Below, one piece after another: positions 1 through 64,000 of a stretch of DNA of 64,000 nucleotides. The notes beneath the pieces are model-generated. The model was not told the DNA's origin. It ran no database searches and saw only the letters and a list, made by a program, of their open reading frames with translations. The DNA is taken from positions 78,079 to 142,078 of the forward strand of contig JAFYYV010000001.1 in assembly GCA_017557405.1 (NCBI GenBank). Direction: 5' to 3'. Origin of the DNA: Prevotella sp. (GTDB lineage: Bacteria > Bacteroidota > Bacteroidia > Bacteroidales > Bacteroidaceae). Within the stretch, counting starts at the first letter, position 1, and the number at the start of each line of letters is the position of its first letter. The translations under genes and the position numbers were made by a program.

Positions 1-1727
1 CCGACCGCGTGATGAAACTGGGATTCGAGAACATGACAGTGGAACAACAGGAGATGTTAATCGATTCCATGGAGCAGGCCATGTCGAGAGACATCAAGGC
101 GAAAGACTCCACACTGCGAGCCGAAATCAAGCCCTTCTATGAAGGAAACAAGTTCTATCTGACCACCTATCAGGACTACACCGACCTGCGACTGGTATTC
201 GCCATTCCCAAATCGATGGGTAAGTTCGGTGGTGAGACTGACAACTGGATGTGGCCACGCCAAACTTGCGATTTCTCCGTGTTCCGCATCTATGCCGACC
301 CAAAGACCAACGGACCAGCCGCCTATTCGAAAGAAAACGTCCCTTATCATCCCAAACGCTGGGCACAAGTGTCGATGCAGGGCTATAAGGAAGGCGACTT
401 CTCCATGACCATCGGCTATCCTGGTTCCACCGAACGCTATCTTTCAAGTTATGGAATCCGTGAGATGCGCGATGCCGATAATGCCACGCGTGCCCAAGTA
501 CGTGGTGTGAAACAAGACATCATGATTCGCCACATGCGTGCTGACGAAGCCGTGCGCATCAAGTACGACTCCAAATATGCACAAAGCAGCAACTATTGGA
601 AGAACTCCATCGGTATGAACAAGTGCATCGACAGCATTGGCATCATCAACCAGAAGAAACAATACGAAGACCGCATCGCCGCCTACCAAGATTCCACAGG
701 TTATCTGAAAGGCAAACTCGACTTCAAGAACATGGCTCGTATGTATAATGATCGCCTGCAGGATCGTCGTGCTTTCATGTATTGGGCCGAGACTTTCAGT
801 CGTACCAACGAGTTCTGTACCCGAGCTATGGCTTTGAACCGAGGCATTGAGGTAAAAGGTCCGAAAGAAAAACCCAAGAAGCAGTATGTTGAATTCGATG
901 ACAACCGAGATGAATGGGACGAGGCTCTCGACCGCGAGGTATTTGCCGCCTTGCTGAAGAACTACAAGGAAAACCTCAAAGAGGAATATATGCCTTCTTT
1001 CTACAAGACCATCAGCACGAAATTCGGTAACAACTACACCGCTTATGTGGATTATCTCTACAAGAAATCGAAAATCATGAAACCTGGCAAGAAACTCTAT
1101 ATCAACAAGAAGAGCTATCAGAAAGACCCAGGTGTTCAGTTCGGACTCGACTTACTTGAAAATCTAGAACTGCTACGCGAACGACTTTTGCCCACCTACG
1201 ACAGCATCGACATTCAAGAGCGCTATCTCTGTGCCGCCAAACTGCGCATGGAGCAAGACCTTCCCCACTACAGCGACGCTAACTTCACCATGCGCCTCTC
1301 TTATGGTCAAGTGGGTGGATTTGAGTTGGGTGGCGCCCCTTCGGGCTATTACACCACCGCTGAATCTATCGTGGAGAAGATGAAACAAGCCGACAACAAC
1401 ATCGAGTATTTTGCCGAACCCATCATGCATGAGCTTCTCTCTGCCCGCGATTTCGGTGCTTACACTGACAATACCACAGGCAAGATGCAACTTTGCTTCC
1501 TCACCAACAATGACATTACGGGCGGAAACAGTGGTTCACCTATGTTCGATGGCAAGGGCAGACTCATCGGACTTGCTTTCGATGGCAACTGGGATTCACT
1601 CTCTAGCGACATCAATTTCGACAGCCGATTGGCTCGTTGCATCGGAGTGGACATCCGTTACGTGCTCTTCATGATGGACAAGTGGGGGCATGCCGACCGT
1701 CTGCTAAAGGAAATCAACGCACAATAA
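1..1727 (+). CDS. S46 family dipeptidyl-peptidase, DPP7-type, 5' end outside the window
   Basis: Secreted serine exopeptidase that removes dipeptides from the N-terminus of peptides in the periplasm or at the cell surface. The reading frame is open from base 3, so the N-terminal part with the catalytic His is missing. Visible are the catalytic Asp (TDNW, codon 240-242) and the catalytic Ser in GGNSGSP (codon 1530-1532). Eighteen residues after that Ser is a Gly (codon 1584-1586). In Porphyromonas enzymes this position (673) is Gly in DPP7 and Arg in the acid-specific DPP11, so a DPP7-like preference for hydrophobic P1 residues is inferred. The GTG/ATG at 9-14 is internal to the gene. A bidirectional terminator follows. 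Confidence 0.93.
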   Translation, partial: DRVMKLGFENMTVEQQEMLIDSMEQAMSRDIKAKDSTLRAEIKPFYEGNKFYLTTYQDYTDLRLVFAIPKSMGKFGGETDNWMWPRQTCDFSVFRIYADPKTNGPAAYSKENVPYHPKRWAQVSMQGYKEGDFSMTIGYPGSTERYLSSYGIREMRDADNATRAQVRGVKQDIMIRHMRADEAVRIKYDSKYAQSSNYWKNSIGMNKCIDSIGIINQKKQYEDRIAAYQDSTGYLKGKLDFKNMARMYNDRLQDRRAFMYWAETFSRTNEFCTRAMALNRGIEVKGPKEKPKKQYVEFDDNRDEWDEALDREVFAALLKNYKENLKEEYMPSFYKTISTKFGNNYTAYVDYLYKKSKIMKPGKKLYINKKSYQKDPGVQFGLDLLENLELLRERLLPTYDSIDIQERYLCAAKLRMEQDLPHYSDANFTMRLSYGQVGGFELGGAPSGYYTTAESIVEKMKQADNNIEYFAEPIMHELLSARDFGAYTDNTTGKMQLCFLTNNDITGGNSGSPMFDGKGRLIGLAFDGNWDSLSSDINFDSRLARCIGVDIRYVLFMMDKWGHADRLLKEINAQ

Positions 1728-1757
1728 AAAGCATTTTCATTAACTAACATACAAAAG

Positions 1758-1791
1758 AAATCCCCAGCCATATTGCTTTGGTTGGGGATTC
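1758..1791. terminator. Bidirectional terminator hairpin
   Basis: AATCCCCA (1759-1766) pairs with TGGGGATT (1783-1790), extended inward by further pairs and flanked by A-rich and T-rich runs. It lies between two convergent genes and can serve both. Confidence 0.75.
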
Positions 1792-1807
1792 TTCTTTCCA
1801 TGTCTTC

Positions 1808-2989
1808 CTATAATGCATCTTTATCGCCATCTTCTTTCGAGAAAATGCGGTCGACAATCAATGCGATGGCTCCGTCGCCTGTCACGTTGCAGGCCGTTCC
1901 AAATGAGTCCATCGCAATGTAGAGGGCAATCATCAACGCTTGTTGATCTGCAGAGAAACCAAGAATGCTCGCCAATGGAGCCAATGCTGCCATAATAGCA
2001 CCACCTGGCACACCAGGAGCTGCCACCATGATGATAGCCAACATCATTATGAAATTGAGGAACAAAGCGAAGTCATGGGGAATGCCTTCAAGCAAACAGA
2101 TGGTCAACGCACAGGCTGTAATCTTCATGGCCGAACCTGACATGTGGATGGTGGCGCAAAGGGGGACTGTGAACCCTGCGATACCCTCACTCACACCATT
2201 ACGTAACGTTTGCTTCAGCGTAATGGGAATGGTGGCGACACTCGACGATGTGCCCAATGCCGTGAGATAGGCAGGCAGCATGTTCCAAAGCAATCGCAGG
2301 GGATTCTTCTTTGTGAACAATCCTGCCGCACAAAACTGATAGAGCAATATCAAGATATGCAACACGAAGATGACGCAGATGATTTGCACAAAGACCAACA
2401 TAATGCGATAGGCTTCGCCCGTATGCGTCATCATCAAGAAGATACCAAAGATATAGATAGGCAAAAGAGGGATGATAGCCTTCTCTATGGTCTTGCTGAT
2501 GACAGTTCGAAACTCTGTAAACACGTTGTTCAGAGTGGGCAGCTTGACATAGGCTATCACCAGTCCCATCATAAACGCAAAGACCAACCCGCTTATCACA
2601 TCGAGAATGGGCGGTATCTGAATGCAGAAATAGGGGGCTATGGTTGTGGCCTGCTCCACATGTGCGAGATGCTGCGTATGTTCCACCATCGATGGAAAAA
2701 GCCACGAGCCCGTTCCATAGGCCAACAATGCCGCGACAATGGTGTCGCCATAAGCGATAGCCACTGTTGCCAACAACAACCGTCCCGCTGAATGACCAAT
2801 CTGGGCGATGGCGGGTGTAACAAGTCCCACGATAATCAATGGTATCATGAAACCCAAGAACTGACCGAACAGCATGTTGAACGTGGCGAACACGCGAACC
2901 CACGGCAACGTTAGGATGTTACCGAGCACCACGCCCAATATAATGGCAATGATGATGCGAGGGAGAAGACCGAAATGTTTGGATTTCAT
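1808..2989 (-). CDS. Dicarboxylate/amino acid:cation symporter (DAACS family) with altered ion and substrate sites
   Basis: Inner-membrane secondary transporter of the GltPh/GltP/SstT fold, 393 residues and strongly hydrophobic. The HP1 serine motif (GTSSSVATIP, residues 246-255), the HP2 tip (AAPGVPGG, 323-330) and the TM8 signature D361...NVTGD (368-372) identify the family. Two departures stand out. The TM7 NMDGT motif is HMSGS (282-286), so two sodium-site residues are replaced. The TM8 position equivalent to GltPh Arg397, which binds the side-chain carboxylate of acidic substrates, is Gly364. A neutral substrate and non-standard coupling are inferred; the substrate is unknown. It is last in a minus-strand run with the flavodiiron protein (21-bp gap) and a sugar kinase. 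Confidence 0.88.
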   Translation of the reverse strand: MKSKHFGLLPRIIIAIILGVVLGNILTLPWVRVFATFNMLFGQFLGFMIPLIIVGLVTPAIAQIGHSAGRLLLATVAIAYGDTIVAALLAYGTGSWLFPSMVEHTQHLAHVEQATTIAPYFCIQIPPILDVISGLVFAFMMGLVIAYVKLPTLNNVFTEFRTVISKTIEKAIIPLLPIYIFGIFLMMTHTGEAYRIMLVFVQIICVIFVLHILILLYQFCAAGLFTKKNPLRLLWNMLPAYLTALGTSSSVATIPITLKQTLRNGVSEGIAGFTVPLCATIHMSGSAMKITACALTICLLEGIPHDFALFLNFIMMLAIIMVAAPGVPGGAIMAALAPLASILGFSADQQALMIALYIAMDSFGTACNVTGDGAIALIVDRIFSKEDGDKDAL

Positions 2990-3010
2990 AAAGGGTATAA
3001 AGAGTAACCT

Positions 3011-4201
3011 TTAGTCGTTCAGCAATCGTGCTGCCATAGCACGACCCAATGCCTCGCACTTGGCACGAGTTTCGGCCGTGAGAGCCTGTTTCATGTCCAC
3101 AGGTTCACCAACGGGCTCAAAGTGCAGACGCTCGTCGTTCCAACGCTGAATCTCGGATACAGCCTTCGATGCCCATCCATGAGAACCGAACCAGCCAAGC
3201 AAGTGGTTGCCCTTAATATCCTTGCCAGCAATCTCGCTCAACAAAACGTCCATTTCGTGATAGAGTGCCGTGTTGTAAGTGGGTGCACCAACAATGAGAC
3301 CACGATAGCGGAAGATATCGCGTAGGATATAGCTGTGATGAGTCTTCGACACGTTGTAGATAACGATATTCTTCACACCAGCCTGCGACGCGGCACGGGC
3401 AATGGCTTCAGCCATACGCTCGGTGTTGCCATACATCGTTCCGTAACAAATGACAAGGCCGGGCTCGGTCTCATAGCGCGACAAACGGTCGTAAATGTCG
3501 ATGACCTTCTGAATATATTCGTGCCAAACAGGACCATGGGTGGCGCAGATGTAATCGAGTTTCACATCAGCCAATTTCTTCAAAGCATTCTGTACAGGAG
3601 TACCATATTTTCCTACGATATTGGAATAATAGCGCACCATCTCGAGCCAGAACGAGTCGCAATTGATTTCTGAATCGATTACGCCGCCGTTCAACGCACC
3701 GAAACAACCGAAGGCATCACCCGAGAAGAGCACGTTGCAAGAGGTATCAAGTGTCACCATCGTTTCGGGCCAGTGAACCATCGGAGTAAGCACAAAACTC
3801 AGCGTATGGCTACCCAGCGACAGCGTGTCACCATTCTTCACCTCGATATTGCGCGCATCCTCCACACCATAGAAGCCGCTCATCATGCCAAACGTCTTCT
3901 TGTTGCCGATAATCTGCACATCGGGGAAATACTTCTTCACCAAAGCAATGGAACCACTATGATCGGGTTCCATGTGGTTGATGACCAGATAGTCCACCTG
4001 ACGATCTCCGATGACCTCGCGGATGTTCTCCAAGTATTGCGTGAAGAAGTCCACTTCAACCGTGTCGATAAGAGCGACTTTCTCGTCAACAATGAGATAA
4101 CTGTTGTAGCTAACGCCGTTGGGCAGCGGCCACAGGCCTTCGAAAAGCGACTTGTTGCGGTCGTTCACACCCACGTAATAAATATTGTTTGTAATCTCCA
4201 T
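3011..4201 (-). CDS. fprA: FprA-type flavodiiron protein (A-type flavoprotein)
   Basis: Cytosolic flavodiiron enzyme that reduces O2 to water and/or NO to N2O with electrons from rubredoxin or a similar donor, protecting anaerobes. The metallo-beta-lactamase-like domain has the diiron ligands H76-x-E78-x-D80-H81, H143, D162 and H222. The C-terminal flavodoxin domain begins near residue 248 with the FMN loop YGTMYGNTER. At 396 residues it is the simple A class, without fused rubredoxin or flavin reductase. O2 and NO preference cannot be decided from sequence. It starts 18 bp after the upstream sugar kinase gene, so co-transcription is likely. Confidence 0.95.
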   Translation of the reverse strand: MEITNNIYYVGVNDRNKSLFEGLWPLPNGVSYNSYLIVDEKVALIDTVEVDFFTQYLENIREVIGDRQVDYLVINHMEPDHSGSIALVKKYFPDVQIIGNKKTFGMMSGFYGVEDARNIEVKNGDTLSLGSHTLSFVLTPMVHWPETMVTLDTSCNVLFSGDAFGCFGALNGGVIDSEINCDSFWLEMVRYYSNIVGKYGTPVQNALKKLADVKLDYICATHGPVWHEYIQKVIDIYDRLSRYETEPGLVICYGTMYGNTERMAEAIARAASQAGVKNIVIYNVSKTHHSYILRDIFRYRGLIVGAPTYNTALYHEMDVLLSEIAGKDIKGNHLLGWFGSHGWASKAVSEIQRWNDERLHFEPVGEPVDMKQALTAETRAKCEALGRAMAARLLND

Positions 4202-4219
4202 ATTTGTTTTATTATGTTT

Positions 4220-5164
4220 CTATTGATTATGTAATTCCTGTTTCATAGCATTGCCGAATTCCTCTCCCACATAATTAAATAGGCTCTTGCAGCACTCCAC
4301 CGAGAAGCGCTGGGCTTGGGCGATGATATTGTCCCACTGCTCGGGCGAAAGGCCTTGCTCGATGTGCTGGCGGGTAATGCCATATTTGAGCAAACCGAAG
4401 ATGAATCCAGCATTGAAATTATCGCCTGCACCGATGGTGCTCACCACTTCGGTCTTCGCAACGGGATAAGTCTTCTGGAATGAACTGTCGGCTCTCAATA
4501 TCACAGGACCAGCTCCCTGTGTGTAGATAAACTTCTTGCAATAGAAAGATATCTCAGCATTATACACCTTGTTGGGGTCGTTCATGCGATACAAAGTCTC
4601 GAAATCCTCGTTGCTGCCGCGCACAATGTCGGCATACTCCAAGTTCTCCAACAAATTGGGCGTTATCTTCATCACCTCGTTGCGATGGCTGGGGCGATAG
4701 TTCACATCGTAATAGATGATGGCGCCATGAGAGCGAGCGTAGTCGAGCAAACCCACTACCTGCGGGCGGATAACGGGGTTCACGGCATAGAACGAACCGA
4801 AAATCACGATGTCATCGGGCTGGATGTCGGGATAAACGAATTCGAGTTGATCATGCGGATGGTCCTTGTAAAAAATGTATTCAGCATCGTTCTGCTCGTT
4901 GAGGAACGCCAATGAGATGGGCGATTTCGACTCAGGGAAGCGATTCACATTGTCGGCATTCACCCCGTTCTCGCGCAGGAAATCGACGATGTTGGCACCC
5001 ACACGGTCGTTGCCGGTTTCGGAAATGAACGTCGTCTGCACCCCCGAGCGAGCCAGCGAGACTATGGCGTTGAACGTTGAACCACCAGGATAAGCCCCTA
5101 TGGGCTGTCCATTCTTGAATATAATGTCGAGGACGGTCTCCCCTATTCCAATGACTTTTCGCAT
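4220..5164 (-). CDS. PfkB family sugar kinase (fructokinase-like)
   Basis: ATP-dependent ribokinase-fold sugar kinase, 314 residues. The N-terminal substrate motif GGSTFNAIVSLARSG and the C-terminal GAGDNFNAGF with the catalytic Asp and anion hole are present. I place the start at the ATG at 5164 (MRKVIGIGETVLD): an upstream extension would cover the promoter, whose -7 box lies at 5187-5194. Fructokinase is the closest description, but PfkB members act on many sugars and nucleosides. It heads a minus-strand run with the flavodiiron protein and the symporter and is divergent from the M16 peptidase. Confidence 0.88.
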   Translation of the reverse strand: MRKVIGIGETVLDIIFKNGQPIGAYPGGSTFNAIVSLARSGVQTTFISETGNDRVGANIVDFLRENGVNADNVNRFPESKSPISLAFLNEQNDAEYIFYKDHPHDQLEFVYPDIQPDDIVIFGSFYAVNPVIRPQVVGLLDYARSHGAIIYYDVNYRPSHRNEVMKITPNLLENLEYADIVRGSNEDFETLYRMNDPNKVYNAEISFYCKKFIYTQGAGPVILRADSSFQKTYPVAKTEVVSTIGAGDNFNAGFIFGLLKYGITRQHIEQGLSPEQWDNIIAQAQRFSVECCKSLFNYVGEEFGNAMKQELHNQ

Positions 5165-5186
5165 GTTTTTGTTGAATTTGTTTGTG

Positions 5187-5223
5187 CAAAGATAATGTTT
5201 TTCTTGGAAATACACTAATTTTG
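5187..5223. promoter_or_regulatory. Divergent Bacteroidetes -7 boxes (kinase and M16 peptidase)
   Basis: On the minus strand TATCTTTG (5187-5194) fits the TAnnTTTG box for the sugar kinase. On the plus strand TAATTTTG (5216-5223) fits the same box for the M16 peptidase, about 40 bp before its ATG. The -33 boxes are weak in both cases. Confidence 0.6.
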
Positions 5224-5264
5224 CAACGGCAACGAAGAAAAAATTTTCAAGAGAAGTAACAAGC

Positions 5265-6512
5265 ATGGAATACAATACAGCAACTTTGCCAAACGGACTA
5301 CGCGTGATTCATCGCAAAGACCCATCGGCGGTGATTTTCTGCGGATACCAGATTGCCGCTGGCACACGCCACGAGCGACCTGGACAAGAGGGGTTGGCTC
5401 ATTTCTGCGAGCACACCACGTTCAAAGGGACTTCCCGCCATTCGTCGCTCCAGATTCTGAATGCACTCGAGAGTGTTGGCGGCGAACTGAATGCATTCAC
5501 CACCAAAGAGCGTACGGTTTACTATGCAGCCACGATGAAGGAACACCTCAGCCGCACTATCGACCTGCTGGGCGACATCGTGTTCAACAGCATCTATCCG
5601 CAAAACGAAATCGACAAAGAGGTGGAAGTCATCTGCGACGAGATTGAGAGTTACAATGATTCGCCTGCCGAACTCATTTACGATGAATTCGAAAACATCG
5701 TCCATGCTGGCCATCCATTGGGTCACAACATCCTGGGTAATGCAGAGGGAGTGCGCCGATTCAAGACCGCTGACGCTTTGGCTTTCACACGCGAGCATTA
5801 TCGCACCGACAACGCCATCTTCTTTGCTTGTGGCGACATCGATTTCAAATGGTTGTTGAAACAATTGGTGAAAACTACCCCTGCCACCCCAAATCAACCT
5901 ATTGAATCCTCCCCTTCGGGGGGAGGACAGGAGGGGGCTACCCATCTCCCCCTAAACAGGGGGGCAGAGGGTCTTACTTTCACCATGCAAACCCACCAGG
6001 CGCACGTGATGATAGGTTGCCGCTCTTATCCCATCAATCATCCCATGCGAATGCCGCTCTATGTAATGAACAACAACTTGGGCGGTCCAGCAATGAACTC
6101 GCGATTGAACGTCTGCCTGCGCGAACGCAATGCACTCGTTTATACCGTTGAGAGCTCAGCCGCCTTCTATACCGACACGGGCACATGGAGCGTTTATTTT
6201 GGCTGCGACCACCACGACATAAAGCATTGCCTGCGGTTGGTTAGACGCGAACTTGACAAATTGATGCAACGTCCTCTGCCCGCCCGACAACTGCAAGCCG
6301 CCAAACGCCAACTGAAAGGACAATTGGGAATCTCCACCGACAACCGCGAGCAGTTTGCCATCGACTTCGGCAAGAGTTTTCTCTACAACGGCTGGGAGAA
6401 GGACATTCAACAGCTTTTCCAACGCATCGATGACGTTACTGCCGAGCAGATGCAACAAGTGGCGCAAGAACTCTTCCGCCCTGAAAACCTCACAACGCTC
6501 ATCATCAAATAA
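5265..6512 (+). CDS. M16 family zinc peptidase with an in-frame repeat insertion
   Basis: Insulinase-type (M16/pitrilysin) metallopeptidase, 415 residues, one catalytic and one inactive half. The inverted zinc motif HxxEH is H46-F-C-E49-H50, with the usual downstream acidic stretch near residues 121-130. No signal peptide is evident. Residues about 214-236 (bases 5907-5972) are a Gly/Pro-rich insert encoded by two GC-rich palindromes. It falls at the join of the N- and C-terminal halves, where a linker can tolerate extra residues, and the frame is intact. The substrate is not predictable. Confidence 0.9.
   Translation: MEYNTATLPNGLRVIHRKDPSAVIFCGYQIAAGTRHERPGQEGLAHFCEHTTFKGTSRHSSLQILNALESVGGELNAFTTKERTVYYAATMKEHLSRTIDLLGDIVFNSIYPQNEIDKEVEVICDEIESYNDSPAELIYDEFENIVHAGHPLGHNILGNAEGVRRFKTADALAFTREHYRTDNAIFFACGDIDFKWLLKQLVKTTPATPNQPIESSPSGGGQEGATHLPLNRGAEGLTFTMQTHQAHVMIGCRSYPINHPMRMPLYVMNNNLGGPAMNSRLNVCLRERNALVYTVESSAAFYTDTGTWSVYFGCDHHDIKHCLRLVRRELDKLMQRPLPARQLQAAKRQLKGQLGISTDNREQFAIDFGKSFLYNGWEKDIQQLFQRIDDVTAEQMQQVAQELFRPENLTTLIIK
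5907..5972 (+). repeat. GC-rich palindromic repeat inserted in a coding sequence (copy 1)
   Basis: Two adjoining palindromes: a CCCC-TTCG-GGGG unit followed by GAGGACAGGAGGGGG, then a CCCCCTAAACAGGGGG unit. The first unit recurs nearly unchanged at 33289-33319 inside a glycosyltransferase gene and is read in the same frame there (SP[ST]GGGQ[EV]GA). Confidence 0.85.
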
Positions 6513-6545
6513 AGGCAATCATTTCAGAACTGCCACAAAGCATCT

Positions 6546-6570
6546 CTGACGACACTAGAACTGTCGTCAG
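6546..6570. terminator. Strong hairpin after the M16 gene
   Basis: CTGACGACA (6546-6554) pairs perfectly with TGTCGTCAG (6562-6570) around a 7-nt loop. There is no clear T-run, so it may be a transcript 3'-end stabiliser rather than a classical terminator. Confidence 0.5.
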
Positions 6571-6597
6571 ATGTTATCAAGCCATTCCTCTTATAAA

Positions 6598-6685
6598 GTA
6601 AAATAGATTATTTTGCACGGTAAAATAGACTATTTTAGTCAGTAAAATAGACTATTTTGCTTTATGAAATAGATTATTTTACAAC
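6598..6685. repeat. 22-bp-period palindrome array A (4 units)
   Basis: Four units of exactly 22 bp, each holding a 17-bp palindrome around AAAATAGACTATTTT; units 2 and 3 are the most symmetric. It is one of four arrays in the window with the same period (others at 34427, 56029 and 61074). Confidence 0.85.
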
Positions 6686-6726
6686 ACCAAAGCTATGGTT
6701 TTATTCCATCATAGCTTACATCGATA

Positions 6727-6772
6727 CTTCTTACCTCTCACCTCTTACACCTTACCCCTTACCCCTCACCTC
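6727..6772 (+). repeat. Tandem TTAC/CTC word repeat
   Basis: Degenerate tandem words of the type CTTACCTCTCACCT. The same words recur inside the glycosyltransferase gene at 33813-33846. Confidence 0.65.
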
Positions 6773-6778
6773 TATACA

Positions 6779-6816
6779 AAAAGCGCCCGCTCCCCATTTT
6801 GGGAAGCGGGCGTTTT
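6779..6816. terminator. Bidirectional terminator hairpin
   Basis: GCGCCCGCTcCCCA pairs with GGGaAGCGGGCG, with an A-run on the left and TTTT on the right. It can end the M16 transcript and also backs the pckA 3' end. Confidence 0.75.
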
Positions 6817-6819
6817 ATC

Positions 6820-7018
6820 TAATTGTCAATTTGAAGTTTCGCAAGCTCCACTTCAAGGGCTTAAAGGGCTTAAAGAGGAGTGGTAGGGTCTAAAGGGTCG
6901 TATGCTTTGCTTATAGCTGGGTGTTCCAAGGGCAAGACTAATGTCCCTTTATGCCCTCTCACTCCCCTTTATACCCTTTATACTTCAACTTGCGAAAGTT
7001 GAATTAATAGTCAATTGC
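6820..7018. repeat. Long inverted repeat, family copy A
   Basis: Two imperfect arms of about 80 bp face each other across a short spacer. Each arm contains TAAAGGG-type words followed by GGAGTG; core arms are 6855-6897 and 6942-6983, and outer parts with TTTCGCAAG also pair. Related arms occur at 17353-17520, 20275-20335 and 46797-46925. The gap 6513-7018 holds no gene. Confidence 0.75.
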
Positions 7019-8632
7019 TTAAAGCTGTGGACCAGCAGCTACGAGAGCCTTACCAGCCTCGTTGCCTTCGTACTTCTTGAAGTTCTTGATGAAGCGTGCT
7101 GCGAGATCTTCGGCCTTCTTGTTCCACTCAGCTGCGTCAGCGTAAGTGTCGCGTGGGTCGAGGATGTTGGTGGCTACGCCCTCAAGCTCTGTGGGAACCT
7201 CGAAGTTGAAGTAAGGAATTCTCTTGGTGGGAGCCTTCAGGATAGCACCGCCCAGGATAGCATCAATGATACCACGAGTATCCTTGATGCTGATGCGCTT
7301 GCCAGTTCCATTCCAACCGGTGTTCACCAGATAAGCCTTGGCGCCGCTCTTCTCCATGCGCTTCACCAGTTCCTCAGCATACTTGGTAGGATGCAACTCG
7401 AGGAATGCCTGACCGAAGCAAGCCGAGAAGGTAGGAGTGGGCTCTGTGATACCACGCTCTGTACCAGCGAGTTTTGCGGTGAAACCAGAGAGGAAGTAGT
7501 ACTTTGTCTGCTCGGGATCGAGGATGCTAACAGGAGGCAGTACACCGAAAGCGTCAGCAGAAAGGAAGATCACGTTCTGAGCCTCAGGACCAGCGCTCTT
7601 GCCGTTTACCTTGGCAACGATCTTCTCGATATGGTCGATAGGATAGCTTACGCGAGTGTTCTCGGTCACGCTCTTGTCAGCGAAGTCGATCTTGCCTTCA
7701 GCGTCAACAGTAACGTTCTCCAGCAGAGCGTCGCGACGGATTGCGTTGTAGATGTCGGGCTCGCTCTCCTTGTCGAGGTTGATCACCTTTGCATAGCAAC
7801 CACCTTCGAAGTTGAACACACCATTGTCGTCCCAACCATGCTCGTCATCACCGATGAGCAGACGTTTCGGGTCGGTAGAAAGAGTGGTCTTACCGGTTCC
7901 AGAGAGGCCGAAGAAGATAGCGGTGTTCTTACCTTCCATATCGGTGTTGGCAGAGCAGTGCATAGAAGCGATACCCTGCAGCGGGAGGAAGTAGTTCATC
8001 ATCGAGAACATACCCTTCTTCATCTCACCACCATACCATGTGTTGATGATGGCCTGCTCGCGGGTTGTGGTGTTGAAAGCCACACAAGTCTCTGAATTCA
8101 GACCCAGCTCTTTGTAGTTCTCAACCTTTGCCTTCGAAGCGTTATAGATCACGAAGTTAGGCTCGAAGTTCTCCAGTTCCTCAGCGGTGGGCTGGATGAA
8201 CATGTTCTTCACGAAATGAGCCTGCCAAGCCACTTCCACGATGAAGCGCACAGCTAGACGTGTTCCTTCGTTGGCACCGCAGAAAGCGTCCATCACATAG
8301 AGATCCTTGTTGCAGAGCTCCTTGATGGCAATGTCTTTCACCTTTGCCCAAACCTCTTCGCTCATGGGTTTGTTGTCGTTCTTGTATTCCTCAGAAGTCC
8401 ACCACACCTTGTCGTGGCTCTGTGCATCGTCAACGATATACTTGTCCTTAGGCGAACGACCAGTGTAAATACCAGTCATCACGTTCACGGCGTCGAGCTC
8501 GGTGTTCTGGCCCTTGTCAAAACCAGTCAGCCCAGCCTTGGTCTCCTCTTCAAAGAGGTACTCATACGATGGATTGTGAGCAATCACGGTGGAACCCGTA
8601 ATGCCATACTGCGTTAAATCTAACTTTGCCAT
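7019..8632 (-). CDS. pckA: Phosphoenolpyruvate carboxykinase (ATP)
   Basis: Interconverts oxaloacetate + ATP and PEP + CO2 + ADP. In succinate-producing Bacteroidales it runs mainly toward oxaloacetate, fixing CO2 and making ATP, which fits the fumarate reductase genes later in the window. The 537-residue length is normal. The P-loop [11 protein letters not shown] (residues 242-252) and the kinase-2 motif LIGDDEHGW (259-267) are intact. I choose the ATG at 8632 ([10 protein letters not shown]), since the -7 box on this strand lies at 8683-8690, leaving a leader of roughly 45 nt. Confidence 0.97.
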
Positions 8633-8682
8633 AATTGCTATTAAGTATTTATAATTGTGAATATTATCTTCTAATTCGGATG

Positions 8683-8690
8683 CAAAGTTA
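8683..8690 (-). promoter_or_regulatory. pckA -7 box
   Basis: TAACTTTG on the minus strand, about 50 bp before the chosen start. The -33 element is not clear. Confidence 0.55.
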
Positions 8691-8804
8691 CGAAATAATT
8701 CATAATTCATAAATCATAGTTCGTAATTATTTGCTTCTTAATGATTGTTTTTAGGTTAAAGAATTAAAAAACAAAGACTTTGCAAATACATTTGCAATTT
8801 AGAC

Positions 8805-8837
8805 TTTGCAAAAATTGATGCCTTTTTCGTATCTTTG
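8805..8837 (+). promoter_or_regulatory. upp promoter
   Basis: TTTG (8805-8808) and TATCTTTG (8830-8837), 21 bp apart, match the Bacteroidetes -33/-7 arrangement. They show that the in-frame codon upstream at 8806 is not the start. Confidence 0.7.
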
Positions 8838-8868
8838 CCGCATCATAATCCATAAAACTTTTCAACCA

Positions 8869-9525
8869 ATGAAAACCATCAATCTCAGTGAACAAAACAC
8901 GGTCATGAACCTGTACCTTGCCGAACTGCGCGACAAGAAGTACCAACAAAACCGTCTGCTCTTCCGCAACAACATCCAGCGTATCGGCCAGATAATGGCC
9001 TACGAGATTTCGAAGACGCTCGCATATAAGAAAAAGACCATCACTACCCCACTAGGCACTATCGACATCCCTCTACCCAAAGACGATGTTGTGGTGGCCA
9101 CTGTGCTACGTGCTGGTCTTCCCTTCCATGAGGGATTCCTCGATGTCTTCGACCACGCTGCCAGCGCCTTCGTGTCAGCCTACCGCATGTACACCAACCG
9201 CGAACATACAGAGGTCGGCGTGCATACGGAATACATGGCCACTCCGAGCACGAAAGGTCGCACACTCATCATTGCCGACCCCATGTTGGCCACAGGTGGT
9301 TCTATGGCCGCCAGCTACGAGGCACTTGTAAAAACGGGTAAACCAGCCAATGTTCATGTTGCGTGTGTCATCGCCGCCCCCGAAGGTGTGGAAGTGCTCA
9401 ACCAAACACTCCCCGAAGACGCCACCCTCTGGTGTGCCGCCATCGACCCCGGCATGAACCAACACAAATACATCGTCCCTGGTTTCGGTGATTGCGGTGA
9501 CCTCTGCTACGGAGAAAAATTATAA
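8869..9525 (+). CDS. upp: Uracil phosphoribosyltransferase
   Basis: Pyrimidine salvage enzyme: uracil + PRPP gives UMP + PPi, in the cytosol. The PRPP-binding loop ADPMLATGGS and the C-terminal uracil-binding part ending GDCGDLCYG are typical, and 218 residues is about the family length. The start is the ATG at 8869, downstream of a clear promoter. It stands alone, divergent from pckA, and is followed by a strong terminator. Confidence 0.95.
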   Translation: MKTINLSEQNTVMNLYLAELRDKKYQQNRLLFRNNIQRIGQIMAYEISKTLAYKKKTITTPLGTIDIPLPKDDVVVATVLRAGLPFHEGFLDVFDHAASAFVSAYRMYTNREHTEVGVHTEYMATPSTKGRTLIIADPMLATGGSMAASYEALVKTGKPANVHVACVIAAPEGVEVLNQTLPEDATLWCAAIDPGMNQHKYIVPGFGDCGDLCYGEKL

Positions 9526-9606
9526 TACATAAAAAGTGAGTGAGGGGCACTATTACCAATAGTACATAAATGTACTTGTTGGCAGTCGCATACACTCATT
9601 CAAAAG

Positions 9607-9651
9607 AAAAGGAGCCTGCAACCTCTTTTACTGAGGTCACAGGCTCCTTTT
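9607..9651. terminator. Bidirectional terminator hairpin
   Basis: AAAAGGAGCCTG (9607-9618) pairs with CAGGCTCCTTTT (9640-9651), with ACCTC/GAGGT pairing inside. It lies between two convergent genes. Confidence 0.85.
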
Positions 9652-9691
9652 AATATATAGGCATTAAGTTCTTTACTTGCCTTTCAGGGAG

Positions 9692-9898
9692 TTACTCCCA
9701 AGGATTCACAAGGTTACTGGGATCGAAGATTTCGCCCAAGGTCTCGTGCATCTCTTGCTCTTCTTCGAAACGAATCTCCATTTCCTTGGCGTCACCCGTG
9801 TTATAAGGGTTTGATCCGGCCTCTTCTCCCCACAGGAGTTTATCTTTGCAGCGAACTACTACTACTTCCGCTTGCGGCTTTTGATATAATTTCTTCAT
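9692..9898 (-). CDS. Small acidic protein of unknown function (68 residues)
   Basis: Not recognised. It begins with a short basic-hydrophobic stretch (MKKLYQKPQAEVVVV), then becomes acidic, and ends NPWE. No signal peptide or known motif is visible. It lies 21 bp after the large secreted protein on the same strand, so it is probably co-transcribed. AGGAGG sits 9 nt before the ATG, an unusually good Shine-Dalgarno for this phylum, which supports both the start and its being translated. Short proteins of this style are common in Prevotella, but I know no role for them. Confidence 0.65.
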   Translation of the reverse strand: MKKLYQKPQAEVVVVRCKDKLLWGEEAGSNPYNTGDAKEMEIRFEEEQEMHETLGEIFDPSNLVNPWE

Positions 9899-9907
9899 AA
9901 GTCGATT

Positions 9908-9913
9908 CCTCCT
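9908..9913 (-). promoter_or_regulatory. Strong Shine-Dalgarno for the 68-residue protein
   Basis: AGGAGG on the minus strand, 9 nt upstream of the ATG at 9898. Most genes in this window lack such a site. Confidence 0.6.
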
Positions 9914-9919
9914 GTTTAA

Positions 9920-12900
9920 TTATTTGACAATCACTTTCACATTATTAATCATATAGATGCCTGCGGGCAAGTTCACGGTCTTTGTATCGCCAGCCTCAAG
10001 AGCTATGCGCTTCGAATTGACACCACTCACCGTATAGATGTTCACATCTTGCGAACGTGATGCCGACATCGTCACGATTCCCTTACCAGTCTTCACAATC
10101 AAGTCGGCCTCTGCAGCATTTGCAATATCAGTCGGTACACTGTTGTTGTTAGGACTATCGAACGAAATGTCGAACCACTGCATGCGCTTAGCACCATTTC
10201 CACCCGTCTTCACGTATGTATAAACTCCGCGGAATGGATAGATATAGAGGTATCGATTTTCATTTCCATCTTTATCTTTCAAACTCAGTGTATGGAGATC
10301 CAAATACTTGTTATTGGCAAAGTAGAACACGTCTTCTCCGATTTCTTTCCCAGTATTATCCTTAGCTGCACGATCAAACTTGGCACCCGAGAATGTTGCC
10401 TTGTTTGTGAACGCGTAGGTTGCCGAGCCATACTTTACACCAACAGTACCATCGTCAGAGTGGAGCCAACCAGTACCTGTAGGATTGTTTTCTCCCTCAA
10501 TATTCGTGGCAATAATCTTCGTACCTTTTTCTGCGACAACGAACGAGAAATCATCATCTTCACCAGCACTTGTCGTTTCCACCTTAATCATGTATGGCGT
10601 GTTAGCCTCAGTCGTTGTGTTATTAATGAGTGGGGTGAAATATGCCGTTCCATAATCTACTCCCGCTTTCTCATCTTTCATGTCAATTACATTTCCATCT
10701 GCATCGTACGCACTCATAATATTTACCGAGAATTTGGCAACTGGTGTTTCGGAAGGATTCGTGTGCATACCATTAGTTTTGTCTAAACTCAACGCAAATG
10801 GTAGCATAATCGTAGCGAACTTAGCCTGACCATTCATAGCGTCAGAAATCTTACGCTCATAAGTAACCGTATTAGCAGGGTCAATCTGAATGTCGTACTT
10901 CGAATAGAATGGCTGCTGGTCGGTCAGCACAATGTCTTTTGCAGCACGGAACGAATTGATCTCTGGTTCATAGAAGGCAAAGTTGTCGAGCTTGGTAGAA
11001 ACAGCTGAAGGCAGGTATATCAATGCGTTTGTTCCCAGACCATTCATCAGATTCTCAAGAGTTGCAGGTACAGGCTGACCATCCTGGGTCTTGATATAGT
11101 TGTAAATACCAATAAGATCGCTACCATCGATATAGAGTATCTGGTCTTTGGATGTCGGCACGGTGCCTGTAGGATTAGCCTTTTCTGCAGTAATTGCAGC
11201 GGTAATAGCATCCTCTATTTCCTTAACGGTCAGATAACCTATAGCGAAATCACCAATCTGTCCATTGTCGAGTATCTCTTTTGTTTTAAGCTTCAAACCA
11301 AACTGGGCTTTCTCGCCCTTCACTTCTTTGCCATCTTCATCTTCTGTGATATAGAGGGCGCTATCGTAAACCTTTGTCCATTCAAGCGCAGGAGAGTAGG
11401 ACTTTGCAATTGCCTTCACATCCATACGATAGAAAGCATAGAAGCGGTGTTGCCAATTAGTTGTAGGCGCAATGTTATAACGGGTTTCGTCAGCAGTGAA
11501 CACGAAGAACGAATCTACCTTTTGAGTTCCACTACCAGCAATCACATGGCAACTGTCAAACTTTGCTATTGCGGGATTTGAACCATCAGGGTTAGGATAG
11601 TTAGAAAGATATTTGGTTACAGAGAATGGGTATTCCTCAAGGTAAGCAGATGTTTGTGAAAGAGTTCCTCCCAAGTCTTCTGCATTGTTGAATTTATAAC
11701 GAACGTTACCTGCAGTTGCGGTGGTTACTTTGTTCGTATAACTTGCATCGGGATCATAGTCGTCATCGTACAATCCACCATTTACTGGCCAGTTCGCAGC
11801 TTCTTTTGCATCCATACCTAACTCTATAAGTTGTGCTTTCGTCCTTTGGTTTCCACTATAGAGTTTGAAATAATCAGAGGTTACGAAACTATAGCGGGAG
11901 TTTGTTATGCTCGCAGTCTCGCCCCAATAGGTCTTGTCACCATAATTGCTATATAAGTCAGAGAAACTAATATCCATCTTTTGGCCGACCAAATCGCTTG
12001 GAACATAGAAGATAAACGAGCCTCCACTCACCGAGAAGTCACTGGCAGTAAATGTCTGTGACATTTGCAGTTCTTTAGGAAGATTCTTACATTCAACCTT
12101 CATATTATTGATATAAGGATTCAAAGCCTGCAGTTTCAAAGTAATCAACAACAAAGCCTTTTCGCCTTCACCCAGACCTGAGATAGAGAACTTGATGGCG
12201 TCATTATTCAGGTTTTCCAACTCAACATAGTTTTCATTGCTTTTAGCTTTGGCCTCAGTCACTTGGACGCTCTTGCTTGCATCGATAGTCTCTCCCGTCT
12301 TCTGATCCCATATATTCAAGGTATAGGTTCCAGGTTTAAATTCACATGTAGTGACAGGATGGCCTCCCGCCCGATATTCACTGTAAGGTAAATAATTCAG
12401 CGCATCTTTCACCACCTGGGGCGAACCTGTGGGGACTCCACTTGCATTCACTACAGCCTGCAAATTGTAATAATTCATTCCATCACTATAGTAATAGATA
12501 TTTCCGCCATCTGCAGTCCGCAAATTCCATCTAGAGGTGGCATCGGTAGCCCAACTCAGAGTACGAGTGTCTCCAGTACCATTACATGAAAGATATCTAC
12601 GGTTGTTGGCATTATAGTAAATGTTACCATCGTCGTCCATATGCCACACAGGACGGTTGTTGGCGTTATTGTACGTAGCGAATTCAAGGTTTTCACCCAA
12701 ATAATAATATGTAGTCTCTGATCCGTTAGAAGTTGTTCTAACGCGTTTGTATACAATATAGAATCCATCGGGAATCGTCTTTGTAATATCGACTTTATCC
12801 TTCCAAAGATATTCTATCTTGGCACCTACGATTCTATAGCCAATAGGAGCTTCCAAACCTGATGAACCATGGACGGTGATAGGTGGTTCCACATAATAAA

Positions 12901-14065
12901 CATCGTTTTCAAAAGCGAACAAACTATCCGCATCTTCCCCTTCACCAAAGATGACAGGGTAAATATGTGCGTCGATGTCTCCTTCATCATCAGATGTCAA
13001 CTCATAAGGCACACCATCTTGAACAGCCCGCTCTTGATAAATATAAGTATAGGCATTAAGATCTGTCACATTTCGGAAATCATAAGAGAAGGCTGTGTAA
13101 TCATCATCTCCTTCATGACCCTCCTGTGTCAACATTGACATCTTGCCAATGTCAATCTTGTTCGTTGGGAATGTATATGAAACCACCCTTCTGGCGTGGT
13201 CAACATCAGATGGCTTTGCAGATGCATCGAAAGTTCCTTCAGCCGTGAAAAAAATGTGGAACGACTTAATGGAAATACCATAGTGCGTGAAATTTTTCAC
13301 AAGTCTGAAATAGAGCTGGTTAGTCCCTTCAATGTTGTGGCGCGAGATCTTGAATTCCTTATTGGTATCTGCTGTCGTAGCATCAATATCGATATCATTG
13401 CCATTTCTTGCAGCAGCTAGGGTGTCGGTTCCTATATCGGCCGGTTCTATAAGTCTGCAATTATTGAGATTGTATGAACTCTGAGTTACCGGGCTATTCG
13501 TTCCGTCATTGCTCCATTTGGTCGTTTCATAGAAACGCATGGTGCCATATCGAGCACCAGAAGCCAACTCGTTATCGTCCTGATTACCATTCAAATGATG
13601 AAAACCACTGTGACCGCTTATGGTTTTGCCAGGAGCGTAATCCACACCAACCAAGTTATTGACCAAGACAAGGTCGTAACCCGTGATACGATAGCCTTTT
13701 GGCAAAGAGACAACCAAGAACGACGGTCTGCGACCTCCTACGAGAGTCAGCATCCCATCGCGTTCACCTATCACAGTTGACGGTTGTGAAATTTCTCCAG
13801 ATTCAGTAATACCATCGCGGTCGGTTCCTGTCATCGACAAAGCCAACTGCTCATGACGCCACAAAGCACCTAAACCGAGAATAAAACCAGAGTCATCGGC
13901 AGATGACACTGAGGTCACCACGCTACCCGATCCGGGTCTGATATACACATCCTGTGCCATCGCAGGAGCTGCGCCTAGTAGAAATGCTACAAGCGCAAGA
14001 ATCGTCGCGAAGAATCTGCCTCGCAACGAATGTAAATGATAAATAGTTTTCACCTTTTTCATCAT
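9920..14065 (-). CDS. Large secreted protein with T9SS-like C-terminal tail (1381 residues)
   Basis: Exported protein of unknown function. The N-terminus has a long signal peptide ending APAMAQ (cleavage near residue 38). The body is rich in Asn, Asp, Tyr and Thr and looks beta-rich; I recognise no catalytic motif. The last 70 residues (IYTVSG ... LPAGIYMINNVKVIVK) resemble the C-terminal sorting or anchoring domain of type IX secretion cargo, so surface display is inferred. Base composition is lower in GC than its neighbours. On its minus strand a -7 box (TACTTTTG, 14190-14197) gives a leader of about 120 nt. A small gene follows in the same transcript. Confidence 0.75.
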   Translation of the reverse strand: MMKKVKTIYHLHSLRGRFFATILALVAFLLGAAPAMAQDVYIRPGSGSVVTSVSSADDSGFILGLGALWRHEQLALSMTGTDRDGITESGEISQPSTVIGERDGMLTLVGGRRPSFLVVSLPKGYRITGYDLVLVNNLVGVDYAPGKTISGHSGFHHLNGNQDDNELASGARYGTMRFYETTKWSNDGTNSPVTQSSYNLNNCRLIEPADIGTDTLAAARNGNDIDIDATTADTNKEFKISRHNIEGTNQLYFRLVKNFTHYGISIKSFHIFFTAEGTFDASAKPSDVDHARRVVSYTFPTNKIDIGKMSMLTQEGHEGDDDYTAFSYDFRNVTDLNAYTYIYQERAVQDGVPYELTSDDEGDIDAHIYPVIFGEGEDADSLFAFENDVYYVEPPITVHGSSGLEAPIGYRIVGAKIEYLWKDKVDITKTIPDGFYIVYKRVRTTSNGSETTYYYLGENLEFATYNNANNRPVWHMDDDGNIYYNANNRRYLSCNGTGDTRTLSWATDATSRWNLRTADGGNIYYYSDGMNYYNLQAVVNASGVPTGSPQVVKDALNYLPYSEYRAGGHPVTTCEFKPGTYTLNIWDQKTGETIDASKSVQVTEAKAKSNENYVELENLNNDAIKFSISGLGEGEKALLLITLKLQALNPYINNMKVECKNLPKELQMSQTFTASDFSVSGGSFIFYVPSDLVGQKMDISFSDLYSNYGDKTYWGETASITNSRYSFVTSDYFKLYSGNQRTKAQLIELGMDAKEAANWPVNGGLYDDDYDPDASYTNKVTTATAGNVRYKFNNAEDLGGTLSQTSAYLEEYPFSVTKYLSNYPNPDGSNPAIAKFDSCHVIAGSGTQKVDSFFVFTADETRYNIAPTTNWQHRFYAFYRMDVKAIAKSYSPALEWTKVYDSALYITEDEDGKEVKGEKAQFGLKLKTKEILDNGQIGDFAIGYLTVKEIEDAITAAITAEKANPTGTVPTSKDQILYIDGSDLIGIYNYIKTQDGQPVPATLENLMNGLGTNALIYLPSAVSTKLDNFAFYEPEINSFRAAKDIVLTDQQPFYSKYDIQIDPANTVTYERKISDAMNGQAKFATIMLPFALSLDKTNGMHTNPSETPVAKFSVNIMSAYDADGNVIDMKDEKAGVDYGTAYFTPLINNTTTEANTPYMIKVETTSAGEDDDFSFVVAEKGTKIIATNIEGENNPTGTGWLHSDDGTVGVKYGSATYAFTNKATFSGAKFDRAAKDNTGKEIGEDVFYFANNKYLDLHTLSLKDKDGNENRYLYIYPFRGVYTYVKTGGNGAKRMQWFDISFDSPNNNSVPTDIANAAEADLIVKTGKGIVTMSASRSQDVNIYTVSGVNSKRIALEAGDTKTVNLPAGIYMINNVKVIVK

Positions 14066-14189
14066 AATTATTTTTTTAGTTTTACTTATATTTTCGTTTA
14101 TGTTCTGACTTTGTCTAGGATGTTCAATTCAAGTGTCCCCTACGGAGTGGTTGCCGCGCGGACGTGGTTACACAATATATATTGTCGGG

Positions 14190-14197
14190 CAAAAGTA
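14190..14197 (-). promoter_or_regulatory. -7 box for the 1381-residue protein
   Basis: TACTTTTG on the minus strand, with CTTG about 20 bp upstream as a weak -33. The resulting leader has G/C-rich complementary segments (GUCC/GGAC) that could form a hairpin. Confidence 0.5.
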
Positions 14198-14377
14198 ACA
14201 AAAAAAATAATACCATGCAAGAAATTTTCACTTTTTCGTTCAAATTTGTATCATTTTTTTTGTTTTTATCATTAAAACGAGCAATTTTTGTATAAATACA
14301 CACGTTTTTTGTGATTATTTAACTGTTGAAGTATCTAAAAGAATATAAGGGAAAGAACCACAAAAACCTTAAAAACA

Positions 14378-14500
14378 CTTTTCTGTTGTTTATGAGTCTT
14401 CCCTCATACGTTTTCAATTCGTGCACCAGTTAATTCAAGTGAACTTGTCTCTCTGCCAACACGAATCGCAAACAGCCTTGCGGCTTAAACAACAGAAAAG
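14378..14500. ncRNA. Candidate structured RNA, multi-branch fold
   Basis: A perfect 14-bp closing stem (14378-14391 with 14487-14500) encloses three hairpins: TATGAG/CTCATA (14391-14408), ATTCGTG/CACGAAT (14417-14466, with CAAG/CTTG inside) and AGCC/GGCT (14474-14485). Almost the whole 123 nt can pair. The promoter of the downstream nuclease (14744-14775) lies beyond it, so it is not that gene's leader. The coding strand cannot be told from the fold. I do not recognise it as 6S, SRP, tmRNA, RNase P or a known riboswitch. Confidence 0.45.
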
Positions 14501-14509
14501 AAAAACTGT

Positions 14510-14667
14510 GAAAACCGCAAATCGCTTAGCAAGAGCAACTTATATTAAGGCACAGCGGTTTTTCAGCGCGGAGTGCAAGGTTTTCCCACCATGACGACTG
14601 AGTTTTGGGACAAAACTGTGATGGGATTCCAGTCTGTGCAAGAGCTTGTTCTTAAGCACAAGGCTGG
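14510..14667. other. Further hairpins next to the structured RNA candidate
   Basis: AAAACCGC/GCGGTTTT (14511-14518 with 14555-14562), AGTTTTG/CAAAACT (14601-14617) and CCAG..GTGC/GCAC..CTGG (14629-14667). They could be further domains of the same RNA or terminators. No reading frame of interest is present. Confidence 0.4.
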
Positions 14668-14743
14668 AAGAACAGAACGTTGACCAAGGGTCTCAGTCTT
14701 CACGAGTGGGGTTTTTGTGGTTTTCTTGATTTTCTAGCAAATA

Positions 14744-14775
14744 TTTGCCGTTTTGTGTTTTTTTCATTACTTTTG
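14744..14775 (+). promoter_or_regulatory. Promoter of the secreted nuclease gene
   Basis: TTTG (14744-14747), 20 bp, then TACTTTTG (14768-14775). The expected transcript begins about 15 nt before the ATG at 14797 and rules out the longer frame from 14680. Confidence 0.7.
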
Positions 14776-14796
14776 CACACTGAACTAAAAACAACG

Positions 14797-16563
14797 ATGA
14801 TGACAAAACGATTGATATCAACTGTCTATATGCTCACGATGGCCGTGGCGCTTTCGTGGGCACAGCCCAACAACACAGGCTCGTATTATGCGGCTGCCAA
14901 CGGGAAGAAAGGTTCAGAGCTAAAAACGGCTATGTGTGGTATCATCAATGGAAAATACAAAGGCACACAATTCAAACAGATTGCATACGGTTCAGGATAT
15001 TTGAATGGTGTCTGGGGTGCATTTGCGACAACGGATGTGCTTGATGATGGAACGACCATTCGTGACCGTTATTCGAATATTACTCATTACACTGTTGGCG
15101 ATGACCAAGGCTCGAGCAGCGCTACGGAAGGGACTGGAGGCTACAATCGCGAACATTCTTTTCCTAAAAGTTGGTTTGGTGGCAGTACGAATATAGGCCC
15201 AGGTACTGATTTGCATCATATTTATCCGACCGATGTAATGGTGAATAGTCATCGTGGCAATCTTCCATACGGCGAAAACAACGGTGAATCGTGGAAATCG
15301 AGCGGTGGATATAGCAAGGTGGGCGCTTGCACATACAGTGGATTCACTAATGATTGTTTCGAACCTGCCAATGAATGGAAGGGCGATTTCGCACGTGCTT
15401 ATTTTTACATGGTGACGTGTTATGAGTCGGATCAACCCTCGTGGTCGAGCGAGATGCTGAGCAAAAACACCTATCCGAGTTTCAAGACATGGGCTTTGAA
15501 CTTGCTGTTGAAATGGGCACGTCAAGACCCTGTTAGCGACATTGAGATTGCCCGTAACGAAGCCGTTTGCGCCATTCAGCGCAACCGCAACCCATTTATC
15601 GATTACCCAGGATTGGAGGAGTATATTTGGGGAACGATGACAAATGTTGAGTTTGATTATACGAATGGGCAAGTCACTTATATTGCGACTCCGACGTTCT
15701 CACCTGCTGGTGGCACTTACACAACGACACAGAGCGTCACATTGGCATGTGCAACCAATGGTGCAAGCATCTATTACACCACGGATGGCACGACTCCGTC
15801 TGCATCGAGCACTTTGTATGAGGGCGCTATCACTATCAGTACGACTACCACCCTGAAAGTCATTGCCATCAAGGACGGTGTTTCGAGCGAAGTGGTCGAG
15901 GCTACCTATACCATCCAACCAGAAACGCCAATTCCTAGTGACAACATATTGGTTTGGGAGAGTTTCAGTGGATATACCTCGTCTTCAGATGGAAGTCAAG
16001 AAATAAATTCATCGAATGACAAATTGGATTACAAGTCATGGACGACAATAACCAAAGTCTACTTTGGACAAAATGGTTGTGGTAAGTTGGGTAGCAGTTC
16101 GGCAGCTGGCTCAATGGAAGCAACAGGTATTCAACTTTCTGGAAATGGTGTACTGACATTCAAGGTGAAGAAATATGGCAGTGATACTGGCAAATTGAAT
16201 GTCACTATTACAGGCGCAACGGCAACAGGCGACCTAACCGTATCACCCCAGAGCGATTGGACGGAATACACTATCAACTTGACAAACGCCGACGGCAATG
16301 TAGGGATTGCATTTGCCACTTCGAGCAAACGAGCCTATATCGATGACATTAAACTAGTTTCTGCCAACCTCCCAGGCGATGTGAACAACGACGGATCCAT
16401 CAATGTCACCGACGTGACAGCTTTGGTGAACATCATTCTTGGCAAAGACAGCACTGTTCCTTACAATCGCGTGGCCGCCGACGTGAACGGTGACGGATTC
16501 ATCGACGTTACTGACGTGACGCAATTAGTCAATATGGTTCTTGCTGGAGGCAATAGCAACTAA
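14797..16563 (+). CDS. Secreted endonuclease I family protein with CHB_HEX_C and dockerin-like domains
   Basis: Extracellular or surface DNase-type enzyme, 588 residues. A signal peptide (ends ALSWAQ) is followed by a His-Me-finger endonuclease I domain: NREHSFPKSW near residue 117 and DLHHIYPTD...RGNLPYGE near 138-160. Then come a chitobiase/hexosaminidase C-terminal-like beta domain (about 305-375, YYTTDGTTP), a jelly-roll-like stretch, and a two-repeat dockerin-like module (about 527-588) with Ca-binding loops DVNNDGSIN and DVNGDGFID. The start is set by the promoter at 14744-14775. A DNA repair gene begins 5 nt after the stop. Confidence 0.87.
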   Translation: MMTKRLISTVYMLTMAVALSWAQPNNTGSYYAAANGKKGSELKTAMCGIINGKYKGTQFKQIAYGSGYLNGVWGAFATTDVLDDGTTIRDRYSNITHYTVGDDQGSSSATEGTGGYNREHSFPKSWFGGSTNIGPGTDLHHIYPTDVMVNSHRGNLPYGENNGESWKSSGGYSKVGACTYSGFTNDCFEPANEWKGDFARAYFYMVTCYESDQPSWSSEMLSKNTYPSFKTWALNLLLKWARQDPVSDIEIARNEAVCAIQRNRNPFIDYPGLEEYIWGTMTNVEFDYTNGQVTYIATPTFSPAGGTYTTTQSVTLACATNGASIYYTTDGTTPSASSTLYEGAITISTTTTLKVIAIKDGVSSEVVEATYTIQPETPIPSDNILVWESFSGYTSSSDGSQEINSSNDKLDYKSWTTITKVYFGQNGCGKLGSSSAAGSMEATGIQLSGNGVLTFKVKKYGSDTGKLNVTITGATATGDLTVSPQSDWTEYTINLTNADGNVGIAFATSSKRAYIDDIKLVSANLPGDVNNDGSINVTDVTALVNIILGKDSTVPYNRVAADVNGDGFIDVTDVTQLVNMVLAGGNSN

Positions 16564-16568
16564 ACGCA

Positions 16569-17324
16569 ATGGTTGACATGAAAACGCTGACAACAGCACA
16601 AGAAATCATCGCCCACATGGAGGCGATGCGCAACGAAAAGCAACGCGAGATATTGATGCGGTTTTTCAAGACGGCACCAGGCGAATATGGCCATGGTGGT
16701 GAATTCTTGGGAATAAAGGTGCCACAAACGCGGGAAGTGGTGAAGATGGTCGATGAAACCATTGATTTGGGCGAGATACACCAGCTTTTGATGAGCCAAT
16801 GGCACGAGGTGCGTCTATGCGGTTTCCTGCTTTTGGTTTCAAAGTTTGAGAAATCTGCCAAACGTAAGTTGGTGAACGATGAGAAAGCGATAAAAAATCG
16901 CGATGAAATCGTGAATTTTTATCTAAAACATGGCCAGCAAGCCAACAACTGGGACTTGGTGGATTTGTCCTCTCCAAAGATATTAGGACATTGGTTGTTG
17001 CTGCCCACAGAATTGGGTGACAAGATGAAAATCATGGACGATTTGGCGGATAGCGACAACCTATGGTTACAACGCATTGGTATGGTGGCTACGTGGAGGA
17101 CTTCGAAGGGAGGCGACCCGTCGTGGTGCCTACGTTATGCAGAGAAACATCTTCATCACAAGCACGACTTGATGCACAAGGCTGTGGGTTGGATGCTTCG
17201 CGAGATGGGCAAGCGCGTCAGTGAAGACCTGCTCCGCGCCTTCCTGCAAGAACACGCCCATGAAATGCCTCGCACGATGTTTCGGTACGCGAATGAGAAA
17301 TTAAATTGGAAGCCTCACCCCTAA
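16569..17324 (+). CDS. AlkD-like DNA alkylation repair protein
   Basis: HEAT-like-repeat protein of the DNA alkylation repair (AlkC/AlkD) family; characterised AlkD enzymes excise N3- and N7-alkylpurines. Helical repeats run through the protein, with NNWDLVD (about residues 122-128) and DLMHKAVGWMLREMGK (about 194-209) as typical signatures. Start ATG at 16569 or 16578; the former is 5 nt from the previous stop, suggesting translational coupling. The last residues (KPHP) come from a CCTCACCCC repeat module that also ends the acyltransferase gene at 33005, so the native C-terminus may have been replaced. Confidence 0.85.
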   Translation: MVDMKTLTTAQEIIAHMEAMRNEKQREILMRFFKTAPGEYGHGGEFLGIKVPQTREVVKMVDETIDLGEIHQLLMSQWHEVRLCGFLLLVSKFEKSAKRKLVNDEKAIKNRDEIVNFYLKHGQQANNWDLVDLSSPKILGHWLLLPTELGDKMKIMDDLADSDNLWLQRIGMVATWRTSKGGDPSWCLRYAEKHLHHKHDLMHKAVGWMLREMGKRVSEDLLRAFLQEHAHEMPRTMFRYANEKLNWKPHP

Positions 17325-17333
17325 CCCCTCCTT
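17311..17333 (+). repeat. CCTCACCCC-type module at a gene 3' end (copy 1)
   Basis: GCCTCACCCCTAACCCCTCC supplies the last codons and stop of the AlkD-like gene. A near-identical module ends the gene at 33005. Confidence 0.7.
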
Positions 17334-17352
17334 CCCGAGCAGAGCTCAAGCG

Positions 17353-17520
17353 GAAAGGAAGTTAAAAGGAAGTTAAAAGGAAGTTAAAGGGACAATAGCC
17401 CAATTTGTAAATCAATTGTACATCGTAAATTGTCAAATTGTAAATTGCTCACGCTCCCAAACTCCTATTAAAAGCATACGTCCCTTTAGACCCTTCCACT
17501 TCCCTTTAAACTCTTTACGC
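17353..17520. repeat. Long inverted repeat, family copy B, with AATTG module in the loop
   Basis: The left arm is a tandem of AAAAGGAAGTT words ending TAAAGGGAC (17354-17394). The right arm (17475-17520) is its imperfect reverse complement. The spacer holds an AATTG-rich stretch (17400-17447) that recurs at 33006-33060. Confidence 0.7.
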
Positions 17521-17546
17521 CTTTTCTGAATACCCTAAATAAAGAA

Positions 17547-17576
17547 GAAAGGCTGCGGAATTCCACAGCCTTTTTT
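17547..17576. terminator. Bidirectional terminator hairpin
   Basis: GGCTGCGGAA/TTCCACAGCC (17551-17570) is a near-perfect palindrome followed by T6 and preceded by an A-rich run. It lies between convergent genes. Confidence 0.85.
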
Positions 17577-17596
17577 CTTACCATAAAATTGTTTTC

Positions 17597-18052
17597 TTAC
17601 AAGTCTTCGGGCAATCCGAGTTCTTTCATCACTTCCTTGCCCCACTCTTCGTCTTCAACGACTTTCGTTCCGTTTTCGGTTCCTTTGGCAATCTCCGTGA
17701 ATTCGTCCATTAATTTCTCAATGCCCTCAAATTCCTTTTGTTTAGCTTGCAGTTCGCCGAGCATTTCAACAGCTTTTGCAGGATCGTCACCGACCTTCTC
17801 TTGCAAGCCCTGTAAGGTCTCCAACATGGGTTTCATGTTGACCAAGACATTGCGGAAGGCACTCTTCCACTCGTCCACACTCCATTTGGCACCATCGGCT
17901 TTGGCTTGTGCCACGATTTCCTCAAGACTTGGCACTGCTTTCTCTACTTTTTCAGCAACGTCTTTGGCTGCGTCAGCAGGAGCCTTTTCCTTACACGATG
18001 CCATGCCCAGCATGAGTGCCACGGCCAGCATTCCCATTAAGATTTTCTTCAT
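17597..18052 (-). CDS. Small lipoprotein of unknown function (151 residues)
   Basis: Signal peptide with lipobox LGMASC (Cys near residue 20). After it come Ala/Lys/Glu-rich helices with no recognised domain; the mature protein is acidic and probably alpha-helical. The start is the ATG at 18052 (MKKILMGMLAVAL); a longer frame upstream adds a non-signal extension across the divergent promoter region. It sits in the periplasm or outer membrane by its lipobox. Function unknown. Confidence 0.8.
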   Translation of the reverse strand: MKKILMGMLAVALMLGMASCKEKAPADAAKDVAEKVEKAVPSLEEIVAQAKADGAKWSVDEWKSAFRNVLVNMKPMLETLQGLQEKVGDDPAKAVEMLGELQAKQKEFEGIEKLMDEFTEIAKGTENGTKVVEDEEWGKEVMKELGLPEDL

Positions 18053-18155
18053 AGATTGTTGGTTTTTTAGTTGAACAAAAATATAAAATCGTGTCAAAAT
18101 TATAGAAAAAACTTGAGAAATGCAATAAAACAGCCAATTATTTGTATAGTTTTTG

Positions 18156-18163
18156 TATTTTTG
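18156..18163 (+). promoter_or_regulatory. -7 box for the DUF4294-type gene
   Basis: TATTTTTG, about 50 bp before the ATG at 18212. The -33 element is unclear. Confidence 0.45.
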
Positions 18164-18211
18164 CATGCGAAGTGCGCCATTTTTGAACTGTAACGACTGA
18201 AATTCAGAGGC

Positions 18212-18856
18212 ATGAAAAGAGAAATCGTGACATTGGCTATGAGCTGTCTGCTATGTATCCCGATGCTGGGACAGAGCGGAAAGGCGGGGCGTGTCCACGC
18301 GGAAGACCGTGAGGTGGACATGGACAATCCGACATTTGTGCCGATGGTGAAAGTCGGCAAAGTGCTCAATGGCGGTGACTCGATACAATACGTGGAGATG
18401 AACAACGTGTATGTCTATCCCGAACCCGTGTTCAAGAACGAGAAGCAACGGCAGGATTACAATCGACTGGTGAGGAACGTGAAGAAAGTGTTGCCGATAG
18501 CCAAAGAGTGCAACGCCATCATCAAAGAGACATACGAATATCTGGAAACCCTGCCCGACAAACGCGCCCGAGATGAGCACATGAAAGTAGTGGAGAAGGC
18601 CATCAAGAAAGAATATACGCCCCGAATGAAGAAGTTGACTTACTCGCAGGGCAAGCTGCTCATCAAACTGGTTTATCGCGAGTGCAATTCTTCTTCATAC
18701 AACCTTATCCAAGCCTATTTCGGCAGCATCAAAGCTGGTTTCTATCAGGCATTTGCTTGGACGTTCGGAGCGAGTCTGCGTAAACAATATGACGCCGAAG
18801 GAGTGGACCGCTTGACCGAGCGCGTCGTACTAATGGTGGAGAGTGGGCAATTGTGA
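18212..18856 (+). CDS. DUF4294-type secreted protein
   Basis: Conserved Bacteroidetes protein, 214 residues, with an N-terminal signal peptide (MKREIVTLAMSCLLCIPMLGQ). The central part (YNRLVRNVKKVLPIAKECNAII) and the following helices fit my memory of DUF4294, whose role is unknown. Charged helices dominate and no catalytic residues are evident. It stands between divergent and co-directional lipoprotein genes without a clear operon. Confidence 0.75.
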   Translation: MKREIVTLAMSCLLCIPMLGQSGKAGRVHAEDREVDMDNPTFVPMVKVGKVLNGGDSIQYVEMNNVYVYPEPVFKNEKQRQDYNRLVRNVKKVLPIAKECNAIIKETYEYLETLPDKRARDEHMKVVEKAIKKEYTPRMKKLTYSQGKLLIKLVYRECNSSSYNLIQAYFGSIKAGFYQAFAWTFGASLRKQYDAEGVDRLTERVVLMVESGQL

Positions 18857-18894
18857 TAGTTATTAAAGAGCTATTTATTAAAGATGCTTAACAA

Positions 18895-18940
18895 CTATTA
18901 TCAATTGTTAATTAATTGTCAATTTGAGCAACCGCCAAGC
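18895..18940. repeat. AATTG-type intergenic module
   Basis: TAATTGTCAATTTGAG and surrounding AATTG words. TAATTGTCAATTTGAA recurs at 6820-6835. Otherwise the gap 18857-19001 shows nothing coding. Confidence 0.5.
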
Positions 18941-19001
18941 AAGATTTGTGTATCTATTCGTTTCATGGAGTAGAAACATAAACTTTTAAAACATTCAAAA
19001 C

Positions 19002-20264
19002 ATGAAGACAAAAGACTTTTTGCACATTGCTTGCGGCACGTTGCTACTTACTGGAGCATTCACCTTTTCAGCCTGCTCCACATCCGATTATTATGATGAT
19101 GAGATAGGAGGTTTGGACAGAAGTGGAGCTTATTCTTCTTCGGATAAGGATGGTGCTCCAGGTGAAGAACCTGGTGAAAATGGCTCACAACAGGGCAACA
19201 ACCAAGCAGGTATCGTCACAGCAGGAGAGTGGTGTGACCTCACCCATTGGCCATTCTGGTCGAAGCTGATGCTTTCGAAAGATTACACCGATAAGAGTGA
19301 ATATTGGGAGTTCTACACCAACAACCGCGTTTGCGTGAAAGTGACCGACGAAAAGGGTACTGCCTTGGCAGGTATCAGCGTGAAGTTGCTGCGCAATAAC
19401 ACGACCATGTGGGAGGCTATCACTGACAACCACGGTCTTGCCGAATGCTGGATAGGACTCTATCAGAAAGAGACCGCCGATGCCGCCAACCTTCAGGTCA
19501 ACGTGGACGGGAAAATCATGGAAGGACATCCCGTTATATGCCCTTGGGACTCTTCGGCTGTTGAGAATGACATCGAAGCCCATCTGCCAACAGCCATCAA
19601 CCATTACGTCTGCACCAAAGCCCCGAAGGCTACCCAACAGGCCGATATCGCTTTCATTGTCGATGCAACAGGGTCGATGGCGGATGAAATCGAATTCCTA
19701 AAGAACGACCTCACAGATATTATTGGCAAAGTGTCGTCCGTTCGTCCCTCGTTGACCATGCGTACAGCCGCCTTGTTCTATCGTGACGAAGGTGACGAAT
19801 ATCTCACACGCCACTCCGATTTCACCACCGACCTCAGCAAAACCAAGAAATTCGTTGACAAGCAAAAGGCAGACGGTGGCAACGACTATCCCGAGGCTGT
19901 GCATACGGCGCTTGAGCGTACACTGCAAGACCTCTCGTGGGACAACAACGCCCGCACTCGCTTGGCATTCCTCATTCTTGACGCACCCGCCCACCACGAA
20001 AAAAACATCATCCAATCGCTCCAAAAATCAGTGGCCAACTGCGCCAAACAAGGCATACGCCTGATACCCGTCGCTGCCAGCGGTGTGGACAAGAACACGG
20101 AATTCATGCTTCGCTTCTTCTCCATCGCCACAGGCGGTACGTATGTGTTCATCACTAACGACAGTGGTGTAGGAAACGACCATATAGCCGCATCCGTAGG
20201 GCACTATGAGGTGGAACTGCTCAACCAGCTCATCATCCGACTGATAGACTACTATACTGAGTGA
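19002..20264 (+). CDS. von Willebrand factor A domain lipoprotein
   Basis: Lipoprotein (lipobox FSACS, Cys near residue 25) of 420 residues. A flexible acidic Gly/Ser/Asn-rich linker (about 30-70) leads to an Ig-like or carboxypeptidase-regulatory-like region (about 105-175), then a vWA domain (about 212-410). The MIDAS motif is DATGS (D-x-T-G-S, near residue 220) in place of DxSxS, followed by DGGNDYPEAV and an AFLILDAP strand. A surface or periplasmic metal-dependent adhesion or assembly role is inferred; no ligand is predictable. Confidence 0.85.
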   Translation: MKTKDFLHIACGTLLLTGAFTFSACSTSDYYDDEIGGLDRSGAYSSSDKDGAPGEEPGENGSQQGNNQAGIVTAGEWCDLTHWPFWSKLMLSKDYTDKSEYWEFYTNNRVCVKVTDEKGTALAGISVKLLRNNTTMWEAITDNHGLAECWIGLYQKETADAANLQVNVDGKIMEGHPVICPWDSSAVENDIEAHLPTAINHYVCTKAPKATQQADIAFIVDATGSMADEIEFLKNDLTDIIGKVSSVRPSLTMRTAALFYRDEGDEYLTRHSDFTTDLSKTKKFVDKQKADGGNDYPEAVHTALERTLQDLSWDNNARTRLAFLILDAPAHHEKNIIQSLQKSVANCAKQGIRLIPVAASGVDKNTEFMLRFFSIATGGTYVFITNDSGVGNDHIAASVGHYEVELLNQLIIRLIDYYTE

Positions 20265-20274
20265 AAAAAGTAAT

Positions 20275-20335
20275 GTATAAAGGGTATAAAGGGGAGTGGT
20301 AGGCTTAAAGGCTTTCCACTTCCCTTTTTACTTTT
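20275..20335. repeat. Inverted repeat, family copy C (short form)
   Basis: TATAAAGGGGAGTGG faces CCACTTCCCTTTTTA across a short loop. Placed between convergent genes, it probably also works as a bidirectional terminator. Confidence 0.7.
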
Positions 20336-20349
20336 CGAATCTATAAAAA

Positions 20350-21396
20350 TTATTCCTCCGTCCAAATGGTCTGGACGATTGTCTGTCCAACGGCTTTCAA
20401 TGTGGCGGGGTCGATGTGTTCCACATCATCAGCCAAAGTATGCCAAGTGGGTCCGAAAGAACTTTGCGGACAATCGGGATAATAAGGAATGATATCGATA
20501 GTAGGGATGTTGGTGTGCTGGTTGACAGGCAAGTGGTCGTCGGTGATCTTTCCTCCTTCTTTCTTGGGGAAATATGAGCCATATCCAACTTGTCGGGCAG
20601 CACGCCACACCTTCTTGACAATCTCAGGAGCGAACTCTTTGCTGATTCCTTCCTGGTAGAAACGGGCGCCTTGTCCGCCCACCATGTCGAGCAGAATGCC
20701 ATAGCGAGCCTCATATCCTTGCGGCAGATTTGTGGCCCAATATTGTGCGCCCAATGCCCATGTGTCGCCAGGATCTACACCAGTGTACCACATTGGTGTG
20801 CCCCAGTCTTCCGCGTCGAAGCATACAAAGTCGATGCCGATGTTGGACGATGGCTTTTGGGAGTCGGGTGTTTGGGAGTTAAGCAGTCGGGCTATTTCTA
20901 ACATCACGGCTACTCCCGAAGCTGCATCGTTGGCGGCAAGAATAGGTTTTCGCCAGTTGGCAGAATCAGGGTCGTTGTCAGCCCAGGGCCGAGAATCCCA
21001 ATGTGCGCAAAGAAGAATGCGCGTGGTAAGTTCAGGTCGATATTGGGCGATGATATTCGTGGCATTAAGCGGAGTGCCGTCATATCCCGTGAGTTGCGCC
21101 TTCTGGGTGGTCACCTTGCATTGATATTGTTCGAATTTGCTGACAATCCATTTTGCACAACGCTCGTGTCCGTCGGTGTTCATGGCTCGTACACCGAAGT
21201 CGCATTGCGCTTTGACGAAAGCGAAGGCAGAATCGGCGCTGAACTCAGGTCCGACAGGTTGGACTTTTTCCATTTCCTCTGTGTCTTCTACGTTTCGGCT
21301 GTTGTCGCATTCCACTAAGGCAGGTCTGACGGCAAAGACATAGACGGCGAGCATTACAATGAGTGCCATTATGGTGATACTTTTTTTGTTTCTCAT
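20350..21396 (-). CDS. M28 family zinc peptidase / glutaminyl cyclase-like protein
   Basis: Exported or membrane-anchored M28 metalloenzyme, 348 residues, with an N-terminal hydrophobic helix (about residues 7-27). Zinc-ligand motifs are visible: CAHWDSR, NDAASGVA, FDAEDWG, LDMVGG and TWHTLADDVEHID. The set resembles the glutaminyl-peptide cyclotransferase branch, so it may cyclise N-terminal Gln rather than act as an aminopeptidase; sequence alone does not decide. Bases 20855-20880 encode SQTPDSQKPSS from a short-word repeat, probably an in-frame insert. It follows the C26-M19 fusion gene by 39 bp on the same strand. Confidence 0.87.
   Translation of the reverse strand: MRNKKSITIMALIVMLAVYVFAVRPALVECDNSRNVEDTEEMEKVQPVGPEFSADSAFAFVKAQCDFGVRAMNTDGHERCAKWIVSKFEQYQCKVTTQKAQLTGYDGTPLNATNIIAQYRPELTTRILLCAHWDSRPWADNDPDSANWRKPILAANDAASGVAVMLEIARLLNSQTPDSQKPSSNIGIDFVCFDAEDWGTPMWYTGVDPGDTWALGAQYWATNLPQGYEARYGILLDMVGGQGARFYQEGISKEFAPEIVKKVWRAARQVGYGSYFPKKEGGKITDDHLPVNQHTNIPTIDIIPYYPDCPQSSFGPTWHTLADDVEHIDPATLKAVGQTIVQTIWTEE
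20855..20880 (-). repeat. Short-word insertion inside the M28 gene
   Basis: On the minus strand, words of the type ACTCCCAAACACCCGACTCCC interrupt the conserved region just after a helix. Similar words lie at 21400-21430, 32008-32038 and 33322-33348. Confidence 0.55.
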
Positions 21397-21435
21397 TATT
21401 TTGGGTGATGGATGTTGAGTGATGAATGTCGGAGA

Positions 21436-23241
21436 TTAGGACTTGGTTCTTTTGCTTTGAACTTGCGCCATGACCCTGAGCCAGTTACCACCCCAGATCT
21501 TTCGAATGTCTTCTTCGCTGTACTTGCGTCTCAACAAATGCAACGTGAAGTTGATGAGTTCGGAAGAGTCGGCAAGTCCTGGAACACCACCGTCGCCATC
21601 GAAATCGGTTCCCAATCCGACATTGTCGATACCCATGATGTCGATGGCGTGCTCCAGATGTCGGATGGCGTCGATAATGGTTGCCTGTCCATCTTTCCTG
21701 AGGAAATATGAATAGAGGGTGGTGTGTGCGACGCCGCCACGTGCCGCTAGTGCACGAAGCTGATCGTCGGTGAGGTTGCGCGGATGGTCGCAGAGTGCAC
21801 GGCAGTTGCTATGACTGCATACAATGGGCGTCCGGCTGATTTGCAATGCATCGTAGAAACTCTTCTCGGAAGCATGACTGAGGTCGACCATAATCCCATA
21901 GTCGTTCATCTCGGCAATGACCTTTTCGCCGAACTGGCTGACTCCGTTGTGCGTATTGCAACCTTTGGCAGAGTCACAGATGTCGTTGTCGCCATTGTGA
22001 CAAAGTGTAATATAGACCACTCCTCGTTGTGCAAAATGCTTCACATTGGCGATGTCGTGCTCCAAGGCAAGACCATTCTCTATGGCAATCATGATGCTCT
22101 TACGCCCTTTCCGCTTGTCTTCGTAGAGGTCGGCAGGCGTCCGGGCGATGCTGAGGTATTGACTGTTGTTATGAACAATGTCCTCTATCTTGTCGAAGAT
22201 GAGGTCGGCATAGACGGTCGGTGTGATGGATGCGGAAAGCTGGTCGTCGTTGGTCCAGTTGACTTCCACTTTCGATGAAAAAGTCTCACCGAGCTTGGGT
22301 TGCGGAAGATAGGCGGCCATGATGACGGCGTCTTGGTGGCCTTCGTCCATCTTGTGCAGGTCAACAAGGATTCTCGGATCTCTCTGGTTGAACTGGATGC
22401 CCTGCGGGAAGAACATCGGTGTGTCGCAATGCGTGTCGAGCGTGAGCACGCGATTGTGCAAAAGCTTGGCAACGTAATAGTTGTTGGCTTGCGCCACAAG
22501 CCATGCGAATAGTTTTCTTCCTTCCTCCTCGAGCCATTCAGGATGCCATTGCACGCCCATGATGGGTTTGAACTCGCAGCTTTCTATGGCTTCGATGGTG
22601 CCATCGGGAGCCTGTGCGGTGATCTTGAATCGCTTTCCCGGGTCATCGACAGCCTGGTGATGAAACGAGTTGACGTAAATCTGCTCGCTCTGATATATAT
22701 TAAAAAGGTAGGAATCGGGGGCGATGCTGACGCTATGAGTCAGTTCGTTTCGGTCGGCGTCCTGCGAATGTTTAATGATCGGTTTGTCGTTGTCCTTCTT
22801 GTTCTCATCGATGTCTTGCGCCACATGTCCATCGAGGGCGATGGCCAACGTCTGGACGCCGCGGCAAATGCCAAGCATAGGGATTTGCCGGTTATAAGCC
22901 AACCGCGTGATGAGCAACTCAGGCAAGTCGCGCGTGGCATTTATGGAATGCAGACGGGAAGAAGGCTCCTCACCGCACCACAACGGGTTGTAGTCGCCTC
23001 CACCCGTGAGCAGCAACGCGTCGATGTGTTCCAGCGTGTTGATAATGACATCCTTGTCGGCTACAGGTGGAATGATGATGGGCGTTCCACCCGCATCGAC
23101 CACTTGCTGGTAGTATCTGTCGCGCAGACAGGCGTCCTCGTTGGCATAATTGGCCGTGATGCCTATGACGGGTCGATGTTTGGCTTCGGGATAAGCCGCA
23201 TGAATCTCATTTAGATGCGACTGTAGATGAAACGATTTCAT
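21436..23241 (-). CDS. Two-domain hydrolase: C26 gamma-glutamyl hydrolase-like domain fused to M19 membrane dipeptidase-like domain
   Basis: 601 residues with two complete catalytic domains. Residues 22-255 form a class I glutamine-amidotransferase fold like PuuD/peptidase C26, with nucleophile C126 (GICRG) and H233/E235 (QWHPEW). Residues 265-600 form a renal-dipeptidase (M19) barrel with H271-x-D273, the bridging Glu (IENG, 388), H456 (SHAS) and H477 (CSHSN), then GTDFDG. No signal peptide is seen, so it is probably cytosolic. The inferred role is sequential hydrolysis of gamma-glutamyl compounds and dipeptides. The Lrp regulator lies upstream on the same strand. Confidence 0.9.
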   Translation of the reverse strand: MKSFHLQSHLNEIHAAYPEAKHRPVIGITANYANEDACLRDRYYQQVVDAGGTPIIIPPVADKDVIINTLEHIDALLLTGGGDYNPLWCGEEPSSRLHSINATRDLPELLITRLAYNRQIPMLGICRGVQTLAIALDGHVAQDIDENKKDNDKPIIKHSQDADRNELTHSVSIAPDSYLFNIYQSEQIYVNSFHHQAVDDPGKRFKITAQAPDGTIEAIESCEFKPIMGVQWHPEWLEEEGRKLFAWLVAQANNYYVAKLLHNRVLTLDTHCDTPMFFPQGIQFNQRDPRILVDLHKMDEGHQDAVIMAAYLPQPKLGETFSSKVEVNWTNDDQLSASITPTVYADLIFDKIEDIVHNNSQYLSIARTPADLYEDKRKGRKSIMIAIENGLALEHDIANVKHFAQRGVVYITLCHNGDNDICDSAKGCNTHNGVSQFGEKVIAEMNDYGIMVDLSHASEKSFYDALQISRTPIVCSHSNCRALCDHPRNLTDDQLRALAARGGVAHTTLYSYFLRKDGQATIIDAIRHLEHAIDIMGIDNVGLGTDFDGDGGVPGLADSSELINFTLHLLRRKYSEEDIRKIWGGNWLRVMAQVQSKRTKS

Positions 23242-23276
23242 CTTCTCAGAATAAGGATAAGTGATGGACGATAGCT

Positions 23277-23738
23277 TTATCTCATGACCACAGGCACCTC
23301 GCGCTTGATGCTTTGTTCAAGCGAGATGAGCGTCTCTGTCGACACAACCCCAGGAATGCTCTGCAGCTTATTGTTGAGCAGGTCCATGAGTTGCTCGTTG
23401 TCTTGTGCGTATAGTTTCACCAACATCGTGTAAGGACCCGTAGTGAAGTGGCACTCCACGATTTCCGGGATTGTGATGAGTTCCTTCACCACATCCTTGT
23501 ACATGCTTCCGCGCTCCAGGTTGAGCCCTACGTAGGTACAAGTAGAATAACCCAAACTCTTGGGGTTCACATCGAATCCACTTCCCGTGATGATTTTGTC
23601 CTCCATGAGTCGTTGAACACGTTGGTGCACAGCAGCACGCGAAACGCCACACTCAGCTGCCACATCCTTGAACGGGATGCGTGCGTTCTTGGAAAGAATG
23701 CTGAGAATTTTTCTGTCAAGATTGTCTATCTTCTCCAT
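23277..23738 (-). CDS. Lrp/AsnC family transcriptional regulator
   Basis: 153-residue regulator. The N-terminal winged helix-turn-helix (residues 4-60, LDRKILSILSKNARIPFKDVAAECGVS) is followed by the RAM/AsnC effector domain (about 68-145). The family senses amino acids and binds DNA as dimers and octamers. The start at 23738 (MEKIDNLD) fits a -7 box at 23772-23779 on this strand. It lies 35 bp upstream of the C26-M19 hydrolase, followed by the M28 peptidase, so control of peptide and amino acid use is a reasonable inference. Confidence 0.93.
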   Translation of the reverse strand: MEKIDNLDRKILSILSKNARIPFKDVAAECGVSRAAVHQRVQRLMEDKIITGSGFDVNPKSLGYSTCTYVGLNLERGSMYKDVVKELITIPEIVECHFTTGPYTMLVKLYAQDNEQLMDLLNNKLQSIPGVVSTETLISLEQSIKREVPVVMR

Positions 23739-23771
23739 TTTCTTTTGTTTTGGATTATAAAGAATTGTTAG

Positions 23772-23779
23772 CAAAAGTA
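23772..23779 (-). promoter_or_regulatory. -7 box for the Lrp gene
   Basis: TACTTTTG on the minus strand, 33 bp before the ATG. Confidence 0.55.
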
Positions 23780-23868
23780 GATATTTTTATTGACGTAAAC
23801 AACAAAATGCGCGAAAACTTTTCAATTTCCGCGCATTTTGTTATAAAAGTGACCCAAAAACAAGCTTT

Positions 23869-24861
23869 TTATTTCTTTTTGCTTGTCTTTTTTGTTTTTG
23901 CAGCAGTCTTTTCTGCTGGTAACTTCGACGCCTGAACGGGTTCCTCCACCTCAGGTTTGATAATGTCGAGCAGTTCAACCGTGAAAATCAACGTCGAGAA
24001 AGGTTTGATCTGTCCTGCTTGGCGCTCTCCGTAAGCAAGGTCCTGGGGAATATAGAGCTCCCATTTGCTACCCACCGGCATCAGCTGCAAAGCCTCCGTC
24101 CAGCCTTTGATGACCTGGTTGCAGGCGAACTGCACGGTTTGCGGATTACGCTTGTAAGAACTGTCGAAGATGTTTCCGTCAATCGTCTTGCCTTCGTACT
24201 TCACCTCGACGGTCTCGTCGGCTGTTGGTTTCTCACCTTGTCCCATTGTGATTACCTTGTATTGCAATCCGCTGGGAAGAGTGACAACGCCCTCTTTCTG
24301 GGCATTCTTGGCCAACCATTGCTCGTTCTCTTTCTTATAGGTTTCGTCGCGCTTCTCTTTGATGACACGCAAGTTGTTCTCGAAATATTCGCTTGCGGCC
24401 TCATCGGTGAAGAGCGTGCTGTCCTGGCTCAGAGCCGACGTGAACCCTTTGTGGAAGAGTTTCTCGTCGATGCTGATGTTGGTACCCTCAAGCTCCTTGG
24501 CAATGCTGGGGATCATTCCCTTCATCACTTGCTGTTGGATATTGGCACCAGCCATGTAGGCAATTTGTGCAGGGTCGTCCTTCTTCTCCACAGCATCCAT
24601 GTATCCACGGATGAAGTCGGCAAAGTGGGCAGAATCCACGTCCATCGACGAAGAGAGGTATTCAGCGAGTCCCTTTGTGGCAGCCTTACCAAAAGCGTAA
24701 CTCAAAGAGTCGGCTTTGGTGACGAGGTTGATGACTTCAGCAGGAACAGCGTCAACGGTCTCCGTCTTGGCTTTCTTCTTGTCCTTCTTTTTGCCGGCCA
24801 ATGCAGTGGTGGAAACGGCGCCCATCAAGATGGCCAATGCTAAAATGAATGATTTCTTCAT
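23869..24861 (-). CDS. FKBP-type peptidyl-prolyl isomerase, exported, with Lys-rich tail
   Basis: Folding catalyst for exported proteins, 330 residues. A signal peptide ends near ALAG, then a Lys-rich stretch, an N-terminal FKBP_N helical dimerisation domain (about 45-190), and an FKBP domain (about 200-305) with GLQYKVI, VEVKYEGKTIDGNIFDSSY and YGERQAG. The C-terminus is a basic Lys/Thr tail. It is third in a run of three FKBP genes (20-bp gap from the second). Confidence 0.9.
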   Translation of the reverse strand: MKKSFILALAILMGAVSTTALAGKKKDKKKAKTETVDAVPAEVINLVTKADSLSYAFGKAATKGLAEYLSSSMDVDSAHFADFIRGYMDAVEKKDDPAQIAYMAGANIQQQVMKGMIPSIAKELEGTNISIDEKLFHKGFTSALSQDSTLFTDEAASEYFENNLRVIKEKRDETYKKENEQWLAKNAQKEGVVTLPSGLQYKVITMGQGEKPTADETVEVKYEGKTIDGNIFDSSYKRNPQTVQFACNQVIKGWTEALQLMPVGSKWELYIPQDLAYGERQAGQIKPFSTLIFTVELLDIIKPEVEEPVQASKLPAEKTAAKTKKTSKKK

Positions 24862-24881
24862 TTTCCTATTTTCCTATTGTC

Positions 24882-25754
24882 TTATTTTCCCAAACCGAGG
24901 AGTTCGATCTTGAAAATCAGCGGAGAGAAAGGCTTGATTTTGCCCTGCTCGCGCTCGCCGTAAGCCAATTCCTGAGGAATGTAAACCTCCCAAGTAGAAC
25001 CAACAGGCATGTGAACCAGAGCCTCTGTGAAGCCTTTGATCACTTGGTTGGCACGCAGGGAGACGGGCTCGCCACGAGTGTAAGAGCTGTCGAATACGGT
25101 TCCGTCGATCATACGACCCTCGTAGTGAACTTTCACCATCGAAGTATCCTTAGGCATAGGACCAGAACCTTCCTTGATCACTTTGTACTGCACGCCGCTA
25201 TCCAAGGTCTTCACACCTTCCTTCTTGGCATTCTCAGCCATGAACTTAACACCAGCGAGCTTGTTAGGACCATACACCTCTTCAGCAACCTTGGCCTTTA
25301 TTTCCTGCATCTTGGCTTGAGCCAACGACTGAGCCTGTTCGATTGTCATCTTCTGACCCTTGCCAGTGGTTCCAGCCACGAAGCCGGCCATGAAGTTCTT
25401 CAGCGAAATGCTCTTGGTGGAGTCTTCACCGAAAATCTCGTGGTTGATACCCACGATCATCTGGTTCGAAATCTGCTGTCCAATCTGGATACCAGCATAG
25501 TAAGCGGCCTTCTTCTTGTTGTCGCCAGCGTTGGCACCGTCGTTCAGACCTTTGATGAAGTCATTCATGTAGGTGGTGTCGATGCTCATGCGCTCTACCA
25601 AGAATTCTTTCAGACCTTGAGTCTGGGAAACACCCATGGCATAGCTCATGGAGTCGATGTCACTCTTCAGGTTAGCCTTCGGAGTTCCGTTGCCGCACGA
25701 TGTGAAGATGGCGGCTGCGATAGCCATAGCGGCTACAAATGTCAATTTTTTCAT
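24882..25754 (-). CDS. FKBP-type peptidyl-prolyl isomerase, lipoprotein
   Basis: 290 residues with lipobox FTSCGN (Cys near residue 20), so membrane-anchored in the periplasm. An FKBP_N domain (about 30-180) is followed by an FKBP domain (about 190-285: GVQYKVI, VHYEGRMIDGTVFDSSY, YGEREQG). It is the middle of three tandem paralogues that differ mainly in their N-terminal targeting, and lies 45 bp after the first. Confidence 0.92.
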   Translation of the reverse strand: MKKLTFVAAMAIAAAIFTSCGNGTPKANLKSDIDSMSYAMGVSQTQGLKEFLVERMSIDTTYMNDFIKGLNDGANAGDNKKKAAYYAGIQIGQQISNQMIVGINHEIFGEDSTKSISLKNFMAGFVAGTTGKGQKMTIEQAQSLAQAKMQEIKAKVAEEVYGPNKLAGVKFMAENAKKEGVKTLDSGVQYKVIKEGSGPMPKDTSMVKVHYEGRMIDGTVFDSSYTRGEPVSLRANQVIKGFTEALVHMPVGSTWEVYIPQELAYGEREQGKIKPFSPLIFKIELLGLGK

Positions 25755-25799
25755 TTCTTTTGTTGTTTGTTTTTATTGTTGTTGTTTCATTCTTTCTAA

Positions 25800-26405
25800 T
25801 TAAACCACTTCAATCAGTTCCACATCGAACACCAGAGCGGCGAATGGAGGAATGGCACCAGCGGCACCACGCTCGCCATAACCCAACTGGTAGGGGATGA
25901 AGAAACGATATTTGGCACCTTCCTGCATCAGTTGCAGACCCTCTGTCCATCCGGCAATGACACCGTTCAGGGGGAAGGTGGCAGGCTCGCCACGCTGGAT
26001 GCTGCTGTCGAAGAGCGTGCCATCGACAAGCATTCCCTCGTAGTGGCATTTCACCTGGTCAGTGGCCTTTGGCTTGCGACCATTTCCTTCGCGCAACACC
26101 TTGTATTGCAAACCACTGGGTAGTGTTATGACGCCGTCCTTCTTGGCGTTCTCTGCCAGATAGCGCTCGCCGTCCTCCTTCTGCGTCTTGTGCTTCTCAG
26201 CAGCTGCGGCGCGTTGTTTCTTCTCCTGCTCCTGGAAGAACTCCTGCACGATGCGCTGTGCTGTGGCATCGTCCACCTGAGGTTTCTTTCCAGCCAGAAT
26301 GTCTTTGATAGCTTGCGCGAAATCGTCAATATTGAGATTCTGGGCACCCATGTCACTCAATTGGCGACCAATTCCCAAGCCCAATGCATAACTTACTTGA
26401 TCCAT
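25800..26405 (-). CDS. FKBP-type peptidyl-prolyl isomerase, no signal peptide
   Basis: 201-residue FklB-like isomerase. The N-terminus starts directly in the FKBP_N helical domain (MDQVSYALGLGIGRQL), so it is predicted cytosolic. The FKBP domain spans about 100-200 with GLQYKVL, CHYEGMLVDGTLFDSS and YGERGAAG. It is first of the three-gene run, with a promoter at 26459-26466. Confidence 0.92.
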   Translation of the reverse strand: MDQVSYALGLGIGRQLSDMGAQNLNIDDFAQAIKDILAGKKPQVDDATAQRIVQEFFQEQEKKQRAAAAEKHKTQKEDGERYLAENAKKDGVITLPSGLQYKVLREGNGRKPKATDQVKCHYEGMLVDGTLFDSSIQRGEPATFPLNGVIAGWTEGLQLMQEGAKYRFFIPYQLGYGERGAAGAIPPFAALVFDVELIEVV

Positions 26406-26458
26406 CTTTTTCGTCTGTTTTTTCTACCTAATTAATAAATAATACAATATTTAGCCTG

Positions 26459-26517
26459 CAAAGTTAATATTTTTATCCGACCTAGTCACATTATTTCGCG
26501 AAAAATCATTATTTTTG
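26459..26517. promoter_or_regulatory. Divergent -7 boxes (FKBP run and sirtuin)
   Basis: TAACTTTG on the minus strand (26459-26466) serves the FKBP genes. TATTTTTG on the plus strand (26510-26517), 31 bp before the ATG, serves the sirtuin. Confidence 0.55.
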
Positions 26518-26548
26518 TGCATTATTAATAATTTTACTACTCAAACCT

Positions 26549-27253
26549 ATGAAGAAAATAGTATTCCTTACAGGCGCCGGCATGTCGGTCGAAAGCGGTT
26601 TTAAGACCTTCAGAGGCTCCGATGGGCTCTGGGAGAATTATCCCGTTGAGCAAGTGGCCACACACGAGGGATGGCTGGCCGACCCCACCCTTGTCACGAA
26701 CTTCTACAACATGCTCCGTCGGAAACTCTATGCGGCGCAACCCAACGAAGGCCACCGGTTGGTGGCGCAGTTGCAAGACCAATACGACGTGACTGTGGTA
26801 ACGCAGAATGTCGACAACCTACACGAAAAGGCTGGTTCGAAGAACGTCATCCACCTGCATGGCGAACTCACCAAAGTCTGCTCCTCCTACGACCAGTTCG
26901 ACCCGCGCTATGTTCAGGAACTCGACGAAGAGCATTGCGACGTGGCTCCCGGCACCAAGGCTGGCGATGGCTCGTTGCTTAGGCCTTTCATCGTGTTCTT
27001 CGGTGAGAGCGTCCCCATGATCTCGCCCGCCATCGACGAGGTGCAGAAAGCCGACGCGTTCATCATTATCGGTACATCGCTCAACGTCTATCCCGCCGCC
27101 GGACTGGTGCAGTACGTGCGCCCGCAAGTCCCTGTCTATCTCATCGACCCAGCCCCCGTTCCCACCAGCGGCTACCGCAAAATCCAGCACATCCAGAAGG
27201 GTGCCAGCGAGGGAATGCGCGAGTTGATGGAGATCTTCAAAAAGCAAGTTTAG
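26549..27253 (+). CDS. Sir2 family NAD-dependent protein deacylase with degenerate zinc site
   Basis: 234-residue sirtuin that uses NAD+ to remove acyl groups from lysines. GAGMSVESGF (9-18), FRG, TQNVDNLHEKAGS (85-97) and the catalytic His in HLHGE (H104) are present, with GTSLNVYPAA later. Only two cysteines (C111, C130) remain where sirtuins usually have four zinc ligands in two CxxC pairs. The Y-x-x-R motif linked to desuccinylation in CobB reads Y53-x-x-L here by ungapped alignment. Deacetylase activity is likely; a preference for acidic acyl groups is less likely. Confidence 0.9.
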   Translation: MKKIVFLTGAGMSVESGFKTFRGSDGLWENYPVEQVATHEGWLADPTLVTNFYNMLRRKLYAAQPNEGHRLVAQLQDQYDVTVVTQNVDNLHEKAGSKNVIHLHGELTKVCSSYDQFDPRYVQELDEEHCDVAPGTKAGDGSLLRPFIVFFGESVPMISPAIDEVQKADAFIIIGTSLNVYPAAGLVQYVRPQVPVYLIDPAPVPTSGYRKIQHIQKGASEGMRELMEIFKKQV

Positions 27254-27309
27254 GGAAATCCCCACGTCAAAATAGGAAATAACCTCACAACGGGTATTCC
27301 TGAAAACAC

Positions 27310-27317
27310 TATCTTTG
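27310..27317 (+). promoter_or_regulatory. -7 box for the outer membrane barrel gene
   Basis: TATCTTTG, 41 bp before the ATG at 27359. No good -33 is visible. Confidence 0.5.
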
Positions 27318-27358
27318 CTCTCACTAACGAGTCGTTAAACTTTTAAAATGAGAACAAT

Positions 27359-28030
27359 ATGAAAAAAAGATTCTTCACATTAACCCTTCTGACGCTGGCC
27401 TTTGCCCTTACGGCATCGGCTCAGTATCGACCCACACGTCCCAACTATTCCTCGCACATCACATATCCTGGTCATAGAAGCTATATGTCCGACACCTACT
27501 TCGGCATGCGTGTAGGCTTGGGCGTGTCAACAGTCAACTCCGATTCCCCCGCACTCGATGGCAAGACAGCCCGTGCAGGACTTGAAGTGGGCGTGGCAGC
27601 TGGATTCCAAATCGTCCCGGCATCACCCCTCTACTTCGAAACTGGCCTTTACTACACCGAGAAAGGCGGACGAAGCGGTTCGGGAGCCGACAAGTTGACC
27701 TATAACCTCGACTACCTCGAGGTACCTCTTCTGCTGAAATACCGCTACATCACCCCCGAGCGTCTGTCCATCGAGCCCTTCATGGGCGGATACTTGGCTT
27801 GCGGAGTGGGCGGAAAAATCAAGGACTATTATGAGCGTATGGCCTACAGCAGCTTCAGCGATGGCGCATTCCGCCGTTTCGACGGAGGTATCAAACTGGG
27901 ATGCGGCCTCAGCTACGACATCTTCTATCTCGGTGCCAGCTACGACATCGGCCTTGCCAACATCGGACAAAACTCTTTCGACGACACGCACACCGGGTGC
28001 CTCAACCTCACCGTGGGTCTCAACTTCTAA
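27359..28030 (+). CDS. Small outer membrane beta-barrel protein
   Basis: 223 residues with signal peptide (ends LTASAQ). Alternating hydrophobic and aromatic strands (YFETGLYYTEKGG, LEVPLLLKYRY, YDIFYLGASYDIGLANI) and a C-terminal LNLTVGLNF with a terminal Phe fit an 8- to 10-strand barrel of the PorT/OmpX-like class common in Bacteroidetes. Function unknown. A terminator follows. Confidence 0.8.
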   Translation: MKKRFFTLTLLTLAFALTASAQYRPTRPNYSSHITYPGHRSYMSDTYFGMRVGLGVSTVNSDSPALDGKTARAGLEVGVAAGFQIVPASPLYFETGLYYTEKGGRSGSGADKLTYNLDYLEVPLLLKYRYITPERLSIEPFMGGYLACGVGGKIKDYYERMAYSSFSDGAFRRFDGGIKLGCGLSYDIFYLGASYDIGLANIGQNSFDDTHTGCLNLTVGLNF

Positions 28031-28073
28031 GAAGCGCGGCATCACGGTTGAACGGTCATCAATCATAGAAGAC

Positions 28074-28108
28074 GGGGACATTTCCACAAGAAGTGTCCCC
28101 ACTTTTTT
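28074..28108 (+). terminator. Rho-independent terminator
   Basis: GGGGACA (28074-28080) pairs with TGTCCCC (28094-28100), followed shortly by T6. Confidence 0.8.
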
Positions 28109-28141
28109 GCTGCAACTATTGCTTTTTTGGCAAAAAACCAC

Positions 28142-28149
28142 TAACTTTG
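28142..28149 (+). promoter_or_regulatory. -7 box for the envelope gene block
   Basis: TAACTTTG, 30 bp before the ATG of the ABC exporter. T-rich DNA lies upstream without a well-spaced TTTG. Confidence 0.5.
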
Positions 28150-28179
28150 CCGCCAAGTACGTAAAAACTTGGATAAGCG

Positions 28180-30009
28180 ATGAAGGAGTTCATGCAAGTG
28201 TTGCGGCGATTCGTGCCGCCTTATAAGAAGTATCTGGTGCTGTCGGTGGTGTTCAACATCCTCTCGGCGGTGCTTAACATTTTCTCGTTCGCCACGCTCA
28301 TCCCCATGCTCCAAATCCTTTTCAAGACGGGCGACGCCGACGAGGTCACCTCGCTGATGGCTTGGGACTGGGGCCATGCCACCGATGTGCTGATGAACAA
28401 CATGAACTACTACGTCAACCAGCTCATCGAGCAAGTCGGTTCGACCACCACCCTACTCATCATCGGATTGGTGCTCGTGGTGATGACGGCATTGAAGACG
28501 GGCGCCTACTTCCTCTCCTCGGCCACCATCATCCCCATCCGAACGGGCGTGGTGCGCGACATCCGCAACCAACTCTACCAGAAAATCAACTCGCTCTCGC
28601 TGGGCTTCTTCAGCGAAGAGCGAAAGGGCGACATCATCGCCCGCATGAGTGGCGACGTGCAAGAGATAGAGAACTCCATTATGTCGAGTCTCGACATGCT
28701 TTTCAAGAACCCCATCCTCATCATCGTCTATTTCGGCACGCTCATCGCCGTCTCGTGGCAACTCACGTTGTTCACCATCATCTTCGTCCCCATCTTCGGC
28801 TGGTTCATGGGCTTCGTGGGTAGGAAACTGAAGCAGAAGTCCATCAAGGCGCAGGCTTTGTGGAGCGACACGATGAGTCAGGTGGAGGAGACGTTGGGCG
28901 GCTTGCGCATCATCAAGGCGTTCTGCGCTGAAGAGAAGATGAACGAGCGTTTCGACCGCGTGAACACCGCTTATCGCAACGACATCATGCGCGTCAACAT
29001 CCGCCAGTCGATGGCCCATCCCATGAGCGAGTTCCTGGGCACCGTCATGATTGTCATCGTGCTCTGGTTCGGCGGCATCCTCGTGCTGAAGAACCAAGTG
29101 CTCAGCGGCCCCATCTTCATCTACTACATGGTCATCCTCTACAGCATCATCCAGCCCTTGAAGGAGTTCTCGAAGGCCGGCTACAACATCCCGAAAGGAC
29201 TGGCCTCGATGGAGCGTGTGGACAAGATACTGCAAGCCGAGGTGGCCATCCAGGAGAAGGAAGACGCCACGCAGATCCCTTCGTTCGAACATCAGATAGA
29301 GTTCCGCAACGTGTCGTTCCGCTATGGCGAGCAATGGGTGCTGCGCGACATCAACCTGACGATTCCGAAGGGCAAGACCATCGCCCTCGTGGGACAGAGC
29401 GGCAGCGGCAAGTCAACGCTCGTCGACCTCATCCCCCGCTACTATGACGTGCAGGAGGGCGAGGTGCTCATCGACGGCATCAACGTGAAAGACCTCGGGC
29501 TCCATTCGTTGCGCCAACTGATTGGCAACGTCAACCAGGAGGCCATCCTTTTCAACGACACGTTCTACAACAACATATCGTTCGGTGTGGACAACCCCTC
29601 CCGCGAGCAGGTGGAAGAGGCGGCACGCATCGCCAACGCCCACGAGTTCATCATGCAGAGCGAACACGGATACGACACCAACATCGGCGACCGCGGAGGC
29701 CGACTCAGCGGCGGTCAGCGCCAACGCGTGTCCATCGCCCGCGCCATCTTGAAGAACCCGCCCATCCTCATCCTCGACGAAGCCACGTCTGCCCTCGACA
29801 CCGAGAGCGAACGCCTGGTGCAGGATGCGCTCGAGCGGTTGATGAAGACGCGCACCACCGTGGCCGTGGCCCACCGGCTCTCGACCATCAAGAACGCCGA
29901 CGAGATTTGCGTGCTCCACGAAGGACGCATCGTCGAACGCGGCACCCACGACGAACTCTTGCAACTCGACGGTTTCTACAAGAAGCTGCACGACATGCAA
30001 GCCATCTAA
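28180..30009 (+). CDS. MsbA-like ABC exporter (permease and ATPase fused)
   Basis: 609-residue half-transporter in the inner membrane. An N-terminal six-helix ABC type 1 membrane domain (about 15-325) precedes an ATPase domain with Walker A GQSGSGKST (about 406-414), signature LSGGQRQR and Walker B ILILDEATSALD. MsbA relatives flip lipid A or glycolipids. The following genes for a sulfatase-fold transferase, a lipid acyltransferase and a glycosyltransferase support an envelope lipid substrate. Third-position G/C is clearly higher here than in flanking regions. The next gene starts 13 bp on. Confidence 0.93.
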   Translation: MKEFMQVLRRFVPPYKKYLVLSVVFNILSAVLNIFSFATLIPMLQILFKTGDADEVTSLMAWDWGHATDVLMNNMNYYVNQLIEQVGSTTTLLIIGLVLVVMTALKTGAYFLSSATIIPIRTGVVRDIRNQLYQKINSLSLGFFSEERKGDIIARMSGDVQEIENSIMSSLDMLFKNPILIIVYFGTLIAVSWQLTLFTIIFVPIFGWFMGFVGRKLKQKSIKAQALWSDTMSQVEETLGGLRIIKAFCAEEKMNERFDRVNTAYRNDIMRVNIRQSMAHPMSEFLGTVMIVIVLWFGGILVLKNQVLSGPIFIYYMVILYSIIQPLKEFSKAGYNIPKGLASMERVDKILQAEVAIQEKEDATQIPSFEHQIEFRNVSFRYGEQWVLRDINLTIPKGKTIALVGQSGSGKSTLVDLIPRYYDVQEGEVLIDGINVKDLGLHSLRQLIGNVNQEAILFNDTFYNNISFGVDNPSREQVEEAARIANAHEFIMQSEHGYDTNIGDRGGRLSGGQRQRVSIARAILKNPPILILDEATSALDTESERLVQDALERLMKTRTTVAVAHRLSTIKNADEICVLHEGRIVERGTHDELLQLDGFYKKLHDMQAI

Positions 30010-30022
30010 ACAAGAGGAAACG

Positions 30023-32044
30023 ATGAGAAACGAAAAGCGAAAGAAATTCGGCATCCTCGACACGACGTTCGCCCCTGTGGCGGCACTTGTCTGGAATCTC
30101 CTGTTGGTCTTCCTGGTTTACTTCATTGCCCGCGTAGCCTACCTGTTGGTCAACCTCGGCCACTTCGCCGACGGACTCACGTTCAGCCATCTGCTGCGGC
30201 TTTTCAAGGGCGGTCTGGCCTTCGACACGTCGGCCATCATCTACACCAACGCCCTCTACATCGTCTTGATGCTCTTCCCCTTGTATCTGAAGGAGACGCG
30301 TGGCTACCAACGTTTCTGCAAATGGTTGTTCGTCATTGTCAACAGCCTGGCGTTCATCATCAACCTGGCCGACTCGGCCTATTTTCCTTATACCCTCCGA
30401 CGCACCACCACCAGCGTGTTCCGCGAGTTCGCGGGCGAGGACAACCTGGGCGGCATCTTCTTTGTCGAACTGCTCCACCACTGGTATCTCGTGCTGTTGG
30501 CCATCGTCGTCATCGCGGCCCTGTGCTGGCTTTATGCAAAACCTCGCATCCACAAGAGTTATTACAAGCAAGCCGGACAACGGTGGGCCTACTTTGCCGT
30601 GACGTTCATCGCGTTGCTGGCAGCCGTACCCTTGGCCATCGGCGGTTGTCGTGGCGGACTGGGACACGGAATACGCCCCATCACCATCAACAACGCCAAC
30701 CAATACGTCAACCGACCCACCGAGTGCGCCGTGGTGCTCAACACGCCGTTCGCTCTTCTGCGCACCATCGGCAAGAGCGTCTTTAATGTTCCCGACTATT
30801 ACGCCTCCATCGACGAGGCAGCCCGAGTCTTCTCTCCCATCCACCAACCCGCCGACTCCGTGCAGCGGAAGCCGCGCAATGTGGTCATACTGATTGTCGA
30901 GAGCTTCGGAAGCGAATACATCGGCGCCTTCAACAAGCATCTCGAGGGAGGGCGCTACAAGGGCTACACACCCCATCTCGATACGCTCATTGCCCATAGC
31001 CTCGTCTTCCGCCATTCGTTCTGCAACGGCCGCAAGAGCATCGACGGAATGCCCTCCGTGCTCTGTGGCATTCCCATGTTCGTAGAGCCGTTTGTGCTCA
31101 CGCCCTCTTCCATGAACACCTACACGGGCATTGGCGGACTGCTCGCTGCCGACGGCTACCAGACGGCGTTCTTCCACGGCGCCAACCGCGGTTCGATGGG
31201 CTTCATGGCGTTTGCCAACAAGACGGGGTTCCAACAGTATTACGGTCGCGAGGACTATGCCGCCGACAGCCGTTTCGGGGGCGACAAGGACTTCGACGGG
31301 CATTGGGGCATCTGGGACGAGCCGTTCCTGCAGTACTACTGCGCCAAGATGGGTGAGATGCGCCAGCCGTTCATGACCGCCGTGTTCACCGCCTCGTCCC
31401 ACCACCCCTTCAAGATTCCCGCCCAATATCAGAACGTCTATAAAGAAGAGCAGCTGCCCATCCACAAGTGCGTGCGCTACACCGACATGGCGCTCGGCCA
31501 GTTCTTCGAAGAGGCTGCCAAGCAACCGTGGTTCCGCAACACCATCTTCGTGCTCACCAACGACCACACCAACCAAAGCAATCACGACGAATACAAGAGC
31601 GATATCGGTGGATTCTGCGGACCTGTCATCATCTACGACCCCAGCGGCGAACTCGTCCAACCGGGTGTGAGCGACGCCGTCGCCCAGCAAATCGACATCG
31701 TGCCCACCGTGCTCGGCCTCATCGGCTACAAGAAGCCCTACCTCTCGTTCGGCATCGACCTGCTCAACACGCCCGCTCCCGCCACCTTCGCCGTGAACTA
31801 CCTCAACGGCGTCTATCAATACGTCAAATATGGCTACGTGCTCCAGTTCGACGGTACGAAATCGAAGGCCCTCTACTCCATCAACGACCCCCTGATGCGG
31901 CAGAATCTGCTTGGCAAGGTCGCCGTGCAACAGAAGATGGAACGCGAGCTCAAGGCCATCATCCAGCAGTATATGTATCGCATGGTCAACGACCAATTAA
32001 TGCCTTCTAACACCCAACACCCATCACCTAACACCCATGAGTAA
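30023..32044 (+). CDS. LtaS-like sulfatase-fold membrane transferase
   Basis: 673 residues: five or so N-terminal membrane helices (about 15-195), then an extracytoplasmic alkaline-phosphatase-superfamily domain. Metal and catalytic motifs are VESFGSE (about 290), nucleophile Ser in NGRKSIDG (about 335-342) and TNDHTN (about 512-517). The family transfers phosphoglycerol or phosphoethanolamine head groups. The last 13 residues (PSNTQHPSPNTHE) are encoded by a tandem word repeat that also carries the next start codon, giving an 8-nt overlap (ATGAGTAA). Confidence 0.88.
   Translation: MRNEKRKKFGILDTTFAPVAALVWNLLLVFLVYFIARVAYLLVNLGHFADGLTFSHLLRLFKGGLAFDTSAIIYTNALYIVLMLFPLYLKETRGYQRFCKWLFVIVNSLAFIINLADSAYFPYTLRRTTTSVFREFAGEDNLGGIFFVELLHHWYLVLLAIVVIAALCWLYAKPRIHKSYYKQAGQRWAYFAVTFIALLAAVPLAIGGCRGGLGHGIRPITINNANQYVNRPTECAVVLNTPFALLRTIGKSVFNVPDYYASIDEAARVFSPIHQPADSVQRKPRNVVILIVESFGSEYIGAFNKHLEGGRYKGYTPHLDTLIAHSLVFRHSFCNGRKSIDGMPSVLCGIPMFVEPFVLTPSSMNTYTGIGGLLAADGYQTAFFHGANRGSMGFMAFANKTGFQQYYGREDYAADSRFGGDKDFDGHWGIWDEPFLQYYCAKMGEMRQPFMTAVFTASSHHPFKIPAQYQNVYKEEQLPIHKCVRYTDMALGQFFEEAAKQPWFRNTIFVLTNDHTNQSNHDEYKSDIGGFCGPVIIYDPSGELVQPGVSDAVAQQIDIVPTVLGLIGYKKPYLSFGIDLLNTPAPATFAVNYLNGVYQYVKYGYVLQFDGTKSKALYSINDPLMRQNLLGKVAVQQKMERELKAIIQQYMYRMVNDQLMPSNTQHPSPNTHE
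32008..32038 (+). repeat. AACACCCA word array across a gene junction
   Basis: Tandem words TAACACCCA / ACACCCATC / CCTAACACCCAT. It encodes the tail of the upstream protein and the ATG of the downstream one. Confidence 0.75.
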
Positions 32045-33005
32045 GATTCTCTACTACATAGGATACGCCATCTGGTACGTGCTCTCGCTGCTTCCCCTGC
32101 GCGTGCTCTACGTGCTCAGCGACCTCCTCTACTGGCTGGTGAGCCGTGTCGTGAGATATCGCCATCGCGTCATCTGGAACAACCTGCAGACCTCCTTCCC
32201 CGAGAAGACTCCGCAGGAACTGCGCCAGATTCAGCGCGGCTTCTACCACTACTTCTGCGACTACCTCGTGGAGACCATCAAACTGATGACCATCAGCGAG
32301 CGGCAACTGCGCCGTCGCATGACCTTCACCGGCACCGACGAGCTCAACGAGGTGCTCAACAGCGGACAGTCGTGCGCGGTCTTCCTCGGGCATGTGGGCA
32401 ACTGGGAGTGGATCACGTCGCTGCCCTTCTGGGTGTCGTCCGACGTGCAATGCGCACAGATCTACCACCCGCTGGAGAACCCCTCCGCCGACCGCCTTTT
32501 CCTGAAGGTGCGCGAGCGGCTCGGAGCGAAGTGCATCGCCATGAACGACACGCTGCGCGAAGTGGTGCGCTATCGGCGCGAAGGCCGCACCATCTGCGTG
32601 GGCTACATCTCCGACCAGAAACCCCACTGGGTGAACATCCACCACTGGGTGGACTTCCTCAACCACGACACGCCTGTGCTCACGGGCACCGAGCGCATAG
32701 CGCGTTCCACAGGCCATGCCGTCTTCTACGCCGACGTCACCCGTCTGAGCCGCGGCCACTACAACTGCGAGATGCGACTCATCACCCGCGACCCCAAGTC
32801 GATGGGCGAATGGGAACTCACCGATATCTACTTCCGCGAGCTCGAAGCCACTATCTGCCGCAACCCCGCCATCTGGCTCTGGAGCCACAACCGCTGGAAA
32901 CGCACCCGCGAGGAGTTCAACCGCCGTTTCGAAGTGAAGGATGGGAAGGTGATAAGGAGGAGCCTCACCCCCAGCCCCTCTCCAAAGGGCGAGGGGAGTA
33001 AATAG
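32037..33005 (+). CDS. LpxL/HtrB-like lipid acyltransferase
   Basis: 322-residue membrane-bound acyltransferase of the lipid A late-acylation family. One or two N-terminal hydrophobic helices (about 5-38) precede the catalytic HX4E motif H119-VGNW-E124. It probably acylates lipid A or a related lipid at the inner membrane. It overlaps the upstream gene by 8 nt. The last residues (SLTPSPSPKGEGSK) come from a GC-rich repeat module and are probably not ancestral. Confidence 0.9.
   Translation: MSKILYYIGYAIWYVLSLLPLRVLYVLSDLLYWLVSRVVRYRHRVIWNNLQTSFPEKTPQELRQIQRGFYHYFCDYLVETIKLMTISERQLRRRMTFTGTDELNEVLNSGQSCAVFLGHVGNWEWITSLPFWVSSDVQCAQIYHPLENPSADRLFLKVRERLGAKCIAMNDTLREVVRYRREGRTICVGYISDQKPHWVNIHHWVDFLNHDTPVLTGTERIARSTGHAVFYADVTRLSRGHYNCEMRLITRDPKSMGEWELTDIYFRELEATICRNPAIWLWSHNRWKRTREEFNRRFEVKDGKVIRRSLTPSPSPKGEGSK
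32966..32999 (+). repeat. CCTCACCCC-type GC-rich module at a gene 3' end (copy 2)
   Basis: GCCTCACCCCCAGCCCCTC, then CTCC-AAAGGGC-GAGG pairing. Equivalent to the module at 17311-17333. Both are followed by the AATTG module. Confidence 0.75.
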
Positions 33006-33090
33006 CTAAATTGATAAATCAATTGTACATTGTACTTCGTTAAATTGTAAATACAATTGTAAAATAGTAAAATAGTAAAATCGGCAAATA
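33006..33090. repeat. AATTG-type module and GTAAAATA tandem
   Basis: AAATCAATTGTACATTGTA shares almost its whole length with 17409-17426. Three AAAATAGT words follow (33060-33080). Confidence 0.65.
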
Positions 33091-33095
33091 AACCC

Positions 33096-34307
33096 ATGGT
33101 TCTCGGTTTCGACGCCAAGCGAATTGTTCGCAACGCAACAGGACTTGGCAGTTATTCACGCACCCTCATCAACTCGTTATCGGCAGCCGACGCCGACACG
33201 CAGTTCCTGCTGTATGCCCCCGATGAAGGGCGTGACGACCTGCGAAACCAGATCATCCAACGACCCAACGTCGCCTTCTCCTATTATACCTCCCCTACGG
33301 GGGGAGGACAGGTGGGGGCCCTTCATCCCTCATCCCTCATCCCTAAAAGCCTTAAAAAGGCTTTCTGGCGCTCCCGCGGCATCGTCAACGACCTGCAGCG
33401 CGATGGCGTCCAACTCTTCCACGGCCTGTCGGGAGAGCTGCCTGTAGGACTTCGCCGTGCCGGCATCCCCGGCATCGTCACCATCCACGACCTCATCTTC
33501 TTGCGCCACCCCGAATACTACAACCCCATCGACGTCTTCTTCTATCGCCGCAAGTTCCACGCCACCCTGCGCGAAGCCGAGCGCGTCGTGGCCATCTCCG
33601 AGTGCACCAAACGCGACATCCTTGCCTATAGCGACTTCCCCGAAGACCGCATCGACGTGGTCTATCAAAGTTGTGGCACCCGATTCCGTGAGGAAGCCGA
33701 CGCCGAGACGAAGGCCGAAGTGCGCAAACGCTACAACCTGCCCGAGCACTACATCCTCTCCGTAGGCACCATCGAACCGCGCAAGAACGTCCTCCTCGCA
33801 GGCAAAGCCCTAAAAACTCTTACCTCTTACCTCTTACCTCTTACCTCCGAAAAAGACCTCCACCTCGTGCTCGTAGGACGGCAGACCAGCTACGTGCGCA
33901 AAGAGATACTCCCCTACGCCGAGCGCAACGGCCTCACAGATCGCGTCCATCTGCTCAGCGACGTACCCAACCACCACCTGCCCGCCATCTACCAGCAAGC
34001 CCTCTGCTTCGTCTATCCCTCGCGCTACGAAGGATTCGGCATCCCCATCATCGAAGCCATCCAGAGCCGTCTCCCCGTCGTTGCCGCCACAGGGTCGTGC
34101 CTCGAAGAAGCGGGCGGTCCCGACTGCCTCTACGTCCATCCCGACGACGCCGAAGGCCTAGCCGAAGCCATCACCCGCTCCCTCCCCGGAGCCGAAGGCC
34201 GTGAAGAACGCATCCAGCGCAGCCTGGAATACATCCAACGCTTCGAAAACAACGACATCGCCCAACAAATGTTGACCGAATACGAGCGCTGCCTCCATCG
34301 TTCATGA
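33096..34307 (+). CDS. GT4 family glycosyltransferase with three repeat-derived inserts
   Basis: 403-residue GT-B glycosyltransferase, probably adding a sugar to a cell-surface glycolipid or polysaccharide. The donor-site motif PSRYEGFGIPIIEAI (about 308-322) and VGTIEPRKN (about 223-231) are typical of family 4. Two regions do not look native. Residues about 65-86 (SPTGGGQVGALHPSSLIP) come from a GC-rich palindrome plus CATCCCT repeats. Residues about 240-251 (TLTSYLLPLTS) come from CTTACCT repeats. Both fall in likely loops and keep frame. It begins 90 bp after the acyltransferase gene and ends the envelope block. Confidence 0.9.
   Translation: MVLGFDAKRIVRNATGLGSYSRTLINSLSAADADTQFLLYAPDEGRDDLRNQIIQRPNVAFSYYTSPTGGGQVGALHPSSLIPKSLKKAFWRSRGIVNDLQRDGVQLFHGLSGELPVGLRRAGIPGIVTIHDLIFLRHPEYYNPIDVFFYRRKFHATLREAERVVAISECTKRDILAYSDFPEDRIDVVYQSCGTRFREEADAETKAEVRKRYNLPEHYILSVGTIEPRKNVLLAGKALKTLTSYLLPLTSEKDLHLVLVGRQTSYVRKEILPYAERNGLTDRVHLLSDVPNHHLPAIYQQALCFVYPSRYEGFGIPIIEAIQSRLPVVAATGSCLEEAGGPDCLYVHPDDAEGLAEAITRSLPGAEGREERIQRSLEYIQRFENNDIAQQMLTEYERCLHRS
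33289..33348 (+). repeat. GC-rich palindrome (copy 2) plus CATCCCT tandem inside GT4
   Basis: 33289-33319 matches 5907-5938 almost base for base and is read in the same frame. It is followed at 33322-33348 by three CATCCCT words. Confidence 0.85.
33813..33846 (+). repeat. CTTACCT heptamer tandem inside GT4
   Basis: Four consecutive CTTACCT-type heptamers. A change of one copy would shift the frame. Confidence 0.8.
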
Positions 34308-34426
34308 CTTAAAAACTTGGTATTTTTATTTACAAAATCTTGTCGACTTTTCCGTTCAATCTAGAAAAGAAATACGAGTAAGGAAACGACTTTTTCGCTC
34401 CAATTTCCTCATTTCCCACAAGCAGA

Positions 34427-34536
34427 ATTGTCATATGTATCATTTGAGGCGCTTAGATGTGGCAAATGACACGCTTACTTATCGCATCTAACGAGCTCAT
34501 ATGCCACATCTGACCACCTCATTCCATAGCTTTGAC
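34427..34536. repeat. 22-bp-period palindrome array B (5 units)
   Basis: Five units of exactly 22 bp, each of the form 4 nt + T[CT]A + 11 nt + T[GA]A + C/G. Half-units of different repeats are complementary (GATGTGGCA in unit 2 with TGCCACATC in unit 4). Confidence 0.8.
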
Positions 34537-35056
34537 AATGCTGTAAAATGTAAAGAAAACAGAAACTGCTGATTATCAACGATTTCCAAGAACGCTCAAA
34601 ACTCGCGTATTTGCCCACGAGGAAGAATTTTTTCAAAACGTTGGCCTTCTCGTGGCACCAAAATTCGGAATTTTCTTGACAATAGAAGGAGGTGTTCCTA
34701 AGTAGTGGCTTTTACCAACAACTCCGTTACATTATGGTTACAAAAAGGTCTCACAATTGTTTCAATTGGTAGTGAAAAAGGGCAATTGTTACCGCCATTT
34801 TCTGCAACGAGACTGCCATTTGAGCACAAAATGCCTTTCAAATAGGGACTAAGTGTTGATTTTTTGAATCGCCTAAATGTGTGCAAAGTGTAGAGAAAAA
34901 CATCGAAACAAGCGTTTTTTACTTGTTTTTGCGGCTTTTTAGAGGAAAAATCAGCATGTTTTTGTCCTTCTTACAGGTTTTGAAACACAAGTGTCAAACC
35001 CTTGTGAATTCATATCTAATTGATAATCAGTATTTTAGATGAAAATCTAATGACTA
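34537..35056. other. Non-coding stretch
   Basis: No convincing gene. A hairpin CCACGAGgAAG/CTTCTCGTGG lies at about 34614-34653. A 62-codon minus-strand frame at 34698-34886 has no recognisable features and I do not call it. Confidence 0.4.
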
Positions 35057-35221
35057 AACATTTCAATTTCAGTTATTTCAGTTAATTTTCGAGAGGTGGT
35101 CATTTTTCCTCCTTATTTATATAACTTATTGATTATTAATTAATTATATAGTATATAATAGGGATTTTGAAAGATATCGATGCCTCTTAAACCTAACTGA
35201 AATTGAAATAACTGAAATGTA
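35057..35221. repeat. Inverted arrays of ATTTCAGTT words around an AT-rich core
   Basis: The left array 35057-35090 and right array 35189-35221 are built from the same words (ATTTCA, ATTTCAGTT) in opposite orientation and different order. Between them lies an AT-rich core (35107-35160) with many TTAAT/ATATA steps. A similar layout with different words is at 55645-55970. Confidence 0.65.
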
Positions 35222-35393
35222 CTTGTTTGTAGATTCCCCACTCAGACTATTCCTCTACGAGGCCTTTAATGCCCTCAAAGACCTGCCCGGCATCGACGAA
35301 CTGCTCTACGAGCACAAAGGCTCCGCGTCGTGGATTCATGTCGCATGGGCAGAGCAACCGCGACATAAGATCAATCTTAACTATGAGGTTTGA
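35217..35393 (+). pseudogene. C-terminal remnant of an M15-type peptidase (endolysin-like)
   Basis: 58 codons. The end (GIDELLYEHKGSASWIHVAW, then HKINLNY) resembles the C-terminus of phage-type zinc D-Ala-D-Ala peptidases, with the WIHV zinc-ligand His. The N-terminal zinc-site half is missing and the fragment begins inside the repeat array, so it is read as a truncated relic. The family assignment is from memory of short motifs. Confidence 0.5.
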
Positions 35394-35487
35394 TGTCGCT
35401 AGCCCCAGAAGGATTTCCCATTTGTTAAAACTTCTTATAATATTGTCGAAACGAGGAGGGGAAATACCAATATGTAAAAAATTATTA

Positions 35488-35495
35488 TAACTTTG
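35488..35495 (+). promoter_or_regulatory. -7 box for the giant surface protein gene
   Basis: TAACTTTG, giving a leader of about 120 nt before the ATG at 35623. A diverged copy of the surrounding 30 bp lies about 58 bp upstream (35421-35450), with the box decayed to TAATATTG. Confidence 0.5.
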
Positions 35496-35622
35496 TAGAG
35501 ATTTATAATCTAGACTTAAATTATACGTTGTCAGCGATAAGCTGCAAGTATATCTTTATCTTTGATTATCAACTAGTTCAGCAATTCATCAGAAATTCAC
35601 TAAAAATAAAATCATTTCATCT

Positions 35623-38600
35623 ATGAAACGAAAAAACACTTTCCCTTCTTCGGGAAAAGAACGATTGCGGCATAGCCGGTGGCTAGGGCTGCTCATGACA
35701 TTTGTGCTACTGTTAGGCTTCAGTCAGACGGCTAAGGCTTTGGGCTACCAACGGACTTACGATGTTGCGAATATTACGCAGAACTGGGCTAAACCACATT
35801 TCCATTTCGACCTATGCTTAGGCGAGAACAATGGTGATTACAGTTACTGGGGATATTGGAATGGCGACCACAGATGGGTTCTTTACTTGGATGGCGTAGA
35901 GCTATGTACCTCAGCCAATCTCGGTCTGAACAAGGGCAATACCGCTCTTGGTAATGTTGCCAGTGACTATGACCAATGGTACACCCAATATACAGATGCC
36001 AACGGAAACTGGATTGGCGTCTGGAATCCCCATTGGGGAGTAGACAAACAGGTCTGGGCTTACATCTGTATTGTACCTAAATACAGCTTTATCGGCCAGC
36101 CTCACACGATAACGATCAAGGGCCGATGGCACGACAACGATAAAGACAAAGGCGTTATCACGATGACGGTGCCTTCATACAATGCTGCAATGAGTGTACC
36201 TGAAATGTCGCTGACACGTAGTAACGGCAAGATTAACTACAACGCTTCGTTGTCAGCTGTCGGCAACAACGCCTCTACATACACTTGGGGACTGACACTA
36301 TTCTATGAAAAACCGGGAAGTCAGTCATATAAAGAGCCTACAATGGAAAACAGCCTGGGTGGCTTAAAGACAACTGAATCGACAACGGAGATGTCCCTTT
36401 CCTACAATGCTGATAACTACAAGGCATACAAGGTCTATCCTCGTCTGTCGGCCAGTCGTAAATCAGCTCACGTTATCGCTTTCAACCCTTCTCGGTCGAC
36501 AATCGCTGATAACTTCTTCAAAGACTATGACGTTGTCAATGTTCCAGGCTACCCACGTGCCACTGGTTTGACTGCCGAAGGTCAGAAATGGGCAAAGACG
36601 GTCAATCTCTCTTGGAACAGCGAGGTTTACGACTCGAACAACTGCGACACGAACGGTAAATGGTATGTGTTCCGCAAGAACCTCAGCGACAACACCGTGG
36701 AGATTGTGGGCTCAGAGATCGCTTACAACACTCGCACTTTTACTGACAACAGCGCCACGCTGGATTATAGCACACCTTATACCTACTACGTGTGCTTCGT
36801 GCCCAATGGCTGGACGGTGAACAGCTGGACGGATGTCGATGGACTGTGGACCAGCAAAGACTTCACACTCAAGCGCGAATACCAATTCAAGGACTTCACG
36901 GCTGAAGGCAATGACGAAAACATTGCGCTGGACTGGAAATTAGAGTCGTTTAGCAATGCCAACAACAGCAACACATACGACGTGGTGCTGCAGCGCAGCG
37001 TGAACAACAACACGAGTTGGACGGACCTCTACACCCAGACCATCAACAGCCCAAGCGTTATTTCGGGCAATTATACAGACGAAGACGTCTCTAACCCTTG
37101 CACCAACTATTATTATCGACTGATGGTGCTGGCACAGGACACGACGTTCTACAGCAACGAGGAGGTGAGCAGCATCACCGGCGAGTCGAAGGTGACCAGC
37201 ATTGCTGCCAGCCGCGGCACTTATACTGGCCGCGTGCGCATTCAGTGGGAAGCAGAGCAATACGGAACCGCCGCAACCTACTACACCGTGAAACGCCGTC
37301 TGTATGGCAGCGGCGACGACCGCTGGGTAACGCTGTATACCACCAACGGCACAGCCTCCTCTTATAACTATCAAGACGACACCGCTCAGCCTGGCGACTA
37401 CTACGAGTATCAGGTCATTTCCGAGACAAAGTGCCAAGCGGACAATAGCAACGTACAGCACATAGTAACGACCGACGGATTCTGTATGGCCCGAGGTGTG
37501 GTGAGCGGCCGCATCAGTTACGGCACAGGTACCGCCGTCGAGGCTGCTCGGGTGGTACTGAAGCCCAGCAGCAGTTCCGGTACCGACGTACAGTCGTTCT
37601 ACTCGCTACATCTGCAGGGCATCGGCGATGGCGTTTCCTGGCCCGTACCTCAGGCTATAAAAACGACTTCGCCCTACACGATTCAGTACTTCCTGCGTCC
37701 AGAAACCGAAGATGCATCGCGCACTGCCAATGCCGTGTTGCTGGAGGAGAACGGCACCTCGACGGCGCTGCTTCAGCTGTCGACCTACGATGCCACGAAC
37801 CAGCGCTACCAGCTGATTCTCAACGGCAACGCTTCGGGCGTATATGTGAAGCCCAACGAATTCACGCAGATCACGCTCCGATATGACGGTTCGCAATACA
37901 CGCTGAGTACCTTCGACAGCCATCGTGCCACAGCCACTTACAGCGTTGCCGGACATGCCCTTTCGGCAGAGAGCCTGCATTTCGGCTACTCGTCTGATGT
38001 CAACAAACCACAGTTCAAGGGCTACTTAGACGAAATCCGCGTCTATTCGCGTGCCCTCCCCAACGAGGAAATTGTTTCCTATGCCGACCACACGCTGGCA
38101 GGTAACGAGGACGGGCTGGTGGCTTATATCCCGTTGGACGAAGGCGTTCAGGCACTGAAAAAGGCTTACGACTACTCGAAGACGGCAGGCGCTGCCAACG
38201 AGAACCACGGAGATCTGGCTGGTGGTTCTTTCGACTCCACCATTCCCGATAGCAATCAATTTGGCCTGCTGGGCTATACTGACAATCAGGGCAACTACGT
38301 GGTGCGTGGCGTGCCGTTCAATGGCGATGGTACCAACTACAGCGTGACACCCGTGATGAACAGCCACGAGTTCTCGCCAGAGAAGCAGAGCCGTTTCGTG
38401 AGTGCTTCGTCGCTGGTGCACAGCGGCGTTGACTTCACCGACATTTCATCATTTGAAGTTAGCGGCGTCATCCGCTATGCCGGCACGAACATCCCGGTGG
38501 ACAGTGTGCAGATATACGTGGACGGTCGTCAGGCTTCACGCAACAACGAGATTGTGGTGACTAACGACGAGGGCAAGTTCACCGTAGATGTGCCCATCGG

Positions 38601-41600
38601 TAAGCATTACATCAGCGTCTCAAAGGACGGCCATACCTTCGTCAAGGGAGGCCGCATTCCCGATGACCCGACCGGTCTGAACGAAACGACCTACGAGTTT
38701 GTCAAGGACGAGAGCGGCTTTGTGTTCTGGGACAACACATTGGTGCCTGTGGCAGGCCGCGTGGTTGGTGGTGCCATTGAGAGCGAAAAACTCTTAGGCT
38801 TTGCCGACATAGATGAGTACAAGAGCAAGAACACGATCGGACAGGCCCGCATTACGCTGGAGATTCCCGACACGCGTTATATGCTGAACGCCTACGAGGA
38901 GACGGAGGGCTTGGTGAGCAATGGTTTCAGACCTGTGACTGAGAACACGGCACTGACTTATCCGACTGGCGTGGCAGCTACGGGTGAAGGCTACCGCACG
39001 GGTGGTACCCAGGAAGACAATGCTAAGCGGGTGGTCATCACGACTGATGCCGAGACGGGCGATTTTGCCGTGCTGCTGCCGCCGCTGGATTACAAGGTGA
39101 CTTCGGTGCAGATGGTGAACAGCCAGGCCAACGAGGTATATAAGTTCAATCCCCAGCAATTGCCGCGCATCGACGCCAGTCACCCGGAAACGGTGCTACA
39201 GGATAGTATCCCGACGGAGGACGGCGGGTTCCGCTACTTCGACTATGTGGCCGCTATGAAATTGACGCTCCACACCGATCCCGTGCTCAGCGTCAGGCAG
39301 AAGAACGGATCGAAGAACCTGCTTCCCGAGGGCGTCTTTGGTGAAGCCATAGGCGAATACGAGATTCCCACCACTAAAGAGATGCGGACCGCGGACCTCT
39401 ATACTGTCAATACAAACGGCACTGTCAACTACACGTTCGACTATCCCATTTTCAAGGAAATGGCCTCCTATACGTTCGACATCGAAGGCTATGAGCTTTA
39501 CACGAACTACGATAAGGCTAATGACGACGAAGACCGCGTGACGAAGGTGCCACTCAAGGAAACCGTGGTGACTATCAGCAACCCCATGAGCGCAGGACAG
39601 GAAGTGCGCACTGCTGCGCCTGAGAACGGCGAGAACATTGGCGAGGTGGTAGATCTGAAGGAGAACCAACTTCAGCTCGACTCGCTGGGCAAGGCCACCT
39701 ACACGTGGACGGCTGGTCTGCCTTACACCTTGGGCAACTACACTCGTACCATGAACATGACCTATAACAATGGTGAGGGCGATTACAGCTGGCAGGGACT
39801 TGAGGCCATCATCTTCGGCGACCTGCCCAAGGGCAGCAACTTCACCACGAAGGGACCGTCGATAGTTGAGATGATTCTGCACGACCCATACGGCGACTCG
39901 TCGTTTGCCACTTGGGAAACCGGCACGGTGACCATCAGGAGCGAGGAAACCCTCAGAAGCGAGGACGACGACAAGACATTCTCGACGAATATGCACCTTG
40001 GTCCGAAATTGGAAATCGAGAACGGCTTGTTTACGCAGATTCAGACAGAAATTGAGGCTATTGCTGACTTCTCGGGCGGCTACCAGCTCACCAACACGTA
40101 TGACACCCTGAACGTCCACACAACGACCATCGAGGTCACACGCGCCATCAGCACAAGCAGCGATCCCGACATGGTGGGCGCCGATGCCGATATCTACATC
40201 GGAAAGAGTGTCAACTTGATCTATGGAAAGACGAGACAGGTGGGCCTGAAGGCCGATGTCAACGGCAATCCGTATGTTTCGGTGGACGATGCATGCTCGG
40301 TGAACGAGGAGTTATCCACGAATTTCGCCTTCACGCAATACCAGATTGAGAATGTACTGATTCCCGGTCTCGAACTGTTGCGCAACGACTATCTCATAAC
40401 GGTGCCCGACATGGAAACCGCCACGAACGAGACAGATAGTACCATCTATGTGACGAACCTATTGGAAACCGACGAGGACTTCGGTAAACCGGGCACCTAT
40501 AAGGTGCTCGCCAAGACTGAGGGACTCGACATGGTGAGCTACTACAATGACGAGATTCAAAGTTGGAAGAACACGATTCGCCAAAACGAGGAATACAAGG
40601 ACGGCCTTTTCAACGCCTCCGGAGCCAAAACTATGAAGAACGTCTCGTTCGGTGGCGGAGTGGAAATCAACGAGAGCACCACTAATTCCTATAACCACAT
40701 GCAGAACTGGACCCACTCACACACCTACTATGTGAACTATTCACACGATCTGGGTGGAACTTTCAATGGAGTGGGAGTCGACTTCTCGTATGAGTCGCAC
40801 TGCTCGAGCGCAAAATATAACGGCGGCAACGGATCCGATGGAAATACTGAAGAAGACGAAAACTTAGCAACGTTCAGCTACACGCTGGCTGATAGCGGCG
40901 CCGATGACTCGTTCTCGATGGACGTCTACGAAGCGCTCAACAACCACGGTCCCATCTTCCGGACGCGCGGTGGCCAAAGCTCGTGCCCGTATGAGGGACA
41001 GGAAGTGACAAAGTACTACAAACCCGGTACTGAGCTATCTGCAGCTACGATGCAAATCGAGAGACCTTCAATCGATTGCAAAACCACCCAATTGACTGGC
41101 GTTCCCACAGGCGGCAAGGCACAGTTCGAACTGTTGCTCGGAAACGAGTCTGATACAAATACTGACTGCTACTTCAACCTGATACCCGTGGACGGTGCCA
41201 ATCCAAAGGGTGCGCTGCTGAGCCTGCCCACAGGTCCCATTGGCAATGGACGTACCATTCTGGTGCCCTACGGTGAGGAAGTGAAGGTGATTCTGACATT
41301 GGAGCAAGGTAATCTCGATGTGACAGACTATGAGGACATTGAAATCGCTTTGACAAGTACCTGCCAGAATGACCCGACCTCTATCCATGGCGCTATCTCC
41401 AGCTCAATAAAACTGAGTGCGCACTTCGTGCCCGCCAGCACGCCGGTGGACATGACCATCGACAAGACGGTGATTAACACGAACAACAAGGATGAGGACC
41501 TGTCTATACGCGTGACAGGCTTCGACCGCAATTTCCAGGGACTGAAGCGCGTGGACATCCAGTACATGGCTCCGGGTGCTCAGTCGTGGAGTTTGCTGAA

Positions 41601-44600
41601 GAGCTACATACCGAACAATGACGTGCGTGAGAACAACAGCCAGGAGCTGCTGCCCGCGAACGGCGTGATCGAAGTGGCACTGAATATGAATTCGTCGAGC
41701 TGGTTGGACGGAACCTACCAGTTCCGTGCACAGAGCGCAGCTATCTATGGTGGCAATCCCGTGACTTCGGAGAGCGAAGTGCTGACGCTGGTGAAGGACG
41801 TGAACCGTCCGCAGCTGTTCGGTCTGGCTAGTCCGACCGATGGTGTGCTGAATGCCGACGACCTGGTCAGCGTGACCTTCAACGAGGACATCCAACAAGC
41901 ATTGCTGACGGACAACAACTTCGTGGTGAGTGGTGTGCTGAACGGTGCACAGGTGAAACACGACGTGGCGCTGTCGGCACAGAACACGGATTATGCCGCA
42001 AAGACCGAAGCCAACATCAACCTGGCACGCAAGGACTTCTCGGCCGACATGTGGGTGCGTGTGACCGATGCAGGTGACATATTCTGTCATGGTAACGGTG
42101 ACGAGAGATTCAAGCTGAGCGTCGACGACAACGACAAACTGGTGGTGACCATCGGCAACGAGAGCTACACCTCGACGAATGCCATCGAGAAGAACACGTG
42201 GACGTTCCTTGCCTTCACCTACAAATTCGAGAATGGCAACAGTCTGCTGAACGCACGTGCCGTTACGGATAACTACACCAGGGATATGTTCACGAACCAA
42301 GCCGTGGCCGACTATGCCGGCACTGGCGGTATCACACTGGGTAAGGGATTCTCGGGTGCCATCCACGAGTTGACACTTTGGGACAAGGCACGAGAGATGA
42401 ACGAGGCACAGGCGGAGATGCACATCACGAAGAAGCCTTCGACACCGAACCTCATCGGCTACTGGAAGATGGACGAGGGCAATGGCTTGACAGCCACCGA
42501 CTATGCACGCAACCGCCACCTGACTCTGCCGAACAACACGTGGTATCTGAACAACGACAACAAGGCTGTGAGCCTGAATGGCTCGAACAGCCTGAAGCTT
42601 GACATCACGGAATGCAGCGCACTCTCAACCGAAGACTATGCGATGGAGATGTGGTTCAAGGGCGCTAAGGCTGACAACACTACATCCAGCACGTTGTTCT
42701 CGGCTGCCGAGCAATCGGTGAGCATGGGCTTCAACAGCACAGGCGCGCTGACGCTGACAGCCAATGGCGAAGATACCGAGATCAGCAAGAACGACTACTT
42801 GGACAACACTTGGCACCACTTGGCACTGAACGTTCTGCACAGCGGAAACGCAACGGTCTATGTGGACGGCAAGGCTGTGAAGACCATGTCGGCATCGGCT
42901 GTCCCGGCACTGGAAGGAGCTTACCTGTATGTGGGTTCGAAGGGCGGCAACGCTTCTTACTTCAAGGGAACAGTGGACGAAATCCGCTTCTGGAAGGCTT
43001 CGATGACGGGCGACCTGCTGAGCAGCCAACGCACACAGCGTCTGACGGGTGAGGAAGGGGGACTTGTGGCTTACTACTCGTTCGAGAAACTCACTCGCGA
43101 TCCGAGTACAGGCATCATCTCGTCCGTAAGTACTGCTGCCGACCAGGACAAGGTCTACAACTATACAACCAAGGAGTATGCGCTGACCGACAAAGAGGCA
43201 ACGATGACCAGCGGCACGATAAGCTACACCGACGAGGCTCCGGCACTGAAGGTGAAGCCCGAGGCCACGAACGTGGATTTCACCTTCGTGTCCAACGAAC
43301 GCTCGATTATCATCAACCTTGACGCCGATCTTGACAGAGTGGAAGGAACGACCCTGACCTTCAACGTAAGAGGCGTGAAGGACATGAACGGCAACGAGTC
43401 GACAGAGATTGTTTGGACGGCATACGTGAAGAAAAACCAACTGCTCTGGCAGGGTGACAACGAGATAGCCATCGAGCAGCAGAACGGCGAGAGCACGACG
43501 TTCCAGGCCGTGATAGAGAACGAGAGCGGCTTGTCGGAGAACTGGACGCTGAGCGGACTGCCCACTTGGCTGACAGCCAGCCAGACAAGCGGCACGCTGC
43601 AGGCACAGTCGACGAAGACCATCACCTTCACCGTGGCCAGCAGCACCGCCATCGGCAAGTATGAGCAGACCATCTACCTGACAGGTAACAACAACATTGC
43701 AGAGCCGCTGACACTGAACCTGAAGGTGAAGGGCGAGGAGCCCGACTGGGCTGTGAACACGAGCGGATACCAGTACACGATGAGTATCGTAGGTCAGCTA
43801 CAGTTCCAGAACGTCATCTCGACCGACGAGGACGACATCGTGGCCGCCTTCAACGAGGCTGGCGACTGCGTAGGCGTTGCACGTCCGCAGTATGAGAGTG
43901 CATTCGACACCTACTTCACGATGATGACGGTCTATGGCAACAGTGACGACGATCTCCTGACCTTCAAGGCCTACGACGCTAGCACGGGCAAGGTATATCC
44001 CGTGGTGCAGACCGATGAGGACGTATACTTCGAGAAGGATACGAGGTTGGGCAAGCTCGCCACCCCGTTCATCTGGAACGTCACCGACAAAATTGAGCAG
44101 ACCATTGACCTGAAGAAGGGCTGGAACTGGATGTCGCTCTACGTGACTCCAGACGATATGAGTCCAGCTGGAGTGCTGGCAGACGCCCGCGCCATCCTCA
44201 CCCTGATCAACGGCCAGAACGGCTCGAGTGAGTTTGACTCGCAGATCGGATGGAGCGGCACGCTCACGACGATGGACAACGCATCAATGTACAAACTCCA
44301 GGCTACTGACGACGTAACGACCACTGTTGTGGGCTCACCCGCCGACGTAGCCGGTACTCAGATTACTGTGAAGAACGGCTTGACATGGATCGGCTATCCG
44401 CCATCGTTCACTCTCTCGCTGGCAGACGCCTTTGCAGGCCTCGACCCCGCGGATGATGACATGGTGAAGAACCAGAGCGGATTCGCCGTCTACAGCAGCG
44501 CGAACGCCAAATGGATTGGCACACTGACGGCAATGGAGCCTGGCATAGGCTATATATACAGCTCTGAGGCCACGGCCAACAAGACGTTCACCTATCCGTC

Positions 44601-45111
44601 GACGCCCCCAGCAGGCGGAATCGTCAACTCGAAGGCCTTCTTCGGCGAGGAGGAAGCCTATCACTTCCAGCCCGTCGCCGCCCAGAACTATCCCAGCAAC
44701 ATGGTGATGATAGGCCAGGTGGTGGAGAACGGCATGCCAGCATCGGGCATCGAGGTGGCCGCCTACGTGGGCGACGAATGCCGTGCTACGATTCGCTCGA
44801 ACAGCGAAGGAATGTTGTTCCTGCTCGTGCCGGGTGACAAGGTACTGCCGCTGACACTGCGCACCTACATCCACGGCGATGAGGTGACAATCGACCTGCC
44901 GCTGACATACCAGTCGGACAAGATGCTCGGCACGCTCAAGATGCCGATTAAGATTGACATCACCGACTTCGCCACTGGCATCAGTCGGATGGGTGAGGAT
45001 GCCGACGACGGCGAGTACTACGACCTGAGCGGCCGCAAGCTGAACCAGCGTCCGTACCAGCCGGGTGTCTACATCCGCAACGGCCAGAAGACAGTGGTCA
45101 AAGGCAAATAA
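35623..45111 (+). CDS. Giant multidomain surface protein with LamG domains (3162 residues)
   Basis: Very large exported protein, probably an adhesin or glycan-binding protein. A basic N-terminus and hydrophobic segment (about 20-40, ending TAKALG) form the signal. Regions by eye: fibronectin-III-like repeats (about 307-616), a LamG/concanavalin-like domain (about 653-843), a carboxypeptidase-regulatory-like beta domain (about 943-1010), a long unrecognised region, two more LamG domains (about 2127-2290 and 2337-2490), a BACON-like domain (about 2610-2705), and two paralogous modules near 2717-2812 and 3010-3110. The tail (YYDLSGRKL...GVYIRNGQKTVVKGK) is T9SS-like. No catalytic site is visible. 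A partner gene follows 12 bp downstream. Confidence 0.82.
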   Translation: MKRKNTFPSSGKERLRHSRWLGLLMTFVLLLGFSQTAKALGYQRTYDVANITQNWAKPHFHFDLCLGENNGDYSYWGYWNGDHRWVLYLDGVELCTSANLGLNKGNTALGNVASDYDQWYTQYTDANGNWIGVWNPHWGVDKQVWAYICIVPKYSFIGQPHTITIKGRWHDNDKDKGVITMTVPSYNAAMSVPEMSLTRSNGKINYNASLSAVGNNASTYTWGLTLFYEKPGSQSYKEPTMENSLGGLKTTESTTEMSLSYNADNYKAYKVYPRLSASRKSAHVIAFNPSRSTIADNFFKDYDVVNVPGYPRATGLTAEGQKWAKTVNLSWNSEVYDSNNCDTNGKWYVFRKNLSDNTVEIVGSEIAYNTRTFTDNSATLDYSTPYTYYVCFVPNGWTVNSWTDVDGLWTSKDFTLKREYQFKDFTAEGNDENIALDWKLESFSNANNSNTYDVVLQRSVNNNTSWTDLYTQTINSPSVISGNYTDEDVSNPCTNYYYRLMVLAQDTTFYSNEEVSSITGESKVTSIAASRGTYTGRVRIQWEAEQYGTAATYYTVKRRLYGSGDDRWVTLYTTNGTASSYNYQDDTAQPGDYYEYQVISETKCQADNSNVQHIVTTDGFCMARGVVSGRISYGTGTAVEAARVVLKPSSSSGTDVQSFYSLHLQGIGDGVSWPVPQAIKTTSPYTIQYFLRPETEDASRTANAVLLEENGTSTALLQLSTYDATNQRYQLILNGNASGVYVKPNEFTQITLRYDGSQYTLSTFDSHRATATYSVAGHALSAESLHFGYSSDVNKPQFKGYLDEIRVYSRALPNEEIVSYADHTLAGNEDGLVAYIPLDEGVQALKKAYDYSKTAGAANENHGDLAGGSFDSTIPDSNQFGLLGYTDNQGNYVVRGVPFNGDGTNYSVTPVMNSHEFSPEKQSRFVSASSLVHSGVDFTDISSFEVSGVIRYAGTNIPVDSVQIYVDGRQASRNNEIVVTNDEGKFTVDVPIGKHYISVSKDGHTFVKGGRIPDDPTGLNETTYEFVKDESGFVFWDNTLVPVAGRVVGGAIESEKLLGFADIDEYKSKNTIGQARITLEIPDTRYMLNAYEETEGLVSNGFRPVTENTALTYPTGVAATGEGYRTGGTQEDNAKRVVITTDAETGDFAVLLPPLDYKVTSVQMVNSQANEVYKFNPQQLPRIDASHPETVLQDSIPTEDGGFRYFDYVAAMKLTLHTDPVLSVRQKNGSKNLLPEGVFGEAIGEYEIPTTKEMRTADLYTVNTNGTVNYTFDYPIFKEMASYTFDIEGYELYTNYDKANDDEDRVTKVPLKETVVTISNPMSAGQEVRTAAPENGENIGEVVDLKENQLQLDSLGKATYTWTAGLPYTLGNYTRTMNMTYNNGEGDYSWQGLEAIIFGDLPKGSNFTTKGPSIVEMILHDPYGDSSFATWETGTVTIRSEETLRSEDDDKTFSTNMHLGPKLEIENGLFTQIQTEIEAIADFSGGYQLTNTYDTLNVHTTTIEVTRAISTSSDPDMVGADADIYIGKSVNLIYGKTRQVGLKADVNGNPYVSVDDACSVNEELSTNFAFTQYQIENVLIPGLELLRNDYLITVPDMETATNETDSTIYVTNLLETDEDFGKPGTYKVLAKTEGLDMVSYYNDEIQSWKNTIRQNEEYKDGLFNASGAKTMKNVSFGGGVEINESTTNSYNHMQNWTHSHTYYVNYSHDLGGTFNGVGVDFSYESHCSSAKYNGGNGSDGNTEEDENLATFSYTLADSGADDSFSMDVYEALNNHGPIFRTRGGQSSCPYEGQEVTKYYKPGTELSAATMQIERPSIDCKTTQLTGVPTGGKAQFELLLGNESDTNTDCYFNLIPVDGANPKGALLSLPTGPIGNGRTILVPYGEEVKVILTLEQGNLDVTDYEDIEIALTSTCQNDPTSIHGAISSSIKLSAHFVPASTPVDMTIDKTVINTNNKDEDLSIRVTGFDRNFQGLKRVDIQYMAPGAQSWSLLKSYIPNNDVRENNSQELLPANGVIEVALNMNSSSWLDGTYQFRAQSAAIYGGNPVTSESEVLTLVKDVNRPQLFGLASPTDGVLNADDLVSVTFNEDIQQALLTDNNFVVSGVLNGAQVKHDVALSAQNTDYAAKTEANINLARKDFSADMWVRVTDAGDIFCHGNGDERFKLSVDDNDKLVVTIGNESYTSTNAIEKNTWTFLAFTYKFENGNSLLNARAVTDNYTRDMFTNQAVADYAGTGGITLGKGFSGAIHELTLWDKAREMNEAQAEMHITKKPSTPNLIGYWKMDEGNGLTATDYARNRHLTLPNNTWYLNNDNKAVSLNGSNSLKLDITECSALSTEDYAMEMWFKGAKADNTTSSTLFSAAEQSVSMGFNSTGALTLTANGEDTEISKNDYLDNTWHHLALNVLHSGNATVYVDGKAVKTMSASAVPALEGAYLYVGSKGGNASYFKGTVDEIRFWKASMTGDLLSSQRTQRLTGEEGGLVAYYSFEKLTRDPSTGIISSVSTAADQDKVYNYTTKEYALTDKEATMTSGTISYTDEAPALKVKPEATNVDFTFVSNERSIIINLDADLDRVEGTTLTFNVRGVKDMNGNESTEIVWTAYVKKNQLLWQGDNEIAIEQQNGESTTFQAVIENESGLSENWTLSGLPTWLTASQTSGTLQAQSTKTITFTVASSTAIGKYEQTIYLTGNNNIAEPLTLNLKVKGEEPDWAVNTSGYQYTMSIVGQLQFQNVISTDEDDIVAAFNEAGDCVGVARPQYESAFDTYFTMMTVYGNSDDDLLTFKAYDASTGKVYPVVQTDEDVYFEKDTRLGKLATPFIWNVTDKIEQTIDLKKGWNWMSLYVTPDDMSPAGVLADARAILTLINGQNGSSEFDSQIGWSGTLTTMDNASMYKLQATDDVTTTVVGSPADVAGTQITVKNGLTWIGYPPSFTLSLADAFAGLDPADDDMVKNQSGFAVYSSANAKWIGTLTAMEPGIGYIYSSEATANKTFTYPSTPPAGGIVNSKAFFGEEEAYHFQPVAAQNYPSNMVMIGQVVENGMPASGIEVAAYVGDECRATIRSNSEGMLFLLVPGDKVLPLTLRTYIHGDEVTIDLPLTYQSDKMLGTLKMPIKIDITDFATGISRMGEDADDGEYYDLSGRKLNQRPYQPGVYIRNGQKTVVKGK

Positions 45112-45123
45112 ACGGATGGGCTT

Positions 45124-46149
45124 ATGAACTATCAAACGATTAGTAAGATGGTCGTGGCAGCGCTGCTGGCGCTGCCTACGACCGTCTCCGCCCAAGACAC
45201 GCACTACACGCCTGTGGGTGACTCGAAGTACGAGTCGTACATGAACTTCACGGGGCAGGTGGTGAACAACGGTACGCCGGTGAACGGCGCCGAGGTGGCG
45301 ATGTTCGTGGCGGGCGAATGCCGACAGACGCAGGTGTCGCACAACCTTTCGGGCACTGACCTGCAGGGCAACCCCTACAGCTACGACGGACTGGTGACGT
45401 CGTATCTGGCTTGGGGGCAGAGCCACAAGGAGAACATCACGTTCAAGGTGTGGCTGCCAAGCGGCGAAGAGCGTGAGCTGGAGGCGGTATGTCCGCTGGT
45501 GGTGGACTCCAGGACCGGCATGCCCAGCGCACCCTTCATCCTCGACATCAACAAGACCGCCCATAACGTGGTGTTCAACTTCAAGGAGGCTGGCGAGGCA
45601 TGGACCTTCTCGACGGGCTCGGACGGCAACCAGTTCGGCGCGACGGAGACGTTCACCTACGATGGCCTGACCGTCAACGTGACGGACACGAAGACGACGG
45701 ACTCACAGGTGAACTACGTGAGCGAAGATAACGGTCTTCGTGTGGCTCCAAGCGGCACCGTGACCTTCACGGCTCCCACTGGCTACGTAATCATCGGCGC
45801 CTGGCCGCTGAACGCTTCGCAACGGCTGAAGCTCGACCAATCTGGCGCGACGTTCGGCTACGATGGCTGGACGGGCAAGGCGAAGACCATCACACTGACC
45901 AACCCGAATACTAGCATAAACAACCTCTATGGCATCGAGGTGAGATACAAGAAGATGCTCTACGGCGACGTGAATCGCGACGGATTGGTCAACATTGCCG
46001 ACGTGACCGCGCTGGTGAACATCATCTTGGGCAAGGACTTAGTCGAGCCGTATATCTACGACCACGACGCTGCCGATGTGAGCCAAGACAACAAAATCAA
46101 CGTCACAGACGTGACAGGGTTGGTGAACATCATCTTGAAGAAACCGTAA
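45124..46149 (+). CDS. Secreted protein with dockerin-like C-terminus
   Basis: 341 residues, signal peptide ending TVSAQ. Residues about 38-140 (FTGQVVNNGTPVNGAEVAMFV.GECR) are a diverged copy of a module near the C-terminus of the upstream giant protein (IGQVVENGMPASGIEVAAYVGDECR). The last 62 residues (280-341) form a two-repeat dockerin-like domain (GDVNRDGLVNIADV; VSQDNKINVTDV). The 12-bp gap implies one transcript, and shared modules suggest related function. A terminator lies at 46203-46236. Confidence 0.82.
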   Translation: MNYQTISKMVVAALLALPTTVSAQDTHYTPVGDSKYESYMNFTGQVVNNGTPVNGAEVAMFVAGECRQTQVSHNLSGTDLQGNPYSYDGLVTSYLAWGQSHKENITFKVWLPSGEERELEAVCPLVVDSRTGMPSAPFILDINKTAHNVVFNFKEAGEAWTFSTGSDGNQFGATETFTYDGLTVNVTDTKTTDSQVNYVSEDNGLRVAPSGTVTFTAPTGYVIIGAWPLNASQRLKLDQSGATFGYDGWTGKAKTITLTNPNTSINNLYGIEVRYKKMLYGDVNRDGLVNIADVTALVNIILGKDLVEPYIYDHDAADVSQDNKINVTDVTGLVNIILKKP

Positions 46150-46202
46150 GAAGTGAGGGAACTCACTTAGATAAGGAGATAAAAGATAAGGAGATAAGAA
46201 AA

Positions 46203-46236
46203 GGCGGAGCTCACGCAATGTGAACTCCGCTTTTTT
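46203..46236. terminator. Rho-independent terminator
   Basis: GCGGAGcTCAC pairs with GTGAaCTCCGC, then T6. It lies between convergent genes. Confidence 0.85.
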
Positions 46237-46260
46237 GTTGTGCAGCAAGATAACAAGTCG

Positions 46261-46791
46261 TTATTTAATTTCCTGCAGCAGTTCCTCGAGGGTGTCGGCT
46301 ACGCCAATCTGCTGGTGCCAGTCGCCACGGACCATGCCACGGCGGTCGAGGTCGTCGAGCAGGGCGATGAGGGAGTTCCAGAAGCCTTTCATGTTGAAGA
46401 GGATGACGCGCTTACGGTGGTAGCCGATGGTGGCGGCGGCAGCTACGGTGAACACCTCGTCGAGTGTGCCGAGACCACCCGGCAGCGCCACGATCACATC
46501 GCTCTGGGCGAGCAAGAGGTCTTTGCGGTCGGAGAGGTTATCGCACGGGATGCAGACATCCACATGGTCGCTCACGCGCCCCGTCTCCTCGATGATGGTG
46601 GGAACGACGCCGATGGTGCGCCCTCCCGCCTCGTGAACGGCACGGGCTATGCACTCCATCAATCCCAGGTTGCAACCTCCGAACACAAGCTTGTGTCCGT
46701 TCTCTCCTATCCAGCGCCCCAGTGCGGTGGTCATCGCAAAGAAGTCGGGGTCGATCTGGCTGTTGGCCGAGCAGAAAATTCCAATGGTCAT
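46261..46791 (-). CDS. LOG family protein (Rossmann-fold nucleotide hydrolase)
   Basis: 176 residues of the TIGR00730/LOG family, whose characterised members cleave nucleoside 5'-monophosphates of cytokinin type to base and ribose phosphate. The Rossmann loop GGCNLGLM (about 44-51) and the signature PGGLGTLDE (about 105-113) are intact. In bacteria the natural substrate is often unknown. It is flanked by a terminator and by an inverted repeat upstream. Confidence 0.9.
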   Translation of the reverse strand: MTIGIFCSANSQIDPDFFAMTTALGRWIGENGHKLVFGGCNLGLMECIARAVHEAGGRTIGVVPTIIEETGRVSDHVDVCIPCDNLSDRKDLLLAQSDVIVALPGGLGTLDEVFTVAAAATIGYHRKRVILFNMKGFWNSLIALLDDLDRRGMVRGDWHQQIGVADTLEELLQEIK

Positions 46792-46796
46792 CTTTT

Positions 46797-46925
46797 AAAA
46801 GGGTTTATAGGGTTTAAAGGGGAGTGAAAAGTTTAAAGGGACATATGCTCTACATCAGGCGAGAGGGCAGGTCTGTTGTCCTTTTACGCCCTTCCACTCC
46901 CCTTTATACTCTTTACGCCTTTTTC
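46797..46925. repeat. Long inverted repeat, family copy D
   Basis: The left arm 46797-46850 (TTTAAAGGGGAGTG...TTTAAAGGGACATATG) faces the right arm 46876-46925 (CCACTCCCCTTTATAC...). It is the cleanest copy and lies in the divergent promoter region of LOG and the lyase. Confidence 0.8.
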
Positions 46926-46990
46926 TTTGCAAAGTTATTCTTTTCAGTTGAATTATCAAAATTTATAGGGTGTCATATTGATTTTTTGTT

Positions 46991-46998
46991 TATCTTTG
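46991..46998 (+). promoter_or_regulatory. -7 box for the PL11 lyase
   Basis: TATCTTTG, 33 bp before the ATG at 47032. Confidence 0.55.
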
Positions 46999-47031
46999 TG
47001 CAGACATTCAACTAAAACAGACTACAAACCC

Positions 47032-49020
47032 ATGAAGCAATCGAGATGGTTCGCCATAGCCGCATGGTTGCTGTCGACGACGGCACAGGCGCAAGTCACT
47101 CCGACCTCGCAGATGGAGCGGCTCGACCGCGGCGTGGTGGTGATTCCTTCGGGCGATGGCGAGTTCGTCAGTTGGCGGTTGTTGGGTACTGACAATGAAA
47201 AGGCGGTGGCGTTCGACGTGCTGCGCAACGGAGTGGCCATTCGGAAGGACCTGATCAACGCGACTTGTTGCCAAGACGCTTCGGGCACTGCCAACGATGA
47301 ATATCAGGTGGTGACAAAGTTGAATGGCGAGCCTGTGGACACTTCGGCGGCTGTGAAGCCTTGGAAGAACGTCTTTTACCAGCTTCACCTGCAACGACCT
47401 GCCAACGGAAGCGACGGCTGCTTCTACGCGCCCAACGACTGCTCTGTGGGCGATGTGGATGGCGATGGCGTGTATGAGCTGGTGGTGAAGTGGGAGCCTT
47501 CGAACGCCAAGGACAACTCGCACAAAGGGAAGACGGGCAACGTCTATCTGGATTGCTACAAGATGGACTGGACGATGGGCGGCGAAGGTCAAGAGGCGCA
47601 ACTGCTGTGGCGCGTGGACCTCGGAATGAACATTCGCGCTGGTGCCCACTACACGCAATTTCTAGTCTACGACTTCGATGGCGACGGCAAGGCCGAGATG
47701 ATGTGCAAGACGGCTCCTGGCAGCAAAGACGGCGCAGGGGCCTTCGTTTCGGAGGCAGCCACCGACGAGGCCATACGGCAGACGAACAACAATGTCGACC
47801 ACCGCAACTCGGACGGGTACATTCTCTCGGGAGGCGAGTTCCTGACGGTTTTCAACGGCGAGACGGGCAAGGCGATGCACACCATCTGGTATCATCCCAA
47901 CCGAGGTTTCAACTCGACAGGACAAACCGACGACTACAGCAGCGCGTGGGGCGACAGCTATGGCAACCGTGGCGACCGTTTCCTGGCTGCTGTGGCCTAT
48001 CTCGACGGACCTGACGCCTTGCCCAGTGGCATCTTCTGCCGCGGCTACTACACCCGCGCCTTCGTATGGGCGGTGGACTTCGACGGCAAGCGTCTGAAGC
48101 AGAAGTGGCTGCACGACTCGTTCTCCCCCTCGACCTACCACGTCTATGACGCCACAGGCAAACGCAACACGTTCGAAGCACCAGCCACCACATCGGGCAA
48201 GGGCAACCGCACCCTGAACGGCAATGGCAACCACAACCTCTCGGTGGCTGACGTGGATGGCGACGGATGCGACGAGATTGTATGGGGCTCGGCGGCGCTC
48301 GACAACAATGGAAGGTTGCTCTATGCCACAGGATTGGGACATGGCGATGCCATTCATCTGGCTGACCACAATCCCGACAGACCCGGACTGGAGGTTTTCC
48401 AAATCCACGAGTCACGCCCCTACGGATGGGATCTGCACGACGCAGCAACGGGTGAAATTCTGCTAAGCGCGACAGGATTCGGCGACAACGGACGAGGAAT
48501 GGCGGCACATATGGACAAGAACCATCGTGGCTCTCTGCTCTTGTCGGCTACCGACCACCAACCCCGCAGCGCTGTCACGGGTGAGGTGGTATCTGCCAGC
48601 AGCGCATCGATGAACTTCCGCATTTATTGGGATGGCGACACACAAGAGGAACTGCTCGACGGCGGTAGGATTGAAAAATGGAATGGCAACGGCAGGACAC
48701 CGCTCCACATCAATGGGAAGGACCCCTACGAGTACAACAACTCACGCTCGTGCAACTTCACGAAGAAAAACCCCAACCTGCAAGCCGACCTGCTGGGCGA
48801 CTGGCGCGAGGAACTGATTTTGTGGGACGGAGCCGACCGCGCCACTCTCAACGTTTTCTCCACCATCGAACCCACACAGGTGAGGGTCCCTACCCTGATG
48901 CACGACCACGTCTATCGAATGGGCGTCGCGTGGCAGAACACGGCCTACAACCAGCCGCCTCATCTGGGGTATTATCTGCCCGACCGCTACGCTGCTGGCA
49001 CCCTGCCGCAAAAGCCCTAA
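47032..49020 (+). CDS. PL11 family rhamnogalacturonan lyase
   Basis: Secreted polysaccharide lyase that cleaves the rhamnogalacturonan I backbone of pectin. 662 residues with a signal peptide (ends TAQAQ). The N-terminal beta domain (MERLDRGVVVIPS...VSWRLLGTD) leads to an eight-bladed propeller with repeated Ca-binding loops (GDVDGDGVYELVVKW, DFDGDGKAEMMCKTAPG, DVDGDGCDEIVWG) and the C-terminal NLQADLLGDWREELI signature. The start is the ATG at 47032. No SusC/SusD pair is in the window. Confidence 0.93.
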   Translation: MKQSRWFAIAAWLLSTTAQAQVTPTSQMERLDRGVVVIPSGDGEFVSWRLLGTDNEKAVAFDVLRNGVAIRKDLINATCCQDASGTANDEYQVVTKLNGEPVDTSAAVKPWKNVFYQLHLQRPANGSDGCFYAPNDCSVGDVDGDGVYELVVKWEPSNAKDNSHKGKTGNVYLDCYKMDWTMGGEGQEAQLLWRVDLGMNIRAGAHYTQFLVYDFDGDGKAEMMCKTAPGSKDGAGAFVSEAATDEAIRQTNNNVDHRNSDGYILSGGEFLTVFNGETGKAMHTIWYHPNRGFNSTGQTDDYSSAWGDSYGNRGDRFLAAVAYLDGPDALPSGIFCRGYYTRAFVWAVDFDGKRLKQKWLHDSFSPSTYHVYDATGKRNTFEAPATTSGKGNRTLNGNGNHNLSVADVDGDGCDEIVWGSAALDNNGRLLYATGLGHGDAIHLADHNPDRPGLEVFQIHESRPYGWDLHDAATGEILLSATGFGDNGRGMAAHMDKNHRGSLLLSATDHQPRSAVTGEVVSASSASMNFRIYWDGDTQEELLDGGRIEKWNGNGRTPLHINGKDPYEYNNSRSCNFTKKNPNLQADLLGDWREELILWDGADRATLNVFSTIEPTQVRVPTLMHDHVYRMGVAWQNTAYNQPPHLGYYLPDRYAAGTLPQKP

Positions 49021-49077
49021 ATGCAACTTTATTCTCTTAATATTCCTCATTTTTGCCGATATTCCAACTTTTTTTAG

Positions 49078-49085
49078 TAATTTTG
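49078..49085 (+). promoter_or_regulatory. Promoter of the DEAD-box gene
   Basis: TAATTTTG with TTTG at 49052-49055 (22-bp spacing). The expected leader is only about 25 nt. Confidence 0.6.
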
Positions 49086-49115
49086 CACCCGCAATAATAT
49101 ATTATTTATTCCAAT

Positions 49116-51002
49116 TTGAAGACATTTGAAGAATTAGGCGTTAGCGAAGAGATTCGCCGCGCCATCACGGAATTGGGTTTTGAACACCCCATGCCCGTAC
49201 AGGAGGAGGTAATTCCCTATTTACTTGGTAATCGTAACGATGTCATCGCGCTCGCGCAGACAGGAACAGGCAAGACTGCCGCTTTCGGCATTCCCCTTTT
49301 GCAGCGCATTGACACCACCCGTAACGAGACGCAAGCGCTCATTTTGAGCCCTACGCGCGAGCTTTGCCTGCAGATCAGCGACGACTTGAAGGACTTCGCC
49401 AAATATCTGCCAGGTATCCATATTGTGCCTGTCTATGGCGGAACCAGCATCATGCAACAGATTCGCGAACTCAGACATGGCGCGCAGATCATCGTGGCAA
49501 CACCCGGACGACTCATCGACTTGATGAACCGCGGTGCAGCGAAGTTGGACGACCTGCACAACGTGGTGCTCGACGAAGCCGACGAAATGCTCAACATGGG
49601 CTTCTCGGAGAGCATCGACGAGATTCTCAGCCACGTGCCCGAAGACCGCAACACGCTGCTCTTCTCGGCCACCATGAGCCGCGAGATTGAGAAGATCGCC
49701 CTGAACTACCTGCGCGACCACAAGGAGATTGTCGTGGGTAGCCGAAACGAGGGCGCCGAGAACGTGAACCACATCTACTATCTGGTGAACGCGAAGGACA
49801 AATACTTGGCGTTGAAGCGCATCGTGGACTACCATCCGCGCATCTTCGCCATCATCTTCTGTCGCACGAAGGTGGAGACGCAGGAGATTGCCGACAAGCT
49901 GATTCGCGACGGATACAATGCCGAGGCGCTGCATGGCGACCTCTCGCAAGACCAACGCGACCTCACGATGCAGAAATTCCGCCAGCACACCGTCCAGCTG
50001 CTCGTGGCCACCGACGTGGCTGCACGCGGTCTTGACGTGGACGATCTGACGCACGTCATCAACTACGGTCTGCCCGATGACATCGAGAACTACACCCACC
50101 GTTCGGGTCGTACAGGTCGTGCGGGCAAGAAAGGCACTTCCATCAGCATCATCCACACCCGCGAGAAGCACAAGGTGCGCAACATTGAGAAAGTGATTGG
50201 CAAGGAGTTCGTGGACGGAACGCTGCCCACACCGCAGGAAATCTGCACCAAACAGCTCTATCGCGCGATGGACAAAATTGAGAAGGTGGACGTGGACGAA
50301 GAGCAGATTGCTCCTTTCATGGACGAGATTAACCGCCATTTTGAATATGTGGACAAGGAAGACATCATCAAGAAGATTGTCTCCATGACGTTCGGTCGAT
50401 TCCTCGCCTACTATGCCAACGCTCCCAAGATTGAAAAGCCGTCGTCGAGCAAGGAGCGCGGCGAACGCAAAAGAGGGGAACGCGGAGAGAAAAGCGGTCC
50501 TCGCAAGGCTGAGAAGGGTTTTGCACGTCTGTTCATCAACTTGGGAAAGGACGACGGTTTCTATCCTGGCGAGGTGATGCAGCTGCTCAACAAGCATCTG
50601 GGTGGCCGCCAACAGGTGGGGCATATCGACCTGCTGAGCAAATTCTCATACATCGAGGTACCTAAGCAAGACGCCCAACGTGTGGCTCAGGCTCTCACGG
50701 GTGTGAGATACAAAGGTCGCGAGGTGCGTTGCAACGACGCTGACTCTCGTCTGTCGGGCGAGACGGGCGCCAAAGGTCGCAAAGTCGAGAAGAAGAGTAC
50801 TCCAAAAGCGCGCAAAAGCACAAAAAAGCCCGATTTCATCGATGATGATCGCATCTACAACGCGAACGACTGGCGCGAGCTGATGACCCCGAAGAGGTTC
50901 GGTGAAATGAAGTCTCGCAAGAAGAGTGTCGAACTGAAAGGTGAGATTCCCGACTTCAACGAAGAGGGATGGGCTCGAAGGAAACCCAAGAAAAAGAAAT
51001 AA
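49116..51002 (+). CDS. DEAD-box RNA helicase with DbpA-type RNA-binding domain, TTG start
   Basis: ATP-dependent RNA helicase for ribosome assembly or cold-shock mRNA unwinding, 628 residues. All core motifs are present: Q motif, AQTGTGKT, PTREL, DEAD, SAT, ARGLDVDDLTHVI and HRSGRTGRAG. After residue 450 come a basic linker, a DbpA RNA-binding domain (about 468-548, ARLFINLGKDDGFYPGEV) and a Lys-rich tail. The conserved N-terminus (MKTFEELGV) begins at a TTG at 49116. An in-frame stop lies at 49095-49097 and no ATG lies between, so the non-ATG start is well supported. Confidence 0.95.
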   Translation: MKTFEELGVSEEIRRAITELGFEHPMPVQEEVIPYLLGNRNDVIALAQTGTGKTAAFGIPLLQRIDTTRNETQALILSPTRELCLQISDDLKDFAKYLPGIHIVPVYGGTSIMQQIRELRHGAQIIVATPGRLIDLMNRGAAKLDDLHNVVLDEADEMLNMGFSESIDEILSHVPEDRNTLLFSATMSREIEKIALNYLRDHKEIVVGSRNEGAENVNHIYYLVNAKDKYLALKRIVDYHPRIFAIIFCRTKVETQEIADKLIRDGYNAEALHGDLSQDQRDLTMQKFRQHTVQLLVATDVAARGLDVDDLTHVINYGLPDDIENYTHRSGRTGRAGKKGTSISIIHTREKHKVRNIEKVIGKEFVDGTLPTPQEICTKQLYRAMDKIEKVDVDEEQIAPFMDEINRHFEYVDKEDIIKKIVSMTFGRFLAYYANAPKIEKPSSSKERGERKRGERGEKSGPRKAEKGFARLFINLGKDDGFYPGEVMQLLNKHLGGRQQVGHIDLLSKFSYIEVPKQDAQRVAQALTGVRYKGREVRCNDADSRLSGETGAKGRKVEKKSTPKARKSTKKPDFIDDDRIYNANDWRELMTPKRFGEMKSRKKSVELKGEIPDFNEEGWARRKPKKKK

Positions 51003-51021
51003 CAAAAGGTTTAGCAACAAT

Positions 51022-51051
51022 AAGCCGCTGTAGTTTACAGCGGCTTTTTTC
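51022..51051. terminator. Rho-independent terminator
   Basis: AAGCCGCTGTA (51022-51032) pairs with TACAGCGGCTT (51036-51046), then a T-run. It lies between convergent genes. Confidence 0.9.
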
Positions 51052-51055
51052 TTTT

Positions 51056-52906
51056 TTATAGAACGGCCTCAACGGGCTCTTCCTGATCTTCGACGATGTG
51101 CTTTTTGCTTTCGTAAGTGAGCAAATCGTCGCGAGTGAACCGGTATTGCTTTGAAGCCATAGAAGCCGACTCGTCGAAGTGGGACGACTCTACATCCAAC
51201 AAACCGCATACCCATTCGTAAACCAAATCGTTCGTGAAATATTTCTCGCGGTTCGCCAACATCGCCTCGTATCGCTCGCGGTGGTTATCGATATATTCGT
51301 CAGACAACCACGCAAACATCGGGATGCGGGTCATTTGGAATCCGTCGAAGTTGGGTTTGCGCCGACGACCTGGCTCAGTGGCGTGGTCGCTGAAATAGAG
51401 CATCGCCTGCAAGTTGAGTCGTTCGCGGCTGTATTCGAAAAACTGTTGCAGCACATGGTCGGTGTAGGCGATGGAATTCTTGTAGCACGTAACGTTCTCT
51501 TGCACCCCCGGCCTACCCCATCGAGTGAACGAACGGGGATAGCGACTCATATAATTAAAATGGCTTCCTTTCAGATGCAACACCACGAAATTGTTCTGTG
51601 TGGGGTCTATCTCATCGAGGAAGTCCACCAACTCTTCATCGTATTGCACTTTGTTCACTTCCTGCTTCGTCCATTTAGCCACATCGCTCGTATCGGCCAC
51701 CAACGTAATGGGCGTGTCGGCTACTCCCAGATGACCTTGGTTGCTATACCAATGCACACGATAACCCAACTTGTGGGCGATGTCGACGATGGAACACGAC
51801 TCATAGAACGCCTTCTCACCGTATTGATTGAACTCCGTCAGCGCCTTCTCCAAGGCGGGAACGGTCTGCATGGCGCACGAATAAGCATGTGGGAAAATCA
51901 ACGTATGGCGCTTGTCGGTAGCCATTCCTCGCAGCCAAGGCGTAGTGTCTTCCTCCATCTGCGTGAAGGCGCTCATGAAATCGCGGCAGGCAGATTCGCC
52001 TATTACCATCACAATCGTAGACGGGGACTTCCAAGGCTTGCCCAACGGTTTGACCTCGAGCGTCTGCATGCGTTCAGCATTCTTCTGCGTGTAAAGGCTG
52101 TTGTTCTCCACATATTCCTTCACCTCGCTGAACATCTTTGCCATTCCCGTGCGCCCGAAGACTCCGTGATTTGTTTTCCACGTATAGATGAGCAAGAACA
52201 ATGTGAAACCTGCCACACAAATCCACCGCCACAAAGCCAACGATGGAATTCCTTGATAAGGATAGGACACATTCACGCCAATGGTCAGCCAACCCAAACC
52301 TACTATGCATGCAACGACACACAACACGGGCAACCAGCCATAACTGCGCATGAACTCTATGACCTCGTTCACGTGGGTCTCTTGCAGTATCTTCATGCCG
52401 TTCGTGTCGATGCACACCTTATACATTATATAATATACCCATTGGAACAGCGGAATCATCAACAATGCAAACTCTATGACACCCAACAGCCAGGCACCTA
52501 CATCTAGCACCGAACTCCGATAGCAAAACACCCAATATCCATCACCCAACAGAATCTTCAAACCCCACAACCAACCCATGGCGTAGAGTCCGAATGCGAT
52601 GTCCATGTAATTCTCGTAATCGGGTGATGTGCGGCGGTTGGTGAGGTGAAAAAGCAAGGGGAAGGTGACCATCCAACAAAGCCCCACAAACAACGACAAC
52701 AGCATGGATGGTTCGTCAAAAACGGGTGCACCCGACAAAGCCAAAGGAGCCACCGCCAACAACGTGGCGAACAACAGACGGCGTCCCTGCTGACCACGCG
52801 CATTGCGAGCCATTCCGTGGTTGCATTTCCTGTAAATCAGGAGGCTGAATCCATAAAGCAGGGCGGTCCCTAATGCTAACAATATATAGTAGATATAATT
52901 ACCCAT
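51056..52906 (-). CDS. Phosphoethanolamine transferase-like membrane enzyme (EptA/CptA type)
   Basis: 616 residues: five N-terminal membrane helices (about 5-215), then a periplasmic sulfatase-fold domain. VIGESACRDFMS with a metal-binding Glu and DTTPW with the likely nucleophile Thr are typical of enzymes that add phosphoethanolamine to lipid A or core sugars. HLKGSHFNY and the metal-binding YFSDHATEPG follow. A role in envelope charge and resistance to cationic peptides is inferred. The minus-strand -7 box TAACTTTG is at 52934-52941. Confidence 0.88.
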   Translation of the reverse strand: MGNYIYYILLALGTALLYGFSLLIYRKCNHGMARNARGQQGRRLLFATLLAVAPLALSGAPVFDEPSMLLSLFVGLCWMVTFPLLFHLTNRRTSPDYENYMDIAFGLYAMGWLWGLKILLGDGYWVFCYRSSVLDVGAWLLGVIEFALLMIPLFQWVYYIMYKVCIDTNGMKILQETHVNEVIEFMRSYGWLPVLCVVACIVGLGWLTIGVNVSYPYQGIPSLALWRWICVAGFTLFLLIYTWKTNHGVFGRTGMAKMFSEVKEYVENNSLYTQKNAERMQTLEVKPLGKPWKSPSTIVMVIGESACRDFMSAFTQMEEDTTPWLRGMATDKRHTLIFPHAYSCAMQTVPALEKALTEFNQYGEKAFYESCSIVDIAHKLGYRVHWYSNQGHLGVADTPITLVADTSDVAKWTKQEVNKVQYDEELVDFLDEIDPTQNNFVVLHLKGSHFNYMSRYPRSFTRWGRPGVQENVTCYKNSIAYTDHVLQQFFEYSRERLNLQAMLYFSDHATEPGRRRKPNFDGFQMTRIPMFAWLSDEYIDNHRERYEAMLANREKYFTNDLVYEWVCGLLDVESSHFDESASMASKQYRFTRDDLLTYESKKHIVEDQEEPVEAVL

Positions 52907-52933
52907 TTTTCGTCTTCATTCCTTTTCACGCTG

Positions 52934-52941
52934 CAAAGTTA
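52934..52941 (-). promoter_or_regulatory. -7 box for the phosphoethanolamine transferase-like gene
   Basis: TAACTTTG on the minus strand, about 28 bp before the ATG. Confidence 0.6.
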
Positions 52942-53009
52942 CACCTTTTTTCCCTTTTTATGCGCCTATCGAGGATAAAAAGTTCATAGACATGCGGTTT
53001 CCAACAAGT

Positions 53010-54029
53010 TTACCACGTAGCTGGAACATTTTGATTGTTGATGAATTGCAGCCGTGTTTGCTGCTCCTCGACCTTCAACAACACCTGGCAACCCTCAACC
53101 ATAGGCGGATTGAAGCCACTGTGGTGCCCCACAGGAAAATCATAACAGACGGGAATATCGTAGTGTTGCAGGTATTCGTGGAGCATTTCGTACATATCAG
53201 CAAAGCCATTTTCGGGACTCTTATACTTGGAGAAATGTCCTACGATGATGCCTTTCAACTTCGCCAAAACGCCACGAATCTCCAACTGATGAAGCATGCG
53301 GTCAACCTTTGACATCGACTCGCCCGTGTCTTCGATGCATAGAATCAATCCGTCGTCCACACGATTCAAGAAGTCGTATTCCGAACCTGCCAATCCGCAG
53401 AGGACAGATAGATTGCCTCCCACCAACATACCCGTCGCCTCACCTTGCTGGTTCAGCGGATGAGCTGGCATTTGATAGCTGGGCAATTGGCCTTGCAACA
53501 GTCGATGAAGCATGATGTTCACCGAGTCGCGGGCTCCTCGCGAAGCAAGTCCATCACACATCGTACTATGAATGCTCATCACACCCGCCGACACCTCAGC
53601 ACTGTGCAGGGCTGTCGCATCACTGAAACCCATCACCCACTTGGGATGTTCGCGAAACTCCTTTAAAGGAATGCGCTGCAACACCTGCACAGCTCCATCG
53701 CCTCCACGACTGCAAAGAATCGCCTTGACCGAAGGGTTCCTCAACGCCCACAACAAGTCGGCAGCCCGCTCATCGGCTGTTCCTGCAAATCCATGATAGT
53801 TGCGAAGTGCATTGGCCCCCACCACAGGCACATAGCCCCATTGGCGAAGCACTTCGCAACCCTTTACAACGGTCATCGAATCAGGCTGGCTCGACGGCGA
53901 GATAATGGCAATCGTATCGCCAGCCTTCAACGAAGGAGGCATCAGCATCCGTTGAGCGTCAACCATCGTTGACAAGCACAACAGCAACACAATGAAAACC
54001 TTTCGCCGCAACAACAGATGCATTCTCAT
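53010..54029 (-). CDS. S66 family LD-carboxypeptidase, exported
   Basis: Serine carboxypeptidase of the LdcA/MccF family, which trims D-Ala from tetrapeptide stems of murein or cleaves related amides. The catalytic set is visible: Ser in GFSDATAL, Glu in CIEDTGE and His in VGHHSGFNPP. Unlike cytosolic LdcA it has a signal peptide (VFIVLLLCLSTMVDAQ). Start ATG at 54029; a TTG at 54053 would extend it by eight residues and almost touch the upstream gene. It lies 24 bp after an unknown secreted protein. Confidence 0.9.
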   Translation of the reverse strand: MRMHLLLRRKVFIVLLLCLSTMVDAQRMLMPPSLKAGDTIAIISPSSQPDSMTVVKGCEVLRQWGYVPVVGANALRNYHGFAGTADERAADLLWALRNPSVKAILCSRGGDGAVQVLQRIPLKEFREHPKWVMGFSDATALHSAEVSAGVMSIHSTMCDGLASRGARDSVNIMLHRLLQGQLPSYQMPAHPLNQQGEATGMLVGGNLSVLCGLAGSEYDFLNRVDDGLILCIEDTGESMSKVDRMLHQLEIRGVLAKLKGIIVGHFSKYKSPENGFADMYEMLHEYLQHYDIPVCYDFPVGHHSGFNPPMVEGCQVLLKVEEQQTRLQFINNQNVPATW

Positions 54030-54053
54030 CTCATTGTTTTTCTTGTTGCACAA

Positions 54054-55538
54054 TTAATACCCGCCTGGCATGTAATAAATATTTCCACTTGTTTTTTGGG
54101 GAAGATGTCCATTCATATACTCTTCCTGTGTTCCTCTGCAATCAATAATATAAGTATTGAGAATCCTAAAACTAATAGGAGTCGTATAAAGTTGTATCTG
54201 CACATCACCCCAAACTTTAGGGTCTATATTGTTGGCAAAATCTATCCAGAATCTGACATAAGGATAATCACGATGGCCCCCTCCTTCAAAAGAGGTATGA
54301 CTTTTGAGTACCAATTTCCCTTTTTCTCGAAAGTAACTCCAATTCTCTTCACCTCCTGAAGCCGTATAATAGACAATAGCTACATGATCCAATACGCCGT
54401 ATTTGGTAGTATCCGTAAAATTATTGAGGAATTTCAACAATTTGTCAGGATCTCCTTTGGGTGGCGCATTCTTTGCCTCTTCAGAGCGATTGTCACTATC
54501 TGGTTCTGATGCTACATTTTCTACGGAATCTTTGGGGGCCGTCATGTTAGGACTGGGAACTCTTACATCTCCACCATCATTTGTTCCTTTGGCTTCAGGG
54601 GCTGCTTTGCCGGTATTCGGAGAATTTGGCTCACGTTCTTTGAGTTTTCCTTCCACTCCTTCTTTTCTTGGGTCTTTAGTAACTGTAACTATATTTTTCG
54701 GAACAATACCTTCGTATATCAACTCACACCTCGGTCTGTTCTTCTCTATCACTTTAATGATTGTGATTACCTCCTTAGGAGTTGTTTCGTTTTGTAATAC
54801 TTTCGGTCTAAGGCCGTTCCTCCATGATTTTTCCTGCTCGTTCAGTTTTCTGTTCCAATCACGATAATTCAATAGCCACTGATAAACCTTGCTTGGCCAG
54901 TCTTCAGTCCATACATTGAACAGTTGGAAAACATTTCCGACAGGCTTTTTATAGACAGGCTCCCCTATCGTTGAAAAATCTTTGGCAATACCATCAAACA
55001 CCTCTTTGTCAATCATCTTTGTCTTTCCGCTCTCAAAGGGATTCTGATCCAAAACGCCATAGCAGACTCTAATAGGATTTTTTAAACATCCCAACGTATG
55101 GTTTGCAATATCATACACCCGTTGAGCAACACCCTCATTAAGATACTTATCCATCTTCTCCAACGAGGTCAATTCGCCTTTGTACACAAGTTGCTTTTCA
55201 CGCAACTTCTGGAAGTCGACATCTTCTTTCCACCTATAAATATAACGTAACAAACGTGTACCATCCACGATATAATTGACATTTACATCAACATCTTCGT
55301 ATTCAAACATCAACGAAGCGAGACTGTTATCAATCGACTGCATAGTGGCATCAGGATTCATCAAGATGATTGTTATATCGTTATCAACAACTGCAATACC
55401 TTCCAGATTACCATCCTCATTTGCATGATAACATATCAACTGCTGCCTGTCTGCATGGTAGGTGGCAACATCTATTTGCGCATGAGCCAACATTGGCATC
55501 AGTAACGCTGAGATAAATACGAATAAAATCTGTTTCAT
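54054..55538 (-). CDS. Secreted protein of unknown function (494 residues)
   Basis: Not recognised. Signal peptide (MKQILFVFISALLMPMLAHAQ), then a folded N-terminal region (about 22-270) and a low-complexity Pro/Asn/Glu/Lys linker (about 270-370). A C-terminal region (about 375-494) with YTASGGEENWSYFREKG and many aromatics looks beta-rich. It precedes the S66 carboxypeptidase by 24 bp on the same strand, so a cell-wall or peptide role is possible but unproven. The start is set by the ATG at 55538 and a -7 box at 55569-55576. Confidence 0.75.
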   Translation of the reverse strand: MKQILFVFISALLMPMLAHAQIDVATYHADRQQLICYHANEDGNLEGIAVVDNDITIILMNPDATMQSIDNSLASLMFEYEDVDVNVNYIVDGTRLLRYIYRWKEDVDFQKLREKQLVYKGELTSLEKMDKYLNEGVAQRVYDIANHTLGCLKNPIRVCYGVLDQNPFESGKTKMIDKEVFDGIAKDFSTIGEPVYKKPVGNVFQLFNVWTEDWPSKVYQWLLNYRDWNRKLNEQEKSWRNGLRPKVLQNETTPKEVITIIKVIEKNRPRCELIYEGIVPKNIVTVTKDPRKEGVEGKLKEREPNSPNTGKAAPEAKGTNDGGDVRVPSPNMTAPKDSVENVASEPDSDNRSEEAKNAPPKGDPDKLLKFLNNFTDTTKYGVLDHVAIVYYTASGGEENWSYFREKGKLVLKSHTSFEGGGHRDYPYVRFWIDFANNIDPKVWGDVQIQLYTTPISFRILNTYIIDCRGTQEEYMNGHLPQKTSGNIYYMPGGY

Positions 55539-55568
55539 AATCACAAGTTTTTCAATGAATTCCAAGGG

Positions 55569-55576
55569 CAAAGATA
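55569..55576 (-). promoter_or_regulatory. -7 box for the unknown secreted protein
   Basis: TATCTTTG on the minus strand, about 31 bp before the ATG at 55538. Confidence 0.6.
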
Positions 55577-55644
55577 CAAAAAAGAAGACAATTATGTACT
55601 GTCATTCACAAAAAAGTTGATTATTGTTCACGCTAATCCTACCT

Positions 55645-55970
55645 GCGTGGGACAAATGGGACAATTAGACACCCCGTTTTTGCGTCTCCCACTGTTTTCG
55701 ATAATTTCTGAATAGATTGATTATCAATAAGTTATAATACGTAATTAATATATATTAATAATAATATATACATATTTAACATAATATTAACATAGAAATG
55801 GTATGTTTTATGGACTTTTCTATCGATTTCTGTGCTTGGAGAGTTGTTTTTTTCAGAAAATCAATACCTTTGGACACCACCAAACAGACTCCTCCCCCCA
55901 CTGGAGAATGTTTACAGAGATTTTCCAACGTAAAAAAAAGACTGTCCTAATTGTCCTAATTGTCCCATTC
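55645..55970. repeat. Inverted GGGACAATT word arrays around an AT-rich core
   Basis: The left array 55649-55673 (GGGACAAATGGGACAATTAG) and right array 55943-55969 (repeated GTCCTAATT) are reverse complements at word level. Between them is an AT-rich core (about 55700-55797) of TTAATAT/ATATA steps. No gene is evident. Layout matches 35057-35221. Confidence 0.65.
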
Positions 55971-56028
55971 TCAAAAAGTATGGTAACAATATGGCGGTTG
56001 ACCGGCTTGTACATAGGGGTGATTGGGG

Positions 56029-56116
56029 TTTGTCAAAGACCACAAATGAGCTTGTCAAAGCTATGCAATGAGGAGGTCAAAGACCACAAATGACACGCTC
56101 AAAAGCCATCAATGAC
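56029..56116. repeat. 22-bp-period array C (4 units)
   Basis: Four units of exactly 22 bp, 4 nt + TCA + 11 nt + TGA + 1 nt, with TCAAAGACCACAAATGA in units 1 and 3. Palindromic symmetry is weaker than in array D, but register and flanking triplets are the same. Confidence 0.85.
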
Positions 56117-56124
56117 AAAAACAA

Positions 56125-56158
56125 CCGCTCCCCTCGATGATTCTTTCGAAGGGAGCGG
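56125..56158 (-). terminator. Terminator of the small lipoprotein genes
   Basis: CCGCTCCC (56125-56132) pairs with GGGAGCGG (56151-56158). On the minus strand it is followed by a T-rich run. Confidence 0.7.
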
Positions 56159-56188
56159 ATTTCCGTTTAAATCACATGATTCTATGAT

Positions 56189-56539
56189 TTATTGTTTAAT
56201 ATAAGTTATCTCTCCTATAGTAATACGATTTCCTTTTTGATTAAAGTATAATGTTTCCTTACCGTATTTAGAAGAGACTAGTGTTATTTGGTTTCCATTT
56301 ATGGTATAAGTGTAATCCACTACAGACTCAACTTTACCATACACAGTGCATGTCCAACGAACATTGTTTCCATTTACCACCAATGTGAACAATTCTCCTT
56401 CATCACCATTCTCTTCAATATACGTACCAGAGGGAATAACAACAGCATTGTCATCATCATCACTGCTACACGACATGAAACTAACACTCATAATAGCAAC
56501 CATAAAAATGGTCATCCAATTAATTAAATTCTTTTTCAT
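56189..56539 (-). CDS. Small lipoprotein of unknown function (116 residues)
   Basis: Lipobox FMSCSS (Cys near residue 24) followed by an Asp-run (SSDDDD), typical of Bacteroidetes surface lipoproteins. The rest is a small beta-rich domain with repeated strand patterns (TYTINGNQITLVSSKYGKETLYFNQKGNRI), like lipocalin-type Bacteroidetes lipoproteins. AT-rich compared with the neighbours. It follows another small lipoprotein by 41 bp. Confidence 0.75.
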   Translation of the reverse strand: MKKNLINWMTIFMVAIMSVSFMSCSSDDDDNAVVIPSGTYIEENGDEGELFTLVVNGNNVRWTCTVYGKVESVVDYTYTINGNQITLVSSKYGKETLYFNQKGNRITIGEITYIKQ

Positions 56540-56580
56540 AATGATTGTGTTTTATAAATTAATAAGAATATCGCTACTTT

Positions 56581-56916
56581 TCACAGAAACTTGTCCGAAG
56601 AATAAAGTATTTTGGATAGGAATAGTTTTCCGCGCTTATTTAGAGCATGAATATAGAAAAATGACCCTTCTTTTGCTGTTGCAAAGGTCTCACCTACCTT
56701 TATGTCGCCTAGATTTACCATCTTAATAATTTCGGACTCTGAATCCATAGATTCCTTAAAAACAATGGATGTATCATACCAATCAACATTAGTTAAGTTC
56801 TTTACTGTCATTTGATTTCCGTTATCCTCATCGTCTTTACTACAAGAATTAAGAGTACAACACAATAATATAACAACAAAGAAAGTCAAAAGATGAAATA
56901 TATTCTCTCTGTTCAT
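56581..56916 (-). CDS. Small lipoprotein of unknown function (111 residues)
   Basis: Signal peptide with lipobox LNSCSK (Cys near residue 25) and an acidic stretch (KDDEDNGN). The remaining 75 residues show beta-type patterning with no known motif. It pairs with the downstream lipoprotein gene. The leader region upstream carries a large palindromic element (56932-57076). AT-rich. Confidence 0.7.
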   Translation of the reverse strand: MNRENIFHLLTFFVVILLCCTLNSCSKDDEDNGNQMTVKNLTNVDWYDTSIVFKESMDSESEIIKMVNLGDIKVGETFATAKEGSFFYIHALNKRGKLFLSKILYSSDKFL

Positions 56917-56931
56917 AATTAAATGTAAAAA

Positions 56932-57076
56932 GGCGGAACCATTCGATACTTATTAGCATTCTGGTACCGCCAAGTGACCATTACGGAAACAAGCACGAAC
57001 AGTCCACGCCCATTGAGCGTGAACTTTCAACTGCTTGCTCTTTCCGTATCGAATATTTGGCGGTTTCGAATGCTAA
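56932..57076. other. Nested palindromic element upstream of the small lipoproteins
   Basis: GGCGGAACCA/TGGTACCGCC (56932-56971) form one hairpin. ATTCGATAC (56941) also matches GTATCGAAT (57046), ACCGCCAA (56966) matches TTGGCGGT (57057), and TTAGCATTC (56953) matches GAATGCTAA (57068). The pairings compete or interlock, so the element could switch folds as RNA or serve as a recombination site in DNA. No gene is present in 56917-57209. Confidence 0.55.
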
Positions 57077-57157
57077 GAACAAGAGCAAAAGCTCAATATC
57101 TATGTATAAGTACGAACAGAAACGCTAATCTGTAAGTTAATAAATAAAGGTATTCAA

Positions 57158-57188
57158 CCACCCCACCCCCACAAGGGGGATGGAGTGG
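57158..57188. terminator. GC-rich hairpin after frdB
   Basis: CCACCCCACCCCC faces GGGGGATGGAGTGG across a short loop. It looks like another GC-rich palindrome of this genome used as a transcript end. Confidence 0.55.
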
Positions 57189-57209
57189 CGGATAAGAGGT
57201 AGAAAAGGC

Positions 57210-57968
57210 TTAGTCAGCCAACTTTGCCTTGATGAACTCGCGGTTCAGGCGGGCGATGTTGGCAATGCTCTCGCTCTTCGGGCAAACGGCCTCGCAAGCA
57301 CGAGTGTTCGTGCAGTTGCCAAAGCCGAGTTCGTCCATGCGGGCGATCATCTTCTTGGCACGACGAGCAGCTTCGGGGCGACCTTGTGGCAGAAGAGCCA
57401 ACTGGCTGACCTTCGATGAAACGAAGAGCATAGCCGAGCCATTCTTACAAGCAGCCACACAAGCACCGCAACCGATACATGTAGCGCAGTCCATAGCCTC
57501 ATCGGCGTCCTCCTTCGGAATCAGAATAGCGTTAGCATCCTGAGCCTGACCTGTGCGGATGGAGGTGTAGCCACCAGCCTGGATAATCTTGTCGAAAGCT
57601 CCACGATCCACCATGCAGTCCTTGATAACAGGGAATGCAGCCGAACGCCAAGGCTCTACTGTGATGACATCGCCATCGTTGAAACGACGCATGTAGAGTT
57701 GGCAGGTAGTAGCGCCACGCTCAGTCTTTCCGTGGGGCGTACCGTTGATATAGAGCGAGCACATGCCGCAGATACCCTCGCGGCAGTCGTGGTCGAACAC
57801 GAACGGCTCCTTGCCCTCATTGATGAGTTCCTCGTTCATGATGTCGAGCATCTCAAGGAAGGAAGTGTCGTCGGGGATGTTCTTCATCTCGCGTGACTCA
57901 AAATGACCTTTGTCCTTTGGGCCATTCTGCTTCCAGTATTTAATCGTAAATGAAATATTCTTTGCCAT
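57210..57968 (-). CDS. frdB: Fumarate reductase/succinate dehydrogenase iron-sulfur subunit
   Basis: Electron-transfer subunit linking the haem b subunit to the flavoprotein. 252 residues. The N-terminal ferredoxin-like domain has C62-x4-C-x2-C70 and C89 for [2Fe-2S]. The C-terminal domain has [11 protein letters not shown] (161-174) and C219/C225/C229 for the [4Fe-4S] and [3Fe-4S] centres. It is last in frdCAB, 37 bp after frdA. Confidence 0.96.
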
Positions 57969-58005
57969 AATATTAATTATCTTTGATGATTAAACGGCTT
58001 ACACA

Positions 58006-59988
58006 TTAATTTTTGTAATTACGTGTTTGTACCTTGATTGCCTCATATTCGAGCGGCTCCTTGATGAGTTCGGGAGCTTTCGTATCATCGCCCTGGTATT
58101 CCCAGCAGCCCACATAGAAGAAGTTCTCATCGTCGCGCTTGGCTTCGCCTTCCTCCGTCTGGTGCTCCTCGCGGAAGTGACCACCGCAAGACTCCTCACG
58201 ATGCAAAGCGTCGTAGGCCACAAGCTGACCCATGAGGATGAAGTCGCGCAGGTGAATGGCTTTGTCAAGCTCGATATTCACACCCTCCTTCGATCCGGGA
58301 ATGAAGAGGTTGCTGTCGAATTCCTTCTTCAACTCGCGCATGAGTTTCAGACCTTCCTCCAGACCAGCCTTCGTACGACCCATACCTACATGCTCCCACA
58401 TAATGTGGCCAAGTTCCTTGTGGATAGAATCAACAGAACGCTTACCCTGAATGCCCATCAGACGGTCAATTTCGGCATTGACTGCCTTCTCGGCCTCTTC
58501 AAATTCGGGCAGGTCGGTAGAGATGCGTGGCCATACATCCTGGTCGGCCAGATAGTTCTGAATGGTGTAAGGCAGCACGAAGTAACCATCGGCCAGACCT
58601 TGCATCAGAGCGCTGGCACCGAGACGGTTTGCACCGTGATCGGAGAAGTTGCACTCACCAATAGCGAAAAGTCCGGGAATAGTGGTCTGCAACTCGTAGT
58701 CAACCCAGATACCACCCATCGTGTAGTGAACGGCGGGGAAGATCATCATGGGCTTGTAGTACTTCACACCATTGATTTCGTTGGCCAGTTCGCCGGGGAA
58801 TACGTCGGTAATCTCCTCATACATCTCGAAGAGGTTGCCGTAGCGTTGCATAATCTGGTCGATGCCGAGGCGGTTGATGGACTCAGAGAAGTCGAGGAAC
58901 ACAGCCAAACCCGTGTTGTTCACACCAAATCCGTGGTCGCAACGCTCCTTGGCAGCGCGGCTTGCAACGTCGCGGGGCACGAGGTTTCCGAATGCAGGAT
59001 AACGGCGCTCCAGATAGTAATCGCGATCCTCCTCGGGAATCTCCCAACCTTGCTTCGTACCGGCCTGCAGAGCCTTAGCGTCCTCAATGTTCTTGGGAAC
59101 CCAAATGCGGCCGTCGTTACGCAACGACTCAGACATCAGCGTCAGCTTCGACTGCTTGTCACCATGAACAGGAATACAAGTGGGGTGAATCTGCACATAA
59201 GAAGGATTGGCCATGTAAGCACCCTTGCGGAAGCACTGAATGGCGGCTGTGCAGTTACAACCCATAGCGTTGGTTGAAAGGAAGTAGGTGTTTCCATAAC
59301 CACCAGTAGCGATAACAACAGCGTTGGCGCTGAAGCGCTCGAGCTTACCAGTTGTCAAATCCTTTGCGATGATACCGCGAGCGCGACCATCAACAATCAC
59401 CACATCTTCCATCTCATAACGGGTGTAGAGCTTCACTTTGCCTTCTTCCACCATACGGCTCAACGACGAATAAGCGCCGAGCAACAGCTGCTGACCCGTC
59501 TGACCCTTTGCGTAGAATGTGCGGCTTACCTGAGCACCACCGAACGAACGGTTGGCCAGCATACCACCATATTCACGAGCGAAGGGAACACCCTGAGCCA
59601 CGCATTGGTCGATAATGTTGTTCGACACCTCTGCCAAACGATAGACATTGGCCTCGCGAGCACGATAGTCTCCACCCTTTACAGTGTCGTAGAACAGACG
59701 ATAAACAGAGTCACCATCGTTCTGATAACACTTGGCGGCGTTGATACCTCCCTGAGCGGCAATCGAGTGAGCGCGGCGGGGAGAGTCTTGAATGCAGAAG
59801 TTCAACACGTTGAAGCCCATCTCGCCGAGCGAAGCGGCAGCACTGGCACCAGCCAGACCCGTACCCACGACAATCACGTCGAGCTTCAGTTTGTTCTTCG
59901 GGTTCACCAGTCGCTGATGAGCCTTATATTCTTTCCATTTATCGGCCACTGGGCCGGCAGGAATCTTGGAATCTAATACTTTACTCAT
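58006..59988 (-). CDS. frdA: Fumarate reductase/succinate dehydrogenase flavoprotein subunit
   Basis: Catalytic subunit, 660 residues, reducing fumarate to succinate on the cytosolic side. The FAD-binding [17 protein letters not shown] is near residue 42. The covalent-FAD region [16 protein letters not shown], the substrate-site HPTCIP and the [10 protein letters not shown] segment are present. The order C-A-B and the length match the Bacteroidetes quinol:fumarate reductase, which is the terminal step of succinate formation and complements pckA. Confidence 0.97.
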
Positions 59989-60029
59989 ATTCTTCTAAAA
60001 TTTGAATAATTGATGTTCATTGCCAACCC

Positions 60030-60710
60030 TTAAGAGAGACTAGGGGCACAATTGAAGGCAAAAGCCAGCGCCACAACGAGGAAGCCCAGTATGAGCAAGG
60101 TCACATAGACGATGCCTATGGTCTTCCAACGGCAGAACCAAGTCTTGCCATTCCAGCCCAGCGTCTGCATGGCGCTCCAGAAACCATGAGAGAGATGGAA
60201 CCAAAGAGCCACAAGCCAGATAACATATAAAACCACAAAAAGAGGATTGCCAAACGTGCTCACCATCTTTCCAAAGCCGTCAGCGGGAGCTGCATCGAAG
60301 TGGAGAGAGGGGAACAACTCGGCAAACATCATGTTGTACCAGAAGTTGAACAAGTGGAGCAACAGGCCGAGCAATACGATGATACCCAGCACCAACATGT
60401 TCTGGCTGGCCCACTCCACCTTCGCGGGCTTCGAAGTCACGTTGTAGCGCTCGGCACCACGTGCGCGACGATTCTGAGCCGTCAGGATGAAGGCATAGAC
60501 AATGTGAATCACCGCCAACGCAGCCAAGCCGAGCGTTGCCGCTACAGCATACCAGTTGGCGCCCAGCAATTCACAAATCGTGTTGTAGGCCTCTCCAGAG
60601 AAGAGGGCCGCGACGTTCATGCAGCAGTGGAACGTCAGGAATAGGATAAGTGCAAGTCCGGTGACAGACATTGTCACTTTCCTACCAATTGATGAATTGA
60701 ATAACCACAT
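60030..60710 (-). CDS. frdC: Fumarate reductase cytochrome b subunit
   Basis: Membrane anchor with five predicted helices and two haem b groups, 226 residues, oxidising menaquinol. Candidate haem ligands are H28, H69, H119, H172 and H175. The start at 60710 (MWLFNSSIGRKV) is chosen because the upstream extension is not membrane-like and overlaps a promoter (-7 TATTTTTG at 60828-60835, -33 at 60855-60858). The leader of about 110 nt contains a GATACC/GGTATC hairpin (60788-60807). First gene of frdCAB. Confidence 0.93.
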   Translation of the reverse strand: MWLFNSSIGRKVTMSVTGLALILFLTFHCCMNVAALFSGEAYNTICELLGANWYAVAATLGLAALAVIHIVYAFILTAQNRRARGAERYNVTSKPAKVEWASQNMLVLGIIVLLGLLLHLFNFWYNMMFAELFPSLHFDAAPADGFGKMVSTFGNPLFVVLYVIWLVALWFHLSHGFWSAMQTLGWNGKTWFCRWKTIGIVYVTLLILGFLVVALAFAFNCAPSLS

Positions 60711-60827
60711 AAATGATTGATTTAAATTATTAAATATTGATTTTGTTGATATTTCCTTATTTCTGCTTTGCGTACATAGTATCCCAAGATACCCTGTGTT
60801 AGGTATCATTAAAACTGCTTTGGACTG

Positions 60828-60858
60828 CAAAAATACCAATTTTTAGTGACAAATCAAA
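60828..60858 (-). promoter_or_regulatory. frdCAB promoter
   Basis: Minus strand TTTG (60855-60858), 19 bp, TATTTTTG (60828-60835). Confidence 0.65.
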
Positions 60859-61073
60859 ACGTTTTATAAGAAAATGTATTTTTCATTCGCGCATTTTTCG
60901 TTATTTTTTATCCCATCCACACCGCTCTTCACATGAAAATGATGTTTTATTATTACCAAATATATTGACAAAACCTTTGCGAAGAAAACTTAGGAAATAG
61001 CTTCAGAAAACAGCATTTTATCCTTTTTTCCCATCAACAAATCCCATTTGATGAATCAAAAATTATCTTTCTC

Positions 61074-61183
61074 TTTGTCAAAGTGCCCCTTTGACCCGCT
61101 CAAAGCGATGGTTTGACGCTCTAAAAGCTATGCTTTGAGGCGGTCAAAGCTATGCTTTCATCCTGTCAAAGCTATGCTTTCAC
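61074..61183. repeat. 22-bp-period palindrome array D (5 units)
   Basis: Five units of exactly 22 bp (starts 61074, 61096, 61118, 61140, 61162), 4 nt + TCA + 11 nt + TGA or TCA + 1 nt, built on TCAAAGCTATGCTTTGA. It lies in the 745-bp gap between frdC and the P-loop/CYTH gene; the rest of the gap shows nothing coding. Confidence 0.88.
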
Positions 61184-61412
61184 AAAACCGTCTTTTTCCG
61201 CCATTTTCGAAAGGTCTTGAAAACCAGCGGATTACGAAATTCGGCATTTTTCGCGTTTTTTCGACCAAATACACATTTGGTTGCATTTGTTGCCGTTTTT
61301 TGCCTTAAAAACTACGAATTTTCATGACAAAACGATATATTGTCAAACTCTCCATCAAACAAGCTACCACACTTTTTCCCTGCCAATCAAGGCTAGATTC
61401 AAAAACTTTTTG

Positions 61413-61420
61413 TATATTTG
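61413..61420 (+). promoter_or_regulatory. -7 box for the P-loop/CYTH gene
   Basis: TATATTTG, 35 bp before the ATG at 61456. It supports that start over the upstream ATG at 61324. Confidence 0.55.
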
Positions 61421-61455
61421 CAACCAACAATACCTATCAACACCTGAAGATTCTT

Positions 61456-62559
61456 ATGAAAGAAATCAAACGAATCGTGCTCACTGGAGGACCCTGCGCG
61501 GGCAAAACAACTGCACTTGTGCGTGTTATCGAGCATTTTTCAAGTCGTGGATACAAAGTGTTCACCATCCCCGAAGTGCCCACTATGTTCACGCAAAGCG
61601 GAATGGACTATCTGACGAAGAACTCCGATTTCTTCTACGAGGGCGAAAAAGCGACTCTTGAAGTGCAGTTGGCGCTGGAAGACAAGTTCATGCGAATGGC
61701 CGAAACCTGCTCCGAACCATGCGTCATCGTCTGCGACCGCGGAGCGATGGACATTTCGGCCTACATGACGCCCGAGATGTGGGAGAAAATCACGAAAGAC
61801 GTGGGAACATCAACTCAGGAACTGCGCGACGGCAACCGATACGACGCCGTGCTTCATTTGGTTTCTGCCGCCGACGGAGCCGAACAATACTACACTACCA
61901 GCAACAACGCCAGCCGCAACGAGAAGGCTGATGAGCAGGGGTTGCAAATCGCTCGTATGCTCGACAAACGCGTTATTGAGGCTTGGACAGGACATTCCCA
62001 TCTGCGCGTCATCAACAACAACGACGATTTCAACGCCAAACTCAACCGCGTGCTCAAGGAAATCAGTAGTGTGCTGGGGTTGCCCCAACCCATCGAGGAG
62101 GAGCGCAAATACATCGTTGAGATTGTGGGCGAAATGCCCGACTGCATTGAGAGTGACATTACGCAGACCTATCTGGTGGCCGAGCCTGGAAGCGAAGTGC
62201 GTCTGCGCCGCAGAGGTTGGAACGGCAAGTTCGTCAATGTGCTGACCACGAAGAAGAAGATTTCAGACAAAGAACAGCTGGAAACAGAGCGCCAGGTGAC
62301 CAACAAACTATATCAGTCGCTTCTGCAACAGTCCGACCCTTATCGGCAGACTATCCACAAAATGCGCAAGAGCTTCATCTGGAAAGGCCAGTATTTCGAA
62401 CTCGACTCCTTCCTCGCTCCCATCTCGAACCTCATCATCCTTGAGACAAAAGGCATCAAACGCCACGAGGAGGTGAAGTTTCCGCCTTTCCTGCGCGTTG
62501 TGGAAGACATCACGGGGAATACGCAATACTACAACTACAACATCGCTCTGAAGCGATAA
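61456..62559 (+). CDS. P-loop ATPase/kinase fused to a CYTH-like domain (TTD14-like architecture)
   Basis: 367 residues. The N-terminal AAA_28/NadR-like P-loop domain has GGPCAGKTT (11-19) and a Walker-B-like VIVCDRG (90-96). The C-terminal CYTH/triphosphate-tunnel domain starts with the E214-x-E216-x-K218 signature and continues with basic strands (EVRLRRRGW, ELDSF, ILETKG). The same order of domains is known from the animal TTD14 protein. No partner gene is adjacent, so the function is unknown; phosphoryl transfer or polyphosphate/nucleotide binding is inferred. Confidence 0.85.
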   Translation: MKEIKRIVLTGGPCAGKTTALVRVIEHFSSRGYKVFTIPEVPTMFTQSGMDYLTKNSDFFYEGEKATLEVQLALEDKFMRMAETCSEPCVIVCDRGAMDISAYMTPEMWEKITKDVGTSTQELRDGNRYDAVLHLVSAADGAEQYYTTSNNASRNEKADEQGLQIARMLDKRVIEAWTGHSHLRVINNNDDFNAKLNRVLKEISSVLGLPQPIEEERKYIVEIVGEMPDCIESDITQTYLVAEPGSEVRLRRRGWNGKFVNVLTTKKKISDKEQLETERQVTNKLYQSLLQQSDPYRQTIHKMRKSFIWKGQYFELDSFLAPISNLIILETKGIKRHEEVKFPPFLRVVEDITGNTQYYNYNIALKR

Positions 62560-62666
62560 GTGTCTCCCTTCTGCTATTCCATACGACACTCATACTATCA
62601 ACACAAAAACACTAAAACGGCCGGATTTAACTTTCCACGCGTACGTGTATCTTATAACTGAAAACC

Positions 62667-63659
62667 ATGAAACAAGACAAGACAATGCGTGTCGGTATCA
62701 TCGGCACAGGATGGATTGCCGAGAAAGCAGCCATCACCCTAAACGGACTGACGGAAGTAGAAGCTTTCGCTGTGGGTTCTCGTGCGCAAGAAACGGCAGA
62801 CGCTTTCGCTGCCAAGTGGAACATTCCGAAGGCTTATGGTTCATACGCCGAATTGATAGCTGATGACGAGGTCGACCTCATCTATATAGGCACGCCCCAT
62901 TCCCATCATTTCGATGTGACGAAGCAAGCGCTGCTGGCCGGCAAACCCTGCTTGGTTGAGAAGGCCTTTATGGCGAACTATCGGCAGGCAAAGGAAATCA
63001 TCGACCTTGCTCACGAGCGTAAGGTTTTCTTGGCTGAGGCCATCTGGACGCGCTATCAGCCTGTTGTTCAGATGGTTCGCAATTTGATTGATAGCGGACG
63101 CATAGGCGAGCCCCGTCTTGTGACGGCCACGCTGGGCTATTCGATGGGCGAGAAACCTCGCATCATGCGCCCCGACCTCTGTGGCGGCGCCCTACTCGAC
63201 CTCGGCGTTTATGCCTTGAACTTCGTGCGGATGTTCTTCAACGCTGACATTATGAACATCGAGAGCCAATGCGTGAGAAGCAAAACGGGTATGGACCTGA
63301 CAAACGCCTTCAGCCTCATGCTTAGTAACGGCGTGCTCTGCAACCTTCAGTCGAGTGCCTCCTGCGTGGGCGACAATATCGGCGTCATTGCTGGCACGGA
63401 AGGCAATCTCATCATCGACAACATCAACAATCCGCAGAAGATCACGGTGAACGGCCCCGACCGCACCTACATCGAAACCATCCACGTTCCCCAGCAAATC
63501 ACGGGCTACGAATACCAATTCCTCGCTTGTCGCGAGGCTCTCCTCAAAGGTCTCTTGGAACCTCGCGAGATGCCGCACGAAGAAACGCTCTACATCATGC
63601 GACTCATGGACGGCCTGCGACGGAAGTGGGACGTTTGCTATCCAATGGACAAAGACTAA
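62667..63659 (+). CDS. Gfo/Idh/MocA family NAD(P)-dependent oxidoreductase
   Basis: 330 residues. The Rossmann motif GIIGTGWIAEKAA (about 9-21) and the EKAFMANYRQAKE segment (about 98-110, equivalent to the family's EKP motif) are present, followed by the C-terminal alpha/beta substrate domain. It resembles the dihydrodiol/sugar dehydrogenase branch; the sugar or polyol substrate is unknown. Start ATG 62667, with an alternative at 62685. It precedes a probable glycoside hydrolase by 18 bp, hinting at sugar catabolism. Confidence 0.9.
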   Translation: MKQDKTMRVGIIGTGWIAEKAAITLNGLTEVEAFAVGSRAQETADAFAAKWNIPKAYGSYAELIADDEVDLIYIGTPHSHHFDVTKQALLAGKPCLVEKAFMANYRQAKEIIDLAHERKVFLAEAIWTRYQPVVQMVRNLIDSGRIGEPRLVTATLGYSMGEKPRIMRPDLCGGALLDLGVYALNFVRMFFNADIMNIESQCVRSKTGMDLTNAFSLMLSNGVLCNLQSSASCVGDNIGVIAGTEGNLIIDNINNPQKITVNGPDRTYIETIHVPQQITGYEYQFLACREALLKGLLEPREMPHEETLYIMRLMDGLRRKWDVCYPMDKD

Positions 63660-63677
63660 CCAAGCAACTAAACAAAA

Positions 63678-64000
63678 ATGAAACGACTATTCATTTCTTT
63701 GGCGTTGGCGTCTGCCGCCCTTTGTCAAGCGCAGGATTTGAAACTGAACGACCTTGAATACTTCGAACGGCAAGGAGTCAACGTGCTGGTTTTCAGCAAC
63801 AGTTTCAACGGAGGTTTCAACGACGAGAAGAACTCGGGCATTGAAATCATCCAACATGGTGTGCGCTCGGTACAGGGTGGTGCTGTTCGCTTGAACAACA
63901 CACCCGAGCAATGGGATCTTGTGCCCAAGATGACGAGCCGTAAGGTCGACAAAGAGAACGGTAGTATCGAAGTAACAATGCGCTACGACGATTACGACTT
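63678..64000 (+). CDS. Probable GH9-type glycoside hydrolase, N-terminal part only
   Basis: The gene runs off the window after 107 residues. A signal peptide (MKRLFISLALASAALCQAQ) is followed by LEYFERQGVNVLVFSNSFNGGFNDEKNSG and GGAVRLNNTPEQWDLVP. This matches my recollection of the N-terminal Ig-like region of Bacteroidales GH9 enzymes (endoglucanase/cellodextrinase type). The catalytic domain is outside the window, so the family call is tentative; export is well supported. It starts 18 bp after the oxidoreductase gene. Confidence 0.55.
   Translation, partial: MKRLFISLALASAALCQAQDLKLNDLEYFERQGVNVLVFSNSFNGGFNDEKNSGIEIIQHGVRSVQGGAVRLNNTPEQWDLVPKMTSRKVDKENGSIEVTMRYDDYD

Follow-up and report, generated by a model that had tools for sequence, protein, structure and literature searches.

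What kind of element is the series of short, evenly phased, imperfect palindromes that lies between two divergent genes in this stretch of rumen Prevotella DNA, and is its regular geometry read by a protein? The series, here called array D (61078..61182, plus strand of the window, i.e., the whole stretch of 64,000 nucleotides that was analyzed), consists of five 17-bp units starting at positions 61078, 61100, 61122, 61144, and 61166 with 5-bp linkers between them, which bears out the exact 22-bp steps claimed in a preliminary description of this DNA. It is flanked by a plus-strand AAA_28 gene and by a minus-strand gene adjoining sdhA/sdhB, which had no match in Pfam and, judged by its position, probably encodes the sdh membrane subunit. 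The wording given in that description, TCA-N11-TGA (or TCA) around a common core, is mostly right: four of the five units start with TCA and three end with TGA (units 4 and 5 end with TCA), but unit 3 starts with TAA, and the core AAGCTATGCTT is found in three of the five units only. In each unit, 6-7 of the 8 arm positions agree with the unit's own reverse complement.

Three more arrays of the same period had been claimed for the window, and all were recovered. Period-22 scores of at least 36/60 were found near positions 6598 (48), 34441 (38), 56026 (37), and 61101 (49, the scoring position of array D), and when the window was scanned at periods 15-39 this threshold was passed by period 22 alone. 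Simulated sequences (60 of 64 kb each) reached at most 35 at period 22, their maxima averaging 29; the simulation used the overall dinucleotide composition of the window while the gaps are AT-richer, and the control is the set of other periods in the real sequence. Array A (6533..6725, plus strand) is composite, with four AT-rich units of the TAAAATAGACTATTTTA type (6599-6681) flanked on both sides by degenerate TCA-type units, the register being 22 bp throughout. Array B (56033..56115, plus strand) has four units (56033, 56055, 56077, and 56099) of the TCAAAGACCACAAATGA / TCAAAGCTATGCAATGA type and a counterpart in a sister species (L171, near 16360). Array C (34431..34535, plus strand), with five mixed-word units (34431, 34453, 34475, 34497, and 34519), lies within a MITE-like element that we call type 2 (34332..34683, plus strand), the conserved left and right ends of which are G000:C44:112410-112463 and 112736-112761. 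The common geometry is a 17-bp pseudo-palindromic unit plus a 5-bp linker in a strict 22-bp register, mostly with four to six units. The window also encodes a very large predicted protein of 3074 aa with three Laminin_G_3 stretches (35887-45111), and carries 7-bp tandem repeats of TACCTCT (6725-6773), AACACCC (32009-32037), TCATCCC (33323-33344), and CTCTTAC (33817-33847).

Abundance of period-22 arrays

Scans of this genome, of the sister species, and of other Prevotella sequence exclude that 22-bp periodic matches merely occur at the frequency expected by chance. In a set of 462,078 bases of the own genome chosen regardless of arrays (the window, the remainder of contig C44 as far as 222078, and the first 240 kb of C16), we found 20 period-22 arrays, 16 of them outside the window, versus four at period 21, one at period 20, and none at period 23; each of the remaining periods of 10-59 had at most six, the harmonic 44 (18) excepted. 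The sister species (record L088, RUG11493, with 97% protein identity in the flanking AAA gene) had 50 period-22 arrays in 786,137 bases, compared with 11 at period 21, 10 at period 14, none at period 20, and one at period 23. By proportion, this extrapolates to approximately 150 arrays per genome in the own and 230 in the sister species. The array D region used as a query gave at least 48 matches in its own genome (40 of 162 first-look candidates were scored).

These arrays are intergenic in 66 of 70 cases (own and sister together), in convergent (16), divergent (16), and tandem (34) gaps, and occupy 18 of the 115 own and 46 of the 186 sister gaps of at least 150 bp. Their orientation in tandem gaps is unbiased with respect to the genes (seven with, nine against). 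Period-21 arrays (4 own, 11 sister) are intergenic by gene calls in just 4 of 15 cases.

Unit words and symmetry

The words of the own genome fall into three families: TCA-N11-TGA, which has a common vocabulary, TAAAATAGACTATTTTA, and GTACATGCCACATGTAC. The statistics on unit number, palindromy, and half-word pairing include 32 of 53 own loci that were picked for matching array D, and the word statistics therefore lean to D. With this composition, the numbers of TCA-type arrays with 3, 4, 5, 6, 7, and 8 units were 7, 7, 20, 15, 4, and 1 in the own genome, and with 3, 4, 5, 6, and 7 units 5, 8, 15, 15, and 1 in the sister species. Unit number is hence narrow, with a mode of 5 in the own and of 5-6 in the sister species, and exceeds six in 6 of 98 arrays. 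The outer flanks of TCA-type arrays start with CAA in 80 of 196 cases, versus 109 of 792 internal linker views (every linker being counted from both sides).

The preliminary description had also proposed selection on symmetry, and here the evidence is divided. The array consensus was significantly palindromic (p<0.05 versus shuffles) in 27% of 52 own arrays, 24% of 50 sister arrays, and 21% of 29 arrays from other genomes of the genus, versus 4% of 163 control arrays with periods other than 22; most arrays, on the other side, are imperfect palindromes, and some half-words are not seen paired with themselves. Among 150 perfect TCA/TGA units of the own genome, AAG is paired with TTG in 38, with TTC in 27, and with TTT in 16, the pairs with TTG or TTC being in excess, and TTG, TTC, and TTT are never paired with themselves. 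There is a single TTC-TTG unit in the own genome, and in the sister species TTT-TTT occurs in 1 of 130 units where 6.9 would be expected. To judge from these words, it looks as though two different half-site readers were needed. Within own AT units, the two halves vary by eye mostly independently, and we claim no arm covariation within species. The units of one own array are barely more alike than those of different arrays, with 5.46/11 identical interior positions within versus 4.60/11 between arrays.

Composite arrays with two words in one register

The strongest indication of selection on spacing, which the preliminary description had suggested as well, comes from single arrays that hold differently worded units in one register. 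We compared 15 different AT-type cores, eight from the own and seven from the sister species, leaving out L179, the core of which is identical to that of the own L368. Twelve of them have four units and three have three, with an additional AT-like unit adjacent to cores L169 and L178, such that their true cores may exceed this count. The average layout is approximately three TCA-type units, three to four core units of another word, and again approximately three TCA-type units: mean anchor matches in the flanks are 4.27, 3.90, and 3.80 at offsets 1-3 from the core, then 2.40, 2.00, and 1.67. Loci vary singly, and some flanks are weak. In phase with the core (shift 0), TCA..TGA anchors match in 3.99 of 6 positions on average, with at least five in 31 and at least four in 60 of the 90 flank units, while at the 21 other shifts means are 0.83-2.08 and at least five matches occur in 0-1 of 90 units per shift. 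Conservation in these flanks is dyad-symmetric (A3 92%, A5 78%, T13 72%, T15 93%), a pattern that by eye also fits the AT and GTAC words. Pairwise identity between composite flanks is 0.55 at the anchors and 0.36 in the interior, compared with 0.26 in the far flanks used as control. The four GTA-N11-TAC cores (one own, three sister) have 4, 4, 5, and 4 units, and the TCA anchors in their flanks are weak (mean 2.67/6 in register versus 1.12-2.08 elsewhere).

Because AT and TCA units are worded differently, duplication of one unit does not explain their common register. It could have been inherited from one ancestral composite, with the interiors of the flank units decayed and the anchors kept. 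Slippage of a single word can be discarded as a full explanation of the arrays, given the mixed words in one register, the narrow unit number, and the slight excess of similarity within arrays.

Arrays in orthologous gaps

Comparison with the sister species shows how the geometry is kept while words change. In an unbiased set of 77 orthologous gaps (array threshold 34), arrays were present in both species in 6, in the sister only in 7, in the own only in 2, and in neither in 62; at the control periods 20, 21, 23, and 24, no gap had arrays in both. Restricting the set to gaps that reach 120 bp in the own as well as in the sister species leaves 25, with corresponding numbers of 6, 4, 2, and 13, a modest excess of shared arrays (p 0.028). 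The expectation that periodicity persists in orthologous gaps is thus upheld for six gaps, as against zero at control periods, and fails for the nine (2 + 7) in which one species alone has an array. In six orthologous arrays picked by hand, 387 of 425 unit positions (91%) were identical versus 69 of 95 linker positions (73%), with 1212 of 1502 in the aligned flanks; the unit-linker difference has a Fisher p of 7e-6. Because neither the units of one array nor the loci of one species are independent of each other, these p-values overstate the evidence. Linkers were fully identical in two of the six arrays.

Array A and its counterpart L183:6658 align unit by unit, and position 8 has changed in 4/4 units and position 10 in 2/4; between L014:3312 and L171, the same positions have changed in 2/3 and 3/3 units, by eye. 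Half-sites of the AT type differ between the species, with 44 G(C) and 18 A(T) in the own genome versus 0 and 60 in the sister. The own locus L368 is the exception, having the sister-like word in its four units, since an identical array sits in both species at unrelated places. Some gaps hold different word families in the two species: TCA-type in L012 versus GTAC-type in L182, and TCA-type with the flank of a second MITE-like element (type 1) in L051 versus AT-type in L178. The array D gap itself has 22-bp arrays in both species with unlike words (sister score 35), and between L014:9701 and L170 one unit has been gained or lost. Constant geometry with changing words, the central claim of the preliminary description, holds across arrays, orthologous gaps, and species.

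Association with mobile elements

That description had offered, as an alternative to a bound protein, a replicating repeat that diversifies, and this is right in part, as some arrays sit in dispersed MITE-like elements. Type 1 is present in 12 copies that have the two ends (TGACAAAATGTAA...TTACATTTTGTCA) and measure 164-165 bp; its flank matches 21 own and 8 sister sites and has no match in G012, G006, G014, or G016. Type 2 has the ends TTGTCAA...TTGACAA, for which we aligned 13 end pairs (12 from the sister); its ends match at least 40 sister sites per end and 30 (left) and 8 (right) own sites, with no match in G012 or G006. At two loci where the own gap measures 85 and 91 bp, the sister species has type-2 elements, and its gaps are 584 and 503 bp long, respectively. 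In the type-2 pairs compared, a few hundred bases separate the two ends, and no long autonomous copy was found among the matches listed. We saw no clean target-site duplication, the empty-site alignments being too diverged, and no enclosing transposase gene in a search of the transposase family Y1. Dispersed copies with terminal inverted repeats, as in MITEs, are thus found for type 1 and lacking for arrays without common flanks; many arrays have unique flanks with nothing in common between loci.

Whole arrays have also been copied. The AT core of L368 (own, L368:1459-1586) and that of L179 (sister, L179:2136-2263) are letter-identical over 83 bp, on opposite strands, and 92% identical over 128 bp, beyond which there is no similarity in the 3.1 kb compared, the loci being unrelated. 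Such an identity between sequences points to recent copying or transfer.

Distribution across Prevotella and its relatives

Across 561 kb from further genomes of the genus, 22 is the top intergenic period, with 17 arrays versus at most 9 at any other (9 each at periods 14, 21, and 35), 44 aside. Intergenic DNA of 79 loci from relatives (513 kb) gave 11 arrays at period 22 versus at most 6 elsewhere, again 44 aside; when coding DNA was included (80 loci), period 21 (13) exceeded period 22 (11). The pattern is uneven between genomes: periods 14 and 21 (5 each) outnumber 22 (3) in the 40 kb of G006, and there is no period-22 array in the 39 kb of G010. Each species has its own words, such as TAACATGCGTCATGTTA in G016, TAAAAGGGCTGCTTTTG in G012, CAAAACCATAGGTTTTG in G006, TGAAAGACGGTCTTTCG in L094, and CTAAACCATCGGTTTAG in L149. 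Period-22 arrays are also found in Segatella maculosa, S. paludivivens, and a relative (L141:4924-5100, L160:733-860, and L156:797-900). With their own arrays as queries, the genomes of the cultured S. maculosa DSM 19339 and S. paludivivens DSM 17968 gave 14 matches (several overlapping) and 24 matches, respectively; in these Segatella arrays a palindrome is not obvious, while the period is kept and many relatives occur elsewhere in the same genomes.

No period-22 array was found in 370 kb (37 kb of it non-ORF) from other families of the order; given the two rates found for the genus, the chance of this is 0.0002 and 0.002. These families have few tandem arrays whatever the period (three in total at periods 12 to 49), so that the missing period 22 partly reflects a general lack of intergenic tandem arrays. 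In the other genomes of the genus, multiples of 7 rank after 22 and its harmonic 44 among intergenic periods, and there may be a second, heptad-based kind of repeat in the genus.

Possible role of the arrays and alternative explanations

We favor the view that the arrays are a family of strictly 22-bp-phased intergenic elements, spread by copying, that serve as multi-site platforms for a predicted dimeric DNA-binding protein, and give this a probability of roughly 0.47. Each unit would be the site of one dimer, its subunits contacting half-sites (ANA and TNT) that lie roughly one helical turn from each other; with units spaced by two turns, successive dimers would come to lie on one face of the DNA, where they could bind side by side. 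The arrays would then form small nucleoprotein platforms, perhaps in nucleoid organisation, or alternatively be the binding sites of a transposase, or a domesticated one, that spreads them. Words would change as the bound protein or proteins acquire new specificities. This reading is favored by the dyad half-sites, the two-turn spacing, the higher conservation of units than of linkers, the missing orientation relative to genes, and the missing signal of an array-level hairpin. Weighing against it are a palindromy that is significant in only about one quarter of the arrays and not obvious in some Segatella arrays, the full identity of linkers in two of the six orthologous arrays compared, and whole-array copying, which is real and through which composites may have their register by descent. 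Of the earlier suggestion that spacing and symmetry are read by a protein binding in tandem, spacing is supported more firmly than before and symmetry less so, and the protein itself is a prediction.

The arrays might instead be, as has been proposed for BrickBuilt, selfish minisatellites within, or as, MITE-like elements, whose register and words were copied along with them and which no host protein uses. This is a serious possibility, if short of probable. The two-ended type-1 copies, the abundant type-2 ends of the sister species, the long sister gaps filled by type-2 elements, and the single-unit gain or loss all speak for it, and the AT core that is identical at unrelated loci of two species strengthens it at the expense of the platform reading. 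However, many arrays lack common flanks, neither the mixed wording in one register nor the narrow unit number is easily explained by it, orthologous gaps can hold different word families, and target-site duplications and an enclosing transposase gene (family Y1 searched) were not seen. Movement as REP-like elements, through single-strand hairpins handled by a RAYT (Y1) transposase, would agree with the palindromic units and with the one Y1_Tnp (RAYT-like) gene of the own genome (L208:1216-2271, G000:C16 near 298144), which encodes 351 aa and has a weak match barely above the cut-off (24.9 versus 23 bits). By eye, though, the flanks of this gene (L208:700-1260 and 2240-2400) hold no 22-bp array, the commonest words are without a constant tag (GTAG or CGTC), and many units make poor hairpins; with no array adjoining the sole Y1_Tnp gene, we reject this origin as very unlikely.

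A function at the RNA level, as terminators, stabilisers, or processing signals, is equally remote in our judgment: of the three arrays folded, D and A fold better than shuffles (z -4.1 and -6.2), but B barely does (z -1.9), arrays are unoriented relative to genes and occupy divergent and convergent gaps alike, Rfam at gathering scores gave no match in the window, and complementarity between mirror-image linkers (1.56/5 versus 1.50/5 for others) rejects an array-level hairpin. Sequence-directed curvature, by which A/T tracts alternating at approximately 11 bp would act mechanically, is improbable too; the AT and TCAAAG words do have AAA and TTT about 11 bp apart, yet GTACATGCCACATGTAC and TCAGATG-type words hold the period without A-tracts. 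As to other candidates, a regulon operator was dismissed after the genes at eight AT-type loci (7 own, 1 in G006; ORFs, first 70 residues) showed no common theme, and a CRISPR array because the 5-bp linkers are drawn from recurring words and are not unique spacers. There was no sign of a plasmid or phage origin, array D having no match in plasmid and phage collections, in which rumen Prevotella plasmids are possibly few. TCAAAGCTATGCAATGA occurs once each in two viral contigs, and many viral contigs are among the matches listed for the AT pattern, which is too loose to interpret.

The platform and selfish readings may both apply in succession, the arrays being first copied and afterward put to use, or the transposase itself may be what binds them. 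In its fullest form, the platform reading would describe a Prevotella-specific set of 150-230 phased platforms per genome, including composites of approximately 3+4+3 units that mix words, read by fast-evolving, co-evolving proteins, with species-specific wording and a fixed geometry; this fuller picture we consider rather unlikely. If it held, the fixed geometry and species-specific words, together with parallel changes at matching unit positions of two orthologous loci, would record cis-trans co-evolution between a DNA-binding protein and its sites. For finding an array-binding protein in a major genus of the rumen and gut, the composites offer a testable bait.

Comparison with known repeat families

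Plasmid iterons and the centromere repeats of par systems are helically phased tandem sites for an oligomeric binder, found as single plasmid loci beside the gene of the protein. The arrays described here are, in contrast, scattered over a chromosome. They share with REP, BIME, and REPIN sequences the abundance of short intergenic palindromes and differ, as far as these are covered in the available text, in their fixed 22-bp head-to-tail phasing and in that neither a GTAG/CGTC tag nor a link to RAYT was seen (PMC3733652). Searches of the open-access literature yielded no account of such arrays.

PINSR is a 188-bp intergenic repeat of Prevotella intermedia and P. nigrescens with 177-184 copies per genome, approximately three quarters of the PINSR-containing regions being common to two strains (PMC4755523). 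It resembles the arrays in its genus, intergenic position, similar kind of copy number, and restriction to a lineage, and is set apart, by its description in the available text, as a single consensus of 188 bp that lacks terminal inverted repeats and for which no 22-bp register is described (PMC4755523). BrickBuilt, a 23-nt repeat inside a MITE of Porphyromonas gingivalis, has 19 copies in one strain, each with 1 to 22.8 repeats and IS5-like ends GAGACCTTTGCA; the available text also mentions 22-nt repeats in strain W83, with locations absent (PMC4596501). Like our arrays, BrickBuilt is a spacer-free short tandem repeat, dispersed and intergenic in Bacteroidales, with unit gain and loss between strains, and part of the array copies have a common leader and tail as well. 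The differences lie in the repeat length (23 nt versus 22 bp, with no period-23 array in the own and one in the sister species), in the ends, which by eye are unlike those of types 1 and 2, and in the number and make-up of the arrays, since here approximately 150-230 per genome, mostly of 4-6 units, include several word families per register and many arrays without element flanks. The statement that no named family has these properties therefore stands, to the extent of the available texts, for a family with a fixed 22-bp period and changing words, and is to be qualified in that BrickBuilt and PINSR are repeats of a closely related kind.
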